A program made the position numbers and the translations under genes. A DNA stretch of 64,000 nt from Alphaproteobacteria bacterium (GTDB taxonomy: Bacteria; Pseudomonadota; Alphaproteobacteria; ATCC43930; CGMCC-115725): positions 124,001 to 188,000 of the forward strand of contig JAGWON010000003.1 in the NCBI GenBank assembly GCA_028871055.1, read 5' to 3'. Below, one piece after another: positions 1 to 64,000 of the stretch. Below the pieces are notes generated by a model. The model was not told the origin of the DNA. It saw nothing but the letters and a program-made list of their open reading frames with translations, and did not search any database. The first letter of the stretch is position 1; each line of letters starts with the position of its first letter.

Positions 1-840
1 GCGGGCTTCGCCAGCGCTATGGAAAAGGGCGATCTCAGCTTCTGCACCTATCGCGGTCATGCCCACACGCTGGCGCGCGGCGTGCCAATGGACAAGGTGC
101 TGGGAGAGCTGATGCAGCGCGACAATGGCTTGATGCGCGGTAAGGGCGGCTCGATGCACTTGACCTCCGTGGCCCATGGCGTCATGGGCTCTTATGCGAT
201 CATCGGCGCGCATTTGCCGATCGCCTGCGGTGCCGCGTGGCGCGCGCAATACAAGGGCCAGAAGGACGTCTCGGTCTGCTTCTTCGGGGACGGCACGACC
301 AATATCGGCGCTTTCCACGAGGCGCTGAATTTCGCCGCCGTGTGGAAGCTGCCGGTGATCTTCGTCTGCGAAAACAATCTCTACATGGAATATACGCCGA
401 TCCGCGATGTGACCGCGGTCAAGCATCCCGCGGCGGACCGCGCCGGCGCCTATGGGCTCGAGCGCATCGTCGTCGACGGCAATGATGCCGACGAAGTCTA
501 TCGCGCCGCGTGCGCTGCGTTCGACAAGGCGCGCGCCGGCGATGGGCCTTCGCTGATCGAGTGTCTGACCTATCGCCACAGCGGTCATTCGCGCGCCGAT
601 CCCGCGAAGTACCGGCCGGAGGGCGAGCTCGAGGAGTGGAAGAAGCGCGATCCGATCAAGGTTTATCGCCGGCGTTTGCTCGAGGCGGGCATCGGCGAAT
701 CCGCGCTCAAACAGATCGAAGACGACTCGCGGCGCAAGGTCGACGCCGCAACCGAGGCATGCAAGGCCGCGCCGCCGCCGCCGGCCGAGATCCTGACCAC
801 CGACGTTTATGCCGACGGAGGTTGGGCATGGCGGAACTGA
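1..840 (+). CDS. Thiamine-pyrophosphate-dependent dehydrogenase E1 component, alpha subunit (pyruvate/acetoin dehydrogenase-like), 5' truncated by window edge
   Basis: Open frame from base 1; TPP-binding region 'GDGTTNIGAFHEALNFAAVWKLPVIFVCENN' and 'YRHSGHSRADPAKYRP' typical of E1 alpha; followed by E1 beta with overlapping start. Confidence 0.85.
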   Translation, partial: AGFASAMEKGDLSFCTYRGHAHTLARGVPMDKVLGELMQRDNGLMRGKGGSMHLTSVAHGVMGSYAIIGAHLPIACGAAWRAQYKGQKDVSVCFFGDGTTNIGAFHEALNFAAVWKLPVIFVCENNLYMEYTPIRDVTAVKHPAADRAGAYGLERIVVDGNDADEVYRAACAAFDKARAGDGPSLIECLTYRHSGHSRADPAKYRPEGELEEWKKRDPIKVYRRRLLEAGIGESALKQIEDDSRRKVDAATEACKAAPPPPAEILTTDVYADGGWAWRN

Positions 841-1808
841 CCTATCGCGACGCGGTGGCGCGCGGCATCGCTCAGGAAATGACGCGCGACCCCGACGTCG
901 TCTTTTTTGGCGAGGATGTCGCCAAGGCCGGCGGCGTGTTCAAGACGACGATCGGCCTGCTGGAGCAATTCGGGCCCAGGCGCGTGCGCGACACGCCGAT
1001 TTCGGAGCAAGCCATCCTCGGCGCGGCCATGGGCGCGGCGATGACGGGCTTGAAACCGATCGCCGAGATTATGTTCTCGGATTTCCTCGCGGTGTGCTTC
1101 GACTATATCGCCAACGAGTTTCCGAAAGCGCGCTATATGTCGAACGGCCAGTTGAAATGCCCGCTCGTCGTACGCACCGGCAACGGCGCGGGGTCGCGCT
1201 TCGGCGCACAGCACAGCCAAAGCGTCGAGAACTGGGCGATGATGATTCCGGGCCTCAAGGTGGTGGCGCCATCCAATCCGGCGGACGTCATCGGCCTGAT
1301 GGCTGCCGCCGTGCGCGATCCCGATCCGGTGATCTTCTTCGAGCACAAATCGCTTTATGCGGCAAAGGGCGAGGTGCCCGACGGCGAGATCGTCGACCGC
1401 CTCGGTACGGCGAAGATCGTCCGGCCAGGCAAGGACGCGACCGTGCTGGCGCTGGCGCTGATGATGCCCCGCGCGCTCGAGGCTGCCGAGACGCTGGCGC
1501 AGGAGCATGGTATCGAAGTCGAAGTTGTCGACGTGCGTTCGCTGGTGCCGCTCGATCTCGCCACCATCCTAAGCTCGGTCGCGCGCACTCATCGCCTCTT
1601 CACCGTCGAAGAGAACCCGCGGCTGTGCGGCTGGGGTGCCGAACTGGCCTCGATCGCCGCCGAGGAGGCGTTCTACGATCTCGATGGGCCGGTCGTGCGG
1701 ATCACCACGCCTCATATTCCCTTGCCCGCAGCGGACAACCTCGAAGATTTGGCGCTGCCGAGCGCGCCGCGCATCGTCGACAAGATCCGCCGCTCCCTGA
1801 ACGCATGA
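828..1808 (+). CDS. 2-oxoacid dehydrogenase E1 component, beta subunit
   Basis: ATG at 828 overlaps the E1 alpha stop; 'YRDAVARGIAQEMTRDPDVVFFGEDVAKAGGVFKTT', 'VVRTGNGAGSRFGAQHSQS' typical of E1 beta; the longer track ORF from 510 is an upstream extension. Confidence 0.9.
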   Translation: MAELTYRDAVARGIAQEMTRDPDVVFFGEDVAKAGGVFKTTIGLLEQFGPRRVRDTPISEQAILGAAMGAAMTGLKPIAEIMFSDFLAVCFDYIANEFPKARYMSNGQLKCPLVVRTGNGAGSRFGAQHSQSVENWAMMIPGLKVVAPSNPADVIGLMAAAVRDPDPVIFFEHKSLYAAKGEVPDGEIVDRLGTAKIVRPGKDATVLALALMMPRALEAAETLAQEHGIEVEVVDVRSLVPLDLATILSSVARTHRLFTVEENPRLCGWGAELASIAAEEAFYDLDGPVVRITTPHIPLPAADNLEDLALPSAPRIVDKIRRSLNA

Positions 1809-1815
1809 GGTCGTC

Positions 1816-3291
1816 ATGGCCGATACCCTGAAGGCGAAGCTCAAGGACGCACCCGACATCGAAGTGCCGACCGGGCTCTATATCGGCGGCCGGTTCCGTG
1901 CTGCGACCGGCGGCGGCCGCTTCGATGTGCTCAATCCGGCGACCGAACAGCCGTTGTGCGCGGTGGCGGATGGCACTGTCGACGACGCCAGGGCGGCGAT
2001 CGAGGCCGCGGCGCTGGCGTTTCCAGCATGGTCGGCCGCGAATCCGCGCGATCGTGCCGAAATCCTGCGCAAATGCTTCGAGCTGTTCGCCGCGCGCAAG
2101 GAGTTCTTCGCCCGGCTGATGACGCTCGAGAACGGCAAGGCGCTGGTGGATTCGCGCGCCGAGGCGGCTTATGCCGCCGAGTTCTTCCGCTGGTATTCGG
2201 AAGAGGCGCCGCGCAACATCGGCGCGGTGTCGCGGGCGCCATCGACCGGTGCCCGCATCCTGGTCCAGCACAAAGCCGCGGGCATCGCCGTGCTGGTGAC
2301 GCCGTGGAATTTCCCGGCGGCGATGGGCACCCGCAAGATCGCGCCGGCCCTGGCTGCCGGCTGCACCGTCGTGCTGAAGCCGGCGTCGGAGACGCCGCTC
2401 ACCATGCTTGCGCTCGCCGAGCTCTTCGAGCAAGCGGGCGTTCCGGCCGGCGTCGTCAACATCTTGCCGTCGCGCAAGTCGGGCGCGGTAGTGAGCGCAA
2501 TGCTGCACGATCCGCGCGTGCGCGTAATTTCGTTCACCGGCTCGACCGAGGTCGGCCGCAAGCTGCTGCATGAAGCGGCCGACAACGTCGTTCGTCCGGC
2601 GATGGAGCTCGGCGGCAACGCGCCGTTTATCGTCTGCGAGGACGCCGACATCGACGCCGCGGTCGACGGCGCGATGATCGCCAAGATGCGCAACATGGGC
2701 GAGGCCTGCACCGCCGCCAACCGCTTCTACGTTCACGAGAAGGTGCACGACGCCTTCGTCGACAAATTCACGGCAAAGATGAAGGCGCTGAAGGTGGGAA
2801 ACGGCCTGGACGACGGCGTCGCCGTTGGCCCCTTGGTCAATGCCGACACACGCGACAAGGTCGCGTCGCTGGTCGAGGACGCGCTCAACAAAGGTGCGCG
2901 GGCGGTCACCGGCGGCCAACGGCTCAACCGCGCCGGTTATTACTTTCCGCCGACCGTGCTGGTCGACGTGCCCGATAGCGCCCGCTGTCTCAAGGAGGAG
3001 ATCTTCGGTCCGGTAGCGCCAATCCAGAAGTTCCGCGACGAGGACGAAGCGATCCGCAAGGCCAACGATACCGAACTCGGCTTGATCTCGTATGTCTACA
3101 CCCGCGACCTGTCGCGCGGCCTCAAGATTTCGGAGCGGCTCGAGGCCGGCATGATCGGTCTCAATCGCGGCGTGGCAAGCGATCCGGCGGCGCCCTTCGG
3201 CGGCGCCAAGCAATCGGGCATCGGCCGCGAGGGCGCGCACGAGGGCATGATGGAATTCCTCGAGACGCAGTACGTCTCGGTCAGCTGGTAG
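1816..3291 (+). CDS. NAD(P)-dependent aldehyde dehydrogenase (succinate-semialdehyde dehydrogenase-like)
   Basis: 'VTPWNFPAAMGTRKIAPALAAGCTVVLKPASETP', 'SFTGSTEVGRKLL', 'ELGGNAPFIVCEDADID', 'NMGEACTAANRFYV' catalytic Cys region. Confidence 0.9.
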   Translation: MADTLKAKLKDAPDIEVPTGLYIGGRFRAATGGGRFDVLNPATEQPLCAVADGTVDDARAAIEAAALAFPAWSAANPRDRAEILRKCFELFAARKEFFARLMTLENGKALVDSRAEAAYAAEFFRWYSEEAPRNIGAVSRAPSTGARILVQHKAAGIAVLVTPWNFPAAMGTRKIAPALAAGCTVVLKPASETPLTMLALAELFEQAGVPAGVVNILPSRKSGAVVSAMLHDPRVRVISFTGSTEVGRKLLHEAADNVVRPAMELGGNAPFIVCEDADIDAAVDGAMIAKMRNMGEACTAANRFYVHEKVHDAFVDKFTAKMKALKVGNGLDDGVAVGPLVNADTRDKVASLVEDALNKGARAVTGGQRLNRAGYYFPPTVLVDVPDSARCLKEEIFGPVAPIQKFRDEDEAIRKANDTELGLISYVYTRDLSRGLKISERLEAGMIGLNRGVASDPAAPFGGAKQSGIGREGAHEGMMEFLETQYVSVSW

Positions 3292-3305
3292 CGGACGGCG
3301 GCCGC

Positions 3306-4616
3306 ATGAACGTCATCATGCCGCAGCTCGGCGAAACCGTCGCCGAAGGCAAGGTCGCCAGCTGGTTCAAGAAGGTCGGCGACAAGATCGTCGCCGGCGA
3401 GAACCTGTTCCTGATTGAAACCGACAAGGTCTCGATGGAGGTGCAGGCGACGGAAAGCGGCACGCTGACCGATATCTATGTGCCGGCAGGCGAGACCGTG
3501 CCGGTCGGCACCGTTGTCGCGATCCTGGGCAAGCCGGGCGAGACGGCCTCCGAACCGAAGCCGGCAGACGCCGTACCGCAGCGCGTGGCGGCGCGCGGTC
3601 CGAAATCGGCCGTACCGACGGCAGCGCCGGTTGCCGCGCCGATTTCGGCGTATCAGCCGTTCAGCCTCAAGCCGTTCGAGGAGGTGCGGACGCCGACCGG
3701 AATCGCGCTGCCGCAAGCGGCGGCGCTCGGCGGGCTCAAGGTGACGCCCCTCGCCCGTCGCCTGATTCGGGACACCGGCGCCGACCTCGCCGCCATTGCG
3801 CAGCGGGTCAAGGCGCGTGGCGGTTGGCGCGTTGCCGCCGCTGACATCGCGGCAGCTCCGGCGAACGTGCCGGCGATTGCCCGCGCGCCGATTGCGCTGC
3901 GCGATGGCGACACCGTGGAGCCGCTCAATCGCATCCGCGCCCAAACCGCGGCGCACCTCGCCGAGGCTTGGCGCACGATTCCGCATGCGTTCCAGGCGGT
4001 CGAGATCGACGTCAGTGGAATCGCGGCGGCGCGCGAGAAGGCCAAATCCGCCTTCGAGCAACGGCACGGCGTGGCCCTGACCTACCTTCCATTCATCGCG
4101 CGCGCGGTGTGCATCGCGCTCGGCCAATTCCCCAAGGCCAACGCGAGTTTCGACCGCGATCGGTTGATCCTGCACCGCGAGATCAACCTGGGCATCGCCA
4201 CCGACCTCGACCAAGGCGGCCTGGTCGTGCCGGTCGTGCACCGCGCCGAGGATTTGAATGTCGCCGGCTTGGCCAAGGCAATCGCCCGGCAGGCGGAAAA
4301 GGCGCGCACCGGCAAACTGGCGCCTGACGATATCGCCGGCGCGACGTACAGCATCACCAATAACGGCACGTTCGGCACGCTGTTCACGATGCCGGTGATC
4401 AACGCGCCCAACGTCGCGATCCTGTCGCTTGATTCGGTGCGCAAGGCGCCTATGGTCGTCGAAGGGCCGAAGGGCGACAGCGTCGCCATCCGGCGCGTGG
4501 CCATGGTCGGCCAGAGCTTCGACCACCGCGCCTTCGACGGCAGCTACGCTGGCTCGCTGCTGCGCCGGATCAAAGAGATCGTCGAGACCCGTGACTGGGC
4601 GGCGGAACTCGGCTGA
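3306..4616 (+). CDS. 2-oxoacid dehydrogenase E2 (dihydrolipoamide acyltransferase)
   Basis: N-terminal lipoyl domain with 'ETDKVSMEV', peripheral subunit-binding-like segment, C-terminal 'DHRAFDG' acyltransferase motif. Confidence 0.88.
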   Translation: MNVIMPQLGETVAEGKVASWFKKVGDKIVAGENLFLIETDKVSMEVQATESGTLTDIYVPAGETVPVGTVVAILGKPGETASEPKPADAVPQRVAARGPKSAVPTAAPVAAPISAYQPFSLKPFEEVRTPTGIALPQAAALGGLKVTPLARRLIRDTGADLAAIAQRVKARGGWRVAAADIAAAPANVPAIARAPIALRDGDTVEPLNRIRAQTAAHLAEAWRTIPHAFQAVEIDVSGIAAAREKAKSAFEQRHGVALTYLPFIARAVCIALGQFPKANASFDRDRLILHREINLGIATDLDQGGLVVPVVHRAEDLNVAGLAKAIARQAEKARTGKLAPDDIAGATYSITNNGTFGTLFTMPVINAPNVAILSLDSVRKAPMVVEGPKGDSVAIRRVAMVGQSFDHRAFDGSYAGSLLRRIKEIVETRDWAAELG

Positions 4617-4700
4617 ATTCACGGCCGCGATCTGTCTTTGCGTACAGTGAAAAGCACCGCGGTTGTGCCATGCCCCGGCATGTGAGCTTTTGGTAGTGGG

Positions 4701-5021
4701 TCAGTTTGAAATTGGGCCGATCATCACGCGAAAGAGCAACACGAAGCCTCCTCCGACAAATAAGACAAAGATACCGCCGGCCATACCGCGCCAGTATTGC
4801 TTTCGATGAAACCGGCATTCTTGCGATAGGTTTTTGCTAGAGCCGAAAAACGCCGATATGTAGCGTCGGCCGCCAAAGAAATAATCGCGGATGCGCGGCT
4901 CATACGATTGCTGTTTGTCTAACCCGTCCATAAATCTGAGCCAGTGACTGGACGCGTATATGCCGGCGCACAGAAAGGCAGCGAGCAATGAAAAACCGGT
5001 AAGGTTTATTAGCGTCTTCAT
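4701..5021 (-). CDS. Small hypothetical membrane protein (two predicted TM segments)
   Basis: 106-aa ORF with hydrophobic N- and C-terminal stretches; base composition visibly less GC-rich than flanks. Confidence 0.5.
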   Translation of the reverse strand: MKTLINLTGFSLLAAFLCAGIYASSHWLRFMDGLDKQQSYEPRIRDYFFGGRRYISAFFGSSKNLSQECRFHRKQYWRGMAGGIFVLFVGGGFVLLFRVMIGPISN

Positions 5022-5099
5022 TGTTTATCTGACTGGAGAGTGTTGCTTATTTCCTCGTTCTACCGCGCTGGTGGTGGCGCGCAGGCAGCGCGATGCGAC

Positions 5100-7712
5100 T
5101 TACTCCGCCGCCTGCGCCTTGGCGCGCTTCGCCGGTTTCGGCGCGATCGCCAGGTGGTCTTCGCCGGTTGCCGTTACGCCGACGGTTTCGCCGTCCTTGA
5201 TCGTGCCCTTAAGCAGAGCCTCGGCCAGCGGGTTTTGCAACTCACGCTGGATCACCCGTTTCAACGGCCGTGCGCCGTAGACCGGATCGTAGCCAGCCTC
5301 GGCCAGCCAGGCGCGCGCTTTCTGATCGAGCTCGAGCGTGATCTTGCGCTCGGCCAGGAGCTGCTCGAGCCGCTTGAGCTGGATGGCGACGATGCCCTCC
5401 ATGTCGGTGCGCGACAGCCGACGGAAGATCAGAATCTCGTCGAGCCGGTTGAGGAACTCCGGCCGGAAGGCGGCGCGTACTGCGTCCATCACCGGCCCGC
5501 GCACGCTGTCGACGTCCTGGCCCTCGGGCAGATTGGCGAGATACTCGCTGCCCAGGTTCGAGGTCAGGATGATGAGCGTGTTGCGGAAATCCACCGTCCG
5601 GCCTTGGCCATCGGTTAGACGCCCGTCGTCCAGCACCTGGAGCAGAACGTTGAAGACATCGGGATGCGCCTTTTCGACCTCGTCGAACAGGATGACCTGA
5701 TACGGCCGGCGCCGCACCGCCTCGGTCAAGGCGCCTCCCTCCTCGTAGCCGACATAGCCCGGCGGAGCGCCGATCAGCCGCGCAACCGCATGCTTCTCCA
5801 TGTATTCGGACATGTCGATGCGCAGCACCGCCTGCTCGTCGTCGAACAGGAATTCGGCCAGCGCCTTGGCGAGTTCAGTCTTGCCGACGCCGGTCGGTCC
5901 GAGGAAGAGGAACGAGCCGATCGGGCGATTGGGGTCCTGCAAGCCGGCGCGGGCGCGGCGGATCGCGTTCGAGACCGCAACAACGGCCTCGTCCTGGCCG
6001 ACGACACGGCGGCGGAGATTCGCCTCCATCTGCAGCAGCTTTTCGCGCTGACCTTCGAGCATCTTCTCGACCGGGACGCCGGTCCAGCGCGAGACCACGG
6101 CCGCGATGTGCTCTTCGGTCACCGCCTCGTCGATCATGCGGTTGCCTTCGGCAGCCTCGGCGGTCTTGAGCTTCTTTTCGAGATCAGGAATGACCGCGTA
6201 AGTCAGCTCGCCGGCGCGGGTGAAATCGCCCTTGCGCTGCGCCTGTTCGAGCTCGACGCGGGCGCGGTCGATCTGCTCCTTGAGCTTCTGGGCACCGGCC
6301 ATCTGTTCCTTTTCGGCGCGCCAGCGCGCCGTCAGGTCGGCCGACTGCTTCTCGAGCGCATTGAGTTCGCCTTCGAGCTTCTTCAGCCGGTCTTTCGATG
6401 CCGGATCGGTTTCCTTCTTGAGCGCCTCGCGCTCGATCTTGAGCTGGACGATCCGCCGATCGAGTTCGTCGATCTCCTCCGGCTTCGACTCGGCTTCCAT
6501 GCGCAGCCGCGATGCCGCCTCGTCCATCAAATCGATCGCCTTGTCCGGCAGAAATCGGTCGGTGATGTAGCGGTTCGACAACGTGGCCGCGGCGACGATG
6601 GCGCCATCAGTGATGCGCACGCCGTGATGCAGCTCGTACTTCTCCTTGATGCCGCGCAGGATCGAGATGGTGTCCTCGACCGAGGGCTCGCTGACGAAGA
6701 CCGGCTGGAAGCGCCGCGCCAGCGCCGCGTCCTTCTCGATATGCTTGCGATATTCGTCGAGCGTGGTGGCACCGACGCAATGGAGCTCGCCGCGCGCCAG
6801 CGCCGGCTTGAGCATATTCGACGCGTCCATCGCGCCTTCGGCCTTGCCCGCGCCGACCAGCGTGTGGAGCTCATCGATGAAGACGATGATCTCGCCCGCG
6901 CCGGCCGTGATCTCCGAAAGGACGGCCTTGAGCCGTTCTTCAAACTCGCCGCGGAACTTGGCGCCGGCGACCAGCGCGCCAAGGTCGAGCGCCAGCAGGC
7001 GCTTGTCCTTGAGGCTCTCGGGCACGTCGCCGTGGACGATGCGCAGAGCCAGGCCTTCGACGATGGCGGTCTTGCCAACGCCGGGCTCGCCGATCAGCAC
7101 CGGATTGTTCTTGGTGCGACGCGACAGCACCTGGATCGTGCGGCGGATCTCTTCGTCACGGCCGATGACCGGGTCGAGCTTGCTGTCGCGTGCTGCCGCC
7201 GTGAGATCGCGCGCGTACTTCTTGAGCGCGTCATAACCTTCTTCGGCGGTCGCGGAATCAGCGGTGCGTCCCTTGCGGATCTGCTCGATGGCGGCGTTGA
7301 GGTTCTGGGCGTTGATGCCGGCGGATGCCAGCGCCTTGCCGGCGTTCGAGTTCTTGTCGAGCGCGAGCGCGAGCAACAGGCGCTCGGCAGTGACAAAACT
7401 GTCGCCCGCCTTGTCGGCGATCTTCTCGGCCTCGCCGAAGAGCCGCGCCAAATCCTGCGACAAGAAAGTCTGGCCGGCGCCGGCACCCTCGATACGCGGC
7501 AGCTTGGCTAGGGCCGCTTCGGTCGCGGTCAGCGCGCGCGCCGGATCGCCGCCGCCGGCTCGGATCAGGTTGGCCGCCAACCCTTCCTTGTCGTCGAGCA
7601 ACACCTTGAGCAGGTGCTCGGGAACAATCTGCTGATGGCCTGAACGTTGCGCGAGCGTCTGCGCCGCTTGAACGAAGCCTTTGGAGCGCTCCGTGTATTT
7701 CTCGAAGTCCAT
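5100..7712 (-). CDS. clpB: ATP-dependent chaperone ClpB
   Basis: Start at [13 protein letters not shown]; two AAA modules ('[15 protein letters not shown]', '[22 protein letters not shown]') with coiled middle domain. Confidence 0.95.
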
Positions 7713-7863
7713 CGGACCCCCTTCGTGACCGGCACCTCCGCCCTTCTTGGAAGCAGCGGACTTACCTTCCGGCACAAATATGGGGTGGCTTCGGGCGGCG
7801 ACAAGGGCAACCGAAGGCACAGCAGGCCGTCATCGGCACGCGACGAAGTGCCGCGCGTGCGGC

Positions 7864-8436
7864 TCAGGCGCTGTAGTCAGGATCGACCGGCGGAATCGGT
7901 GGCTGCGGCCCTGACTGCACCGGATCCGGCGCGGCCTGTTGGTGCGGCGGTTGAAGCTGCGGCTGAGGCTGCGGCTGAGGCTGCGCCTGTGGCTGTGCCT
8001 GTGGTTGGGGCTGATGCGGCGGCGGTTGCATCTGCGACGGTTGGGGTTGATGCGGCTGGCCCTGAGGATTTGGCTGCGAGCCGTGGCCGTCTACATCGTC
8101 ACCACCGCCCATGTCATTGTCGGCCGGCGTCATCGGCCGCTGGGCCATCTGATCCTGGTGTCCGCCGTTGGCTTGCATGATGCGGTAGTAGTGCTCGGCG
8201 TGCTGGTAAAGGTTTTCCGCCGCGACGCGATCGCCCGCGGAGGCCGCCTCGCGCGCCATGGCAATGTAGCGCTCGAACACCTGATACGCGTTGCCGCGAA
8301 TCTTCACGCTCGGCCCGCTCGAGTCGAAGTTCTGGATGCGATGCGGCGGGCGCCCGCCGCCCTGACGGTTCTGGGGGTGGCCGCCGCCCATCATGTTGCG
8401 TCCGCCACGCCCGCGATTTTTCTGGCCTGGTCTCAT
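7864..8436 (-). CDS. DUF4167 domain protein with Pro/Gln-rich C-terminal tail
   Basis: 'MRPGQKNRGRGGRN...FDSSGPSVKIRGNAYQVFERYIAMAREAASAGDRVAAENLYQHAEHYYRIM' is the DUF4167 signature; low-complexity PQ tail. Confidence 0.85.
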   Translation of the reverse strand: MRPGQKNRGRGGRNMMGGGHPQNRQGGGRPPHRIQNFDSSGPSVKIRGNAYQVFERYIAMAREAASAGDRVAAENLYQHAEHYYRIMQANGGHQDQMAQRPMTPADNDMGGGDDVDGHGSQPNPQGQPHQPQPSQMQPPPHQPQPQAQPQAQPQPQPQPQLQPPHQQAAPDPVQSGPQPPIPPVDPDYSA

Positions 8437-8681
8437 GAGTCCCTTGAAGTCTTAATCATCATTCGTGGTTTTGACGTGCCTGCTCGGCTTCGCCCCGAAT
8501 CCAAATCGGTATCAACCTATGGCGCGCGGCGGGAATGCCGGCGTTCAATCGAAAAAGGGGCGGTTTTGTGCGCCTGAGGCGCGGAGCACGTAGCTCCTTG
8601 GCTTTTGGCGGGTTCACCCTAGACGGGATAGGCGCCGAAGCCAACCTGTTTTTTTGACCCATTCGGCCTGGAGTCATTCAA

Positions 8682-9482
8682 TTACGCATGCCGGAGCATC
8701 AGGCACCGCTCCCGTCCCGCCAGATCGCAGCGTGTCCCGGCGGCGCGCAGGCCACATCCCGCCACAATCCGGCCCGCCATCTCCGCCTGGCCAGCACCAA
8801 GCTCGAAGAATGCCACGCCCTGCGGGCGCAAGACCCGATGCACCACTGGCGCAAGCACCCGATAGGCGGCCAATCCATCGCGCCCGCCATCGAGCGCGAC
8901 GCGCGGATCGAACCGCGCGATTTCGGGCGGCAGCTTTGCGAGCGCGTCCGTTGGTATATAGGGCGGGTTGGCCAGAATCACATCGGCCGGGTCTAGGTTT
9001 ATTTCCGCCCAATCGCCGGTCACGAAGTTGGCGCGCGCGGCCAAACCGAGAGCGGTCGCATTCCGCCGCGCGGTCTCGACTGCGCCGGCAGCGATATCGA
9101 CGCCAAACCCCGTGGCCGCGCGGAACTCGGTCAGGAATGCAAGCAGCAGCGCGCCCGTGCCGGTACCGAGGTCGAGGACCTCGATGGCCGCAGCGCGATC
9201 CGGCAACAGCGCCAGCGCCGCCTCGATTAACGTCTCGCTGTCGGGCCGGGGATCCAGTGTCTCGGGCGAGAGCGCGAGGTCGAGACTCCAGAACTCGCGC
9301 GCACCGCGGATGCGTGAATAGGGTTCGTGCGCTGCGCGGCGGCGGATGTACTCGACGAAGCGCGTTTCGTCGCCGTCGGCGAGCGCCTCGAGCAGCCGCA
9401 TCTCGCGCCGTGCATTGGCGATGCCGGCAGCGGCCAACATGCGCGTCGCATCCGTGAGCCTATCATCTGCCGCAACGGTCAT
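8682..9482 (-). CDS. prmC: Release factor glutamine N5-methyltransferase PrmC
   Basis: SAM motif '[16 protein letters not shown]' and catalytic 'NPPYIP'; start overlaps the prfA stop. Confidence 0.92.
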
Positions 9483-10555
9483 TCCGCCTCCGCCAGCTTG
9501 GCGGCACGGTCCTCCGCCTGCAGCGCGTCGATGAATTCGTCGAGCGCCTCGCCCTCCAGCACCTTGTCGATTTTGTAGAGCGTGAGGTTGATGCGGTGGT
9601 CGGACACTCGGCCCTGCGGGAAGTTGTAGGTGCGGATGCGCTCGGAGCGGTCGCCGGTGCCGACCTGGCTCTTGCGCGAGGCGGCGCGCTTGGCATCGCG
9701 CGCTTGGCGCTCGCGTTCGTAGAGCCGCGCGCGCAGTATCTTCATCGCCTTGGCCTTGTTCTTGTGCTGCGACTTTTCGTCCTGCTGCGAGACCACGACG
9801 CCAGTCGGGATATGGGTGATGCGTACCGCGCTGTCGGTGGTGTTGACCGACTGGCCGCCGGGGCCGGACGAACGGAACACGTCGATGCGCAAATCCTTGT
9901 CCTCGATCTTGATGTCGACCTCTTCCGCCTCGGGCAGCACCGCGACGGTCGCGGCCGAGGTATGGATGCGGCCAGAGCCCTCGGTCGCCGGTACGCGTTG
10001 GACGCGGTGGACGCCGGATTCGAACTTGAGCCGCGCGAACACGCTGCGGCCGGCGATTTCGGCGATCGCCTCCTTAAGTCCGCCGAGGCCGGTTTCCGAC
10101 ATCTCTATGATCTCGAAACGCCAGCCCTTGAGCGCGGCGTAGCGCTGATACATGCGGAAGAGCTCGGCGGCGAAGAGCGCCGCCTCGTCGCCGCCGGTGC
10201 CGGCGCGTACTTCGAGGATCGCGTTCTTCTCGTCGGCTTCGTCCTTGGGCAAGAGCAGGGTTTTGACCTTCTCGTCCAGGGTCATCAGCCGCTTGCGCAC
10301 GGCGTCGAGCTCGCTTTCCGCGAGCTTGCGCATCTCCGAGTCGGAGCCTTTGGCCAGCTCCTCGAGCTCGGCCTGCTCGGCCTGGGCCCGACGCAGAGCG
10401 TTGATGCCTTCGACCATAGGCGAGAGTTCGCTGTATTCCTTGGCGAGTTTGGCGAAGTCGCCGGTGCGTGCAGGATCGGCCATAGCGGCGTTCAATTCCG
10501 CGTGGCGCGCCACCATGCGGTCGAGCTTGGCGTCGAACGGCGTCTTTCCTGCCAT
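9479..10555 (-). CDS. prfA: Peptide chain release factor 1
   Basis: '[25 protein letters not shown]' GGQ motif, RF1 length and N-terminal domain. Confidence 0.97.
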
Positions 10556-10556
10556 C

Positions 10557-11807
10557 TCAGCCCCGGAAGGACGCGAGGCGTTCCTTGAGCGCGCCGAGCG
10601 GCACGTCGCTTTGCGCGCCAGTATCGAGATCGCGCACCGCCGCCTGGCCGCGTTTCAGCTCGTCGTCTCCAATAATCACAGCGGCCCGGGCCTTGAGGCG
10701 ATCGGCGCGGCGCATGCGCTTCTGCAGGTTCCCGGAATAGGCGAGATCGACCGCGAAGCCGTCACGTCGCAGATCCTGCGCCAGCTTGAATGCCACCGCC
10801 TCACCCTCGGCGCCGATCGGCACCAGCGCAATCGTCCGCGGTGGCGGCGCCGGCTCGGCGATCATCAGCGCCAGGCGCTCGATGCCCGCCGCCCAACCGA
10901 CGCCCGGCGTCTCGGGGCCGCCCATGACGCCCATCAGCCCGTCATAGCGGCCACCGGCGAGCACGGCGCCCTGCGATCCCAACTCGGTGGTGACGAATTC
11001 GAAGGCAGTATGCGTGTAGTAATCGAGGCCGCGCACCAAGCGCGGATCGAGCTTGTAGCGGATGCCGAGCGCATCGAGACCGGCGCGCACCTGGCCGAAG
11101 AATTCGCGCGACGCCGGCGTCAGGTATTCTTCGAAATGCGGCGCCGCGGCGCTCAGCGCGATATCGGCTTCGTCCTTCGAATCGAGAATGCGGAGCGGAT
11201 TGCGTTCGAGGCGCCTGCGGCTGTCCTCCGACAGCTTGTGCGCGTGCTGCGTGAAGTATCCGACCAGCGCGTCACGATAGCCCCGGCGGCTGTCCGCATC
11301 GCCGAGGGTATTGAGGTGCAGCTCGGCGCGCGACAACACGCCCAACGCACCAAGAATGTCGGCGCCTAGCGCGATCACCTCGACGTCGCCTTGCGGCTCT
11401 TTCACACCGATCAGCTCGGCATCGATCTGGTGGAACTGGCGGAATCGGCCCTTCTGCGGCCGCTCATAACGGAACATCGGCCCGCTGGCGAAGAAGCGCA
11501 GCGGCAGCGATTGCGTGAGCCCGTTGGAGATGACCGCGCGGATGATGCCGGCGGTGTATTCCGGCCGCAGCGTGACCTCCTCGCCGCCCTTATCGGCGAA
11601 TGTGTACATCTCCTTCATTACGATGTCGGTGGTCTCGCCGATCGGCCGCGAGAAGACGTCGGTGAACTCGAAAATCGGCGTCGCGATCTCTTCGTAGCCG
11701 AAACGCGGCGCGTGCACGCGGGCCGTTTCGACGACGGCGCGGTGACGGCGCATCGCCGCGGGCAGAAGATCCTGCGTTCCGCGGACCGTCTGAAGGGTCC
11801 GGCTCAC
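10557..11807 (-). CDS. hisS: Histidyl-tRNA synthetase
   Basis: '[10 protein letters not shown]', '[12 protein letters not shown]', '[13 protein letters not shown]', '[14 protein letters not shown]'; probable GTG start at 11807 (track ORF extends antisense-like into ispG). Confidence 0.92.
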
Positions 11808-11817
11808 TCTGGAAGAC

Positions 11818-12960
11818 TCAAGAAGCGGCGACCTCCGCCGGCTCGGCCGCCTGCTCGTCTCGCTTTTTGGCTTCGATTTCGGCCGCCTTCTTCTCGACGA
11901 GCTCGACCAGATGATCGACGATGTTCTGGTCCTTGAGGCGATGATGCGGCACGCCGGCAACGTAGACCTGGTGGGTATTGTTGCCGCCGCCGGTAAAGCC
12001 GATGTCGGTTTCGCGCGCCTCGCCCGGCCCGTTGACAACGCAGCCGATGACCGACAGCGTCATCGGCGTGGTGATGTGCGCCAGACGCTGCTCGAGAATT
12101 TCGACCGTCTTGATCACCTCGAAGTTCTGCCGCGCACAGGACGGGCACGAAATGACGGTGACGCCGCGCCGACGCAGGCCGAGCGCCTTCAGGATTTCAT
12201 AGCCGACCTTGATCTCTTCCACCGGCTCGGCGGAAAGCGAGACGCGGATAGTGTCGCCGATCCCGGCCCAGAGCAGCGAGCCCATGCCGATGGCCGATTT
12301 GGTCGTCCCGGTCATCAGCCCGCCCGCCTCGGTGATGCCGAGATGGAGCGGATAATCGCAGGCCTCGGCGAGCTGCTGGTAAGCGGCGACGGCAAGGAAC
12401 ACGTCCGACGCCTTGCACGAGATCTTGAACTCGAAGAAGTCGTTGTCCTCGAGGATCTTGGCGTGGTTGAGCGCGCTTTCGACCATCGCCTCGGGGCACG
12501 GCTCGCCATAGCGCTCGAGCAGATCGCGCTCGAGCGAGCCGGCGTTGACGCCGATGCGCATCGAGCAGCCATGGTCCTTCGCCGCTTTCACCACCTCCCG
12601 CACGCGCTCAGCCGAGCCAATGTTGCCGGGGTTGATGCGCAGGCAGGCGGCGCCGTGTTTCGCCGCTTCGATCGCGCGTTTGTAGTGGAAATGGATATCC
12701 GCCACGATCGGCACCTTGACTTGGCGCACGATGTCCTTGAGCGCGGCCGAGGATTCCTCGTCGGGGCACGAGACGCGCACGATATCGGCGCCGGCGCGCT
12801 CGAGCCCCTGGATCTGCTCGACCGTCGCCTTGACGTCATGGGTGAGCGTGTTGGTCATCGATTGCACAGTGATCGGCGCATCGCCGCCGATCGGCACCGC
12901 GCCGACATGGATCTTCCGGCTTTTGCGGCGAGCGATATCGCGATAGGGACGCACGCTCAT
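11818..12960 (-). CDS. ispG: 4-hydroxy-3-methylbut-2-en-1-yl diphosphate synthase (flavodoxin)
   Basis: '[43 protein letters not shown]', '[16 protein letters not shown]', '[12 protein letters not shown]'. Confidence 0.95.
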
Positions 12961-13074
12961 GACGGAACCTCTTGAAACCCTTGCAATGCCTGGATATGAG
13001 CTCCGGGTTGGCACCCCGGGCGTGCCCGGTTTATAGCGCGTTTCGCCACTCCAAACCAAGGGGCCGAAGCGGGC

Positions 13075-14205
13075 TCAGTCGACCACGGCCGTGCCGGCCT
13101 TGAGTCGGTCCGGGTCGAGGCGAATGTCGTGGCGCACCTTGCCGATCAGCGCAGGCGCGTTATGCCCGTCGACGACCACCGTAAGTCCGCTCGCATTGCC
13201 CACAAAGAGGTCCAGGCCCGGCCGATCGGGCACCCGAAAGGTATCGCCAGCCTTTAGCAGCCGTTGAAACACCGTCGTCCCACCGTTGTCACGGACGCGC
13301 ACCCAGCAATCGGCCTTGGCGCGGATGACGATCCGGACCGGCGCGTCGATGACGCCGAAAACATGGGCGTTGCCGGGTCCCGGCGCGACGGCGACGCCGC
13401 TCTCGCTTGGCGGCAGCGTCGCGGTCTGGGTTGGCGGTGCGACCTCCGTCCGCGGCGACGGCGGCGGCGAAGCCATTCCGGGCGGAGGAATCAAGACCGG
13501 CGCGGCGCCGCCGTTCGGGCTCGTCGATGGCTTGGTGCCGGTCGTTGCGCCAGACGCCGGCGGCGCGGCCGACCCGGTCGCTGGCGTCGATATCGCAGCG
13601 GGCGGTGTCGCCCGGGGTGGCGGCGGCGTGGATGGCGTCGCATTGACCTGTCCGGTGGCGGCAGTCGGCGCCTGACGAGCGGTCGATAGTGCGGGGAGTG
13701 GCGCAGGCGGCAGAAGAGCAGCCGGAACGGGGCTCACGCGCTCAGGTCGGACGCGGCCGCCCGATGAAAGATAATACCAAGCGCCGTAAGCGGCGAGCAG
13801 CAGCAGCACCGCTGCCGCGAGGATCGAGCCGCGCGGAATACCGCGCTCGCCGAGCGGAACGGGAAAGACGAGATCGCGCGATATCTCGAATCCGCTTGCC
13901 TCTTGCTTGAAACGGCGCACTGCTTCCTCGCCATCGAGGCCGAGATGCACGGCATAGGCGCGCACGAACCCCAACGCGTAGACGGGCGCAGGCAGCCGGT
14001 CGTACCGGCCCTCTTCGATCGCCAGGAGATACTGGGCGCGAATGCGCAACGCATTGGCGATCCGCTCGATGTCGCCGCCGTAGCTCTCGCGGGTCTCGCG
14101 CAACAATGTACCGATGGTGTGCTTGGGGCGCGCAGGCTCGGCCTCAAGGGCAGCCTGCGGCCCTCCCTCCGATTCCGGCGGTTTCTGCCCCGGGAAAAGC
14201 GACAT
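13075..14205 (-). CDS. RodZ-like helix-turn-helix / DUF4115 protein
   Basis: N-terminal HTH 'IGTLLRETRESYGGDIERIANALRIRAQYLLAIEEGRYDRLPAPVYALGFVRAYA', TM segment, Pro-rich linker, C-terminal DUF4115-like 'ADCWVRVRDNGGTTVFQRLLKAGDTFRVP'. Confidence 0.82.
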   Translation of the reverse strand: MSLFPGQKPPESEGGPQAALEAEPARPKHTIGTLLRETRESYGGDIERIANALRIRAQYLLAIEEGRYDRLPAPVYALGFVRAYAVHLGLDGEEAVRRFKQEASGFEISRDLVFPVPLGERGIPRGSILAAAVLLLLAAYGAWYYLSSGGRVRPERVSPVPAALLPPAPLPALSTARQAPTAATGQVNATPSTPPPPRATPPAAISTPATGSAAPPASGATTGTKPSTSPNGGAAPVLIPPPGMASPPPSPRTEVAPPTQTATLPPSESGVAVAPGPGNAHVFGVIDAPVRIVIRAKADCWVRVRDNGGTTVFQRLLKAGDTFRVPDRPGLDLFVGNASGLTVVVDGHNAPALIGKVRHDIRLDPDRLKAGTAVVD

Positions 14206-14271
14206 AAGCCCTCCCCAGAATTGTGTCCCAAGGCGTCGTGAGCCGCAATAACCGTTCGAGTTGCCGCGCCG

Positions 14272-16542
14272 TCAGATCGCCACGCCGTGATCTTGAGCGA
14301 AATCGTGCAAGGAGCCGCGCAGACTGCCGGTATGGCCGCTGAGCGTGGCGAGAAAGTCGCAGAGGCTTCTGTAGTCGAGCGAACGCACCATCGCCTTGAC
14401 GCGTCCGAGCGAGCGGGGTGCCATTGATAGGTTGCGATAGCCGAGGCCGATCAGCGCCATCGCGCCGAGCGGATCCCCCGCCATCTCGCCGCAGAGCGCA
14501 AAGGGCTTTGCCGCCGCGGCGCACGCTCGTGCGATGTCGGCAAGAACACGCAGCACCGCCGGCGAGAGATAATCGTAGCGCTCGGCGACGCGCGCGTTGC
14601 CGCGATCGGCGGCGAATAGGAACTGGACCAGGTCGTTCGTGCCGACCGAGATGAAATCGACGCGCTTCAGCAACTCGGGCAGCTCCCAGAGCAGCGACGG
14701 AACCTCAAGCATCACGCCGGCTTCGATCATCGTCGGCAGCACGCCGCCGCGCTTGCGAACGCGCGCGAGTTCGAGCTCGAGAACCTCGCGCGCCGCCTCG
14801 AATTCGGCAATCTCGGCAATCAGCGGAAACATGACGCGGAGCCGCCGGCCGGTAGCGGCCCGGATGAAGGCCCGCAACTGCTGACGCAACAGGGCTGGCC
14901 GGTCGAGCGCGATGCGCACTGCGCGCCAGCCCATCGCCGGATTCTCCTCGCGCTCACCCTCCATATACGGCAGCAGCTTGTCGCCGCCGATGTCGAGCGT
15001 GCGGAAGGTGACGGGCCGGTCGCCGGCCTGATCGAGGACCCGGCGATAAAGCATGGCCTGCTGCGCCACGGTCGGAAAATCCTCGCGCAGCATGAACTGA
15101 AGCTCTGTCCGGAAAAGGCCGATGCCTTCGGCACCGGCTTCGTCAAGATAAGGCAGGTCGATGAGCAAACCGGCATTGAGATTGAGCTCGATGCGCACGC
15201 CGTCCTTGGTCTCGGCCGGAAGGTCCTTGAACGCCGCATATTGCTCGCGCTGGCCCTGGCGGATGCGGATGCGGGCTTGCGCCGCCTGCAGCAGATCCTC
15301 GCCGGGACGCAGCACCACGATCGCGTCGTCGCCGTCGACGACGACGACGTCGCCTGCCTCGACGCGCAACAGCACATCCTTGACCCGGCCGACCACCGGG
15401 ATATCGAGAGCGCGCGCCACCACGGCGACGTGGGCGCCGGGCGAGCCCTCCTCCAACACCAAGCCCTTGAGCCGGCGCCGGTCGTAATCGAGCAGTTCGG
15501 CCGGCCCCATGTTGCGGGCGATCAGCACGAATTCGTCGGGCAGTTCGGACGCACGCGCCGCGGTGATCGGCTTGCCGGTGAGATGCGATTGCAGCCGGTT
15601 GGCGAGATCCTCGAGATCAGTGAGACGCTCCTTGATATAGGGATCGGTCGCCTGCAACAGCCGCGCGCGGGTATCGTCCAAGACGCGCTGCACCGCGGCC
15701 TCGGCAGTCAGGCCGCCGCGTACCGCATCGGCGATGCGCTGGAGCCAGCCGCGGTCGGCGGCGAACATACGATAGGTCTCGAGCACGTCGAGATGCTCGC
15801 CCGAATCCGGAATGTCGGTCTGCGCCAGCAATTCGTCGATCGCGCTTTGCATGGCGGCGATCGCGTTGCGCAACCGCTCGAGCTCGGCGCCGACGTCCTC
15901 GGCGACGATACGGCGGATAGTGACGCGCGGCTGATGGAGTACGGCCTGGCCGATGGCGAGCCCGGTATTGAGACGGATGCCTTCGAGCCGCGTCGGCAGG
16001 GTCACGTTGCCTTCGCCTGGCTGCTGCTCGGCCGGACTGACCAGGTCGCCCGACGCGGCGATCTCCGCCAACACCATGGCGATGGTCTGGAGCGCCTCGA
16101 TCTCGTCCTCGGAGTAATGGCGCTGGGTGCGGTTCTGCACCACGAGCACACCCAGCACCCGGCCGCCGCGCAAAATCGGCACCCCCATCAGCGAGTGATA
16201 GACCTCCTCGCCGGTCTCGGGGCGGTAGGCGAAATCGGGATGGGATTGCGCCTCGGCCAGTGCCAGCGGCCGCGCTGTCGCCGCGATCACGCCGACCAAG
16301 CCTTCGCCGACGCGCAGGCGCGTGCGATGCACCGCCTCCGGCCGCAATCCTTCGGTCGCGAACAGCTCGAGCAGATCGCCCGCGCGCCGGATATAGCAGG
16401 AGCATACCTCGGCCACCATGTCGGCCGCGATGATACGCACGATAGTGTCGAGCTTTTGCTGCGCCGTCCCCGAGCCGGCCATCACATCGCGCAAGCGACG
16501 GAGAACGCGGCGGGACCCCGCGGCCGCCGCGCCGGGTTCCAT
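14272..16542 (-). CDS. ptsP: Phosphoenolpyruvate--protein phosphotransferase PtsP (EI-Ntr with GAF domain)
   Basis: N-terminal GAF; 'GSPGAHVAVVARALDIPVVG' phospho-His region; 'GIGLFRTELQFM' and 'CGEMAGDP' PEP-binding motifs. Confidence 0.93.
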   Translation of the reverse strand: MEPGAAAAGSRRVLRRLRDVMAGSGTAQQKLDTIVRIIAADMVAEVCSCYIRRAGDLLELFATEGLRPEAVHRTRLRVGEGLVGVIAATARPLALAEAQSHPDFAYRPETGEEVYHSLMGVPILRGGRVLGVLVVQNRTQRHYSEDEIEALQTIAMVLAEIAASGDLVSPAEQQPGEGNVTLPTRLEGIRLNTGLAIGQAVLHQPRVTIRRIVAEDVGAELERLRNAIAAMQSAIDELLAQTDIPDSGEHLDVLETYRMFAADRGWLQRIADAVRGGLTAEAAVQRVLDDTRARLLQATDPYIKERLTDLEDLANRLQSHLTGKPITAARASELPDEFVLIARNMGPAELLDYDRRRLKGLVLEEGSPGAHVAVVARALDIPVVGRVKDVLLRVEAGDVVVVDGDDAIVVLRPGEDLLQAAQARIRIRQGQREQYAAFKDLPAETKDGVRIELNLNAGLLIDLPYLDEAGAEGIGLFRTELQFMLREDFPTVAQQAMLYRRVLDQAGDRPVTFRTLDIGGDKLLPYMEGEREENPAMGWRAVRIALDRPALLRQQLRAFIRAATGRRLRVMFPLIAEIAEFEAAREVLELELARVRKRGGVLPTMIEAGVMLEVPSLLWELPELLKRVDFISVGTNDLVQFLFAADRGNARVAERYDYLSPAVLRVLADIARACAAAAKPFALCGEMAGDPLGAMALIGLGYRNLSMAPRSLGRVKAMVRSLDYRSLCDFLATLSGHTGSLRGSLHDFAQDHGVAI

Positions 16543-17624
16543 CAGGCCTCAGCCCGCGAGCGCAGTTCCGCGCTGCGCTCTCCCTCGCCGGCAAGGCCGG
16601 CGCGCGCAAGCAGCGCATCGATCGCCTGCGCCACCAGCTCGTCGAGAATGTCCTTGGTCGACTGCTCGCGCGTGACCATGCCGACGCTTTGCCCCGCCAT
16701 CAGCGAGCCCGCCTCGATATCGCCGTCGATCACCGCACGGCGCAGCGCGCCGACCCAAAAGCGCTCGATCTCGAGCTGCGCGTCTTTTTGCGACAGCTTG
16801 CCCTGGACGAAGCGCTCGATCACCGAGCGCTGCTTTTCGAGGAACGCGCGCGTACCCTCGTTAGCGAGCGCGCGCACCGGAATCACTGGAAAGCGCGAAT
16901 CGAGCTGTATCGACGGCACGGCGTCGCGCGCCGCGGCGCGGATAAAGGCCTGTTTGAATTTCGGATGCGCGATCGATTCATGGGCGCAGACGAAGCGCGT
17001 GCCGAGCTGCACGCCCGCCGCCCCCATCTCGAGATAGGATACGATCGCCGCGCCATGGCCGATACCGCCGGCGACGAAGACGGGAACTTCGGAAATATGC
17101 GGCAGGATTTCCTGCGCCAGCACGCCGGTCGATACCGGCCCGATATGGCCGCCGGCCTCCATACCCTCGATGATGATCGCGTCGGCACCCATGCGCACCA
17201 GCTTCTTCGCGATGGCCAAGGCGGGGGCGAAACACAGCAGCTTGGCGCCCGATTGTTTGACCCGTGCGACCGCCGGCGCCGGCGGCAGGGCGCCGGCCAG
17301 CACGACGTGACTCACCCCTTGCCGGGTGCAGACATCGACCAGATCGAGCAGCTCAGGATGGAGCGTGATGAGATTGACGCCGAAGGGCTTCGCCGTGAGC
17401 GCCTTGGTGGCGGCGATCTCGGCGTCGAGCTGCGCCGGATTCATCGAGCCGCAGGCGATGACGCCGAAGCCGCCGCCATTCGAGATCGCGGCGACGAGGT
17501 TGCGCTCCGATACCCAGGTCATCGCGCCACCCATGATGGCGCGTTCGGTGCCGAGAAAGCGGCGGCCGCGCGCCCACAACCGGTCGAGCCAGTCTGCGGC
17601 GCGAGCCCGGTTGGCGGCGGTCAT
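16542..17624 (-). CDS. Nitronate monooxygenase family protein
   Basis: 'IMGGAMTWVSERNLVAAISNGGGFGVIACGSM', 'EGMEAGGHIG', 'VFVAGGIGHGAAIVSYLEMGAAGVQLGTRFV'. Confidence 0.85.
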   Translation of the reverse strand: MTAANRARAADWLDRLWARGRRFLGTERAIMGGAMTWVSERNLVAAISNGGGFGVIACGSMNPAQLDAEIAATKALTAKPFGVNLITLHPELLDLVDVCTRQGVSHVVLAGALPPAPAVARVKQSGAKLLCFAPALAIAKKLVRMGADAIIIEGMEAGGHIGPVSTGVLAQEILPHISEVPVFVAGGIGHGAAIVSYLEMGAAGVQLGTRFVCAHESIAHPKFKQAFIRAAARDAVPSIQLDSRFPVIPVRALANEGTRAFLEKQRSVIERFVQGKLSQKDAQLEIERFWVGALRRAVIDGDIEAGSLMAGQSVGMVTREQSTKDILDELVAQAIDALLARAGLAGEGERSAELRSRAEA

Positions 17625-18841
17625 TCGGAATCGAGTCCGTAAGCGGTGTGCAGCGCGCGGACCGCAAGTTCGGTGTATTCCTCAGCCACCAGCACGCTCA
17701 CCTTGATCTCGGAGGTCGAGATCACTTGGATGTTGATGTTCTTGTTGGCGAGGGTCGAGAACATCTTCTGCGCCACGCCAGCATGGCTGCGCATGCCGAC
17801 GCCGATGACGGAGATCTTCACCACGTTGGGATCGGGCTTGAGCTCGGCATAGCCCAGGCCCTTCCGTTGCGCCTCGAGCACCTTCACCGTGCGCGCCAAA
17901 TCCGCCTTGTTGACCGTGAACGTCAGGTCGGTGGTGCGCCCGTCGTCGGAGATGTTCTGCACGATCATGTCGACGTTGATCGCGTGCTCGGCCAGCGGGC
18001 CGAAGATCGCCGCGGCCACGCCCGGCCGGTCCGGCACCTTGACCAGAGTCACCTTGGCGTCGTCGCGACTATAGGCGATGCCGCTCACCACCTGCTTTTC
18101 CAAGATCTCGTCCTCGTCCACGACCAGCGTCCCCGGCGCGTCCTCGAAGCTCGACAGGACCTGCGTGCGCACGCGGTGGTTCATCGCCATCTCAACCGAG
18201 CGCGTCTGCAGGACCTTCGCACCTTGAGAGGCGAATTCCAGCATCTCTTCGTAGGTTATTCTATCGAGCTTGCGCGCCTTAGCAACGATACGGGGATCCG
18301 AGGTATAGACGCCGTCGACGTCGGTGAAGATGTCACAGCGATCGGCTTCAAGCGCGGCTGCCAGCGCCACCGCCGAGGTATCGGAGCCGCCGCGGCCGAG
18401 CGTGGTGATCCGCGAATCGGGGCCAAGACCCTGGAAGCCGGCGACGACCGCTACCTGGCCGCGGCCGAGCCGCGCCTTGAGCTCATCGACCGGAATCTCG
18501 GCAAGGCGGGCGCGGCCGTGCATGCCGTCGGTGCGGACGGGGATTTGCCAGCCGAGCCACGAGCGCGCATCGACGCCGAGGTCCTGCAGCGCCAGCGCCA
18601 GCAGGCCGGCGGTCACCTGCTCACCCGACGACACCACCACGTCGTATTCCCGCGCGTCGTGCAGCCGCGCGATCTGGTTCGTCCACTCGACGAGCTGGTT
18701 GGTGGCGCCGGCCATGGCTGAAACCACCACCGCGACCTCGTTCCCGACGTCGACTTCGCGCTTGACGCGCTTGGCGACATTCTTGATCCGTTCGATCCCG
18801 GCGACGGAGGTGCCGCCGAATTTTTGCACGATGCGCGCCAT
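17621..18841 (-). CDS. lysC: Aspartate kinase
   Basis: 'MARIVQKFGGTSVAGIERIKNVA', 'LGRGGSDTSAVALAAAL', C-terminal ACT repeats. Confidence 0.95.
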   Translation of the reverse strand: MARIVQKFGGTSVAGIERIKNVAKRVKREVDVGNEVAVVVSAMAGATNQLVEWTNQIARLHDAREYDVVVSSGEQVTAGLLALALQDLGVDARSWLGWQIPVRTDGMHGRARLAEIPVDELKARLGRGQVAVVAGFQGLGPDSRITTLGRGGSDTSAVALAAALEADRCDIFTDVDGVYTSDPRIVAKARKLDRITYEEMLEFASQGAKVLQTRSVEMAMNHRVRTQVLSSFEDAPGTLVVDEDEILEKQVVSGIAYSRDDAKVTLVKVPDRPGVAAAIFGPLAEHAINVDMIVQNISDDGRTTDLTFTVNKADLARTVKVLEAQRKGLGYAELKPDPNVVKISVIGVGMRSHAGVAQKMFSTLANKNINIQVISTSEIKVSVLVAEEYTELAVRALHTAYGLDSE

Positions 18842-18996
18842 GACGAAGAAGGCCCGTGGGCTGGGAGTTGCCGGCGAAAGGGCACGTATTCATACTCTTT
18901 CCGGCAAGACAGGGGCAAGGTGGCCAAGGCGGGAGGAACGGGCAGGATGGATATGGCTGACGGCTGCCCGACGCAGCGACTCGCACGATCCGGCCA

Positions 18997-19812
18997 ATGA
19001 GGGCAATGCCGCGCCGCAAGCCGGTCCGCCAGCCAGTCCGCCGTCGCGGGCGCTTGCGGACGGCGCCGCAGCGGCCTTCGACCGTCGATGCGGGCGAGGT
19101 CGCGAACTTCGCTGGTATGGCCCGTGCGTGGTGGAACCCTGATGGTGAGTTCCGCCCTCTCCACCGCCTCAATTCGGTGCGGCTTACCTTCCTGCGCGAT
19201 CAGCTGGCGCGCCATTTCGGCCGCGATCCGGCCGCGATGCGTCCGTTCGCCGATCTGTCGCTGCTCGACATCGGCTGCGGCGGCGGCATCGTCGCCGAAC
19301 CGCTGACCCGGCTGGGTTTCAAGGTGACCGCGATCGACGCCGACGCGACGGCGATCGGCATCGCGTGCGCGCACGCGGCGGAGTCCGGCCTGAGGATCGA
19401 TTACCGGCAGGCGGCGGCCGAAGATCTGGCCCGCCGACGCCTGCGCTTCGACGCGGTGTTGGCGCTGGAAGTAGTCGAGCACAGTGCCGACCCGGCGTTG
19501 TTCCTCGCCACGGCTGCGGCGCTGGTCAAGCCGGGCGGCGCCTTCGCGCTGTCGACCATCAACCGCACGGCGCGGTCTTTTCTCCTCGCCATCGTTGGTG
19601 CCGAATACCTGTTGCGCTGGATTCCGCGCGGCACCCATCGCTGGTCGAAGTTCCTGCGTCCTTCGGAAGTGGCTGAAAAGCTTCGCGAAAACCGTCTCGA
19701 AATCGAGACGGTAATGGGCTTGGCCTACGCGCCCGGACTGAGCGCCTGGCGGCTTGGCGGCCCACCGGACGTCAATTATTTACTGTTTGCCAGCAAACCG
19801 ACGGGGAAATAA
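18997..19812 (+). CDS. ubiG: Ubiquinone biosynthesis O-methyltransferase UbiG
   Basis: 'AGMARAWWNPDGEFRPLHRLNSVRLTFLRDQL', 'LLDIGCGGGIVAEPLTRLGF', 'APGLSAWRLGGPPDVNYLLFA'; exact start uncertain. Confidence 0.9.
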   Translation: MRAMPRRKPVRQPVRRRGRLRTAPQRPSTVDAGEVANFAGMARAWWNPDGEFRPLHRLNSVRLTFLRDQLARHFGRDPAAMRPFADLSLLDIGCGGGIVAEPLTRLGFKVTAIDADATAIGIACAHAAESGLRIDYRQAAAEDLARRRLRFDAVLALEVVEHSADPALFLATAAALVKPGGAFALSTINRTARSFLLAIVGAEYLLRWIPRGTHRWSKFLRPSEVAEKLRENRLEIETVMGLAYAPGLSAWRLGGPPDVNYLLFASKPTGK

Positions 19813-19938
19813 TCTTCCCATGTGCCGTTCACGGGGTCGTATAAGCCCCGGCTCGGCGGGCATTTCTCCGGTTCTGGAACGAATTCGGTATCCGGCCGGG
19901 CAAGAGGTGCGGGGGGATTTATTTCCGATGGTGCATCC

Positions 19939-20487
19939 ATGAACGCATTTGCGCCGCCGCCCGGCGAGGCCGCGCGGCTGTCCGGTAAAATCAAGTGGTT
20001 CAACCGCAGCAAGGGGTTCGGCTTCATCGTTCCGGATGACGGGACGAGCGACGTTTTTCTGCCGTTGGCGGTGCTGGAGCGCTCGGGCTTCGGCGAAGCG
20101 CCCGACGGCGCCAGCATCACCTTCGAGTGGGTGCAGGGTCCCAAGGGCCGCGCTGCGATTCAGGTACTCGACCTCGACGCGTCGACGGCAACGCCGCGCG
20201 CGCCGCGCGAGCGCGGCGGTTTCCGGCCGCGCGATGGCGGCGGTGGGGAAGCGCCGTCGGGCCCGGCCGAATCGCTTGACGGCGTGGTTAAGTGGTACGA
20301 CCCGGCTCGCGGTTTCGGCTTTATCCTCCCGAACGACGGCACCAAGGACATCTTCGTACATGTCACCGCGCTGCGCCGATCGGGCATCGACGGACTCGAG
20401 CCTGGCCAACCGGTGCGCATGATGGTGTCGCAGGCGCGCCGCGGCCGCGAGGCCTCGTCGATCGAGCTCCTTCCGCACAACGGCTGA
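19939..20487 (+). CDS. Cold-shock protein with two tandem CSD domains
   Basis: Two RNP motifs: 'GKIKWFNRSKGFGFIVPDD' and 'GVVKWYDPARGFGFILPNDGTKDIFVHVTAL'. Confidence 0.9.
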   Translation: MNAFAPPPGEAARLSGKIKWFNRSKGFGFIVPDDGTSDVFLPLAVLERSGFGEAPDGASITFEWVQGPKGRAAIQVLDLDASTATPRAPRERGGFRPRDGGGGEAPSGPAESLDGVVKWYDPARGFGFILPNDGTKDIFVHVTALRRSGIDGLEPGQPVRMMVSQARRGREASSIELLPHNG

Positions 20488-20497
20488 CGCGGCGCGC

Positions 20498-21658
20498 TCA
20501 CGACGACCGGCGGCCGACGGCCAAGCCGGCGATCGCCGTTGCTGCCGCGGCCACGAAGAACGCCGCCCGATAGCTGCCGCTGAGACCGACCACGGTGCCG
20601 AACAGCGGCGGCCCGACCAGCGCACCCATGAAGGTGAGAGCGAGAGCGCCGCCGGTCGCCATGCCGGCGCCGCCGGCGGGCGCGAGCCGCGCCACTTCGG
20701 CCAGGAACACGCCGTTCCAACCTAGTGCCACGGCGCCCAAGGCCGCCGCCACGACCAGCACCAGCGCCAGCGGCCAAGCCGGACCGACTAACGCCAGCGT
20801 CGCGCCCATGGCGCCGATCGAAAGGCCGAGCAAGGCCAGCGCCTGGCGTGCGCTGATCAGGCGATCGGCCATCCAACCCCAAACGATGCGGCCGACGATG
20901 CCCGCCGCCTGTATTACGGCCATCACCAGCCCGGCGGCGACTAGCGCCATACCGACATGGACGGTCAAAAAGGTAACAACGAAGGCGCCGACGCTGAGCT
21001 GCATCGCCGAGTAGGTGAGCGAAGCGAAAGCGAGGCGGCGCAATGCGGGTTGGCCAATCACCACGTTGATCGCCGCGAAGAGACGGCTGCCGCCGACGGC
21101 GTGCGGATCCGCGTCGTCATCGAGGCTCTTGCGGAGCGGCTCGCAGGCCACCGCGAGTGCCGCGCTGGCGGCGGCCACGGCGAGCGCCGCTCCTTTCCAG
21201 CCGAACGGCAGCGCCAGCGGCGGGACAATGAGTCCGGCCAAGGCGCCGCCCAGCGGCACGCCGGTCTGCTTGATCGAGAAGATGAGCGCCCGCCGCGCCG
21301 GCGGCGTCTGGCGGATTAGAATATGCGAGCTCGCCGGGGTCATCGGCCCATAGCCGATGCCGATCAGGACGGCGCCGAAGAGCCCGAGCCAGAGCGACGC
21401 ACTGGCGAGCAGCGCGAGGCCAGCAGCACCGATGATCAACGAGATCTGGCTGACCCGGATTGCGCCGTAGCGCCGCACCGGCCCTCCTGACGTGCCGGTC
21501 GAGAGGCACGCGGCGGCATAGACGACAGCGGTATAGACGCCGATGTGGTTGGCATTGACGCCGAATTCCGGCGCCGCCAAGCCGGCGAAGACAGGCGGCG
21601 CCAGCACCATCATCGTGGCGAGGGCCTGGATGGCGAGCGTGGCGATCAGGGCAAGCAT
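20498..21658 (-). CDS. Major facilitator superfamily transporter (YbfB/CynX-like)
   Basis: About 12 hydrophobic segments, 'GIGYGPMTPASSHIL', 'FSIKQTGVPLGGALAG'. Confidence 0.85.
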   Translation of the reverse strand: MLALIATLAIQALATMMVLAPPVFAGLAAPEFGVNANHIGVYTAVVYAAACLSTGTSGGPVRRYGAIRVSQISLIIGAAGLALLASASLWLGLFGAVLIGIGYGPMTPASSHILIRQTPPARRALIFSIKQTGVPLGGALAGLIVPPLALPFGWKGAALAVAAASAALAVACEPLRKSLDDDADPHAVGGSRLFAAINVVIGQPALRRLAFASLTYSAMQLSVGAFVVTFLTVHVGMALVAAGLVMAVIQAAGIVGRIVWGWMADRLISARQALALLGLSIGAMGATLALVGPAWPLALVLVVAAALGAVALGWNGVFLAEVARLAPAGGAGMATGGALALTFMGALVGPPLFGTVVGLSGSYRAAFFVAAAATAIAGLAVGRRSS

Positions 21659-21808
21659 GGCATCGGGCGGGGCAGAGGTTTACGGGTTGCGGGCGTTGCT
21701 GTGAATCCCGGGGATATCCGAATCGCAGGTGTTGGCCGGCTCGGTGACCCGTGGTACCGTATTTAGTGGTTGGACGATCTCGCGCCACGATATACGGGGG
21801 GATGGCTT

Positions 21809-22159
21809 ATGGAATCGATTTGGACGCCTGAACTCGTGCAGAACCTTGCCCGGCTTTGGGACGAGGGCCATTCGACGGCCGAGATCGGCCGCCGTCTGGG
21901 CGTGAGCAAGAACGCCGTGGTGGGCAAGGCGCATCGGTTGGCCCTGACGCCGCGGCCATCGCCGCTGAAGCGTCCGCCGATCCGCCGGCCCGCACCGGCG
22001 GTGACGGCGACCGGAACCGGCGTCTGCTCCTGGCCGACCGGACATCCCGGCGACAAGGATTTCGGCTTCTGCGGCAAGCGCACGCTCGCCGGCAAGCCGT
22101 ACTGCGCCGAGCACGCGGCGATGGCCTATGTGCGGCCGAAGAGCCACAACGCGGCGTAG
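21809..22159 (+). CDS. gcrA: GcrA-type cell cycle regulator
   Basis: 'MESIWTPELVQNLARLWDEGHSTAEIGRRLGVSKNAVVGKAHRLAL' plus C-terminal 'CSWPTGHPGDKDFGFCGKRTLAGKPYCAEHAAMAY'. Confidence 0.9.
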   Translation: MESIWTPELVQNLARLWDEGHSTAEIGRRLGVSKNAVVGKAHRLALTPRPSPLKRPPIRRPAPAVTATGTGVCSWPTGHPGDKDFGFCGKRTLAGKPYCAEHAAMAYVRPKSHNAA

Positions 22160-22184
22160 CGCGAACTGAGACGAGCCAAGCGAA

Positions 22185-22210
22185 CGCTCCCGGCGGCAAC
22201 GCCGGGAGCG
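22185..22210. terminator. Strong hairpin between convergent gcrA and SNase-like gene
   Basis: CGCTCCCGGC-GGCAAC-GCCGGGAGCG, 10-bp perfect stem; only a weak U-tract follows. Confidence 0.45.
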
Positions 22211-22218
22211 CTTGCGTT

Positions 22219-23316
22219 TCAGCGGAAGCGCCACAGACCACGCCGCGCCGAGCGCGCGGCGCCTTCGGCGGGAAGATAGTCGTAGCCCTGCGCCGAATCG
22301 GCGAGCGCAAGGCCCTCGATGACGAGGAAGCGGCCGAGGTCGTTGCCTTGCTCATCGAGACAAATGGCGCCGAGTTCGCCGCGCTGTCCCGGCGGCACGC
22401 GGCAGGCGACGATCGAATGTCCCGCGAGCTTCTGCTTGAGCGCCGCCTCGGCCAGCGCGGCGCAGGACTGCGCCTTGCCGCTTGGCGCCGCGCAGCGATC
22501 TTGCGGATCGGCGGTCTTGACGCCGAACAGCCGCACGGTCTGGCCCTGGACCGCAAGCGTCAGCGGGCCGGCGGCGCGGGCATGGCCGCTGAAGATCGCC
22601 GGATTCGCCACCGCCACCACCGATCCGGCATTCGCCAGCGGTGTCGCCGTTGCGACCGCGCTGGACGGCGCGCTCGACACGACGCCGCGCTGCCCCGGCG
22701 AAGCCGGCGGCACCACGTGCAGGATTCGGCCCTTGCGATCGCTGATCGTGACCGTGCCGAGCCGCTTGGTGCTCTCGTCGCTGGGCACGACGTGAAACCC
22801 GGGCGGCGCAACCGCGACGGTGGGAAGTTCCGGCACCGCCGCCTTCGCCGGCGGTTCGGCGGCGGGCGTCGTCGCGGCTTGCGGCGGCAACGCCACTTGC
22901 GGCACAGGCGTCGGCGCGAGCGGCGGCGCGGCAAGGATGAGCGCACTCTGCCCGACCGACGTCGATCGTAATTCAGGCGCTGGCTGCGGCTCTGCCGGCC
23001 CGCCCGCCGTGCCGGTCGGCACTACATTGGATTTGACCGCGGCTGCCGGCGGCGGCGATTTGGCCGCGGCCGTCGGCTCGGTCCCGGGCGCCGGCGGAGC
23101 CGGCGGCGCGACGGTTTTGTCGCTCGATTTGGTCGTGTCATGATGCGGCACGACCGTTGCTATCCGGGGCGCCGCCGGCCTGCGGTGACTCATGACTGAC
23201 AACGCCGCCCCGCCGACGAGGGCGACGCCCAGCGCGACGAGCAGCCACTTGCGCAGCGCCAGCGTGCGTGCGTGTCGAATCCAAGCCTTGCGAACCGGGT
23301 GGTTTTCGCTTGACAT
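22219..23316 (-). CDS. Membrane-anchored protein with C-terminal degenerate staphylococcal-nuclease-like domain
   Basis: TM near N-terminus, Pro/Ala-rich linker, C-terminal 'GQTVRLFGVKTADPQDRC...LGRFLVIEGLALADSAQGYDYLPAEGAARSARRGLWRFR' resembling SNase fold. Confidence 0.6.
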   Translation of the reverse strand: MSSENHPVRKAWIRHARTLALRKWLLVALGVALVGGAALSVMSHRRPAAPRIATVVPHHDTTKSSDKTVAPPAPPAPGTEPTAAAKSPPPAAAVKSNVVPTGTAGGPAEPQPAPELRSTSVGQSALILAAPPLAPTPVPQVALPPQAATTPAAEPPAKAAVPELPTVAVAPPGFHVVPSDESTKRLGTVTISDRKGRILHVVPPASPGQRGVVSSAPSSAVATATPLANAGSVVAVANPAIFSGHARAAGPLTLAVQGQTVRLFGVKTADPQDRCAAPSGKAQSCAALAEAALKQKLAGHSIVACRVPPGQRGELGAICLDEQGNDLGRFLVIEGLALADSAQGYDYLPAEGAARSARRGLWRFR

Positions 23317-23384
23317 ACGGTCGTTAGGTCTGCGCCATCTCGTGCTAAAGGTACATCAACAAGGCCAATTTCCGAGGTTTTACC

Positions 23385-23609
23385 ATGGGTTCCTTCAGCC
23401 TGCTGCACTGGCTGGTCGTGCTCGTCATCGTCGTCCTGCTGTTCGGCGCCGGCAAGCTGCCGCGCGTCATGGGCGACTTTGCCAAAGGCATCAAGGCATT
23501 CAAAGCCGGGATGCGCGAGGAAGACGAGTCCGAGACCAAGCCGCAGCAGCAAGTCCAGCCGCCGCCCACGGCGTCCGCCGGCGACCGTCCGGCGCACGAT
23601 CGCGGCTAG
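23385..23609 (+). CDS. tatA: Sec-independent protein translocase subunit TatA
   Basis: '[43 protein letters not shown]': one TM then amphipathic helix. Confidence 0.88.
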
Positions 23610-23642
23610 CAGGCTTCGTCGCGCGCCGTCGCTACCCGCTGC

Positions 23643-24203
23643 ATGAGCGAGCCCCGGTTCCCGCCGCTCGCCGAGAGCGCGATGACGGCCGAACAGAAGC
23701 GCGTCGCCGCTGCCATCGCCGAGAGCCGCAAGACGCTGCGCGGCCCGTTCCACATGCTGCTGCGCAACCCCGAACTCGGCGACCGCGTGCAGAACGTCGG
23801 CCGTTACTTGCGCTTCCACAACACGGTACCGGACGCCATCAAGGAGCTGGTGATCCTGGTGACGGCGCGACACTGGCGCGCCCAGTTCGAATGGGCGGTG
23901 CATCGCGGTTTCGCACTCGATGCCGGCGTGCCCGCGGCGGTATGCGATGCGATCGCGAACGGCCGGAAACCGAAAGGCCTCACCGCCGATCAGCAGGCGG
24001 CCTACGATTACGCTGGCGAGCTGCTTGCCACCAAGGGCGTGAGCGATCCGGTCTTCGCGCGGGCACAGCAATTCTTCGGCGACGCGGGCGTGGTCGAACT
24101 CACGGTCTGCGTCGGCTATTACGGCCTGATCGGGCTCGTCCTCAACACCGACCGCACGCCCCTGCCGCCCGGCGCCGACAAGCTGCCACCGCTCGCGCGC
24201 TGA
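23643..24203 (+). CDS. Carboxymuconolactone decarboxylase family protein
   Basis: '[31 protein letters not shown]' CMD/AhpD-like core. Confidence 0.75.
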
Positions 24204-24222
24204 ACAGGCGAAGCGCCCCGCC

Positions 24223-25257
24223 ATGCGGGTCGACGAATTCGATTTTCCGCTCCCCCGTCATCTAATAGCGGCGCATCCGGTCGAGCCGCGCGACGCCGCG
24301 CGGCTGCTCGTTGTCGGATCCGAACTCGCCGACAAACACGTGCGCGATCTGTCGACGCTGTTGCGGCCCGGCGACGTCATGGTCGTCAACGACACGCGCG
24401 TCATTCCGACGCGGCTTTATGGTCGACGCGACCAAGCCGCCGTCGAGGCGACGCTCCACCGACACGAAGGCCCGGCGCGCTGGCGCGCCTTCGTCAAGAA
24501 CGCCAAACGGCTCAAGGCCGGCGACCGCATCGAATTCGCCGCGGACTTTGCCGCCACGGTCGCGGCGCGGCATCCGGAAGGCGATCTGAGCCTCGACTTC
24601 GATCGCTCCGGCCCCGATCTGCGCGCGGCGCTCGAGCGTTACGGCGCCATGCCGCTGCCACCCTATATCAAGCGGCCGCGCGGCGGCGACCCGCGCGATC
24701 GTGTCGACTACCAGACCATCTTCGCCGTCAACGAAGGTGCGGTTGCGGCGCCTACCGCCGGCCTCCATTTCACGCCGGCGCTGTTGGACGCGCTCGACCA
24801 GGCCGGCGTCGCGCGGGTCGCCGTGACCTTGCACGTCGGAGCAGGTACGTTCCTGCCGGTGAAGGCGGCCGACACGGCGGATCACAGGATGCACGGCGAA
24901 TGGGGAACGGTGGGCGCCGCGGCGGCGGCGCGGCTCAATGCCGCGCGCGCGGCGGGCGGGCGGATCGTCGCCACCGGCACGACGGCCGTGCGGCTGCTCG
25001 AGAGCGCCGTCGACGCCACGGGGCGGTTCGCTCCCTTCGAAAGCGAGACCGATCTCTTCATTACGCCGGGTTACCGCTTCCGCGCCGTCGACGTGCTGAT
25101 CACCAATTTCCATCTGCCGCGCTCGACCCTGTTCATGCTGGTGTCTGCCTTCGCCGGGCTCGAGCGGATGAAGCGTGCCTATGCCCACGCGGTGGCGCGG
25201 GGTTATCGGTTCTTTTCCTATGGCGACGCCTGTCTCCTGTTGCCGGAGAGGCGATGA
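24223..25257 (+). CDS. queA: S-adenosylmethionine:tRNA ribosyltransferase-isomerase
   Basis: '[28 protein letters not shown]', '[13 protein letters not shown]', '[19 protein letters not shown]'. Confidence 0.95.
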
Positions 25258-26378
25258 GCGTCGGCTTCGCCGTCACGGCGCGGAACGGCGCGGCGCGGCG
25301 CGGCCGGATCGCGACCGCGCACGGTACGGTCGAGACACCGGCCTTCATGCCGGTCGGTACCGCCGCCACGGTCAAGGCGATGCGGCCCGAGGACGTGAGC
25401 AAGGCGGGCTTTGCGATGATCCTGGCCAACACCTATCACCTGATGCTGCGGCCGGGCGCGGAGCGCATCGCCGCGCTCGGCGGCCTGCATCGGTTCATGA
25501 ACTGGCCGGGGCCGATCCTGACCGATTCGGGCGGCTTCCAGGTGCTGTCGCTGGCTAAGCTGCGGAAAATTGCGGAGGACGGCGTCGCCTTCCAATCCCA
25601 TCTCGACGGCAGCCGCCACATGCTCGCGCCCGAACGCGCGATCGAGATTCAGCGTCTGCTCGATGCCGACATCACCATGGTGCTGGACGAGTGCACGCCG
25701 TTTCCGGCGACCGCGGACGAGGCGCGCGGCTCGATGGAGCGCTCCATGCGCTGGGCCGAGCGCTGCAAGCGTGCGTTCCGCGACCTGCCCGGCTACGGTT
25801 TGTTCGGCATCAACCAGGGTGGCGTGCACAACGAGCTGCGTCGCGCCTCGGCCGCGGCGCTGACCGGTATCGGCTTCGACGGCTACGCCATCGGCGGTCT
25901 CGCCGTCGGCGAGGGCCAGGCCGCGATGTTCGCGGTGCTCGACGCGACCGTGCCGGCACTGCCTGACGACCGGCCGCACTATCTGATGGGCGTCGGCAAA
26001 CCCGACGATCTTTTCGGCGCGGTGGCGCGCGGCATCGATCTTTTCGACTGTGTCTTGCCGACGCGCTCGGGCCGCACCGCGCAGGCCTTCACCCGTTTCG
26101 GCACCGTCAATTTGCGGAACGCGCGCCATCTCGACGACAAGCGGCCGCTCGAAGAGGGCTGCGACTGTCCGGCTTGCATGCTCTATTCGCGCGCCTATCT
26201 CCACCATCTGGCGCGCGCTGGCGAAATCCTGGGCAGCATGCTGTTGACCCATCACAATCTTCGCTATTATGCGCGGCTAATGGAGCAATTGCGCGCGGCG
26301 ATCGAAGCCGGGCGCCTCGCCGAGCTCGGCGACCGTCTTGCGCGCGATTGGGCGCGGGGCGACATCGAATCCTGCTAG
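25254..26378 (+). CDS. tgt: tRNA-guanine transglycosylase
   Basis: '[16 protein letters not shown]', '[11 protein letters not shown]', '[14 protein letters not shown]', '[17 protein letters not shown]'; ATG at 25254 overlaps queA stop. Confidence 0.96.
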
Positions 26379-26380
26379 CC

Positions 26381-26848
26381 ATGCCGAAAGCCAAGAACCC
26401 CTATCGCGACCTGACGCTCTTGGGACGACCCGCCGCCCTGCCGGCGTCTCCCGATGTCGCGGTGCTCGAGCGCGTCGCCAACCCGCATCCGGCGACGACC
26501 TATCTGGTGCGGTTCAACGCGCCGGAATTCACCTGTCTCTGTCCGCTCACCGGCCAGCCCGATTTCGCGCATTTCGTCATCGATTACGCGCCGGCCAGGC
26601 ACATCGTCGAGAGCAAGTCCTTGAAGCTGTTTTTGGCTTCGTTCCGCAACTACGGCGCGTTCCATGAGGACTGCACCCTGATCATCGCCAACCGCATCCG
26701 CGCCGCGATCAAACCGCGCTGGCTCCGGATCGGCGGCTACTGGTATCCGCGCGGCGGCATGCCGATCGATATCTTCTATCAGACCGGCGCACCGCCGAAG
26801 GATTTGTGGCTGCCCGACCAGGGCGTGCCGCCGTACCGCGGCCGTTGA
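26381..26848 (+). CDS. queF: NADPH-dependent 7-cyano-7-deazaguanine reductase
   Basis: '[48 protein letters not shown]' QueF motif. Confidence 0.95.
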
Positions 26849-26849
26849 G

Positions 26850-27962
26850 ATGGACGCCGCGCGGATCAAGGCGACGATCCGCGACGAAGCATTGAGGCTC
26901 GGCTTCGATGCCGTCGGGTTTGCCGCGCCCGACATGGCCGAGGCGACGCGCGCGGGACTCGCCCGGTTCCTCGAACAGGGCTTTCACGGCGAGATGGATT
27001 GGTTGGCTGATCGCGCCGAGCAGCGCGCCAGCCCGAAGGATCTGTGGCCGGCGGTCAAGAGCGTGGTCGTGCTCGGCCTCAATTATGCGCCCGTGGCCGA
27101 TCCGCTGTCCGAGCTCGCGGCGCGCGACCGCGGCTATATCTCGGTCTATGCGCGCGGCCGCGACTATCATGACCTGATCAAAGGCCGGCTCAAGACCCTG
27201 GCGCAGAAGATCGCGGCGCGCTGGGGCTCGCAGCTGAAGGTCTTCGTCGACACCGCGCCGGTGATGGAAAAGCCGCTGGCCCAGGCCGGCGGCGTCGGCT
27301 GGCAGGGCAAGCACACCAACCTGGTGTCGCGCGAATTCGGCTCGTGGCTCTTCCTCGGCGAGATCTATCTCGACCTGGCGTTGCCGCCCGACGCGGCCGA
27401 GGACGACTATTGCGGCGAATGCCGCCGCTGTCTCGAGGTCTGCCCGACTAACGCGTTTCCGGGCCCCTATCGGCTCGATGCCCGGCGCTGCATCTCCTAT
27501 CTCACCATCGAGCACAAGGGACCGATCGACGCCGAGCTTCGGCCGCTGATGGGGACGCGCATCTTCGGCTGCGACGATTGCCTCGCGGTGTGCCCGTGGA
27601 ACAAGTTCGCGGTCGCGGCGCGCGAGAGCGGCTTGAAAGCCCGTCCGGCGCTCACCGGCCCCGAGCTCGCCGCGCTCGCGCGGCTCGACGATTCCGGCTT
27701 CCGCAAGCTGTTCGCCGCCTCGCCGGTCAAGCGCATCGGCCGCGACCGCTTCATGCGCAACGTCTTGATCGCCATCGGCAACAGCGGCGATCCGGCGCTC
27801 GTCGAGTCTGCACGCGTCAGCCTCGACGATCCGTCGCCGTTGGTACGCGCGATGGCGGTGTGGGCGCTGAAACGGCTCGATCCGGCGGCGGCCAAGACGC
27901 TGCGCGAGACCTATCTGACGCGCGAAACCGATCCCGCCGTGCGCGCGGAGTGGGCGGTCTAG
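26850..27962 (+). CDS. queG: Epoxyqueuosine reductase
   Basis: Two ferredoxin-like clusters 'CGECRRCLEVCPTNAF' and 'GCDDCLAVCPWNKF', C-terminal HEAT-like repeats. Confidence 0.93.
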   Translation: MDAARIKATIRDEALRLGFDAVGFAAPDMAEATRAGLARFLEQGFHGEMDWLADRAEQRASPKDLWPAVKSVVVLGLNYAPVADPLSELAARDRGYISVYARGRDYHDLIKGRLKTLAQKIAARWGSQLKVFVDTAPVMEKPLAQAGGVGWQGKHTNLVSREFGSWLFLGEIYLDLALPPDAAEDDYCGECRRCLEVCPTNAFPGPYRLDARRCISYLTIEHKGPIDAELRPLMGTRIFGCDDCLAVCPWNKFAVAARESGLKARPALTGPELAALARLDDSGFRKLFAASPVKRIGRDRFMRNVLIAIGNSGDPALVESARVSLDDPSPLVRAMAVWALKRLDPAAAKTLRETYLTRETDPAVRAEWAV

Positions 27963-28948
27963 GCGACCTTCTTGCCGGCGCCGGTCGCCGGCAGACGAAT
28001 GGTCACCGCCAGGCCGAGGCCCGGCGTGCCGGCGACGCGGAGCGTGCCACCCTCGCGCTCAGCCAAGGCCTTGGCCTGGCCGAGGATGCTGCGCTCGCCG
28101 ATCTCGTCTTCCGCCAGAGCCGGGCCGGTATCGGCGATCTCGATCTCGATGTCGCCGCAGTCGGCGCGCGCGGCGCGCAGCGTGACGCGGCCGCCGGTCA
28201 GCGAACGTGCCACAGCGTTGCCGAGTAGCCGGAGGATAATCTCGGTCAGCGCGCGATCGGAGCCGGCGAAGGTGCCGATGCCTGGCTCGACCGAAACGAC
28301 CAGAGCGACACCGGCGGACTCGGCTTCGGGCTCGACCAGACAGGCCGCCGCGCCGATCAGCGCGGCGAGCACGACCCGCTCGTGGCCGGGTTCGGCCGCG
28401 AACGGCCGCGGCGCGAGATCGGTCACGTCGCGGACGGTGATCAGCAGCCTGCGCGCTTGGCCCCGATCGTCGTGGATGCTGAGGCAATCGCAGCGCAGCA
28501 GCCGGGTCGCACCGTCGGCGCGCAGCGCGCGCAACTCGACCGGCGTCGGCGTCTCGGCGCGGGCGAGATTGGCGAGCCAGGCAGCGGCGATGCCGCGATC
28601 CTGAGCGTGGACCATGGCCATAAAGCGGGCGCGCGATGGCGGCGCGCCGTCCGTATCGAGCCCGAACAGCGAATACATCGCCGGCGACCAGGTCACGTCG
28701 CCGCTGGCGATGTCCCATTCCCAGCTCGCAGCCGGTGCCGCGCGCGCGCGCTCCGCGTTCACCGATTCGTTCTGGCGCAGCGTCGCTTCGGCGGCGATGC
28801 GGCGGGCGCGCTCGTCGGCAAGGATTTCGGCCAGGGCCTGCGACGCCCGCGCGACCGCGCGGCGGCGGCGCTCCGCGATCAGCCACACGGCCGTTGCGCC
28901 GGCGATGGCGCCCGGTAGCGCGCCCGCGGCGATGTCGAACGGACTCAT
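27959..28948 (-). CDS. PAS-domain sensor with HATPase_c-like C-terminus
   Basis: N-terminal TM, PAS ('ASWEWDIASGDVTWSPAMYSLFGLD'), HATPase N-box 'LTEIILRLLGNAVA', G2-like 'GTPGLGLAVTIRLP'. Confidence 0.68.
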   Translation of the reverse strand: MSPFDIAAGALPGAIAGATAVWLIAERRRRAVARASQALAEILADERARRIAAEATLRQNESVNAERARAAPAASWEWDIASGDVTWSPAMYSLFGLDTDGAPPSRARFMAMVHAQDRGIAAAWLANLARAETPTPVELRALRADGATRLLRCDCLSIHDDRGQARRLLITVRDVTDLAPRPFAAEPGHERVVLAALIGAAACLVEPEAESAGVALVVSVEPGIGTFAGSDRALTEIILRLLGNAVARSLTGGRVTLRAARADCGDIEIEIADTGPALAEDEIGERSILGQAKALAEREGGTLRVAGTPGLGLAVTIRLPATGAGKKVA

Positions 28949-29002
28949 GCGGCGAGTATCGGCGGCGAAGGTGAACGGAGGTTAAAGACGCGGCGCCACC
29001 GG

Positions 29003-30496
29003 CTATTCGCCGGCGGTGAGGGTCGCGAACGCCGCGTTGCGACCGGCGCGCCGCCCGGACACGAAGGCCCAGGCCAGATGGTGGCCGTGGCCGCGCAGCA
29101 GGAGCCCGCCCTGGCCGGTGGCACCGGCGGCGAACAAACCGTCGATCGGGCGATCATCGGCGCCAAGCACGCGGTGCTCGTGGTCCACCGCGAGCCCGCC
29201 TTCGGCATGGACGAAGACCGCGCGCACCGGGCCAAGGGCGATGTAAGGGCCGGCGCCCAGCTTCGGCCGATTGCCTGCAGCGGCGTTGTGCGATTGCACG
29301 GCGTTCACGAGCGAGCCTGCGTTCATCTTCAGACGGCCGGCGAGTGCGTCGAGCGTCTGACCGGCGGCGAAAATGTCCGGCCGGTTGCGCCGGTAGTCCG
29401 CAACATAGGCATAGGCGACGCCTGGCGCCGTCGAGATGAAATGCGGCCACGCCGCGAACCTCCGGGCGATGCGGTCGTCGAGCAGGATATAACCGATTTT
29501 TTCCGGCTGATCCGGCAGCGCATAGGCCGGTCTGTCGAGCTCATCGGCAAACCGCTCGCCCATCTTGTTGACGAGAATGGCCCCTTCCCCAAAGAGGCCG
29601 GGTGACGGCGCAAGCGCGGTCGTCACGAAACTCATCACGAACGGCCGCAGCAGAGCGGGCGGCATATGATCGAGCGACCACGCCATAAAATTAGCCAGCA
29701 CGCGCCAGGGCGGCAGGTTGGACAGGACGTTCATGGTTCGCGGCGGCACGAATCGAAGCTCGGGGCCGAGGGCGAGGTCGCCATTCAAGACACGCGCCCC
29801 GAGGGCGAGAGCCAGCTTCTGGCCGTCGCCTGTCGCCGTGGCATTGACGCCGTCGACCTTGGCCGCTTGCGGACCCATAAAGCGGCTCTTGAGCGCTGGG
29901 TCGCTGGTGAAATCGCCGGCGGCGAGCACCACGCCACCGCGCGCACGAACCCGCTGCGCGCCGCCGCCATCGCAGTCGACCCCGACCACGCGATCGGCCT
30001 CGACCACGAGCCCTCGCACCCGCGTTGACACGCGTATGAGGACGCCTGCGCGTCGCGCCGCCCGCTCGAGATGCACAATGAACGAGCGCGAATTCGGCAG
30101 AACGTTGTGCATCCGCGGCTTCGTGTGCGGCGGCTCCGGCATCGGGCCATAAAAACGGATGCCGTGGTCCAGCAACCAACGGAACGTGTCTGGCATCGCA
30201 TCCGTCAGAACGCGCCGCAGCGCCGGATTGTCGCGGAAATCTGCATCGCCGTTGAACGCCGCCATGTCGCGCCAGTGATCGCCGGGGTGGTCCTTGATGC
30301 CCCTGCGCAACTGATGTGGCGTTGCCGTGGCGCTGACCGAGCCGATGGACCATGCGGTCGATCCGCCCAATTCGGCGTTTTTTTCGAGCAGAACGACGCT
30401 GCGCCCGACCGCGCGTGCCTCGAGTGCCGCGGCCAGTCCGGCTCCGCCGCCGCCGACCACGATCACGTCGTAGGTCTCTTCCATCGAACCCGCCAT
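29003..30496 (-). CDS. FAD-dependent oxidoreductase of the fumarate reductase / 3-ketosteroid dehydrogenase type
   Basis: 'YDVIVVGGGGAGLAAALEARAVGRSVVLLEKNAELGGSTAWSIGS', C-terminal 'GLFAAGATGQGGLLLRGHGHHLAWAFVSGRRAGRNAA'; start trimmed from the over-long track ORF. Confidence 0.82.
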   Translation of the reverse strand: MAGSMEETYDVIVVGGGGAGLAAALEARAVGRSVVLLEKNAELGGSTAWSIGSVSATATPHQLRRGIKDHPGDHWRDMAAFNGDADFRDNPALRRVLTDAMPDTFRWLLDHGIRFYGPMPEPPHTKPRMHNVLPNSRSFIVHLERAARRAGVLIRVSTRVRGLVVEADRVVGVDCDGGGAQRVRARGGVVLAAGDFTSDPALKSRFMGPQAAKVDGVNATATGDGQKLALALGARVLNGDLALGPELRFVPPRTMNVLSNLPPWRVLANFMAWSLDHMPPALLRPFVMSFVTTALAPSPGLFGEGAILVNKMGERFADELDRPAYALPDQPEKIGYILLDDRIARRFAAWPHFISTAPGVAYAYVADYRRNRPDIFAAGQTLDALAGRLKMNAGSLVNAVQSHNAAAGNRPKLGAGPYIALGPVRAVFVHAEGGLAVDHEHRVLGADDRPIDGLFAAGATGQGGLLLRGHGHHLAWAFVSGRRAGRNAAFATLTAGE

Positions 30497-30510
30497 CGCG
30501 CGAATCGACG

Positions 30511-31788
30511 TTAAAGCAGCCGCTCGGGACCGGCCGCCGTGGTCAACAGGGTCTGGAGCGCGCGCAGCCGCCGGCGCGGCCGCGGTTTCACCGCCGCCGC
30601 CTTTTCGGCCGCGTCGATACGCTGCCAGCCGGCGAGACTGACGGCGCCGGCACCGCGGGTCTCGAGCAGCCGCGCGAGACCAACGCGGCCCGGCTTGGTC
30701 GAAGGCGCCGTGCCCGCTTCTTTGAGCACCCGATCGGCAACGAGGCGCGCATCGGCGACGATCTCGGCCATGCCGCCGGCGGCGCCGCGCTTGGCCCAGC
30801 CGGCGGCGTAGAGCCCGGGCGCGATCAGGCCGCGGTCGTCGACCAGCCGGTCGTAATCCGCGCATCGTTCGAAGCCGATCGCGGCGATCACCAGCTCGCC
30901 GCGGAGCGCCAGGTTCTGGCCGAGCCGATCGGGACGCGTGAATAGCATACGCTCGACGCCGACCGTGCCGTCGAGACGCAGCGGCCGCAAATGGAAATGA
31001 AAGCGGATCGAGAGGCGCGCCTCGTTGCGCGGCACCGCAGCCAGCGCAGCGAAGGCGCGCAGCAGCGCCTTGCGATCGCGGTCGAGGCCGTCGGCGAGCG
31101 CCTCGGCCTGAGCCAGCGCCTCGGGGTCGATCGCCGCCTGCGCGCGAGCGAGCTTCTTCAGCTCGGCGAGATCGGCCGGCTGGAAACGCGAGGCGAGCAG
31201 GTCGTTGCGGCCGACGACGTGAACGGTCTGCAGCGGCATGACCGCGAGCGTGGCAGCGATGTCCGGATCGAGATCCGCCTTCGTCAGCTCCTTGGCCGAG
31301 CGCGCCAGCAGCCGCGCCACTTCGAGCGCGACGCTGCCCTGGCCGACGACGATGACGCTGCGGACGCGATCGAGCGCCGGCGGCGCGCTCGCGAGCTCGG
31401 GGTCGCCGTTGACCCAACGCAGGAAAGCACCGGCGCCCCACACACCCGACAACCCATCGCCGGGAATGCCGAGCCGCCGGTCCGGACCGGCGCCGGTCGC
31501 AACCACCACCGCGTCGTAGAGCATGCGCAAATCCGCCAGATCGAACTCGCGGCCGAGCGCGACGTTGCCCCAGAAGGCGACCGGTTTTGCCGCCAGCGCG
31601 CGCGTGAACAGGGTCGTGAGCTTCTTGTCGAGCGCGCGATCGGGCGCCAGGCCATAGCGCGCCAGGCCGAACGGCACCGGCAGCTTTTCGATAAGATCGA
31701 TACGCGCCTGTGGCGCCTTGTGCGCAATGCGCTCGGCGACCGCGAGTCCGGCGGGGCCGCTACCGACGATGGCGACGGACAGGGACAA
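30511..31788 (-). CDS. Adrenodoxin-reductase/FprA-type ferredoxin--NADP+ reductase
   Basis: 'VAIVGSGPAGLAVAERIAHKAPQARIDLIEKLPVPFGLARYGLAPDR', 'VIVVGQGSVALEVARLLA', 'AAGWAKRGAAGGMAEIVADARLVAD'. Confidence 0.83.
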   Translation of the reverse strand: MSLSVAIVGSGPAGLAVAERIAHKAPQARIDLIEKLPVPFGLARYGLAPDRALDKKLTTLFTRALAAKPVAFWGNVALGREFDLADLRMLYDAVVVATGAGPDRRLGIPGDGLSGVWGAGAFLRWVNGDPELASAPPALDRVRSVIVVGQGSVALEVARLLARSAKELTKADLDPDIAATLAVMPLQTVHVVGRNDLLASRFQPADLAELKKLARAQAAIDPEALAQAEALADGLDRDRKALLRAFAALAAVPRNEARLSIRFHFHLRPLRLDGTVGVERMLFTRPDRLGQNLALRGELVIAAIGFERCADYDRLVDDRGLIAPGLYAAGWAKRGAAGGMAEIVADARLVADRVLKEAGTAPSTKPGRVGLARLLETRGAGAVSLAGWQRIDAAEKAAAVKPRPRRRLRALQTLLTTAAGPERLL

Positions 31789-31795
31789 GGCCGCC

Positions 31796-33205
31796 TCAAG
31801 CGAGGCGGACGTATTCGTAATCGGCCGGCAGCCGGTTGACGCCGCGTTCCGGTGGCGCGATCCAGCCAGCGACCTTGCCGGGCGCGGTGACCGGCCGCAT
31901 CAGGCTCCTGACGAAGGCCTTGTCGGATGCCGACGGCAGCCATTCGTCGCGCCGTGCCCGCCACTCGGATTCGCCGACGAACTGGCCCGCAGGATCGACC
32001 GGCCGATTGGCCCAAGCGCCGATGGTGCGGTGGAAGCGTGAGCTCGGCAGCCGAAGGCGGAAGGCAAAGCCAGCTTGCTCGATCATCCGGCTCCAGCGCT
32101 GTACGCCGTTGTCGCAGTCCTTGATATAGGCTTCGCGCGTGACCTCGTTCATCGCGTTGCGGAGCGCTACGCTTTCGGCGCCGGCGGGCGTCTCGACCGC
32201 GAGCACGGCGTTGCGACAGCTATGGTCCTCGAAGCGGCCTTCGTCCGGCCGGCCTTTGATGCCGTTGGCAAAGTAGGCCGCCGCGTTGGTCGACACCTCG
32301 GCGCCGAACAGGTCGAGCGACGAGCTGAACCAGAAATTCAAATAGCGCTGCAGCGTCGGCAGGTCGATGGCACCGGCGGCGCGCACCTTGTCGGGCGCAT
32401 CGGTCTTCAGCGCCTTCATCACCTCAAGCGTGCGCGCGACGACACGCGCGACGCCGTTGACGCCGACCATCATGTGATGCGCCTCCTCCATCAACATGAA
32501 GCGGCAGGTGCGCGCCAGCGGATCGAACCCGCTTTCGGCCAGGCTCATGAGCTGGAACTTGCCGTCGCGATCGGTGAAGTACGTGAACATGAAAAACGAC
32601 AGCCAGTCCTCGATCGGCTCGTTGAAGGTCGACAGGATGCGCGGCCGGTCGGCATCGCCGGAATGGCGCGCCAGCAGCGCCTCGGCCTCCTCGCGGCCGT
32701 CGCGGCCGAAATAGGCGTGCAACAGATAGACCATCGCCCAGAGATGGCGGCCTTCCTCGACGTTGACTTGGAACAGGCTCCTGAGGTCGTAGAGCGACGG
32801 CGCGGTGTGGCCGAGCAGGCGCTGCTGCTCGACCGAGGCGGGCTCCGTGTCGCCCTGCGTGACGATGAGGCGGCGCAGCGTGGTGCGGTGCTCGCCCGGC
32901 ACCTGCTGCCAGACTGGTTGGCCCATGACGTCGCCAAAGCCGATCTTGCGGTCGAGCTCGGGCTCGGCGAGGAAGATGCCCCAGCGATAATCGGGCATCT
33001 TGACCGCGCCCCAGCTCGCCCAGCCCTTGGCGTCGACCGAGGTGGCGGTGCGCAGATAGACCGCGGCGTCGAGAAAGTCGCTCGGCCCCATATCGCGCCA
33101 CCAATCGAGGAAGCGCGGCTGCCAATGCTCGAGCGCGCGCTGCAGCGTGGCGTTGCCCGCAAGGTCGACGTTGTTGGGGATGCGTTCCTGGTAATCGATC
33201 GCCAT
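31796..33205 (-). CDS. boxB: Benzoyl-CoA 2,3-epoxidase oxygenase subunit BoxB
   Basis: 'MAIDYQERIPNNVDLAGNATLQRALEHWQPRFLDWWRDMGP', 'EDWLSFFMFTYFTDRDGKFQLMSLAESGFDPLARTCRFMLMEEAHHMMVG' di-iron motifs. Confidence 0.92.
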   Translation of the reverse strand: MAIDYQERIPNNVDLAGNATLQRALEHWQPRFLDWWRDMGPSDFLDAAVYLRTATSVDAKGWASWGAVKMPDYRWGIFLAEPELDRKIGFGDVMGQPVWQQVPGEHRTTLRRLIVTQGDTEPASVEQQRLLGHTAPSLYDLRSLFQVNVEEGRHLWAMVYLLHAYFGRDGREEAEALLARHSGDADRPRILSTFNEPIEDWLSFFMFTYFTDRDGKFQLMSLAESGFDPLARTCRFMLMEEAHHMMVGVNGVARVVARTLEVMKALKTDAPDKVRAAGAIDLPTLQRYLNFWFSSSLDLFGAEVSTNAAAYFANGIKGRPDEGRFEDHSCRNAVLAVETPAGAESVALRNAMNEVTREAYIKDCDNGVQRWSRMIEQAGFAFRLRLPSSRFHRTIGAWANRPVDPAGQFVGESEWRARRDEWLPSASDKAFVRSLMRPVTAPGKVAGWIAPPERGVNRLPADYEYVRLA

Positions 33206-33219
33206 CGCCGATCCTATGC

Positions 33220-34893
33220 CTACACACGTTCCCAGTTGAAGCGCGGCCGCGCGCCGGTGCCGAAGCGCTTCAAGGCACCCTCGTCGCCGGTTGCGTTGGG
33301 CCGCGAGAACACCCAGTTCTGCCAAGCCGAGAGCCGGCCGAAGATGCGCGTCGCCATGGTCTCCGGTCCGGCGAAGCGCAGGTTGGCCTCGAGCGCGGTG
33401 AGCGCGTCGGGCGAAAGGCTGGCGCGCTCTTCGAGGACGAGGCGCAGCTCGTCGTCCCAGTCGAGCGCATCGGGCGTCGCCGTCACCAGCCCGAGCGCAG
33501 CCGCCTCGGTTGCCGCGAGGCTCGACCCGATATGCGCCTCCGCCGCCGCGACCGGCGCAGCCTCGCCGCAGAAGCGGGTGGCGAGCCGGCTCAGGCCGTT
33601 GACCATCGGCAGCAGGCCGAAATTCATCGCGCCGAGTGCGATGTGCGGCGGATCGTTGGCCTGACCGGCATCGAGCATGTACGACCGATCGGCGGCGAGC
33701 GCGATCTCAAGCAGCGAGCCGGCAAAGCAAGAGCCCTTGTCGATCACCGCAATCAGGCTCTTGGACGAGACGTCGAAACGCTGCAGCGTTCGCCGTAACA
33801 GGCCGAGCGTCTCGTGCGCCAGCCAGTGTCGGCGTTCGGCAAGCAACAGCGCGTCGCTCGCCAGCACCGTCTGCGCGTCGCCGCGCGTCTTCAGGAGCAG
33901 CGTGCCGAGCTCCGGCTCGTTGAGTCGCAGCGTGAGGATCGCGTCGTCGAGCTCGCGCGTCATCTGGATCGGCCACCATGCGGCGCCCTGCGCCGCGGCC
34001 TCGACGAGCGACGTCGGCGCCGTCGTTGGCGCCTTGACCGTCAGCGTCGCGGTGCGCGCCGCGCGATCGAAGACGACCTCGACGAAGGGATAGCGGTAGC
34101 CGTTCGTGCCGATCTCGCGTGCAAGCGGCGGCAGTTCGACCCCCTTGGCCTTATCCGGCCGATCGCTCGTCTGCGCCAGCGCCAGTGCGCGCTCCTTCAC
34201 CGCAGCGGAAAATTTTTGCGGCGGCGCCACCGCGTCGACCAGGCCCCACTGCCGCGCACGATCGGCGCGCACGCCTTCGGCGGTGGTACAGAACAGATCG
34301 GCGAGGTCGCGGCGCACCTTGCGCTTGTCGGTGAGCCGCGTCAGCCCGCCGGTTCCGGGCAGCACGCCGAGCAGCGGCACCTCGGGCAGACTGACGGTCG
34401 AGGACCGGTCGTCGATCATCAGTATCTCGTCGCAGGCGAGCGCCATCTCGTAGCCGCCGCCGGCGCAGGCGCCATTGATCGCGGCGAGGAACTTGAGGCC
34501 CTCGTGCCGGCTCGAATCCTCCATGCCGTTGCGCGTCTCGTTGGTGAACTTGCAGAAGTTCACCTTGAAAGCGTGCGACGACGTGCCGAGCATGTAGATG
34601 TTGGCGCCGGCGCTGAACATGCGGTCTTTGGCGCTGGTCAGCACGACGGTCTTGACCGTCGGATGCTCGAAGCGGATGCGGTTGAGCGCGTCCGCGAGCT
34701 CGATGTCGACGCCGAGATCGTAGGAGTTGAGCTTCAGCTTGTAGCCGGGCGCGAGGCCGCCGTCCTCGGCGACGTCGAGCGCGAGTGTGGCGATCGGGCC
34801 GTCGACCGACAGCCGCCAGTGGCGGTAGCGCTCGGGACTCGTGTCGAAGGTGATCATGTCCTGTCCGCGGGTGGTCATGGGGCTCCCGCGCAA
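33220..34893 (-). CDS. boxC: 2,3-epoxybenzoyl-CoA dihydrolase BoxC
   Basis: Crotonase-like repeats, 'AGANIYMLGTSSHAFKVNFCKFTNETRNGMEDSSRHEGLKFLAAINGACAGGGYEMALACDEILMIDDRSSTVSLPEVPLLGVLPGTGGLTRLTDKRKVRRDLAD'; adjacent to boxB. Confidence 0.92.
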   Translation of the reverse strand: MRGSPMTTRGQDMITFDTSPERYRHWRLSVDGPIATLALDVAEDGGLAPGYKLKLNSYDLGVDIELADALNRIRFEHPTVKTVVLTSAKDRMFSAGANIYMLGTSSHAFKVNFCKFTNETRNGMEDSSRHEGLKFLAAINGACAGGGYEMALACDEILMIDDRSSTVSLPEVPLLGVLPGTGGLTRLTDKRKVRRDLADLFCTTAEGVRADRARQWGLVDAVAPPQKFSAAVKERALALAQTSDRPDKAKGVELPPLAREIGTNGYRYPFVEVVFDRAARTATLTVKAPTTAPTSLVEAAAQGAAWWPIQMTRELDDAILTLRLNEPELGTLLLKTRGDAQTVLASDALLLAERRHWLAHETLGLLRRTLQRFDVSSKSLIAVIDKGSCFAGSLLEIALAADRSYMLDAGQANDPPHIALGAMNFGLLPMVNGLSRLATRFCGEAAPVAAAEAHIGSSLAATEAAALGLVTATPDALDWDDELRLVLEERASLSPDALTALEANLRFAGPETMATRIFGRLSAWQNWVFSRPNATGDEGALKRFGTGARPRFNWERV

Positions 34894-34909
34894 GGGGCTC
34901 GTTGGCGAC

Positions 34910-34943
34910 TAGAAATATAATTCATGTGTTTTAGCCGTCAAGC
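34910..34943 (-). promoter_or_regulatory. Predicted boxC promoter/operator (copy 1 of shared element)
   Basis: Minus strand reads GCTTGAC-N7-ACACATGAATTATATTTCTA; -35-like TTGAC and -10-like TATATT; 20-bp block identical to copy at 37754-37773. Confidence 0.65.
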
Positions 34944-34965
34944 AGTATGTTTCAACTTGCGGGAT

Positions 34966-35859
34966 TCAGCTCCGGATCAGCGAACGCAGTTCCCCGTAGC
35001 TCTGCTCGACCGTCTTGCCCGTGGTCGCGACCGTGGCGTCGGCCTTGCCATAGAGGGCGTTGCGGCCGTCGAGGATGCGGCGGAGATCGTCCATCGCCGC
35101 TTCGTTGTCGGCCATCGGGCGGTAATCGCCCTGGGCGATGACGCGGTTCATGTGCTCCTCGGGCACCGCACTGAGCCAGATCGTGTAACAGGCGGACAGC
35201 AACAGGTCGAAGGTTGCGGGCTCCGAGACGATGCTGCCGCCGGTGGCGATGACGGCGCGATCGTATTGTGCGATGACATTTTCCAGCGCGCGCCGTTCGT
35301 AGCGGCGGTAAGCCGCCTGGCCGTAGAGATCGAAAATCTCGCCAAGCCGAGTGCCGGATTCGCGCTCAATTTCCCGATCGAGCTCGACGAAAGGTACGCG
35401 TAGCTCTTTGGCCAGCTTCATGCCGAGTGTCGACTTGCCGGCGCCACGCAGGCCGATGAGCGCGATGCGATGCCGGCGTTCGTGCTCGGCCGCGGCACCG
35501 AAATTCTTGGTCAACAGATTGCGCGCCTGGGCGAAGTCCTTGGGCGACAGTCGCGCCAAGGTCTGGATGAGGAGCGTCAGCTCGACCGGCCGGTCGGGAC
35601 CGTCGCGCACCAGATCGGATACCGGCAAGCCCATGGCGCGCGCAATCTGACGCAACAGTACGATCGAGATGTTGCCCAAGCCGCTCTCGAGCTGCGCCAG
35701 ATAGCGCTCCGACACGCCGGAATCGCGCGCCAGAATCTTGCGCGTCATGCCACGCCGCGCGCGTGCCGCGCGGATCCGCTCGCCGAGGGTACGGAGATAT
35801 TCGCCTTCGCCGTCTTCGGCGCGGCGATGCTTCTTCGCGGTATCCGTCCTGGTGGCCAT
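34966..35859 (-). CDS. boxR: BzdR/BoxR-type regulator: XRE HTH fused to shikimate-kinase-like domain
   Basis: HTH 'LGERIRAARARRGMTRKILARDSGVSERYLAQLESGLGNISIVLLRQIARAMG' plus 'HRIALIGLRGAGKSTLGMKLAKELRVPFVELDREIERESG' P-loop. Confidence 0.88.
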   Translation of the reverse strand: MATRTDTAKKHRRAEDGEGEYLRTLGERIRAARARRGMTRKILARDSGVSERYLAQLESGLGNISIVLLRQIARAMGLPVSDLVRDGPDRPVELTLLIQTLARLSPKDFAQARNLLTKNFGAAAEHERRHRIALIGLRGAGKSTLGMKLAKELRVPFVELDREIERESGTRLGEIFDLYGQAAYRRYERRALENVIAQYDRAVIATGGSIVSEPATFDLLLSACYTIWLSAVPEEHMNRVIAQGDYRPMADNEAAMDDLRRILDGRNALYGKADATVATTGKTVEQSYGELRSLIRS

Positions 35860-35923
35860 CGTCGCGATCGGGTCTCAGCGCACAGCGCTCGTGAGATATG
35901 CATCATAATGCCCTGCGCCCTTC

Positions 35924-35938
35924 CACATGTACTATAAT
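35924..35938 (+). promoter_or_regulatory. Related promoter-like site between the regulator gene and the glycosyltransferase gene
   Basis: CACATGTACTATAAT matches CACATGAATTATATT of the two box promoters at 12/15 with the same CACATG-N3-TATAWT spacing. Confidence 0.35.
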
Positions 35939-36071
35939 GGTGAAGGCGGATAGCAACGGCCGCCGCAACGCCGCGCCGGATTCTGGGAAAGCCGCACGAA
36001 TCGTGCATACTCGCCCCCCCGGTCAAGGCACGAGGGGAATTTGGCTGCTGCATCGCGTGGTTGCGGGGGTC

Positions 36072-37226
36072 ATGGCTGACGCCATGCGCGTCCTTCACCT
36101 CTTTCCGCGATTCCGGCCCAACTTCGCCGGCGACGGGCTCTACTTCGAAAAGCTGTGGCCGCATCTGGTGGCCTGCGGCGGCAGCCACGACGTGCTGGTG
36201 TTTACCACGCCGGCGCCCACCGAAATCCTGCGCGTCGCACCGCCCCGGATGAATTTGATCTACCTGCGCCGCTTCGAGGCGGAATCGGTGCGTGCAGTGC
36301 TGCTGCGTTATTATCTTTGGCTGCTGCGCAACATCCGCCGCTATGACGTGATCCACGCGCGCACGCATATCGACCGCTTCTTCGTTTCGAATTGGATCGC
36401 CAAGCTCGCCGGCGTCGGCTTCGTCTATTCGGCGACGCTCGACGATTCGCCACCCTACATCCTGCGGACCTATCGCCCAAGCCTGTGGCGTTTCGTCACT
36501 TGGGCGATGCGCCGGACGATCACGCGGCTGGTTGTCCTCAACCGGCGGCTCTACGACGAGAGTGCGGCCTTCATGGGCGATCCCGGCCACGTCGTCATCG
36601 TGCCGCAAGGCGTGACGGTGCCGGAACGGACCGACGACGACGACGCCGAGCGGACGGCGCTCGGCATCCCGCACGACGCGATCGTGCAGCTCTATGTCGG
36701 CAGCATCTCGCGCCGCAAGGACGTGCTGTTCCTGATCGAGAACCTGGCCGCGCTCAACGCCGACGGCAAGAACCGGTACCTGGTCATGCTCGGCCCCGCG
36801 CTCGAGGCCGATTACCGCGTCGAGCTCGACGGTCCGATCGCCGCGCTCGGCATCGCCGACAAGCTGCGCTTCGTCGGTTATCGCGACGATCCGGCGCCGT
36901 TCTATCGCGCGGCCGACATCTTCGTCTTCGCCTCCTGGCTCGAGGGCTTCCCCAACGTGCTCGCCGAGGCGATGGCCCATGGTCTGCCCATCGTCGCGCG
37001 CCGGCTCGAGGGCGTGACCGATTTCGTCGTCGCGGACGGCGAGACCGGCCTGCTCTTCGACGCCGCCGGCGAGTATCGCGATCTCGTCAAGCGCGTCGAA
37101 ACGGACCACGCTCTGGCTGAACGCCTTGGCCGCAATGCGCGGGCCAAGGCGGCCGGCGACTATTCGATCGCGGCGGTCGCCAGGATCTATGATGCACTCT
37201 ACCGCTCGATGCTAACGACCGGTTAA
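36072..37226 (+). CDS. Glycosyltransferase (GT4-like)
   Basis: 'RVLHLFPRFRPNFAGDGLYFEKLWPHL', 'LYVGSISRRKDVLFLIENLA', 'FVFASWLEGFPNVLAEAMAHGLPIVAR...EGVTDFVVADGETGLLFD'. Confidence 0.82.
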   Translation: MADAMRVLHLFPRFRPNFAGDGLYFEKLWPHLVACGGSHDVLVFTTPAPTEILRVAPPRMNLIYLRRFEAESVRAVLLRYYLWLLRNIRRYDVIHARTHIDRFFVSNWIAKLAGVGFVYSATLDDSPPYILRTYRPSLWRFVTWAMRRTITRLVVLNRRLYDESAAFMGDPGHVVIVPQGVTVPERTDDDDAERTALGIPHDAIVQLYVGSISRRKDVLFLIENLAALNADGKNRYLVMLGPALEADYRVELDGPIAALGIADKLRFVGYRDDPAPFYRAADIFVFASWLEGFPNVLAEAMAHGLPIVARRLEGVTDFVVADGETGLLFDAAGEYRDLVKRVETDHALAERLGRNARAKAAGDYSIAAVARIYDALYRSMLTTG

Positions 37227-37249
37227 TTTCAGGCCGCCTACAGTCCGGG

Positions 37250-37711
37250 GTGGGTTCGGAGGTCCAGGAATACATCGACGTCGCCGCGCTGAAGAGCTCG
37301 GCGCTGCGCCGCCTGCACGCGGACTGGCAGAGTCGCCGTCGCGAGCGGAGCTTTCCTGCGCGCGCCGATTTCGACCCGCTCGAGATGAAATACATCCTCG
37401 GCAACCTATCGCTGGTCGAAGTGCGCCGGCATCCGCTGCGCTTCTTCTATCGCGTGCATGCGAGCAACATCGCCGCGCGCACCGGCTTCGACATGACCGG
37501 TAAATTCCTCGATCAGAATCCGGACGTCCAGCACCGCAATCTGATTTTCGATCATTACCTCCGCACGCTCGACGAGCGCCGGCCGATCGCGGCGCGGCGC
37601 GAGCGCACGTTCACCGACCGGGTGATGCTCGATTGCGAGGCCTTGGCATTGCCGCTGGCGCGCGACGGCGCGAACATCGACATGCTGCTGACGGGATTGG
37701 TCTGGAACTGA
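37250..37711 (+). CDS. PAS_5-like domain protein
   Basis: 'WQSRRRERSFPARADFDPLEMKYILGNLSLVEVRRHPLRFFYRVHASNIAARTGFDMTGKFLDQ' pattern of PAS_5; GTG start. Confidence 0.62.
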   Translation: MGSEVQEYIDVAALKSSALRRLHADWQSRRRERSFPARADFDPLEMKYILGNLSLVEVRRHPLRFFYRVHASNIAARTGFDMTGKFLDQNPDVQHRNLIFDHYLRTLDERRPIAARRERTFTDRVMLDCEALALPLARDGANIDMLLTGLVWN

Positions 37712-37739
37712 CCGGCGCCGACGGCTGCGGCAGTAAAAC

Positions 37740-37773
37740 GCTTGACTACCGAGACACATGAATTATATTTCTA
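37740..37773 (+). promoter_or_regulatory. Predicted benzoate-CoA ligase promoter/operator (copy 2 of shared element)
   Basis: GCTTGAC-taccgag-ACACATGAATTATATTTCTA; identical 20-bp block and spacing as boxC upstream copy. Confidence 0.65.
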
Positions 37774-37851
37774 CTTCGCGGAAAAGCCGCGCCGCAGGGG
37801 AGGATTGGCATAACCGCCGATGGGTCGGTCGCGCCGGCGCCGCAGATCGCG

Positions 37852-39393
37852 ATGCCGCGCGACTACAACGCCGCCGCCGATTTGATCGACCGCAATCTCG
37901 CTGCTGGCCGCGGCATCAAACTTGCCTTCATCGACGACCGCACCGATCTGACCTACGCCCAGCTCGCCGAACGTGTCGACCGCGCCGCCAACGCGTATCG
38001 CCGGCTTGGACTCCAGGCCGAACAACGCGTCATGCTGTGCCTGCTCGACACCGTGGACTTCCCCGTCGCGTTCCTCGGCGCGATCAAGGCGGGCATCGTG
38101 CCGGTGCCGGTCAACACGCTGCTTACGGCGAACGACTACGCGTTCATGCTGCGCGACAGCCGTGCCAAGGCGCTCGTCGTTTCGGACGCGCTCTACGACA
38201 AGATCGTGCCGGCGCTGGCGACGCAGCCGGCGCTCGAGCATGTGATCATCTCCGGCGCGGCGCCGGCGGGTCGCCTGTCCTTCACCGCTCTGCTTGCCGA
38301 ATCCGAACCCAAGGCGCGCACCGCTGCGACGACCTGCGACGACGTCTGCTTCTGGCTCTACTCGTCGGGCTCGACCGGCGCGCCCAAGGGCGCGGTGCAT
38401 CTCCAGTCGCACCTGATGCTCACCGCCGAGCTCTATGCCAAGCCGGTGCTGGGCATTCGCGAAAGCGACGTCGTCTTTTCCGCCGCCAAGCTGTTTTTCG
38501 CCTACGGACTCGGCAATGCGCTGACCTTTCCACTCGCCGTCGGCGCCACCAGCGTGCTGCTGGCGGAGCGCCCGACGCCCGCGGGGGTGGCGCGCATCCT
38601 CAAAGAGAAGAAACCGACCATCTTCTATGGCGTGCCAACGCTTTACGCCGCGCTGCTGGCGAGCGCGGAGCTGCCTGCGCGTGGCGACATCGCGCTCCGG
38701 TGCTGCGTCTCCGCCGGCGAGGCGCTGCCCGAGGACATCGGCAAGCGCTGGACCGAGCGGCTCGGCGTCGAGATCCTTGACGGCATCGGTTCGACCGAGA
38801 TGCTGCACATTTTCATTTCCAATCAGCCGGGGAAGGTCCGTTACGGAACGACGGGCGTACCGGTGCCGGGCTACGACATCCGCCTCGTCGACGACGATGG
38901 CAAGCCGGTGAAGGACGGCGAGATCGGCGAACTCCAAATTTCCGGGCCGACCAGCGCCGCCTATTACTGGAACAACCGCGCGAAAAGCCGTGATACCTTT
39001 CTCGGCGCCTGGACGCGCAGCGGCGACAAGTACAAGCGCGACGCGAAGGGCTATTACACGTATTGTGGCCGGACCGACGACATGCTCAAAGTCGGCGGCA
39101 TTTATGTCTCGCCGTTCGAGGTCGAAGCGGCACTGATGACCCACGCCGACGTGCTCGAAGCCGCGGTCGTCGGCCATGATGACGAGCAGAGACTGGTCAA
39201 GCCCAAGGCCTTCGTGGTGCTGAAGCCGGGTCACGACGGCTCGCCCGCGCTCGCCGAGGCGCTCCGGGCGCATGTCAAATCGCGCCTCGCGCCGTACAAG
39301 TATCCGCGCTGGATCGAGTTCGTCGGCGAGCTGCCGAAGACCGCGACGGGCAAGATCCAGCGTTTCAAGCTGCGAGAACGGGATCGTCGTTAA
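37852..39393 (+). CDS. Benzoate-CoA ligase family protein
   Basis: ANL motifs 'CFWLYSSGSTGAPKGAVH', 'DGIGSTEMLHIFISN', 'YYTYCGRTDDMLKVGGIYVSPFEVE', 'LPKTATGKIQRFKLRE'; box locus context. Confidence 0.88.
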   Translation: MPRDYNAAADLIDRNLAAGRGIKLAFIDDRTDLTYAQLAERVDRAANAYRRLGLQAEQRVMLCLLDTVDFPVAFLGAIKAGIVPVPVNTLLTANDYAFMLRDSRAKALVVSDALYDKIVPALATQPALEHVIISGAAPAGRLSFTALLAESEPKARTAATTCDDVCFWLYSSGSTGAPKGAVHLQSHLMLTAELYAKPVLGIRESDVVFSAAKLFFAYGLGNALTFPLAVGATSVLLAERPTPAGVARILKEKKPTIFYGVPTLYAALLASAELPARGDIALRCCVSAGEALPEDIGKRWTERLGVEILDGIGSTEMLHIFISNQPGKVRYGTTGVPVPGYDIRLVDDDGKPVKDGEIGELQISGPTSAAYYWNNRAKSRDTFLGAWTRSGDKYKRDAKGYYTYCGRTDDMLKVGGIYVSPFEVEAALMTHADVLEAAVVGHDDEQRLVKPKAFVVLKPGHDGSPALAEALRAHVKSRLAPYKYPRWIEFVGELPKTATGKIQRFKLRERDRR

Positions 39394-39459
39394 AACCGGG
39401 CCAGGGAAGCTTCTTGGCTCATCATAAACGTGAAACGAACATCACAGGGAGACGCGCCA

Positions 39460-40626
39460 ATGAAACGAATTCTTACGACGGTATTCGCTCTTTGCCTCAT
39501 GGCAGGGTCGGCAACCGCGGCCGAGACTGCCAAGATCGGCTTCATCACCACGCTGTCGGGACCGGCCGGCATCATCGGCAAGCACATGAAGGACGCGGCC
39601 AATCTCGCGCTCCAGGAGCTTCACGGCAAGATCGGTGGCCTTAACGCCCAGATCGTCTACGGCGACGACCAGTTCAAGCCTGATGTCGGCCGCCAAGTTG
39701 CCGAGGAGATGCTGAAGCGCGATAAAGTCAACTTCATCACCGGCGTCATCTGGTCGAACGTGCTGCTGGCGATCCGCCAGCCGGTGCTCAGCTCGGGCAC
39801 CATCCTGATCAGCGCGAATGCCGGACCGCACGAGCTGGCCGGATCGTTGTGCGCGCCGAACTTCTTCTCGACGTCGTGGCAGAACGACGAGACGCCCGAG
39901 GCCATGGGGCAATACATGACCGAGCACAAGATCACCGATGTCTATGTCATGGCGCCCAACTACGCGGCGGGCAAAGACATGGTGACCGGTTTCAAGCGAT
40001 ACTTCAAAGGGAAGATCGTTGCCGAGGTCTACACCAACGTGGGCCAGTCCGATTACCAGGCCGAAATCAGCAACATCCGCGCGGCGAAACCCAAGGCGGT
40101 TTTCGTGTTCCTGCCTGGTGGCATGGGCATCCAATTCATGAAGCAATACGCGCAATCGGGCCTGCGCGGACAGATTCCGGTTTACTCCGTCTTCAGCGCC
40201 GACGAGACGACGCTGCCGGCGATTGGCGACGCCGCCGCCGGCAATTCCGAGGCCGGCTTCTGGAACTACGATCTTGACAATCCAGCCAACAAGAAGTTCG
40301 TCAGCGAATTCCGCAAAGCGTACGGCTACATACCGTCGTACTATGCGGCGCAGAGCTACGACGCGATCAAGCTGATCGACAGCGCCGTCCGTGCGGTCCA
40401 CGGCAATCTCAAGAACACCAAAGGGATGATTGCCGCGATGGACAAGGCGAACTTCGCGTCGGTTCGCGGGCCGTTCAAGTACAATACCAACCACTTCCCG
40501 ATCGAGAACTTCTATCTGTTCAAGATCGTGAAGACCGCCGACGGCGTGTACGCGCGCAAGACGGAAGCCGTCGTCTTCCACGACCACAAGGACGCCTACT
40601 ACAACGAATGTCACATGACGAATTAG
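39460..40626 (+). CDS. Branched-chain-type ABC transporter substrate-binding protein (probable aromatic acid uptake)
   Basis: Signal peptide 'MKRILTTVFALCLMAGSATAAE', Peripla_BP_6 'KIGFITTLSGPAGIIGKHMKDAANLALQEL'. Confidence 0.86.
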   Translation: MKRILTTVFALCLMAGSATAAETAKIGFITTLSGPAGIIGKHMKDAANLALQELHGKIGGLNAQIVYGDDQFKPDVGRQVAEEMLKRDKVNFITGVIWSNVLLAIRQPVLSSGTILISANAGPHELAGSLCAPNFFSTSWQNDETPEAMGQYMTEHKITDVYVMAPNYAAGKDMVTGFKRYFKGKIVAEVYTNVGQSDYQAEISNIRAAKPKAVFVFLPGGMGIQFMKQYAQSGLRGQIPVYSVFSADETTLPAIGDAAAGNSEAGFWNYDLDNPANKKFVSEFRKAYGYIPSYYAAQSYDAIKLIDSAVRAVHGNLKNTKGMIAAMDKANFASVRGPFKYNTNHFPIENFYLFKIVKTADGVYARKTEAVVFHDHKDAYYNECHMTN

Positions 40627-40694
40627 CGGCGAAGGACGGCTTCCGTATTTTCGTGGGTTGGGGCTTCACCGGTCACAGGCGAGGCTGAGGCGCG

Positions 40695-41618
40695 GTGGAC
40701 CCCCTGCTCGTGCTGGCGCAGGCGCTGAACGGGATTCAGTTCGGCGTCATGTTGTTCCTGATGGCGGCGGGCCTGACGCTCGTGTTCGGCATCATGAACC
40801 TGATCAACCTCGCCCACGGCTCGTTCTACATGGTGGGTGCCTATGCCGCCGCGGCGACGTTCCAGGCGACGTCGTCGTTTCTGCTGGCGTTGCTCGCGGG
40901 AATCGGCGCGGGCGCGGCCGTCGGCATCCTGGTCGAGATCGTCGTCTTCCGGAGACTTTATCCGCGCGATCATCTCGATCAGGTGCTGGCCACCTTCGGT
41001 CTCATCCTTTTCTTCAACGAGATCGTGCGGATGATTTGGGGTCCGACCGCGCTCTACGCCACGGTGCCGCATTTCCTCGCCGGCCAGGTCGAGATTCTTC
41101 CGGGCGCGCCTTATCCGGCCTACCGCCTGGCGATCATCGCGGTCGGCCTCGGCGTTGCCGCGCTCCTCTATGCGCTCGTCAGCAAGACACGCATCGGCAT
41201 GATGATCCGCGCTGGCGCCTCGGACCGCGTCATGGTTAGCGCGCTCGGCGTCAACGTCAAAGTTCTCTATACGCTGGTCTTCGGCCTCGGCGCCGGACTT
41301 GCCGCGCTCGCCGGCCTCATGGCGGGGCCGATCTTCACCGTCGAATCCGGCATGGGCGAGAACGTTCTGATTCTCGCCTTCGTGGTCATCGTGATCGGCG
41401 GCATCGGCTCGATCCGCGGCGCGTTCGTGGCCTCCCTTCTCGTCGGCTTCGTCGACACCATGGGCCGGGCGTTCCTGCGGCCGCTGCTGGCGACCGTCAT
41501 GGCGAACACGGCGGCGGATAATGCGGGCCCGGCCCTCGCCTCGATGCTGATCTACCTGCTGATGGCGGCGGTACTCTTCTTCCGTCCGCGCGGGCTGTTT
41601 CCACCGCGGACACGCTGA
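40695..41618 (+). CDS. Branched-chain-type ABC transporter permease (LivH-like), GTG start
   Basis: 'LNGIQFGVMLFLMAAGLTLVFGIMNLINLAHGSFYMVGAYAAA'. Confidence 0.9.
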   Translation: MDPLLVLAQALNGIQFGVMLFLMAAGLTLVFGIMNLINLAHGSFYMVGAYAAAATFQATSSFLLALLAGIGAGAAVGILVEIVVFRRLYPRDHLDQVLATFGLILFFNEIVRMIWGPTALYATVPHFLAGQVEILPGAPYPAYRLAIIAVGLGVAALLYALVSKTRIGMMIRAGASDRVMVSALGVNVKVLYTLVFGLGAGLAALAGLMAGPIFTVESGMGENVLILAFVVIVIGGIGSIRGAFVASLLVGFVDTMGRAFLRPLLATVMANTAADNAGPALASMLIYLLMAAVLFFRPRGLFPPRTR

Positions 41619-42589
41619 TGATTATGCGGAAGCCCGGCGTCGTCTCCTCGCGTGCGCTCGTCACGTTGGTCATCATCGCGGTCCTGGCGCTCGTGCCGCC
41701 GGTGGCGGCGACGATCGGCGAGGGCTTCTACGTCGACGTCTTCACCCGCATCATGATCTTCGCCATCGCCGCTCTCAGCCTCGATATCATCCTCGGCTAC
41801 GGCGGCATGGTGAGTTTCGGCCACGCCGCGTATCTCGGCATCGGCGCCTACGCCGTCGGCATCCTCGCGTTCTACGGCGTCGACAACGGCTTTCTGCAAT
41901 TCGGGACGGCGATCCTGGCATCGGCGGTCGCGGCGCTCTTCATCGGCTTCGTGTCGCTGCGCACCAGCGGCATCTATTTCATCATGATCACGCTGGCCTT
42001 CGCCCAGATGATCTATTTCCTGAGCATCAGCCTCAACACCTATGGCGGCGACAACGGACTCAATATCGACCGCCCCAGCGACTTCGCCCGCCTCGTCAAC
42101 CTCTCCAACGCAACGACGCTCTACTATGTCGTTTTCGCGGTCCTGATGCTGTTCCTGTTTCTCGGCCAGCGCCTGGTCAATTCGCGCTTCGGCATGGTGA
42201 TCCGCGGCGCCAAGTCGAACGAGCGCCGGATGGCGGCGATCGGGTTTCCGTTGCTGCGCTACAAGCTCACCGCATTCGTCATCGCTGGCGCGATGTGCGG
42301 CGTCGCCGGCGCGCTGCTCGCCAACCAGGACCTCTTCGTCGCACCGGCCGTCATGCAATGGACGCGTTCGGGCGAGATCCTGATGATGGTGATCCTCGGC
42401 GGCATGGGCACGCTCGTCGGCCCGATCCTGGGAGCGGTCGCCTTCCTTGCGCTCGAGACCGTGCTGTCGGACCTGACCGGACACTGGCAGGCGATCATGG
42501 GACCGATCCTGGTTCTCGTCGTGCTGTTCGCGCGCGACGGCATCTTCGGCTTGCTGTCGCGCATCGGCGTCGAGCGCTCCCGTGGCTGA
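41618..42589 (+). CDS. Branched-chain-type ABC transporter permease (LivM-like)
   Basis: 'LDIILGYGGMVSFGHAAYLGIGAYAVGIL', 'ERRMAAIGFPLLRYKLTAFVIAGAMCGVAGAL'. Confidence 0.9.
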   Translation: MIMRKPGVVSSRALVTLVIIAVLALVPPVAATIGEGFYVDVFTRIMIFAIAALSLDIILGYGGMVSFGHAAYLGIGAYAVGILAFYGVDNGFLQFGTAILASAVAALFIGFVSLRTSGIYFIMITLAFAQMIYFLSISLNTYGGDNGLNIDRPSDFARLVNLSNATTLYYVVFAVLMLFLFLGQRLVNSRFGMVIRGAKSNERRMAAIGFPLLRYKLTAFVIAGAMCGVAGALLANQDLFVAPAVMQWTRSGEILMMVILGGMGTLVGPILGAVAFLALETVLSDLTGHWQAIMGPILVLVVLFARDGIFGLLSRIGVERSRG

Positions 42590-43337
42590 GCCGCTGCTGT
42601 CCGTCACCGGCCTCTGCCGGCATTTCGGCGGCGTTGTAGCGACCGACAACGTCTCGCTGACGATCGCCGAGGGCGAGCTTCACGCCATCATCGGTCCGAA
42701 CGGCGCCGGCAAGACGACGCTCGTCGCCCAGCTCATGGGGGAACTGCGCCCTCATCGCGGCACCATTCGGCTCGGCGACCGCGACGTGACGACGATGCCC
42801 TCGTACCGGCGTTCGCGCCGCGGGATCGCCCGCTCTTTCCAGATCACCAGCATCTTTCCGGAGTTCACGGCTCGCGACAACATCGCGCTCGCGGTTCAGG
42901 CCCACGCCGGACACAATTTTCGCTTCTGGCGCGCGGCGCGCACCGATCCCGCCCTGCGCAAGCCGGCCTGCGCCATCCTCGACAGCGTCGGCTTGGGCCA
43001 CCGTGCGGACGTCCCAGCCGCCACCCTCGCGCATGGCGAGCAGCGGCTGCTCGAGATCGCCATCGCGCTCGCCGCACGGCCGCGGCTTCTGCTGCTCGAC
43101 GAGCCGATGGCGGGCATGGCGCCCGAAGACGCGGCGCGTATGGTGCGCTTCCTGTCGCAGCTCAAGGGCAAGATCACCCTCCTGCTCATCGAGCACGACA
43201 TGGACGCGGTGTTCGCGCTCGCCGATCGCATTACCGTCATGGTCTACGGCAGCGTCATCGCCAGCGGAACGCCGGGGCAAATTCGCGCCAACGCCGAGGT
43301 GCGCAAGGCCTATCTCGGCGAAGACGAGCTCGCGTGA
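42582..43337 (+). CDS. Branched-chain-type ABC transporter ATPase (LivG-like), GTG start
   Basis: 'IIGPNGAGKTTLVAQLMG', 'LAHGEQRLLEIAIALAARPRLLLLDEPMAGMAPED'. Confidence 0.92.
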   Translation: MAEPLLSVTGLCRHFGGVVATDNVSLTIAEGELHAIIGPNGAGKTTLVAQLMGELRPHRGTIRLGDRDVTTMPSYRRSRRGIARSFQITSIFPEFTARDNIALAVQAHAGHNFRFWRAARTDPALRKPACAILDSVGLGHRADVPAATLAHGEQRLLEIAIALAARPRLLLLDEPMAGMAPEDAARMVRFLSQLKGKITLLLIEHDMDAVFALADRITVMVYGSVIASGTPGQIRANAEVRKAYLGEDELA

Positions 43338-44038
43338 TGCTCGCGGTATCGGGCCTCGAAGCCTGCTACGGCGAGAGTCAGGTCTTATTCGGCGTCGAAT
43401 TCACCGTCGACGCCGGCGAGATGGTGGCCCTCCTCGGCCGGAACGGGATGGGCAAGTCGACGACCGTTTCCGCGATCATGGGCATCGTGCCGCCGCGCCG
43501 CGGCACGATCGTCTTCGACAGCCAGCCGATCCATCAGCTGCCGTCCTACCGGATCGCCCAAGCCGGGCTCGGCCTCGTGCCGGAAGGACGACGAATCTTC
43601 CCCAACTTGAGCGTGCGCGAAAACCTCGTCGCCACCGCCGCCAATCGCGCCGCGCAGGCGGCGCCGTGGACCATCGACCGCGTCCTCGAGCTCTTTCCGT
43701 CGCTCGCTCGCGGCTTCGCCAGTCCCGGCAACCTGCTCTCGGGCGGCGAGCAGCAAATGCTGGCGATCGGGCGTGCGCTCATGACCAATCCGCGGTTGCT
43801 CATCCTCGACGAAGCGACCGAAGGCTTGGCGCCGCTGGTCCGAGCCGAAATCTGGCGTTCGCTGCAAAGCCTGAAGCGCGCCGGCCTGGCCATCCTGGTG
43901 ATCGACAAGAACGTCGATGCGCTGACCCGCGTCGCCGATCGCCACTACATTCTCGAAAAAGGCCGCATCGTCTGGTCCGGCAGCTCGGCGGCGCTCAAAG
44001 AAAATGTTGCGGTTCAGCATCGCTATCTGGGGGTGTGA
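43334..44038 (+). CDS. Branched-chain-type ABC transporter ATPase (LivF-like)
   Basis: 'LLGRNGMGKSTTVSAIMG', 'LLSGGEQQMLAIGRALMTNPRLLILDEATEGLAP'. Confidence 0.92.
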   Translation: MMLAVSGLEACYGESQVLFGVEFTVDAGEMVALLGRNGMGKSTTVSAIMGIVPPRRGTIVFDSQPIHQLPSYRIAQAGLGLVPEGRRIFPNLSVRENLVATAANRAAQAAPWTIDRVLELFPSLARGFASPGNLLSGGEQQMLAIGRALMTNPRLLILDEATEGLAPLVRAEIWRSLQSLKRAGLAILVIDKNVDALTRVADRHYILEKGRIVWSGSSAALKENVAVQHRYLGV

Positions 44039-44083
44039 TGTGACCTTTGTCGAATCTTCAGACGGAGAATCGGGAGGCACACC

Positions 44084-44677
44084 ATGGCAGACATCGCGAT
44101 TATCTTCGAACCCGGCAAGGGCCAGCTTCCTCCTTGCGATACCCGGATCGAGAAATTTTTCTCGTATTGGCTTTCGATCCGACTGAGTGCCGGCAGGCTT
44201 CCCAGCCGACAACATTTCAATCCTGCCGACCTGAAGAACCTACTGCCGTACCTCTGGATGCTCGACGTGTATCGAAATCCGCTGCGCCTCAAATACCGCC
44301 TGGTTGGGACGGAACATGTCCACGCGGCTGGATGGGATCCTACGGGAAAGTGGTTTGATGAGGTACACTCGAGCGCCGTCCATTCTGCGCATTACTCGCA
44401 ATTCACCGAGGCTGCGGAGCATGCAATGATCTGCTTCTTCAAAGGGCAGACGCCGCGCCGGGACATTAGTTATTTTCGGGATCCTGTTCCAGGCACCTCA
44501 TTCCGGGACCCACTGGCAAGTTTGACCCCAAAACGGCACTTGGAGAAAATCTTTCTGGAGCGACTGATAACTCCGTTCGCGCAAAATGGCATCGAAGTCG
44601 ATCGCCTGGTTGGCATTTCCATCGTTATCTCTTACGTTCCGGAGCTGGATTCATCCGCAGCAGGACGCGACGGGTGA
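44084..44677 (+). CDS. PAS_5-like domain protein
   Basis: 'FFSYWLSIRLSAGRLPSRQHFNPADLKNLLPYLWMLDVYRNPLRLKYRLVGTEHVHAAGWDPTGKWFDEV'; good SD (gggaggcacaccATG). Confidence 0.6.
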   Translation: MADIAIIFEPGKGQLPPCDTRIEKFFSYWLSIRLSAGRLPSRQHFNPADLKNLLPYLWMLDVYRNPLRLKYRLVGTEHVHAAGWDPTGKWFDEVHSSAVHSAHYSQFTEAAEHAMICFFKGQTPRRDISYFRDPVPGTSFRDPLASLTPKRHLEKIFLERLITPFAQNGIEVDRLVGISIVISYVPELDSSAAGRDG

Positions 44678-45077
44678 GGCCCCGCAGCGCGGCGGCAAGG
44701 CCCCGTGGACGCTCGAGCGCGTGCTCGACACATTTCCGCGTCTCGGGGAACGGCTCTACCAGGGCGGCGCGCTGCTGTCGGGTGGCGAACAGCAGATGCT
44801 AACCATCGGTCGTGCGTTGATGACCAATCCCGAATTGATCGTGCTCGACGAGGCGACCGAAGGCCTGTCGCCGCTCATCGCCAGGGAAATCTGGGCGATC
44901 ATCCGGCGCCTGCGCGAAAGCCGGATCGCCTGCGTCATCGTCGACAAGAACTTCGCCACGCTCAGCGCGCTCGCCGACCGTGCCGTGCTGCTGGTCAAGG
45001 GCCGCGTTGCCTTCGCCGGCGAGCCGGCGCGGCTCAAACCCGATCCGGCCATGCTGCACCGTCACCTCGGGGTCTGA
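44677..45077 (+). pseudogene. N-terminally truncated second LivF-like ATPase
   Basis: Frame reads 'GGKAPWTLERVLDTFPRLGERLYQGGALLSGGEQQMLTIGRALMTNPELIVLDEATEGLSPLIAREIW...HRHLGV*' with signature and Walker B but no Walker A/Q-loop region. Confidence 0.75.
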
Positions 45078-45078
45078 C

Positions 45079-45867
45079 GTGGCGTTTGTCGAAATCAACG
45101 GCCACCGCATCGAATACGCCGACATCCCGGCGGCGCGGCGTGGCGCGGCGGTTCTGGTGCTGCTCCACGAGGGACTCGGCTCGCTCGCCATGTGGCGTGA
45201 CTTCCCGAAGAAGCTCGCGCGCGCCACCGCCTGCCGCACGGTGACGTATTCGCGCTGGGGCTACGGCAGGTCCGATCGCTTTCCCGGTCCGCGCGATCCG
45301 CGCTACATGCACCGCGAGGCGCTCGACGAGCTGCCGGCGCTGCGCGCCGCGCTCGCGATCGACGACCCAGTCCTGGTCGGGCACAGCGACGGCGCCTCGA
45401 TCGCGCTGATTCATGCTGGCGCCGGACGCTGGCCGGTGCGCGGAATGATCCTCGAGGCGCCGCATGTCTTCGTCGAAGACGTCTCGATCGCCGGCATCGA
45501 GGAGGCGAAGCACGCCTACGAGGACGAGGGCTTCAAGCGCCGCCTGGCGCGCTATCACGCCGACGTCGAGGGCGCGTTCCGCGGCTGGAACGACGTCTGG
45601 CTGTCGCCCGAATTTCGCGCCTGGAACGTCGAGGACTGTCTTCCGGGCGTCGTCTGCCCGATCCTCGCGATCCAGGGCCTCGACGACCAATACGGCACGG
45701 TGGCGCAGATCAACGCCATCGGCCGCCAGGTCAAGGGGCCGTTCGAGAAGCTGATACTTGAGGACTGCATGCACGCGCCGCATCGCGACCAGGAAGACGA
45801 CGCGCTTGCCGCGATGGCGGGATTCGTCGACGAGCTCGAATCCGCTCGCCGGACGGCACGCCGGTGA
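45079..45867 (+). CDS. Alpha/beta hydrolase
   Basis: GTG start; 'LVLLHEGLGSLAMWRDFPKKLA', nucleophile elbow 'LVGHSDGASIAL', 'LAIQGLDDQYGT'. Confidence 0.82.
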   Translation: MAFVEINGHRIEYADIPAARRGAAVLVLLHEGLGSLAMWRDFPKKLARATACRTVTYSRWGYGRSDRFPGPRDPRYMHREALDELPALRAALAIDDPVLVGHSDGASIALIHAGAGRWPVRGMILEAPHVFVEDVSIAGIEEAKHAYEDEGFKRRLARYHADVEGAFRGWNDVWLSPEFRAWNVEDCLPGVVCPILAIQGLDDQYGTVAQINAIGRQVKGPFEKLILEDCMHAPHRDQEDDALAAMAGFVDELESARRTARR

Positions 45868-45920
45868 CCATACGAGCCGCGCCATTTGCCGTCGGCGCAC
45901 GGACATAGGAGACTAGGGCG

Positions 45921-46943
45921 ATGCTCGAAACCACCATCGCCGGAAGCCTGCCCAAGCCCGCCTGGCTCGCCGAGCCGAAGATGCTGTGGGCGCCGTGGGC
46001 GGCCGAAGGCGAGGCGCTCGAGCAGGCCAAGCGCGACGCCACGCTGTTGGCGATCAAGGAACAGGAGGACGCCGGCATCGACATCGTCACCGACGGCGAG
46101 ATGGCGCGGCAGCATTTCGTCCACGGCTTCCTGGTTAACCTCGACGGCATCGATTTTTCGCAGCGCGTCAAGATGGGCATCCGCGACAACCGCTATGTCG
46201 CCGAAGTGCCGACGGTCACCAGCGCGCTGAAGCGCAAGGGCAGCGTTCACAAGATGGAGGCGACACTCGCCCGCAGCCATACGCGCCGCCGCCTGAAGTT
46301 CACCCTGCCCGGTCCGATGACCATCGTCGACACCATCGCCGACCGGTTCTATGGCGACCGCGTCAAGATGGCGATGCGCTTCGCCGATCTCCTCAACGAG
46401 GAAGCGCGCGAGCTCGACGCCATCGGCGTCGATGTGATCCAGTTCGACGAGCCCGCGTTCAATGTCTACACGCGCGAGGTCGGCGACTGGGGCGTGGCGG
46501 CGCTCGAGCGCGCCGCGCAGGGCCTCAAGGCCAAGACCTGCGTCCACATCTGCTACGGCTACGGCATCAAAGCGAACATCGAATGGAAGGCGAGCCTCGG
46601 CGGCGAGTGGCGACAATACGAGGCGATCTTCCCGGCGCTGGCCAGGAGCAAGATCGGCCAGGTCTCGCTCGAGTGCATCCACTCCAAGGTGCCGGTGAGC
46701 CTCCTGGGCCTCCTCAAGGGCAAGGATATCCTGCTCGGCGCGATCGACGTCGCCACCGACCGGGTCGAGACGGCCGACGAAGTCGCCGCGGTGCTGAAGT
46801 CGGCGCTGCCCTACGTCGCGCCCGAGAATCTCCAGCCTTGCACCAATTGCGGCATGGCGCCGCTCGACCGGACGATCGCCTATGCCAAGCTCGAGGCGCT
46901 CGCCACGGGCGCGCGCAAGCTCAAGGCCGAGCTCGGCGGCTAG
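45921..46943 (+). CDS. Cobalamin-independent methionine synthase (MetE C-terminal) family protein
   Basis: 'TTIAGSLPKPAWL', zinc ligand-like 'CVHICYGYG', 'SLECIHSK', 'PCTNCGMAPLDR'. Confidence 0.78.
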   Translation: MLETTIAGSLPKPAWLAEPKMLWAPWAAEGEALEQAKRDATLLAIKEQEDAGIDIVTDGEMARQHFVHGFLVNLDGIDFSQRVKMGIRDNRYVAEVPTVTSALKRKGSVHKMEATLARSHTRRRLKFTLPGPMTIVDTIADRFYGDRVKMAMRFADLLNEEARELDAIGVDVIQFDEPAFNVYTREVGDWGVAALERAAQGLKAKTCVHICYGYGIKANIEWKASLGGEWRQYEAIFPALARSKIGQVSLECIHSKVPVSLLGLLKGKDILLGAIDVATDRVETADEVAAVLKSALPYVAPENLQPCTNCGMAPLDRTIAYAKLEALATGARKLKAELGG

Positions 46944-46946
46944 CGG

Positions 46947-48431
46947 TCAAGGGGCGGCGCCGGCGCGAGCATGGATGACGGCGACGTCGTCGGCATAGAC
47001 CCGCTTCCAGCCGGGCAGGTGGTCCATCAGCGTCACCGCAGGGCTCTTCGCAGCGAACAGCGTCCAGGTCGCGTGAAAGCGATCGAGCATCGCCGGTAGG
47101 TCGTCGGTGACGCCGCGGGTCGCCTCGATGTAGCGTTTGATGAAGTCGTCGCCGTACATGTCGGCGCGGCCGTCGATGAACGGCTTCACGCCGTTGAAGA
47201 TGAGATAGCCGCCGAAGCCGTATTCGTTGAACACCGGCCCGGTCAGATCGTGGGTGGTCGCGAACTTGAGCGCCGCCGCGGGCGTGTAGGCGTCGGGCTT
47301 GCGTACGACCGGCTGCTGCATGAAGAACAACGCTACCGCCGCGGCGACGAGACCGACGGCGGCAATGCCCGGCAGGCTGGCACGGCCGGCAAGATCGGCG
47401 AAGGCGCCGTCGAGCGCCGCGGCCTGGCGCCCGCGGGAACGGGCGCGGATGAAATCGCCTACCGGCGGCGCCAGCAGCAGCGGCCCGATAAAGCCTAGAA
47501 CCTCCACGGCGCGCTGATGCGCCAGACTCATGTGCAGCAGCAGCAGCAGCATGGCGATGCGCGCCGGCGGCAACTTGACGCCGAATCCGAGCGCGAGGGC
47601 GAGCGCGACAATGAGCCAGATCTCGAGCGGCTGGATGGTCTGGAAGTTCGGGCTCTGCCATTCCATCAGGACCGACAGCGCGAATTTCATGTTCATCAGG
47701 TGGAACGGCAGCCACAGCGCGGCGACGCCGTTGGGCGTGAGCAGCGCCGCGGCCAGCGAGATCGCACCGAATACCCCCCAGCGCTTGACGGCGGCGATGC
47801 GCGCCGTCCGGTTTCGCGCCGCCAGCAACGCCTCGCCGGCGAAGAGCGCCGCAAAGGCGAGGCCAAGCACATAGCCGCCATGTAGATTGGCCCATAGCGC
47901 CATCACCGCCGCGAGCCACAGCGGCGGCGCCCGGTCGCGCTCGCGCGCCTCGACCAGCGCGGCGAACCACAGCACCAGGATCGGCAGGGTCAGGATGTGC
48001 GGCCGCGCCAGCAGGTGCGGCAGCGCCAGGCCCCACGCCGTCGCCGTGCCGGCAAGGGCATGCACCGGCTCGAGCCAGCGCAACAGCGCACGGGTCAGAA
48101 TCGCCAGCGCGGCGGCGAAGGACGCTGCCGTCGCCAGCACCATTCCGCTCCAGCCCCAATGGTCGTAGATCGGCGCGAAGATGGTTTCGGCCAACCATTC
48201 ATGCGGCACCCAGGGCGCGCCCGCCATCGAATAAGAGAAGATATCGGCATGCGGCACCGCGCGATGCGCGAGGATCCAGCGCCCGACGACGATGTGCCAA
48301 TAGGTGTCGGGATCGCCGAGCAGCGCCGGGCCCGAGGCCAGCACCGTGACGAAAGCGGCGAGCGCCACCAGCAGCGGCAGCGAGGCGCCGAAGCGGCTTT
48401 TCGTCGCCGGCAGGGATGCGGTGACCATCAT
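46947..48431 (-). CDS. Polytopic membrane protein (hypothetical, glycosyltransferase-like topology)
   Basis: Many TM segments; 'LGDPDTYWHIVVGRWILAHRAVPHADIFSYSMAGAPWVPHEWLAE', C-terminal soluble 'FNEYGFGGYLIFNGVKPFIDGRADMYGDDF'. Confidence 0.68.
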   Translation of the reverse strand: MMVTASLPATKSRFGASLPLLVALAAFVTVLASGPALLGDPDTYWHIVVGRWILAHRAVPHADIFSYSMAGAPWVPHEWLAETIFAPIYDHWGWSGMVLATAASFAAALAILTRALLRWLEPVHALAGTATAWGLALPHLLARPHILTLPILVLWFAALVEARERDRAPPLWLAAVMALWANLHGGYVLGLAFAALFAGEALLAARNRTARIAAVKRWGVFGAISLAAALLTPNGVAALWLPFHLMNMKFALSVLMEWQSPNFQTIQPLEIWLIVALALALGFGVKLPPARIAMLLLLLHMSLAHQRAVEVLGFIGPLLLAPPVGDFIRARSRGRQAAALDGAFADLAGRASLPGIAAVGLVAAAVALFFMQQPVVRKPDAYTPAAALKFATTHDLTGPVFNEYGFGGYLIFNGVKPFIDGRADMYGDDFIKRYIEATRGVTDDLPAMLDRFHATWTLFAAKSPAVTLMDHLPGWKRVYADDVAVIHARAGAAP

Positions 48432-48511
48432 CGCGGCAATGTAAGCGCGATGATAGTTAATGAAAGCTTGCCGCGCCTTGCCTTCGTGGCCCGGATTCTT
48501 ACACTACGATC

Positions 48512-49480
48512 ATGCCCGACAACCCGCGAATCGGCCGCCAGGACCTCTTTCCGCCGATCGAACCCTACCAAAGCGGCATGCTGCCGCTCGACGGCCACCA
48601 CACGATGTATTGGGAGCAGTCGGGCAATCCCGCTGGCCTGCCGGCGGTGTTCCTGCACGGCGGGCCCGGCGCGGGCGCGACGCCGACGCATCGGCGGTTC
48701 TTCGATCCTGCCGTCTACCGCATTGTCGTCTTCGACCAGCGCGGCGCCGGACGGTCGACGCCGCTCGGTGAAACGCACGACAACACGCTGCGCCATCTGA
48801 TCGCCGACATCGAACGCCTGCGCATCCACGTCGGCGTCGAGCGCTGGCTGGTGTTCGGCGGCTCGTGGGGCTCGACCCTGGCGCTGGCCTACGCCGAAGC
48901 GCATCCCGAGCGCTGCAGCGGCCTGGTGCTGCGCGGCATCTTCCTCTGCCGGCAGAGCGAGATCGACTGGTTCCTCTATGGCATGCGCGTCGTGTTCCCC
49001 GAGGCCTGGCGCAATTTCTCCGGCTTCATCCCCGAGGCCGAGCGCGGCGACCTGCTGACCGCCTTCATGCGGCGGCTCTTGGATTCGAATCCAGCGGTGC
49101 ACATGCCGGCGGCGCGCGCCTGGAGCACCTATGAGGGCGTCTGCTCGACGCTGCTGCCGAGCCCGGACACGGTCGCCGCGTTCGGCGAGGACCGCATGGC
49201 CCTGGGGCTGGCGCGAATCGAGGCGCATTACTTCAGCCACCACGTGATCAAGCCGGACGACGACCTGGTGGCGCGGATCGATCGCATCCGCCAGGTGCCG
49301 GCGGTCATCGTGCAGGGCCGCTACGACATGGTGTGTCCGATCATGAGCGCGGACGAGCTCCACCGCGCCTGGCCCGAGGCGCAATATGTCGTCGTGCCCG
49401 ATGCCGGCCATTCGGCGATGGAGCCGGGAATCCGCGCCGAGCTGGTGGCGGCGACGGAGCGGATGAAGCGCCGCCTGTGA
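48512..49480 (+). CDS. pip: Proline iminopeptidase
   Basis: 'GNPAGLPAVFLHGGPGAGATPTHRRFFDP', 'VFDQRGAGRSTP', 'VFGGSWGSTLALAYAEAHPER'. Confidence 0.9.
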   Translation: MPDNPRIGRQDLFPPIEPYQSGMLPLDGHHTMYWEQSGNPAGLPAVFLHGGPGAGATPTHRRFFDPAVYRIVVFDQRGAGRSTPLGETHDNTLRHLIADIERLRIHVGVERWLVFGGSWGSTLALAYAEAHPERCSGLVLRGIFLCRQSEIDWFLYGMRVVFPEAWRNFSGFIPEAERGDLLTAFMRRLLDSNPAVHMPAARAWSTYEGVCSTLLPSPDTVAAFGEDRMALGLARIEAHYFSHHVIKPDDDLVARIDRIRQVPAVIVQGRYDMVCPIMSADELHRAWPEAQYVVVPDAGHSAMEPGIRAELVAATERMKRRL

Positions 49481-49557
49481 AAGCGGGCCGGCCGGCGGAC
49501 TTGCCCTTTGCCGCCAAGGCCTTAAGATGGCCCGGTCACGCGGGGGAGAAATCGCGT

Positions 49558-50085
49558 ATGATCGGACGACGGATTGCCGGGCTCGGCGCCCTGGTGGCGG
49601 CGATTTGGTTCGGTGCGGCAAGCGCGCGTGCGGACGACCTGATGTCGAGTCTCACCGGCCACGATCCGGGCATGCTTTCGGTCGGCGGCGGCATGTATGA
49701 CTTCCTACACAACAACAAGGCGGTCGAGGGCCGCGTCGAATACGAATTCGCGCACGGCTTCTATTTCGTCAAGCCGATCATCGGCATCTTCGGCACCAAC
49801 AAGAAATCGGCTTTCGCTTATGCCGGCTTCGATTTCGACCTGCATTTCGGCCGCCACTTCGTCCTCGTACCGAACGCCTCGGTCGGTTACTACCACCGCG
49901 GCGACGGCAAGAATCTCGGCGAGGCGTTCGAGTTCAAGACCGGTGCGCGCTTCGATTACCGGTTTGAGGACGCGTCGCGCATCGGCATTGCGTTCGATCA
50001 CATCTCGAATGCCGGAATCAGCAAGACGAACCCCGGCGAAGAGAACATCCTGCTGATGGTCTCGTTTCCGCTCGGCGGCCTATAG
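49558..50085 (+). CDS. PagL-like lipid A 3-O-deacylase / acyloxyacyl hydrolase family
   Basis: Signal peptide; beta-barrel-like; conserved 'FDHISNAGIS' His-Ser motif near C-terminus. Confidence 0.72.
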   Translation: MIGRRIAGLGALVAAIWFGAASARADDLMSSLTGHDPGMLSVGGGMYDFLHNNKAVEGRVEYEFAHGFYFVKPIIGIFGTNKKSAFAYAGFDFDLHFGRHFVLVPNASVGYYHRGDGKNLGEAFEFKTGARFDYRFEDASRIGIAFDHISNAGISKTNPGEENILLMVSFPLGGL

Positions 50086-50088
50086 CCG

Positions 50089-51588
50089 TCAATCGCGCGC
50101 GTGGCGCGAACCGAGTCCCTTTGGCAGCCGTAGGGCCAGCAGCAACGCCAGCAGCGAGAACGCGCCGGTCGCGAGAAACACGCCGTGCAGCCCCGCGGCG
50201 AGCGCGTCGTCCAGCCGCGCGAAATCGGCCGGCGGCAGCGTGCCGCGCAGCGCCGGCGTCATCAGCCGGTCGACCATCGTTTCGGCGCCGCCAATCCGTG
50301 CCGCCAGCACCGCGTTGAGAATGCCGCCGAAGACCGCCGCTGCGACCGATTGGCCGACCATGCGCAGGAAGACGTTGACCGAGGTGGCAGTACCGCGGCG
50401 GCGGAATTCGACGCTATCCTGCGCCGCCACGATATAGGTCGTATTGCACAGGCCCATGCCGATGCCGATGACCAGGGCGCCGCTCGCCGCCCAGAACGGT
50501 CCGTCGGCCGACTTCAGCAGAATGAGAATGACGCTGCCCGCGACCAGCGCGCCGCCGCCCCAGACTGCGAGGGCGCGATACGACGAGCGGGCGGCCACTG
50601 CCAGCTGGCCCATCAAGATCGTGGTCAGCGACCAGCTCAGCGACATCGCCGTCAGTGCGAAGCCGGCGACCACGGCGCCGCGCCCCATCACGCCCTGGAC
50701 ATAGGTCGGCACGAAGGCGTTGACGCCGATGAGCGAGCCGCCGATGGCGAAGGCAGCGATGTTCGATGCCGCCACTGCCGGAATGCGCCAGAGATCGGGC
50801 GGCATCATCGGTTCGGCGCTGCGCCGCTCGCTGAACGCAAAGGCAATCAGGGCGATCGCCGCGAGAGCCGGCAGCGCGACGCGCAAGGCGTCCGTCAGTT
50901 GCGCCCATTGGACCAACGCCAGCATCAGCGCGCCGCTGCCGCTCATCAGCAGCGCCGCGCCGAGATAGTCGATGCTGCGGCGCCGATGGTGCGGCGTCTC
51001 GCGCAGCGCCACGCCGAACAGCGCGAGACACACCGCGCCGATCGGCAGGTTGACCCAGAAGACCGCCGCCCACGTGACGCGCTCGACCAGGAATGCGCCG
51101 AGAAGCGGCCCGCTGACGGCAGCAATGCCCCAGACGCCCGAGAGATAGCCCTGGGCGCGGGCGCGCGCCGTGCCAGGATAAATGTCGCCGACGATCGTGG
51201 TCGCGATCGGCACGATCGCGCCGGCACCGAGGCCCTGCAGCGCGCGGAAGATGATGAGCATCACCATGTTGCGGGCAAAGCCGCACAGCACCGAGCCCGC
51301 CAGAAACAGCAGGGTGCCGACGGCAAAGACGCGCTTGCGTCCATGCAGATCGGCAAGGCGGCCATAGATCGGGATCGTCACCGCCTGGCCGAGCAGATAG
51401 ACCGCAAACACCCAGCTGAACAGGTGAAAGCCGCCGAGGTCGGCGACGATGCTGGGTAGCGCAGTGGCGACAATGGTGCTTTCGACCGCCGCCATGAACA
51501 TGCCGGCCATCGCGGCGCCGAGCACGGTGCGGCGGCGGGCGACGCTCATCGCCGGCGCGGTCGGCATGGTTTCGTGGGCGGCGTCCAT
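50089..51588 (-). CDS. MFS drug:H+ antiporter, DHA2/EmrB-QacA type
   Basis: 'TVLGAAMAGMFMAAVESTIVATALPSIVADLGG', 'YLLGQAVTIPIYGRLADLHGRKRVF', 'ALQGLGAGAIVPIA'; start at 51588 or 51663. Confidence 0.87.
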   Translation of the reverse strand: MDAAHETMPTAPAMSVARRRTVLGAAMAGMFMAAVESTIVATALPSIVADLGGFHLFSWVFAVYLLGQAVTIPIYGRLADLHGRKRVFAVGTLLFLAGSVLCGFARNMVMLIIFRALQGLGAGAIVPIATTIVGDIYPGTARARAQGYLSGVWGIAAVSGPLLGAFLVERVTWAAVFWVNLPIGAVCLALFGVALRETPHHRRRSIDYLGAALLMSGSGALMLALVQWAQLTDALRVALPALAAIALIAFAFSERRSAEPMMPPDLWRIPAVAASNIAAFAIGGSLIGVNAFVPTYVQGVMGRGAVVAGFALTAMSLSWSLTTILMGQLAVAARSSYRALAVWGGGALVAGSVILILLKSADGPFWAASGALVIGIGMGLCNTTYIVAAQDSVEFRRRGTATSVNVFLRMVGQSVAAAVFGGILNAVLAARIGGAETMVDRLMTPALRGTLPPADFARLDDALAAGLHGVFLATGAFSLLALLLALRLPKGLGSRHARD

Positions 51589-51787
51589 CGGCGGGCGAGG
51601 CTTTTTGCCACCGCGCGCCTGGATTGCAGGTTCGTTCTGACAGATCGGCAACGTGTACTTCATCACGATCTCTTCTTGAGTGGCTGGCGGCACCTGCGTG
51701 CCGTCACCGCCATGACGTTCGAGGACGGCCGATTTCGACAGCCACGTCCGCCGGTGCGAGCGTGGGATGCCGGGCGCGCCGGACGTG

Positions 51788-52093
51788 TCAGCGCGGCGTC
51801 GCCTCGCCGCCGTCGACCATGATGGTCTCCACCTCGCCCGCGCCCTTGCGGCGAAACGCGGCGGCCTCGTCGTATTCCTTGGACGTAAAACAGGCGACGC
51901 CCTGCTCGAAGGTCGGGAACTCGATGACGACGAAGCGATGGAATTTGTGCGGGCCTTCCATGATCTGGTAGCGCCCACCGCGCGCCAGGACCTTGCCGCC
52001 GTATTTGGCGATGATCGCCGGCACGCGGTCCGTGTACTTCTTGTATTCGACCGGATCGACGATCCGCGAGCGCGCAACCCAATAAGCCGGCAT
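51788..52093 (-). CDS. DUF1330 family protein
   Basis: 'MPAYWVARSRIVDPVEYKKYTDRVPAIIAKYGGKVLARGGRYQIMEGP'. Confidence 0.85.
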   Translation of the reverse strand: MPAYWVARSRIVDPVEYKKYTDRVPAIIAKYGGKVLARGGRYQIMEGPHKFHRFVVIEFPTFEQGVACFTSKEYDEAAAFRRKGAGEVETIMVDGGEATPR

Positions 52094-52197
52094 CCTAACT
52101 CTCCTCTTGGTTTATTTCCGCCAACCCTAATTTCCGCTAAGTATATCGCGGACGCGGTTCCAGTCAAAAATCGCAAATTTTGCGCACAGCGGCGCTT

Positions 52198-52262
52198 ATT
52201 ATAAGTATTACTAAAGTATATTAATCATTATTATTTGTTAACTATTAACTAATACTTATAAT
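52198..52262. repeat. 13-bp perfect inverted repeat in extremely AT-rich intergenic region
   Basis: ATTATAAGTATTA (52198-52210) and TAATACTTATAAT (52250-52262). Confidence 0.7.
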
Positions 52263-52348
52263 TTTAGGCGATATTTCTTGTGTGTTTATAGAAATGCAGT
52301 ACTTCTACGCATGCCGCACCAAAAGCGGCCAAGCAAAAGGAGCGTTCA

Positions 52349-52540
52349 ATGTCTGTCCGCCTGTCGCATGTCGTTCGCCTTGCCGTCCTGACTGCCGGTG
52401 TCGCCCTCGCCTCCGCCCCCGCGTTCGCGTGGTACGGCGGCGGCGGCGGTGGCACTCCGGTTCCGGAGCCCTCCACTCTCGCCCTCCTCGGCGTCGCCAT
52501 TCCGGGTGCCGCGGCGTGGATCAAGCACAGGCTGTCCTAA
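52349..52540 (+). CDS. 63-aa secreted mini-protein with PEP-CTERM sorting signal
   Basis: Strong SD (aaaaggagcg); signal peptide 'MSVRLSHVVRLAVLTAGVALASAPAFA'; 'VPEPSTLALLGVAIPGAAAWIKHRLS'. Confidence 0.68.
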   Translation: MSVRLSHVVRLAVLTAGVALASAPAFAWYGGGGGGTPVPEPSTLALLGVAIPGAAAWIKHRLS

Positions 52541-52592
52541 CCGGACGGCTTCCGCTTCGTTTTTCCTCGGTTCTCTTTTGGGTTCTTCGACT

Positions 52593-52625
52593 GGACGGCT
52601 TCGCGTTGGAGCCGTCCTTTTTATT
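52593..52625 (+). terminator. Rho-independent terminator after PEP-CTERM gene
   Basis: GGACGGCT-tcgcgttgg-AGCCGTCC followed by TTTTTATTT. Confidence 0.75.
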
Positions 52626-53985
52626 TCGCCGTCGCCGACGCCCGCCAGACCGCCAGCACCCGGTTGACCACCGCCGTCGCCTCGCCTAGATAGCGCGCCG
52701 GATCGGTGAGGCGGGCGATCACCTTGGCATCGAGATGCGCGGCGATCTCGCTGTCGGCGGCGAGCGCCTCGGCAAGCGAGCGGCCGCGCACCAGTGCCGC
52801 ATGGCTGGCGCGCTCGACCAGCCGGTGCGCCTCGTCGCGTCCCGCCGTCTCGGCCAGCGCCATCATCACCGCTTCGGCCATGATCAGGCCGCGCGCCGCA
52901 CCGAGGTTGCGCTTCATCGCCGCCGCGTCGACGCGCAGGCCTTTGGCGACGTCACGCGCATGCATCAGCGCGCCCGAAGTCAGTACGAAGATCTGCGGCA
53001 GCGCGAGCGGCTCGCTCTGCCAAGCGCCGGTCGAGCGCTCGTGATCGCCGACAAGCGCCTGGAACATCAGCGGCACCAGCGCATGGACGCCGCGCGTGCA
53101 GGCGACGATATAGGCGCTCGCCACCGGATTGCGTTTCTGCGGCAGCGTGCTCGAGCCGCCGCGGCCTTCCGCCTGCGGCTCGGCGGCCTCGGCCACTTCG
53201 GTCTGGCTCAACAGGATGGTGTCGGTGGCGAATTTGGCGAGGCTGCCGCAGACGAGACCGAGCACCGCGGCGGTCTCGGCCATGGTCTCGCGATTGGCGT
53301 GCCACGGCGCGGACGGCGCCGCGAGGCCGAGCTCGCGCGCCAAGCCTTCGGTTACCGCGCGACCTTGGGCGCCGAGCGATGCCAGCGTGCCGACCGCGCC
53401 GCCGAATTGGACGACCAGCAGGCGGCGCCGCAATTCCGCCAGGCGTCGGCGATGCGCCGCCAGCGGCACCAGCCACACCGCGCATTTGTAGCCGAAGGTG
53501 ATCGGCAGCGCCTGCTGGAGATAGGTGCGGCCGGCCATGACGGTACGGCGATGGGCGCGCGCCTGCGCCGCCAGCGCGTCGCCGACGGCCTTCAGGTCGT
53601 CCTCGATCAGGTCGAGCGCTTCGCGCAGCTGCAACACCAGCGCGGTGTCGACGATGTCCTGGCTGGTCGCGCCCCAATGCACGTAGCGCGGTGCATCGCC
53701 GCCCGCCGCCGTGCCGAGCGCCCTGGCGACCGCCGCCGCCGGCACGCCGATAAGCGCGGTGCCCTTGGCGATCACGGGGAGCGAGAGGTTCTCCGCCTTG
53801 GCCGCCTTGGCGATCGCCGCCGCGGCGCTTTTGGGAATGATCCCGAGCCGCGCCTCGACCCGCGCCAGCGCCGCCTCGACGTCGAGCATCGCCTGCAGGC
53901 GGCGCTCATCCGAAAACAGCGCGCGCATTGCGTCGCTGCCGAAGAGCGCGCCGTAGATCGCCGAGTCCGCCGGATTGACCGCCAT
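52621..53985 (-). CDS. pcaB: 3-carboxy-cis,cis-muconate cycloisomerase
   Basis: 'GSSTLPQKRNPVASAYIVACTRGV' fumarase/aspartase signature; downstream of pcaHG. Confidence 0.92.
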   Translation of the reverse strand: MAVNPADSAIYGALFGSDAMRALFSDERRLQAMLDVEAALARVEARLGIIPKSAAAAIAKAAKAENLSLPVIAKGTALIGVPAAAVARALGTAAGGDAPRYVHWGATSQDIVDTALVLQLREALDLIEDDLKAVGDALAAQARAHRRTVMAGRTYLQQALPITFGYKCAVWLVPLAAHRRRLAELRRRLLVVQFGGAVGTLASLGAQGRAVTEGLARELGLAAPSAPWHANRETMAETAAVLGLVCGSLAKFATDTILLSQTEVAEAAEPQAEGRGGSSTLPQKRNPVASAYIVACTRGVHALVPLMFQALVGDHERSTGAWQSEPLALPQIFVLTSGALMHARDVAKGLRVDAAAMKRNLGAARGLIMAEAVMMALAETAGRDEAHRLVERASHAALVRGRSLAEALAADSEIAAHLDAKVIARLTDPARYLGEATAVVNRVLAVWRASATAK

Positions 53986-54025
53986 TCCCCCTCGAAGCGC
54001 GGCTCTAGACCACCTTGCTCGACGG

Positions 54026-54613
54026 TCAGAAATCGAAGAAGACCGTCTCGCCCTTGCCTTGCAGCACGATGTCGAAGTGCCACACCGCGGCGCCGTTGGC
54101 CTTGCCCTTGGACTCGGCGACGAGCGTCTTCTGCAGCGCCGGATCGTCGATCGACGACAAGACCGGGTCGCTCGGGTTGAGGCTGTCGCCGGCGAAATAG
54201 ACCCGGGTGAAGAGATGATGCAGCAGGCCGCGCGCCGCGATCGACACCGCGATGTGCGGCGCCTGCAGCGTGTTGCCGCGGCCGGGCACCGCCCCCGGCT
54301 TGACCGTGGTGAAGCGGTAAATGCCGTCCTTGTCGGTGCAGGAGCGGCCGAAGCCGCGAAAATGCGGATCGAGCGGCTTGTCCTGGACGTCGTCCGGATG
54401 CTCGTACTTGCCCGCGGCGTTGGCCTGCCAGATCTCGACGATCGCATCGGGCAGTGGCGTGCCGTCGCCATCGATGACGCGGCCCTCGAGCACGATCTTG
54501 TCGCCCTTGGCCTTGCCGGCATCGGTCAGGTCGGCCCATTCCGGCCGCGTGAGGCCGATATGGAGATAGGGGCCGGCGGTCTGTGTTCCGGTCGGGATCA
54601 GCTTGGCGCTCAT
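54026..54613 (-). CDS. pcaG: Protocatechuate 3,4-dioxygenase alpha subunit
   Basis: 'TQTAGPYLHIGL', 'VIDGDGTPLPDAIVEIWQANAAGKYEHP', 'HLFTRVYFAGD'. Confidence 0.93.
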   Translation of the reverse strand: MSAKLIPTGTQTAGPYLHIGLTRPEWADLTDAGKAKGDKIVLEGRVIDGDGTPLPDAIVEIWQANAAGKYEHPDDVQDKPLDPHFRGFGRSCTDKDGIYRFTTVKPGAVPGRGNTLQAPHIAVSIAARGLLHHLFTRVYFAGDSLNPSDPVLSSIDDPALQKTLVAESKGKANGAAVWHFDIVLQGKGETVFFDF

Positions 54614-54627
54614 GGTCGCGTCCCCGC

Positions 54628-55332
54628 TCACAGCCCGGCCGGCGTGGCGTGGCGCCCGCGCAACACGACGTCGAAGCGATAGCCCAGGGCCCATTCGGCT
54701 TCGCTCAGGTTTGGATCGTAGCGCGAGATCAGCCGCTTGCGCGCGGCCTCGTCCGGCACGCTGTTGTAGATCGGATCGAATTCGAGCAGCGGATCGCCCG
54801 GAAAGTACATCTGGGTGATGATCCGCGTGGCGAAGGCCGGCCCGAACACCGAGAAGTGGACGTGCTGCGCGCGCCACGCGTTGAAGGTGTTGCGCCACGG
54901 ATAGGCGCCCGGAATGATCGATAGGAAGCGGTACTCGCCCTTGGCGTTGGTGACCATCTGACCGCGGCCGGTGAAATTCGGATCGAGCGGCGCGGCATGC
55001 TGGTCGTTGGGATGGCAATAGCGGCCGGCCGCGTTCGCCTGCCAGATTTCGACCAGCGTATTCGGCACCGGACGGCCGTCCTCGTCGAGGACGCGACCGG
55101 CCAGAATCATGCGCTCGCCGAGCGGCTCGCCCTTGTGCTGCTTGGTCAGATCGACGAGGTCGGGTCCCGCCCAGCCGCTGGTGAAGGTCGGGCCGGTGAT
55201 TTCGGTCAGCGTCTGCCGGAGCGCAACCGGCTCCCGCTGGGGATGGCGCTTGATCGTGCTGGTATAGGCCGGCCAGTCGTTCGACGGCTGGCTGCCAGTG
55301 CGTTCGGCGTTGTATTCGCGAATTTCCGTCAT
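54628..55332 (-). CDS. pcaH: Protocatechuate 3,4-dioxygenase beta subunit
   Basis: 'GRVLDEDGRPVPNTLVEIWQANAAGRYCHPNDQHAAPLDPNFTGRGQ', 'HVHFSVFGPAFATRIITQMYFPGDP'. Confidence 0.94.
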   Translation of the reverse strand: MTEIREYNAERTGSQPSNDWPAYTSTIKRHPQREPVALRQTLTEITGPTFTSGWAGPDLVDLTKQHKGEPLGERMILAGRVLDEDGRPVPNTLVEIWQANAAGRYCHPNDQHAAPLDPNFTGRGQMVTNAKGEYRFLSIIPGAYPWRNTFNAWRAQHVHFSVFGPAFATRIITQMYFPGDPLLEFDPIYNSVPDEAARKRLISRYDPNLSEAEWALGYRFDVVLRGRHATPAGL

Positions 55333-55418
55333 GCGTGCGATCTCCTCCCGGCGCTATCCCGCTACGGCCTCGATCGCAAGCCGCCGGCAATTTTGACGCA
55401 TGGCGATCGCCCCGTATT

Positions 55419-56222
55419 CTAGGCCGCGACCCCGACCGAGGCGAAGAACTCCGTCAGCGCCGCGGTCACCTCGGCCGGCCGCTCGACCGGCGATATATGG
55501 GCGCAATCGGCGATTTCGACCAGTTTCGCGCCCTTGACCGCCGCGGCAATGGCGCGCGCCGCCGCGGGCGGCGTCGCTTCGTCGCGCGCGCCGACAAGGA
55601 CCAGCGTCGGGCAGGCGATGCGCCGCGCGTCGGCCGCCAAATCCATCGCCGCGAGCGCCAGGCAGCAGCCGGCATAGCCAGCGACCGAATTGCGCGTCAG
55701 CATGGTCCGCATGCCGCGCGCGATGTCGGGCTTTGCCTTGAGGAAACCTTCGGTGAACCAGCGCTGCAGCACGGCGTCGCCGATCGATTCGAGGCCGTTC
55801 TTACGCACCGCGTCGGCGCGGTCGCGATAGACCTGCGGCGCGGCAATCGTCATGGCGGTATCGCACAGCGCCAGCGACAGCACGCGGCCGGGCGCGCGCG
55901 CGCCCAGGCGCTGGCCCACCATGCCGCCGATCGACAACCCGCTGTAGTGGAAGCGCTCGATCGCGAGCGCGTCGGCGAGCGCCAGCACGTCGCCCGCCAG
56001 GTCGTCGATCGTGTAGGCATCGACGCCGTCCGGCACCTCGGTCAGGCCGTGACCGCGCATGTCGTAGCGCAGCACGCGGAAGCGCGCGGCGAGCGCCGGC
56101 AGCTGCGCGTCCCACAGGTGGAAATTGGTGCCGAGCGAATTGCCGAGCACCAGCACCGGAGCCTTGTGGTTGCCCCAGAGGGAATAATGCGTGACGAAGC
56201 GGCCGGTACGGACGAATGCCAT
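55419..56222 (-). CDS. pcaD: 3-oxoadipate enol-lactonase
   Basis: Alpha/beta hydrolase, 'LGNSLGTNFHLWDAQLPALAARFRVLRYDMRGHGLT', 'YSGLSIGGMVGQ'; pca context. Confidence 0.87.
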   Translation of the reverse strand: MAFVRTGRFVTHYSLWGNHKAPVLVLGNSLGTNFHLWDAQLPALAARFRVLRYDMRGHGLTEVPDGVDAYTIDDLAGDVLALADALAIERFHYSGLSIGGMVGQRLGARAPGRVLSLALCDTAMTIAAPQVYRDRADAVRKNGLESIGDAVLQRWFTEGFLKAKPDIARGMRTMLTRNSVAGYAGCCLALAAMDLAADARRIACPTLVLVGARDEATPPAAARAIAAAVKGAKLVEIADCAHISPVERPAEVTAALTEFFASVGVAA

Positions 56223-56389
56223 AGCTCCTCCCGTCGTTTTCGTGGGCAAACGCCCATGCGCGCCGCCCACCGGTGCCGCGTCTTGACGCCGATGGCGGCG
56301 CCCGCGACACTGCGCCCGAATTTAGAGACCGGCCCGCCAAAACCAAAGGCCATTTCGCAAGGCCGGCGGAAGAACCCCGAGGAGGAATC

Positions 56390-57511
56390 ATGGCCGCGCG
56401 TACCACACCGCCGTTCCGCGCCGATCACGTCGGCAGCCTGCTGCGCCCGAAAAAGCTTCTCGACGCGCGCGACAAGCGGAAGCGGAACGAAATCACTCCG
56501 GATCAGCTCAGGGCGGTCGAGGACGAAGCGATCCGCGAGGTGGTGAAGCTGCAGGAGGATCTCGGCCTCAAGGCGGCAACCGACGGCGAATTCCGCCGCG
56601 CCTATTGGCATCTCGACTTCCTCGAGCGGTTTTCCAACGTCACCATCGTGCCGCCCTCTGTCGGCGTCAAATTCCACACCCATACCGGCGACGTCGAGTT
56701 CAAGCCGCCCGGCATCCGCGTCTCGGGCAAGCTCGCACGACCGAAGCCGATCTTCGTCGACCATTTCAAGTTCCTGAAATCGGTCGCCAAGGTCGCGCCC
56801 AAGATCACCATCCCGTCGCCTTCGACGATGCATTTCCGCGGCGGGCGCAAGGCGATCGACGCGAAGGCCTATCCCGATATGGCCCAGTTCTATGCCGATC
56901 TGGCGCGCGTCTATAACGAGGAGATCAAGGACATGGCGGCGGCCGGCTGCCGCTATCTCCAGATCGACGAGGTCAACTTCGCTTATCTGTGCGATCCCAA
57001 GCTGCGCGAGCAGGTGAAGGGCATCGGCGAGGACCCGAACCAGCTTCCGCATACCTACGCCAAGCTGATCAACAACGCGATCGCCGGCATGCCCGAGGAC
57101 ATGACCTTCTGCATGCATGTCTGCCGCGGCAACTTCAAGAGCGCGTGGGTCGCCGAAGGCGGCTACGAGCCGGTGGCCGAGGCGCTGTTCAACGAGCTCA
57201 CCATCACCGGCTATTTCATGGAATGGGACGACGAGCGCTCGGGCGGCTTCGAGCCGCTGCGCTTCGTGCCCAAGGGCAAGGTCGTCGTGCTTGGCCTCGT
57301 CACCACCAAGCTGCCGAGGCTCGAAAGCAAGGACGAGCTCAAGCGGCGCATCGACGAAGCCGCGAAGTACGTCCCCTTGGATCAGTTGGCGCTGGGGCCG
57401 CAATGCGGCTTCTCGTCGACGGTCGAGGGCAACGAGGTCACCGTCGACGACGAGAAGCGCAAGCTGGCGCTTATCGTCGAGACCGCGCGTGAGGTCTGGG
57501 GCGGCGTCTAG
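56390..57511 (+). CDS. MetE C-terminal-like methyltransferase (YxjG/YxjH-like)
   Basis: 'TPPFRADHVGSLLRPKKLLDAR', 'YLQIDEVNFAYLCDP', 'CMHVCRGNFKSAWV', 'LGPQCGFSS'. Confidence 0.82.
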   Translation: MAARTTPPFRADHVGSLLRPKKLLDARDKRKRNEITPDQLRAVEDEAIREVVKLQEDLGLKAATDGEFRRAYWHLDFLERFSNVTIVPPSVGVKFHTHTGDVEFKPPGIRVSGKLARPKPIFVDHFKFLKSVAKVAPKITIPSPSTMHFRGGRKAIDAKAYPDMAQFYADLARVYNEEIKDMAAAGCRYLQIDEVNFAYLCDPKLREQVKGIGEDPNQLPHTYAKLINNAIAGMPEDMTFCMHVCRGNFKSAWVAEGGYEPVAEALFNELTITGYFMEWDDERSGGFEPLRFVPKGKVVVLGLVTTKLPRLESKDELKRRIDEAAKYVPLDQLALGPQCGFSSTVEGNEVTVDDEKRKLALIVETAREVWGGV

Positions 57512-57520
57512 CCGCCGGCG

Positions 57521-57976
57521 TTATTCCGCCGGATGGCCGCCAGCCGGATAGCCGGCATGGCGCACGCCGTGCTCAAAGGCCTGGTCGACGCTCAACGGGC
57601 CCGCGCCGTAGGCGACCACCAGCAACAGGCCGCCCATCATCGACAGATGCTCGTAGAAGAACGCGTGCTGGGCCTGCATCGCCGCCGCCGGCGCCGCCCA
57701 ATAGGCATGGAAGATGACGGCGAGCGTTAGCATGTAGACGAACAGCACGAGCGCCGACCACCGGGCGTAGAGTCCGATCATCAGCATCAGACCGCCCGCC
57801 AGCTCAACCGCGATCGCGCCATAGACCAGCGCGGAGGCGGCCGGGATGCCGTGGCTCGTCATGTTGGCAACCGTCGAGCCGACGCCGCCGGTGAGCTTGT
57901 TGTAGCCCGCCAGCACGAAGATCAGCGCGAGCAATATGCGGCCCAGCAAGGGCAAGGGATTGAATGTGGTGTTCAT
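57521..57976 (-). CDS. DoxX family membrane protein
   Basis: 'LLGRILLALIFVLAGYNKLTG', four TM segments. Confidence 0.85.
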   Translation of the reverse strand: MNTTFNPLPLLGRILLALIFVLAGYNKLTGGVGSTVANMTSHGIPAASALVYGAIAVELAGGLMLMIGLYARWSALVLFVYMLTLAVIFHAYWAAPAAAMQAQHAFFYEHLSMMGGLLLVVAYGAGPLSVDQAFEHGVRHAGYPAGGHPAE

Positions 57977-58094
57977 GTCGTCCTCCTGCACCATCACGCG
58001 CACAGGAGGCATATGCCGAACGGCCGCCGGTTGTGACCGATCGGTGGCCTTTGGTCACATCTTCGCGCGCGCCAAGCGAGCCGCGCCCGCCGGC

Positions 58095-59306
58095 CTACTT
58101 CAGCGGCGCGCCACCCGACTTCGACAGCCACACCCATTCCTTGGTCTTGGGATCATAGGTGGTGACGATCGAGCTTTCGGGGCCGAGGCCGCGCTGCGGA
58201 TATTTCTTGAAGTCGTAGATGCCGTCGACGCCCGGGAAGTTCGTCAGAGTGTCGATGTAGGCCTTGAGCTGCGCCGCGTTCGCCTTGGGGCCGAGCTTGC
58301 GCAGCCCCGCGACCACGATCAGCCCGGCATCCCACGACGTCGCCACCATGTTGTCAGCCTTGAGGTGGTGCTCCTTGAGAATGGCGTACATCGCGTGCTG
58401 CGCCTTATCCATCCGCGGATCGAGCTTGACGGTGCTCGGATGCGGCGGATAGAGCGCCGAGGCGAGGATGAGCTGCTTGGGCAGGAACGATTCCCATTGC
58501 GCCATCGCGGCGAAGGTCTGATTGCCGCTGGTCGGCGCCACCGGGATGTCGAGGCCGGCCTGGATCATGCCCTTGAACACGGTCGCTGCCGGCGCGCCGG
58601 TCACCCACGCGATCATCGCCTGGGCGCCTGATTCCTTGATGCGGGCGATCTGCGCCGCGACTGAAACGTCGGTCGGGTTAAAGTGCTCGACGATGACTTT
58701 GTGCATCGTGGACTTGAACTCCGGACGCTCCAGGATCGCGTCGACCGAACGGTCGCCGTCCTGGCCGCTGGCGTCGGTGGTCATCAGCGTCGCGATCTTG
58801 GTCCAGCCCTTGGCCTTGTAGTAGCGCATCACTGCCGCGATCTGGTCGACCGACGACGCGCTGGTCGAGAACGTCCAGCTGCCGGGCTTGGGATGGATCG
58901 CCGGCGACAGGCAGTAATGCACCGGGCCGTTGGCCATCAGCGGCGCCATGGCGAGGCACTCGCCGACCAGGCTCGACCCCATGATCACCGCCGGCTTGCC
59001 GCCGAGAAGCTGGGTGGTGAGCTGCACCGCGACCTGCGGACTGGTCTGCTCGTCGTGGAAGACGAAATGCAGCTTCGCGCCGCGGATGCCACCGGTCTTG
59101 TTGACCTCTTCCTCGAGCGCCGACAGCGCGTCCTTCTGGCCCTGGCCGACGAACGCCGCGCCGCCGGTGAGCGGCATCACGACGTCGATGTTGTAAGTGC
59201 CGGCCGCGTGGGACGGCGGTGCAAATCCGATCAGGCCGGCGGCGACCAGCGCCAAGCCATAGGCGGCTGCGCGTCCGGACTTTAAAATTCGGTGCAGTGG
59301 TTTCAT
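58095..59306 (-). CDS. Branched-chain-type ABC transporter substrate-binding protein
   Basis: Signal peptide; 'VVMPLTGGAAFVGQGQKDALSALEEEVNKTGGIRGAKLHFVFHDEQTSPQVAVQLTTQLL'. Confidence 0.88.
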   Translation of the reverse strand: MKPLHRILKSGRAAAYGLALVAAGLIGFAPPSHAAGTYNIDVVMPLTGGAAFVGQGQKDALSALEEEVNKTGGIRGAKLHFVFHDEQTSPQVAVQLTTQLLGGKPAVIMGSSLVGECLAMAPLMANGPVHYCLSPAIHPKPGSWTFSTSASSVDQIAAVMRYYKAKGWTKIATLMTTDASGQDGDRSVDAILERPEFKSTMHKVIVEHFNPTDVSVAAQIARIKESGAQAMIAWVTGAPAATVFKGMIQAGLDIPVAPTSGNQTFAAMAQWESFLPKQLILASALYPPHPSTVKLDPRMDKAQHAMYAILKEHHLKADNMVATSWDAGLIVVAGLRKLGPKANAAQLKAYIDTLTNFPGVDGIYDFKKYPQRGLGPESSIVTTYDPKTKEWVWLSKSGGAPLK

Positions 59307-59378
59307 TGTGTCCTCCCCGGAGCGCAGGATCACTGCTGCGCCACACCCTGTCAACGTCCAGGAATATCCAGGCAAATC

Positions 59379-60500
59379 ATGAGCGCCCGTCAAACCCCGC
59401 CGTTCCGCGCCGACCATGTCGGCAGCCTGCTGCGACCCAAATCACTGCTCGACGCGCGCGAACAGCGGCGCCGCAACGCCATCACCGTCGCGCAGCTCGA
59501 AGCCGTCGAGGACGCCGCGATCCGCGAGGTCGTCGCCCTCCAGGAGGATATTGGTCTCAAAGCGGTGACCGACGGCGAATTCCGCCGCACCTTGTGGCAC
59601 GTCGATTTCCTGACGTCCTTCGCCAACGTCAAGTCGGTGCCGGGCAAGGTCACGGCCAAGTTCCACACCCACGAGGGCGAGATCGAGCGCACGCCCTCGG
59701 CGCTCGCGGTGGTGGGCAAGCTGGCGCGGCCGAAGCCGATCTTTGTCGATCACTTCAGGTTCGTGAAATCGGTGACCAAGGTGAAGCCCAAGCTCACCAT
59801 CCCGTCGCCGAGCATCCTGCATTTCCGCGGCGGGCGTGACGCGATCGACCGCGCGACCTATCCCGACATGGCCCGGTTCTACGCCGACCTGGCGCGGGTC
59901 TACAGCGAAGAGGTTCGCGACCTGGCGGCAGCCGGCTGCCGTTATCTCCAGATCGACGAGGTCAACTTCGCCTATCTGTGCGATCCCAAGCTGCGCGACC
60001 AGGTACGCGCGCTGGGCGAGGATCCCGATACCCTGCCGCACATCTACGCCCGGCTCATCAACGGCGCGATCGCCACGCGTCCTAAGGACATGGTCGTATG
60101 CATGCATCTCTGCCGCGGTAATTTCGAGGGCGCGTGGATCGCCGAGGGTGGCTACGAACCGGTCGCCGAGACACTGTTCAACGAAATCGCCGTCGACGGC
60201 TATTTCCTCGAATACGACACCGAGCGCGCCGGCGGCTTCGCGCCGTTGCGCTTCCTGCCCAAGGGCAAGACCGCCGTGCTCGGCCTGGTGACGACCAAGC
60301 TGCCGCAGCTCGAGCGCAAGAACGACTTGAAGCGCCGCATCGACGCGGCGGCGAAGGTGGTGCCGCTGGAGCGGCTGGCGTTGAGCCCGCAATGCGGCTT
60401 CGCCAGCGGCGAACGCGGCAACAAGCTGACCGTCGCCGACGAGATCGCCAAGCTCCGCCTGGTGGTCGAGACCGCGCGCGAGGTCTGGGGCGGCGTCTGA
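59379..60500 (+). CDS. MetE C-terminal-like methyltransferase, close paralogue of 56390-57511
   Basis: 'TPPFRADHVGSLLRPKSLLDAREQRRRNAITVAQLEAVEDAAIREVV'; same motifs and length as the upstream copy. Confidence 0.82.
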   Translation: MSARQTPPFRADHVGSLLRPKSLLDAREQRRRNAITVAQLEAVEDAAIREVVALQEDIGLKAVTDGEFRRTLWHVDFLTSFANVKSVPGKVTAKFHTHEGEIERTPSALAVVGKLARPKPIFVDHFRFVKSVTKVKPKLTIPSPSILHFRGGRDAIDRATYPDMARFYADLARVYSEEVRDLAAAGCRYLQIDEVNFAYLCDPKLRDQVRALGEDPDTLPHIYARLINGAIATRPKDMVVCMHLCRGNFEGAWIAEGGYEPVAETLFNEIAVDGYFLEYDTERAGGFAPLRFLPKGKTAVLGLVTTKLPQLERKNDLKRRIDAAAKVVPLERLALSPQCGFASGERGNKLTVADEIAKLRLVVETAREVWGGV

Positions 60501-60535
60501 GCTGAAGCATCCACACGGAAACGGAGATCGCAACC

Positions 60536-61012
60536 ATGGATGATCGGACACACAATCTTGAAGGCGGCTGCGCCTGTGGCGCTGTGCGCTATCGGCTTGC
60601 TTCGCCGCCGATGTTCGTCCATTGCTGCCACTGTCGCGATTGCCAGTGTCAGACCGGCAGCGCGTTCGTCATCAACGCTTTGATCGAGACCGACCGCGTC
60701 GCCGCGCTCCAAAGCGAGCCGGCGCCACTCGCGGTGCCGACCGACAGCGGCCGCGCGCATCGCATCTTCCGCTGTCCGGCCTGTCAGACGGCAGTGTGGA
60801 GCGAGTACGGCGGCGTCGCAAAGCTGCGCTTTGTGCGTGTCGGCACCCTCGACGATCCGGCGGCGCTGACGCCGGACGTGCACATCTATGTCCGCTCGAA
60901 GCTGCCATGGGTGATGCTGCCCGACGGCGTGCCGGCGTTCGAGGCCTATTACGACTCGCGCAAGCTCTGGCCCGCCGCGAGCCTGGAGCGGCGCCGCGCC
61001 ATCCTGGGTTAA
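60536..61012 (+). CDS. GFA (glutathione-dependent formaldehyde-activating-like) family protein
   Basis: 'GGCACGAVRYRLASPPMFVHCCHCRDCQCQTGSAFVINALI' Cys-rich GFA motif. Confidence 0.87.
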   Translation: MDDRTHNLEGGCACGAVRYRLASPPMFVHCCHCRDCQCQTGSAFVINALIETDRVAALQSEPAPLAVPTDSGRAHRIFRCPACQTAVWSEYGGVAKLRFVRVGTLDDPAALTPDVHIYVRSKLPWVMLPDGVPAFEAYYDSRKLWPAASLERRRAILG

Positions 61013-61018
61013 GCTTGC

Positions 61019-61210
61019 GCGAACACGCACGGAGCGCACATCGCGCTCGGCAACCTGTCGCTCGCGGCCTACGCTAAGCTCAGCGCCTCTGGCATGTAAC
61101 GGGACAGAGCGCTCGAACCATCGCGGAGTTTCGTTGCACCACCGAGCCCATCGGGCTCAAATACGGAACAGACTCTACTCTCACCTGGATGAGAAAAGGG
61201 GCTCAGGTCA
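61019..61210 (+). mobile_element. Right-end remnant of an IS3-type transposase/IS element
   Basis: Frame 61019+ reads 'ANTHGAHIALGNLSLAAYAKLSASGM*RDRALEPSRSFVAPPSPSGSNTEQTLLSPG*', resembling the IS3-family ORFB tail (RPHSALGNLTP..YA...); followed by GGGGCTCAGGTCA, a candidate terminal repeat. Confidence 0.5.
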
Positions 61211-61800
61211 TCGGCGATGCTCGGGGTGCGTTGCGGCGTGCGGTGGAAGGGGCAATCGCCCTCAATGCGCTCGCCAATGATGCCGCGTTTCTCGATCAGC
61301 TTATCAACGCCCACTATCACTACCAGCGCAAGCAGGCGCGGCTACTTTTGAACAACCCCGACTATCGGCCAACATTCTCGCAGGCAGAAATCGATGCGAT
61401 GGAGGCGACAGTCAGGGATATCGATGCAAAGGCGGCGGCCGGCGCGAAGATCGCTGACATAAACTGGGCTGATGTCGCAGGGGTTTACTGTAAAGATCTC
61501 TACAGCACTCTCTATAGGCTTCTCTCAAACGATGGCACGCACACGAATATCAACGCCATTCACCGAGAGATTATTTACGGTGTGGCTGGTCAGATAACGG
61601 GCGTGAAGGTCGGCCCGGATACTTCTGACATGATCGAAACCTTGAAAGCGGCCTGCTTGATGTTTTTATGGGCGGCCGATCCTTTTGCGCGCACCTTCAA
61701 TCAAAATGATACCCGAACCCGGATACAGGAAGCTCTTCAGCGTTTCGAGCAGTTACCCGGCGGCGAACCTAGGAATGTGACGGTCGTTTCCAATTTCTAG
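61189..61800 (+). pseudogene. DUF5677-like hypothetical gene, probably N-terminally truncated by the IS end
   Basis: 'RRAVEGAIALNALANDAAFLDQLINAHYHYQRKQARLLLNNP...YRLLSNDGTHTNINAI'; ATG lies inside the IS remnant; less GC-rich than flanks. Confidence 0.45.
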
Positions 61801-61880
61801 CGGTCGGCAGTCAGCGGCCTGTGTGGGAAACGTGTGTGGAACGTTCCCAATATCTTATATAAATCAATAGATTAGAAAGA

Positions 61881-61957
61881 TGGCGTCCCCGGGGTGACTC
61901 GAACACCCGACCCACAGTTTAGGAAACTGTTGCTCTATCCAGCTGAGCTACGGGGAC
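61881..61957 (-). tRNA. tRNA-Arg (anticodon CCT)
   Basis: Minus strand GTCCCCG TA GCTCAGCTGGATAGAGC A ACAGT TTCCTAA ACTGT GGGTC GGGTG TTCGAGT CACCC CGGGGAC G CCA; full cloverleaf, encoded CCA. Confidence 0.97.
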
Positions 61958-62212
61958 GCGCGCCGCTGTTATAGCAAGCGCCCTGCCAGGCCGCCATGCG
62001 CGCACACGCGGCCTCCGGCTAAGCCGCTCTTCTGCAAAGAAAATCCCCGGCTTTACCGAATTGCGGCGCGATCCAAGACTTTACCGCCGCCGTGCCCGGT
62101 CAACGTTGATCGTAGGGTGATTTGTACGAAGGGCCCGACTCGGTGGACAGGCTGCGCGCTTCGGTCTTTGATGGCCGGAAAAACATCGACGGTCGAACCG
62201 TGAGGGGGGGGA

Positions 62213-64000
62213 ATGATCGGCAGCTGGGCCATCCTGGCGTTTTCGGTCGGTTATGTCGGCCTGCTGTTCGCGATCGCCTATTACGGAGATCGCCAGGCGA
62301 AGGCGCGCGGTAGACCCGCCTCCCGGCCGTTCGTCTATGCGCTCTCGCTCGCCGTCTACTGCACCTCCTGGACCTTCTACGGCAGCGTCGGTCTCGCTGC
62401 CAAGACCGGCTACAACTTCCTGCCGATCTATGTCGGTCCGATCCTCATGTTTGCGGTCGGCTGGCCGCTCGTCCGCCGGATCATCCGCATCTCGAAGCGC
62501 CACAATATCACCTCGATCGCCGACTTCATCGCGGCACGCTATGGCAAGAGTCCGCGGCTTGCGGCCGCCGTGGCCGTGATCGCGTTGATCGGCACGCTGC
62601 CTTACATCGCGCTTCAGCTCAAGGCCGTGTCGACGAGTTTCGCGATCCTGATGAATTTTCCGCGGCTCGGCATACCGCTTGCGGGCGCGGGTCCGTCGAT
62701 CTGGGGCGACACCGCGTTGATCGTATCGGTGATCCTGGCCCTGTTCGCGATCCTGTTCGGCACCCGGCATATCGACGCGACCGAGCACAACGAAGGCATG
62801 ATCCTGGCGATCGCCTTCGAATCGCTGGTCAAGCTTCTGGCATTCCTGGTGGTGGGCGGGGTGGTCACCTGGAGCCTGTTCGGCGGGCTCCACGATCTCG
62901 CCTCGCGCGTGACCGCCGACCCACGGCTCCGGCAGGTGTTTCTCAGCGGGATCGACGGGCCGACCTGGGTCACCATGACTGGCCTCGCCATGCTCGCGAT
63001 CCTGTGCCTTCCGCGCCAGTTCCACATGACCGTGGTGGAGAGTGTCGACGAGCGGGATGTACGCAGGGCGGCCTGGCTGTTCCCGCTCTACCTCGTCGCC
63101 ATCAATGTCTTCGTCGTTCCGATCGCGGCGGCCGGGTTGATCCAGTTCCCGAACGGGACGATCGACGCCGACATGTTCGTGGTGGCTCTGCCGATCGCGG
63201 GCGGGCATCAGGCCGTGGCGCTGCTGGCCTTCATCGGCGGTCTCTCCGCGGCGACCGCCATGGTGATCGTCGAGTCGATCGCCGTGAGCAACATGGTGAG
63301 CAACGACCTGGTGATGCCGATCGTCTTGCATGGCCGACGGCTGGGATTGGCCGAGCGCGAGGACATGGGGACCCTGATCCTCAACGTCCGCCGGATTGCA
63401 ATCCTGGGTTCCGTGCTGCTCGCCTACTGCTACTACAAGCTGGTCGGCGACACGTTCGCGCTGGCCTCGATCGGATTGTTGAGCTTCGCCGCCATGGCCC
63501 AGTTCGCCCCCGCGCTGCTCGGCGGCCTGGCCTGGCGCGGCGCTACGGAAAAGGGCGCATTCGCCGGCATCCTGGCCGGCTTCGGCGTCTGGGCCTACAC
63601 GCTCCTGCTGCCGTCACTGGTGCGTTCGGGTTGGCTGCCGCTCGATTTTCTCGTTGATGGCCCGTTCGGGATCGGCCTGTTGCGGCCGGAGCAGCTGTTC
63701 GGGCTGCGCTTCGATCCACTTTCCCACGGCGTCTTCTGGAGCCTGCTGGCCAATGTCACGACCTACGTCGTCGTGTCGGTGCTGAGCGTGCCGAAATTGA
63801 TCGAACGTATCCAGGCCAGCGCTTTCGTCGATTCGGATACGACTCAGGGCCATTTCGGTTCCAGACCCTGGCACGAATCGATCCTGGTCGGCGATCTCGC
63901 AGCCCTGGTCTCGCGTTATCTCGGTGCCGAGCGTGCCCAACGCTCGTTCGCCGAGTGGGGGCTGCAGCGCGGCCTGGTGCTGGATCCCGCGACTCTGGCC
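62213..64000 (+). CDS. Sodium:solute symporter-type N-terminus of a probable hybrid sensor kinase, 3' truncated by window edge
   Basis: Uninterrupted 596-codon frame to window end: 'MIGSWAILAFSVGYVGLLFAIAYYGDRQAKARG...VYCTSWTFYGSVGLAAKTGYNFLPIYVGP' typical of SSS-family sensor kinases; absent from ORF track because no stop in window. Confidence 0.85.
   Translation, partial: MIGSWAILAFSVGYVGLLFAIAYYGDRQAKARGRPASRPFVYALSLAVYCTSWTFYGSVGLAAKTGYNFLPIYVGPILMFAVGWPLVRRIIRISKRHNITSIADFIAARYGKSPRLAAAVAVIALIGTLPYIALQLKAVSTSFAILMNFPRLGIPLAGAGPSIWGDTALIVSVILALFAILFGTRHIDATEHNEGMILAIAFESLVKLLAFLVVGGVVTWSLFGGLHDLASRVTADPRLRQVFLSGIDGPTWVTMTGLAMLAILCLPRQFHMTVVESVDERDVRRAAWLFPLYLVAINVFVVPIAAAGLIQFPNGTIDADMFVVALPIAGGHQAVALLAFIGGLSAATAMVIVESIAVSNMVSNDLVMPIVLHGRRLGLAEREDMGTLILNVRRIAILGSVLLAYCYYKLVGDTFALASIGLLSFAAMAQFAPALLGGLAWRGATEKGAFAGILAGFGVWAYTLLLPSLVRSGWLPLDFLVDGPFGIGLLRPEQLFGLRFDPLSHGVFWSLLANVTTYVVVSVLSVPKLIERIQASAFVDSDTTQGHFGSRPWHESILVGDLAALVSRYLGAERAQRSFAEWGLQRGLVLDPATLA

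Follow-up and report, generated by a model that had tools for sequence, protein, structure and literature searches.

Regulators of the BoxR/BzdR family bind palindromes of the ATGCACTATAGTGCAT type, usually several per promoter and mainly three to five helical turns apart (PMC6449761). In related systems BoxR/BzdR acts as a repressor and is released from the DNA by benzoyl-CoA (PMC4424350; PMC6678401). Here we analyzed a stretch of 64,000 nucleotides from an alphaproteobacterial genome (hereafter the window), in which a boxR gene is located between boxC and bclA, i.e., beside the box genes as in the BoxR/BzdR family (Table 1). The BoxR product matched HTH_3 at its N-terminus (6e-11) and SKI at its C-terminus (8.7e-38), and scored 422 bits against NF006015 (cut-off 204). 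On the evidence described below, we consider it highly likely that one type of repressor-controlled promoter is used twice in this cluster, once for boxCB and once for bclA together with the transporter genes, with BoxR acting on two operators, O1 and O2.

Table 1. Predicted operators and annotated genes of the box cluster (positions in the window).
Feature	Coordinates	Strand	Description
O1 of boxC	34910..34925	-	BoxR-type palindrome ATGAATTATATTTCTA; contains -10 TATATT (34919-34914)
O2 of boxC	34940..34955	-	TTGAAACATACTGCTT; starts 30 bp upstream of O1; aligns with the O2 of relatives' boxC
O1 of bclA	37758..37773	+	ATGAATTATATTTCTA, identical to O1 of boxC; contains -10 TATATT (37764-37769)
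O2 of bclA	37728..37743	+	Weak, CGGCAGTAAAACGCTT; 9/14 consensus positions
Near-canonical BoxR site	35898..35913		ATGCATCATAATGCCC, upstream of boxR; rank 3 in the window (generic PWM)
Second BoxR-like site	35927..35942		ATGTACTATAATGGTG, upstream of boxR; rank 4 in the window (generic PWM), within shuffle range
boxR	34966..35859	-	XRE helix-turn-helix + shikimate-kinase-like regulator
boxC, 2,3-epoxybenzoyl-CoA dihydrolase	33220..34878	-	TIGR03222, 898 bits
boxB, benzoyl-CoA 2,3-epoxidase subunit	31796..33325	-	TIGR03225, 744 bits
bclA, benzoate-CoA ligase	37852..39393	+	TIGR02262, 835 bits
ABC transporter genes (binding protein, two permeases, two ATPases)	39430..44038	+	

The sequence GCTTGAC-N7-ACACATGAATTATATTTCTA was found at 34943-34910 on the minus strand and at 37740-37773 on the plus strand, exactly where and as a first-pass annotation of this DNA had reported it, with all 27 of the 27 fixed bases identical. 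The 7-nt spacers (GGCTAAA and TACCGAG) mismatch at 5 of 7 positions, which is the chance level, and the flanks of both sites show no obvious similarity beyond chance; a large recent duplication was ruled out on these grounds. No match of this kind arose in 100 dinucleotide shuffles. The genome-wide motif scan that the first-pass annotation had called for recovered the 20-mer at the two known places only; with up to 3 mismatches allowed, the whole 3.07-Mb genome holds no third copy, and 38 other genomes of the family all lack the 20-mer.

By inspection, TTGAC(G/T) and TATATT are 16 bp apart at both sites, in support of the earlier proposal of promoter-like sites upstream of boxC and of the benzoate-CoA ligase gene. 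Within the 20-mer we recognized a near-perfect 12-bp palindrome, GAATTATATTTC, with 10 of 12 positions symmetric, and a partner palindrome, previously overlooked, starts 30 bp upstream of each site. Both partners end in the GCTT of GCTTGAC. The idea of a BoxR-type site over the -10 was upheld in that the 20-mer fits a predicted BoxR operator, and had to be amended in that GCTTGAC is not merely a -35 element, as its GCTT closes the second palindrome. Very probably, the 20-mer is a BoxR operator-promoter. The last TT of the boxC O2 forms the start of the -35 TTGACG (34941-34936); the O2 of bclA runs into the -35 TTGACT (37742-37747), and GCTTGAC is conserved at the bclA genes of relatives. Whole-helical-turn spacing, characteristic of BoxR operators, was found in all three promoters, with 30 bp at boxC and bclA and 29 bp between the two sites upstream of boxR. 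Both O1 copies keep the TATA core and the layout of the consensus (10/14 positions), with half-sites TGAA and TTCT, not TGCA.

Some features of the genes themselves were also noted. The boxB open reading frame overlaps boxC at its start, and its true start is probably later. The true start of bclA may be upstream of 37852, at 37810: the window has ATA at 37810-37812 where bclA of two genomes of the same genus (G002 and G003) has its start ATG, a good ribosome-binding stretch precedes this position, and the first in-frame ATG of the window is at 37852. The ABC transporter genes probably belong to the bclA operon, co-transcription being suggested by tight spacing on the same strand. In the window's genome (G000) no boxA scored above the family cut-off (best 79.8 bits vs 459) despite the presence of boxB and boxC, and another protein may serve as the reductase partner of BoxB. 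Translations of the open reading frames at 52621-55390 look, on reading, like protocatechuate-pathway genes (pcaB-like and protocatechuate dioxygenase-like).

A generic palindrome position weight matrix (PWM), trained on other genera without the window's genome and without the nearest genus, g7, placed its top four matches in the 64 kb at 37758, 34910, 35898 and 35927, all of them in box promoters. The two O1 copies came joint first with 19.6 bits each, above the best of 30 shuffles (16.9 bits). The site at 35898 scored 16.5 bits, just under that best shuffle, and the one at 35927 scored 12.9 bits, less than the mean shuffle maximum of 13.9 bits, so that its rank is notable and its score is not. 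A PWM of O1 alone built without g7 amounted to only about one effective sequence, and no conclusion was drawn from it. The composite model R1, constructed from 17 promoters of relatives with the window's genome left out, had only two matches in the whole genome, the top one at the boxC copy (E 0.0025) and a weak one at the boxR site (E 4.6); within the window, its first three matches were the boxC, bclA and boxR promoters. Across the family, R1 matches at E<0.01 were present in 12 of 16 BoxR+ genomes and in 0 of 23 BoxR- genomes, and considering only BoxR+ genomes outside the training set, in 4 of 8 vs 0 of 23 (p=0.002). A degenerate BoxR pattern gave six matches in the genome, two of which are the known sites, and its reversed control gave two. 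None of the four extra matches, on C28, C6, C14 and C23, was claimed as a further target, given the two matches of the reversed control; the one on C28 is at the start of an open reading frame that by reading resembles an mlaC-type gene, with no box gene adjoining. A composite match at 52214-52259 was likewise discarded as weak, being located in an AT-rich gap and having a score within the shuffle range.

More than 50 BoxR loci were collected, and sites were scored in the upstream regions of boxR, boxC and bclA. In many relatives, the boxC promoter carries an O2 of the form xTGCAnnATAnTGCTT, or close to it, and an O1, ATGCATTATAATGC, that starts 30 bp downstream. The boxC promoter of the window is in register with them, with TTGAAACATACTGCTT as O2, GAC completing the -35, and ATGAATTATATTTCTA as O1 over the -10, and the ligase promoter follows the same arrangement, its O2 (CGGCAGTAAAACGCTT) being weak. 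Because the window promoters align with this O2/O1 layout, the two conserved blocks correspond to the end of O2 with the -35 and to O1 with the -10, and between the operators lie the free 7 nt. Site pairs in relatives peak at 30 bp, with 28 pairs (score of at least 10) vs 0.2 pairs of any spacing per shuffle, many of the 28 being related to one another or counted twice, once from each flank of an intergenic region that two genes share. In a thinned set of 59 pairs, peaks were observed at 30-31, 39-41 and 49-52 bp, and helical phasing was significant. Of 8 occurrences of CTTGAC joined to a BoxR site, where shuffles predict 0.04, six belong to the window's family and the other two to loci of genomes from outside its class.

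In the mechanism that we propose, one BoxR dimer would bind the palindrome O1 and cover the -10, and a second dimer would occupy O2, 30 bp or about three helical turns upstream, with its end overlapping the -35. Lying on one face of the DNA, both dimers would cooperate to exclude RNA polymerase, blocking the -10 and -35 of both operons. Once benzoate is converted by the ligase into benzoyl-CoA, BoxR would be released, and ring-opening enzymes, ligase and uptake would rise together. Moreover, boxR would probably repress itself through the sites at 35898-35942. The match of the site layout with the published BoxR/BzdR palindrome (PMC6449761) supports this reading. Points that count against it are the divergence of O1 from the consensus (10/14), the weak O2 of bclA (9/14), and the 19.9 bits that R1 gives the boxC copy, less than the 27-40 bits of relatives.

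The genus of the window, with members that have and others that have not boxR, offers a natural comparison that separates operator bases from bare promoter bases. G002 and G003 have kept boxC (83-86% identity) and bclA (83-85%), and no boxR was found in them, only shikimate-kinase-like matches, G002 being only 85% complete; the loci concerned are L161 (G003) and L164 and L168 (G002). Their bclA promoters retain GCTTGAC and the ribosome-binding stretch and lack the 20-mer. Because GCTTGAC persists without BoxR while the 20-mer does not, the 20-mer appears tied to BoxR, although the lack of boxR in both genomes is probably one shared loss event, which lessens the weight of this comparison. In both genomes boxC abuts the region upstream of a glycosyltransferase gene, and the G002 contig ends shortly beyond. 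In the window, this gene and a PAS_5 gene interrupt the box cluster between boxR and bclA (35898-37226), and they are retained in the same-genus species. Upstream of the glycosyltransferase gene, CTTGACCGG...GCGAGTATGCAC (35990-36030, minus strand) is conserved in G001, G002 and G003; it looks like a minus-strand promoter, and in G002 and G003 it now stands before boxC. G001 is without boxC and also without a close bclA.

As for the origin of the identical 20-mers, the first-pass annotation had concluded from the unlike spacers that selection, and not a recent duplication, was responsible. This argument is weak because the GCTTGAC at bclA is ancestral (present in G002, G003, g7 and G005), the 20-mer at this place is missing from the nearest relatives and thus new to the lineage, and the identity extends beyond the constraint on the operator; in addition, an unlike spacer may simply fall outside a copied tract. 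We consider that there is an even chance that a recent short-tract templated event copied the 20-bp O1/-10 block from the boxC to the bclA promoter, where it was kept as a good BoxR-controlled -10. The O1 of boxC is old and at its ancestral place, whereas at bclA, among the window's lineage, G002, G003, g7 and G005, O1 occurs only in the window's lineage despite the GCTTGAC in the others. Genus g9 has an O1 at the bclA promoter too, but it is common to the divergent boxR promoter. Positions that vary in relatives, namely ACAC and the final two bases of the 20-mer, are identical in the two copies, and independent draws from the relatives' column frequencies, which represent few effective sequences (8.65), would yield agreement over the 20-mer with a probability of ~6e-5 and over all 27 bases of ~1e-6. 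Such a long operator common to boxC and bclA was seen in no other of 34 genomes; the next longest shared stretch, one of 18 bp in L119, resembles a ribosome-binding/start stretch. Against copying, it would be unusual in itself that a tract of ~20 bp landed at the right distance from a -35, no donor-recipient junction is visible, and the low number of effective sequences weakens the chance estimate.

The alternative, that selection for BoxR binding and -10 function shaped both promoters without any copying, is a serious candidate that we nevertheless hold to be rather less than even. It is favored by the chance-level similarity of flanks and spacer, by the core O1 columns, strongly conserved in all relatives, and by intermediates at the boxC of g7. 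It leaves the identity of the non-conserved ACAC and last two bases unaccounted for, and the boxR sites of the same genome have stayed near-canonical, which argues against a genome-wide pull to this version of O1. Taken together, short-tract copying and parallel selection are about equally likely. The fuller scenario, in which the operator/-10 cassette was copied from boxC to bclA in one lineage, placing the ligase under BoxR control at the -10, and sister species lost the repressor, falls a little short of an even chance; if true, it would represent a recent rewiring of a regulon by short-tract copying, and the identical 20-mers may record the spread of an operator from one promoter to another.

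It is very improbable that another regulator, encoded outside the cluster, binds the 20-mer by a different code with a TGAA...TTC core, even though the two O1 copies show the same departures from TGCA (C to A on the left, G to T on the right). Intermediates, ATGAATTATATTGCCG and ATGCATTATAGTTCTA, exist at the same place in g7; ATGAATTATAATTCTA, identical to O1 at 15 of 16 bases, is found between boxR and bclA in L121-L123; BoxR has kept its recognition helix; and no 20-mer occurs where boxR is missing. An altered DNA code of BoxR itself was also considered for the TGAA/TTC common to both O1 copies, and was ruled out by the unchanged recognition helix and the near-canonical boxR sites. Since this helix, VSERYLAQLESGLGN, is conserved with close relatives that have canonical TGCA sites, the best reading of the TGAA/TTCT half-sites is a drift towards weaker sites that would also serve well as a -10, rather than a new code. 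Equally hard to credit is a strong promoter without an operator, in which the 16-bp spacing of TTGAC and TATATT would reflect -35/-10 needs only, given that the 20-mer is nowhere else in the genome, that conserved columns track the BoxR palindrome rather than the bare hexamers, and that G002 and G003 have GCTTGAC at bclA without the 20-mer.

Under the preferred reading of BoxR on O1 and O2, the locus carries the BoxR operator code into a lineage of Alphaproteobacteria, and the conservation of exactly two blocks is accounted for, with one operator on the -10 and one on the -35. It resembles the betaproteobacterial BoxR/BzdR systems (PMC6449761) in the palindrome with a central TATA, in the presence of several sites at whole helical turns, and in the divergent box cluster with a ligase and an ABC transporter, and it differs from them in its TGAA/TTCT half-sites. 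The pair of the window is spaced by 30 bp, whereas many betaproteobacterial pairs and pairs from large alphaproteobacterial genomes in the collected loci are spaced by 49-52 bp. Among the latter genomes, the boxR/bclA promoters of L121-L123 carry ATGAATTATAATTCTA as O1, yet with the partner site 52 bp away and with near-canonical boxC sites (TGCACTATTGTGCA). Compared on BoxR-type operators alone, the PN promoter of the bzd operon of Azoarcus sp. CIB (PMC6678401) has the same XRE/shikimate-kinase-type repressor across a sigma-70-type promoter, additional upstream operators, and benzoyl-CoA as inducer, as we infer for the window. In PN, OR1 covers -32 to +31, OR2 and OR3 are further upstream, and there is a site for the activator AcpR, whereas the window has a compact O2(-35)/O1(-10) pair. 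Repressor-type control itself is already known from such systems, and what may distinguish this locus is the possible copying of one switch from the other.
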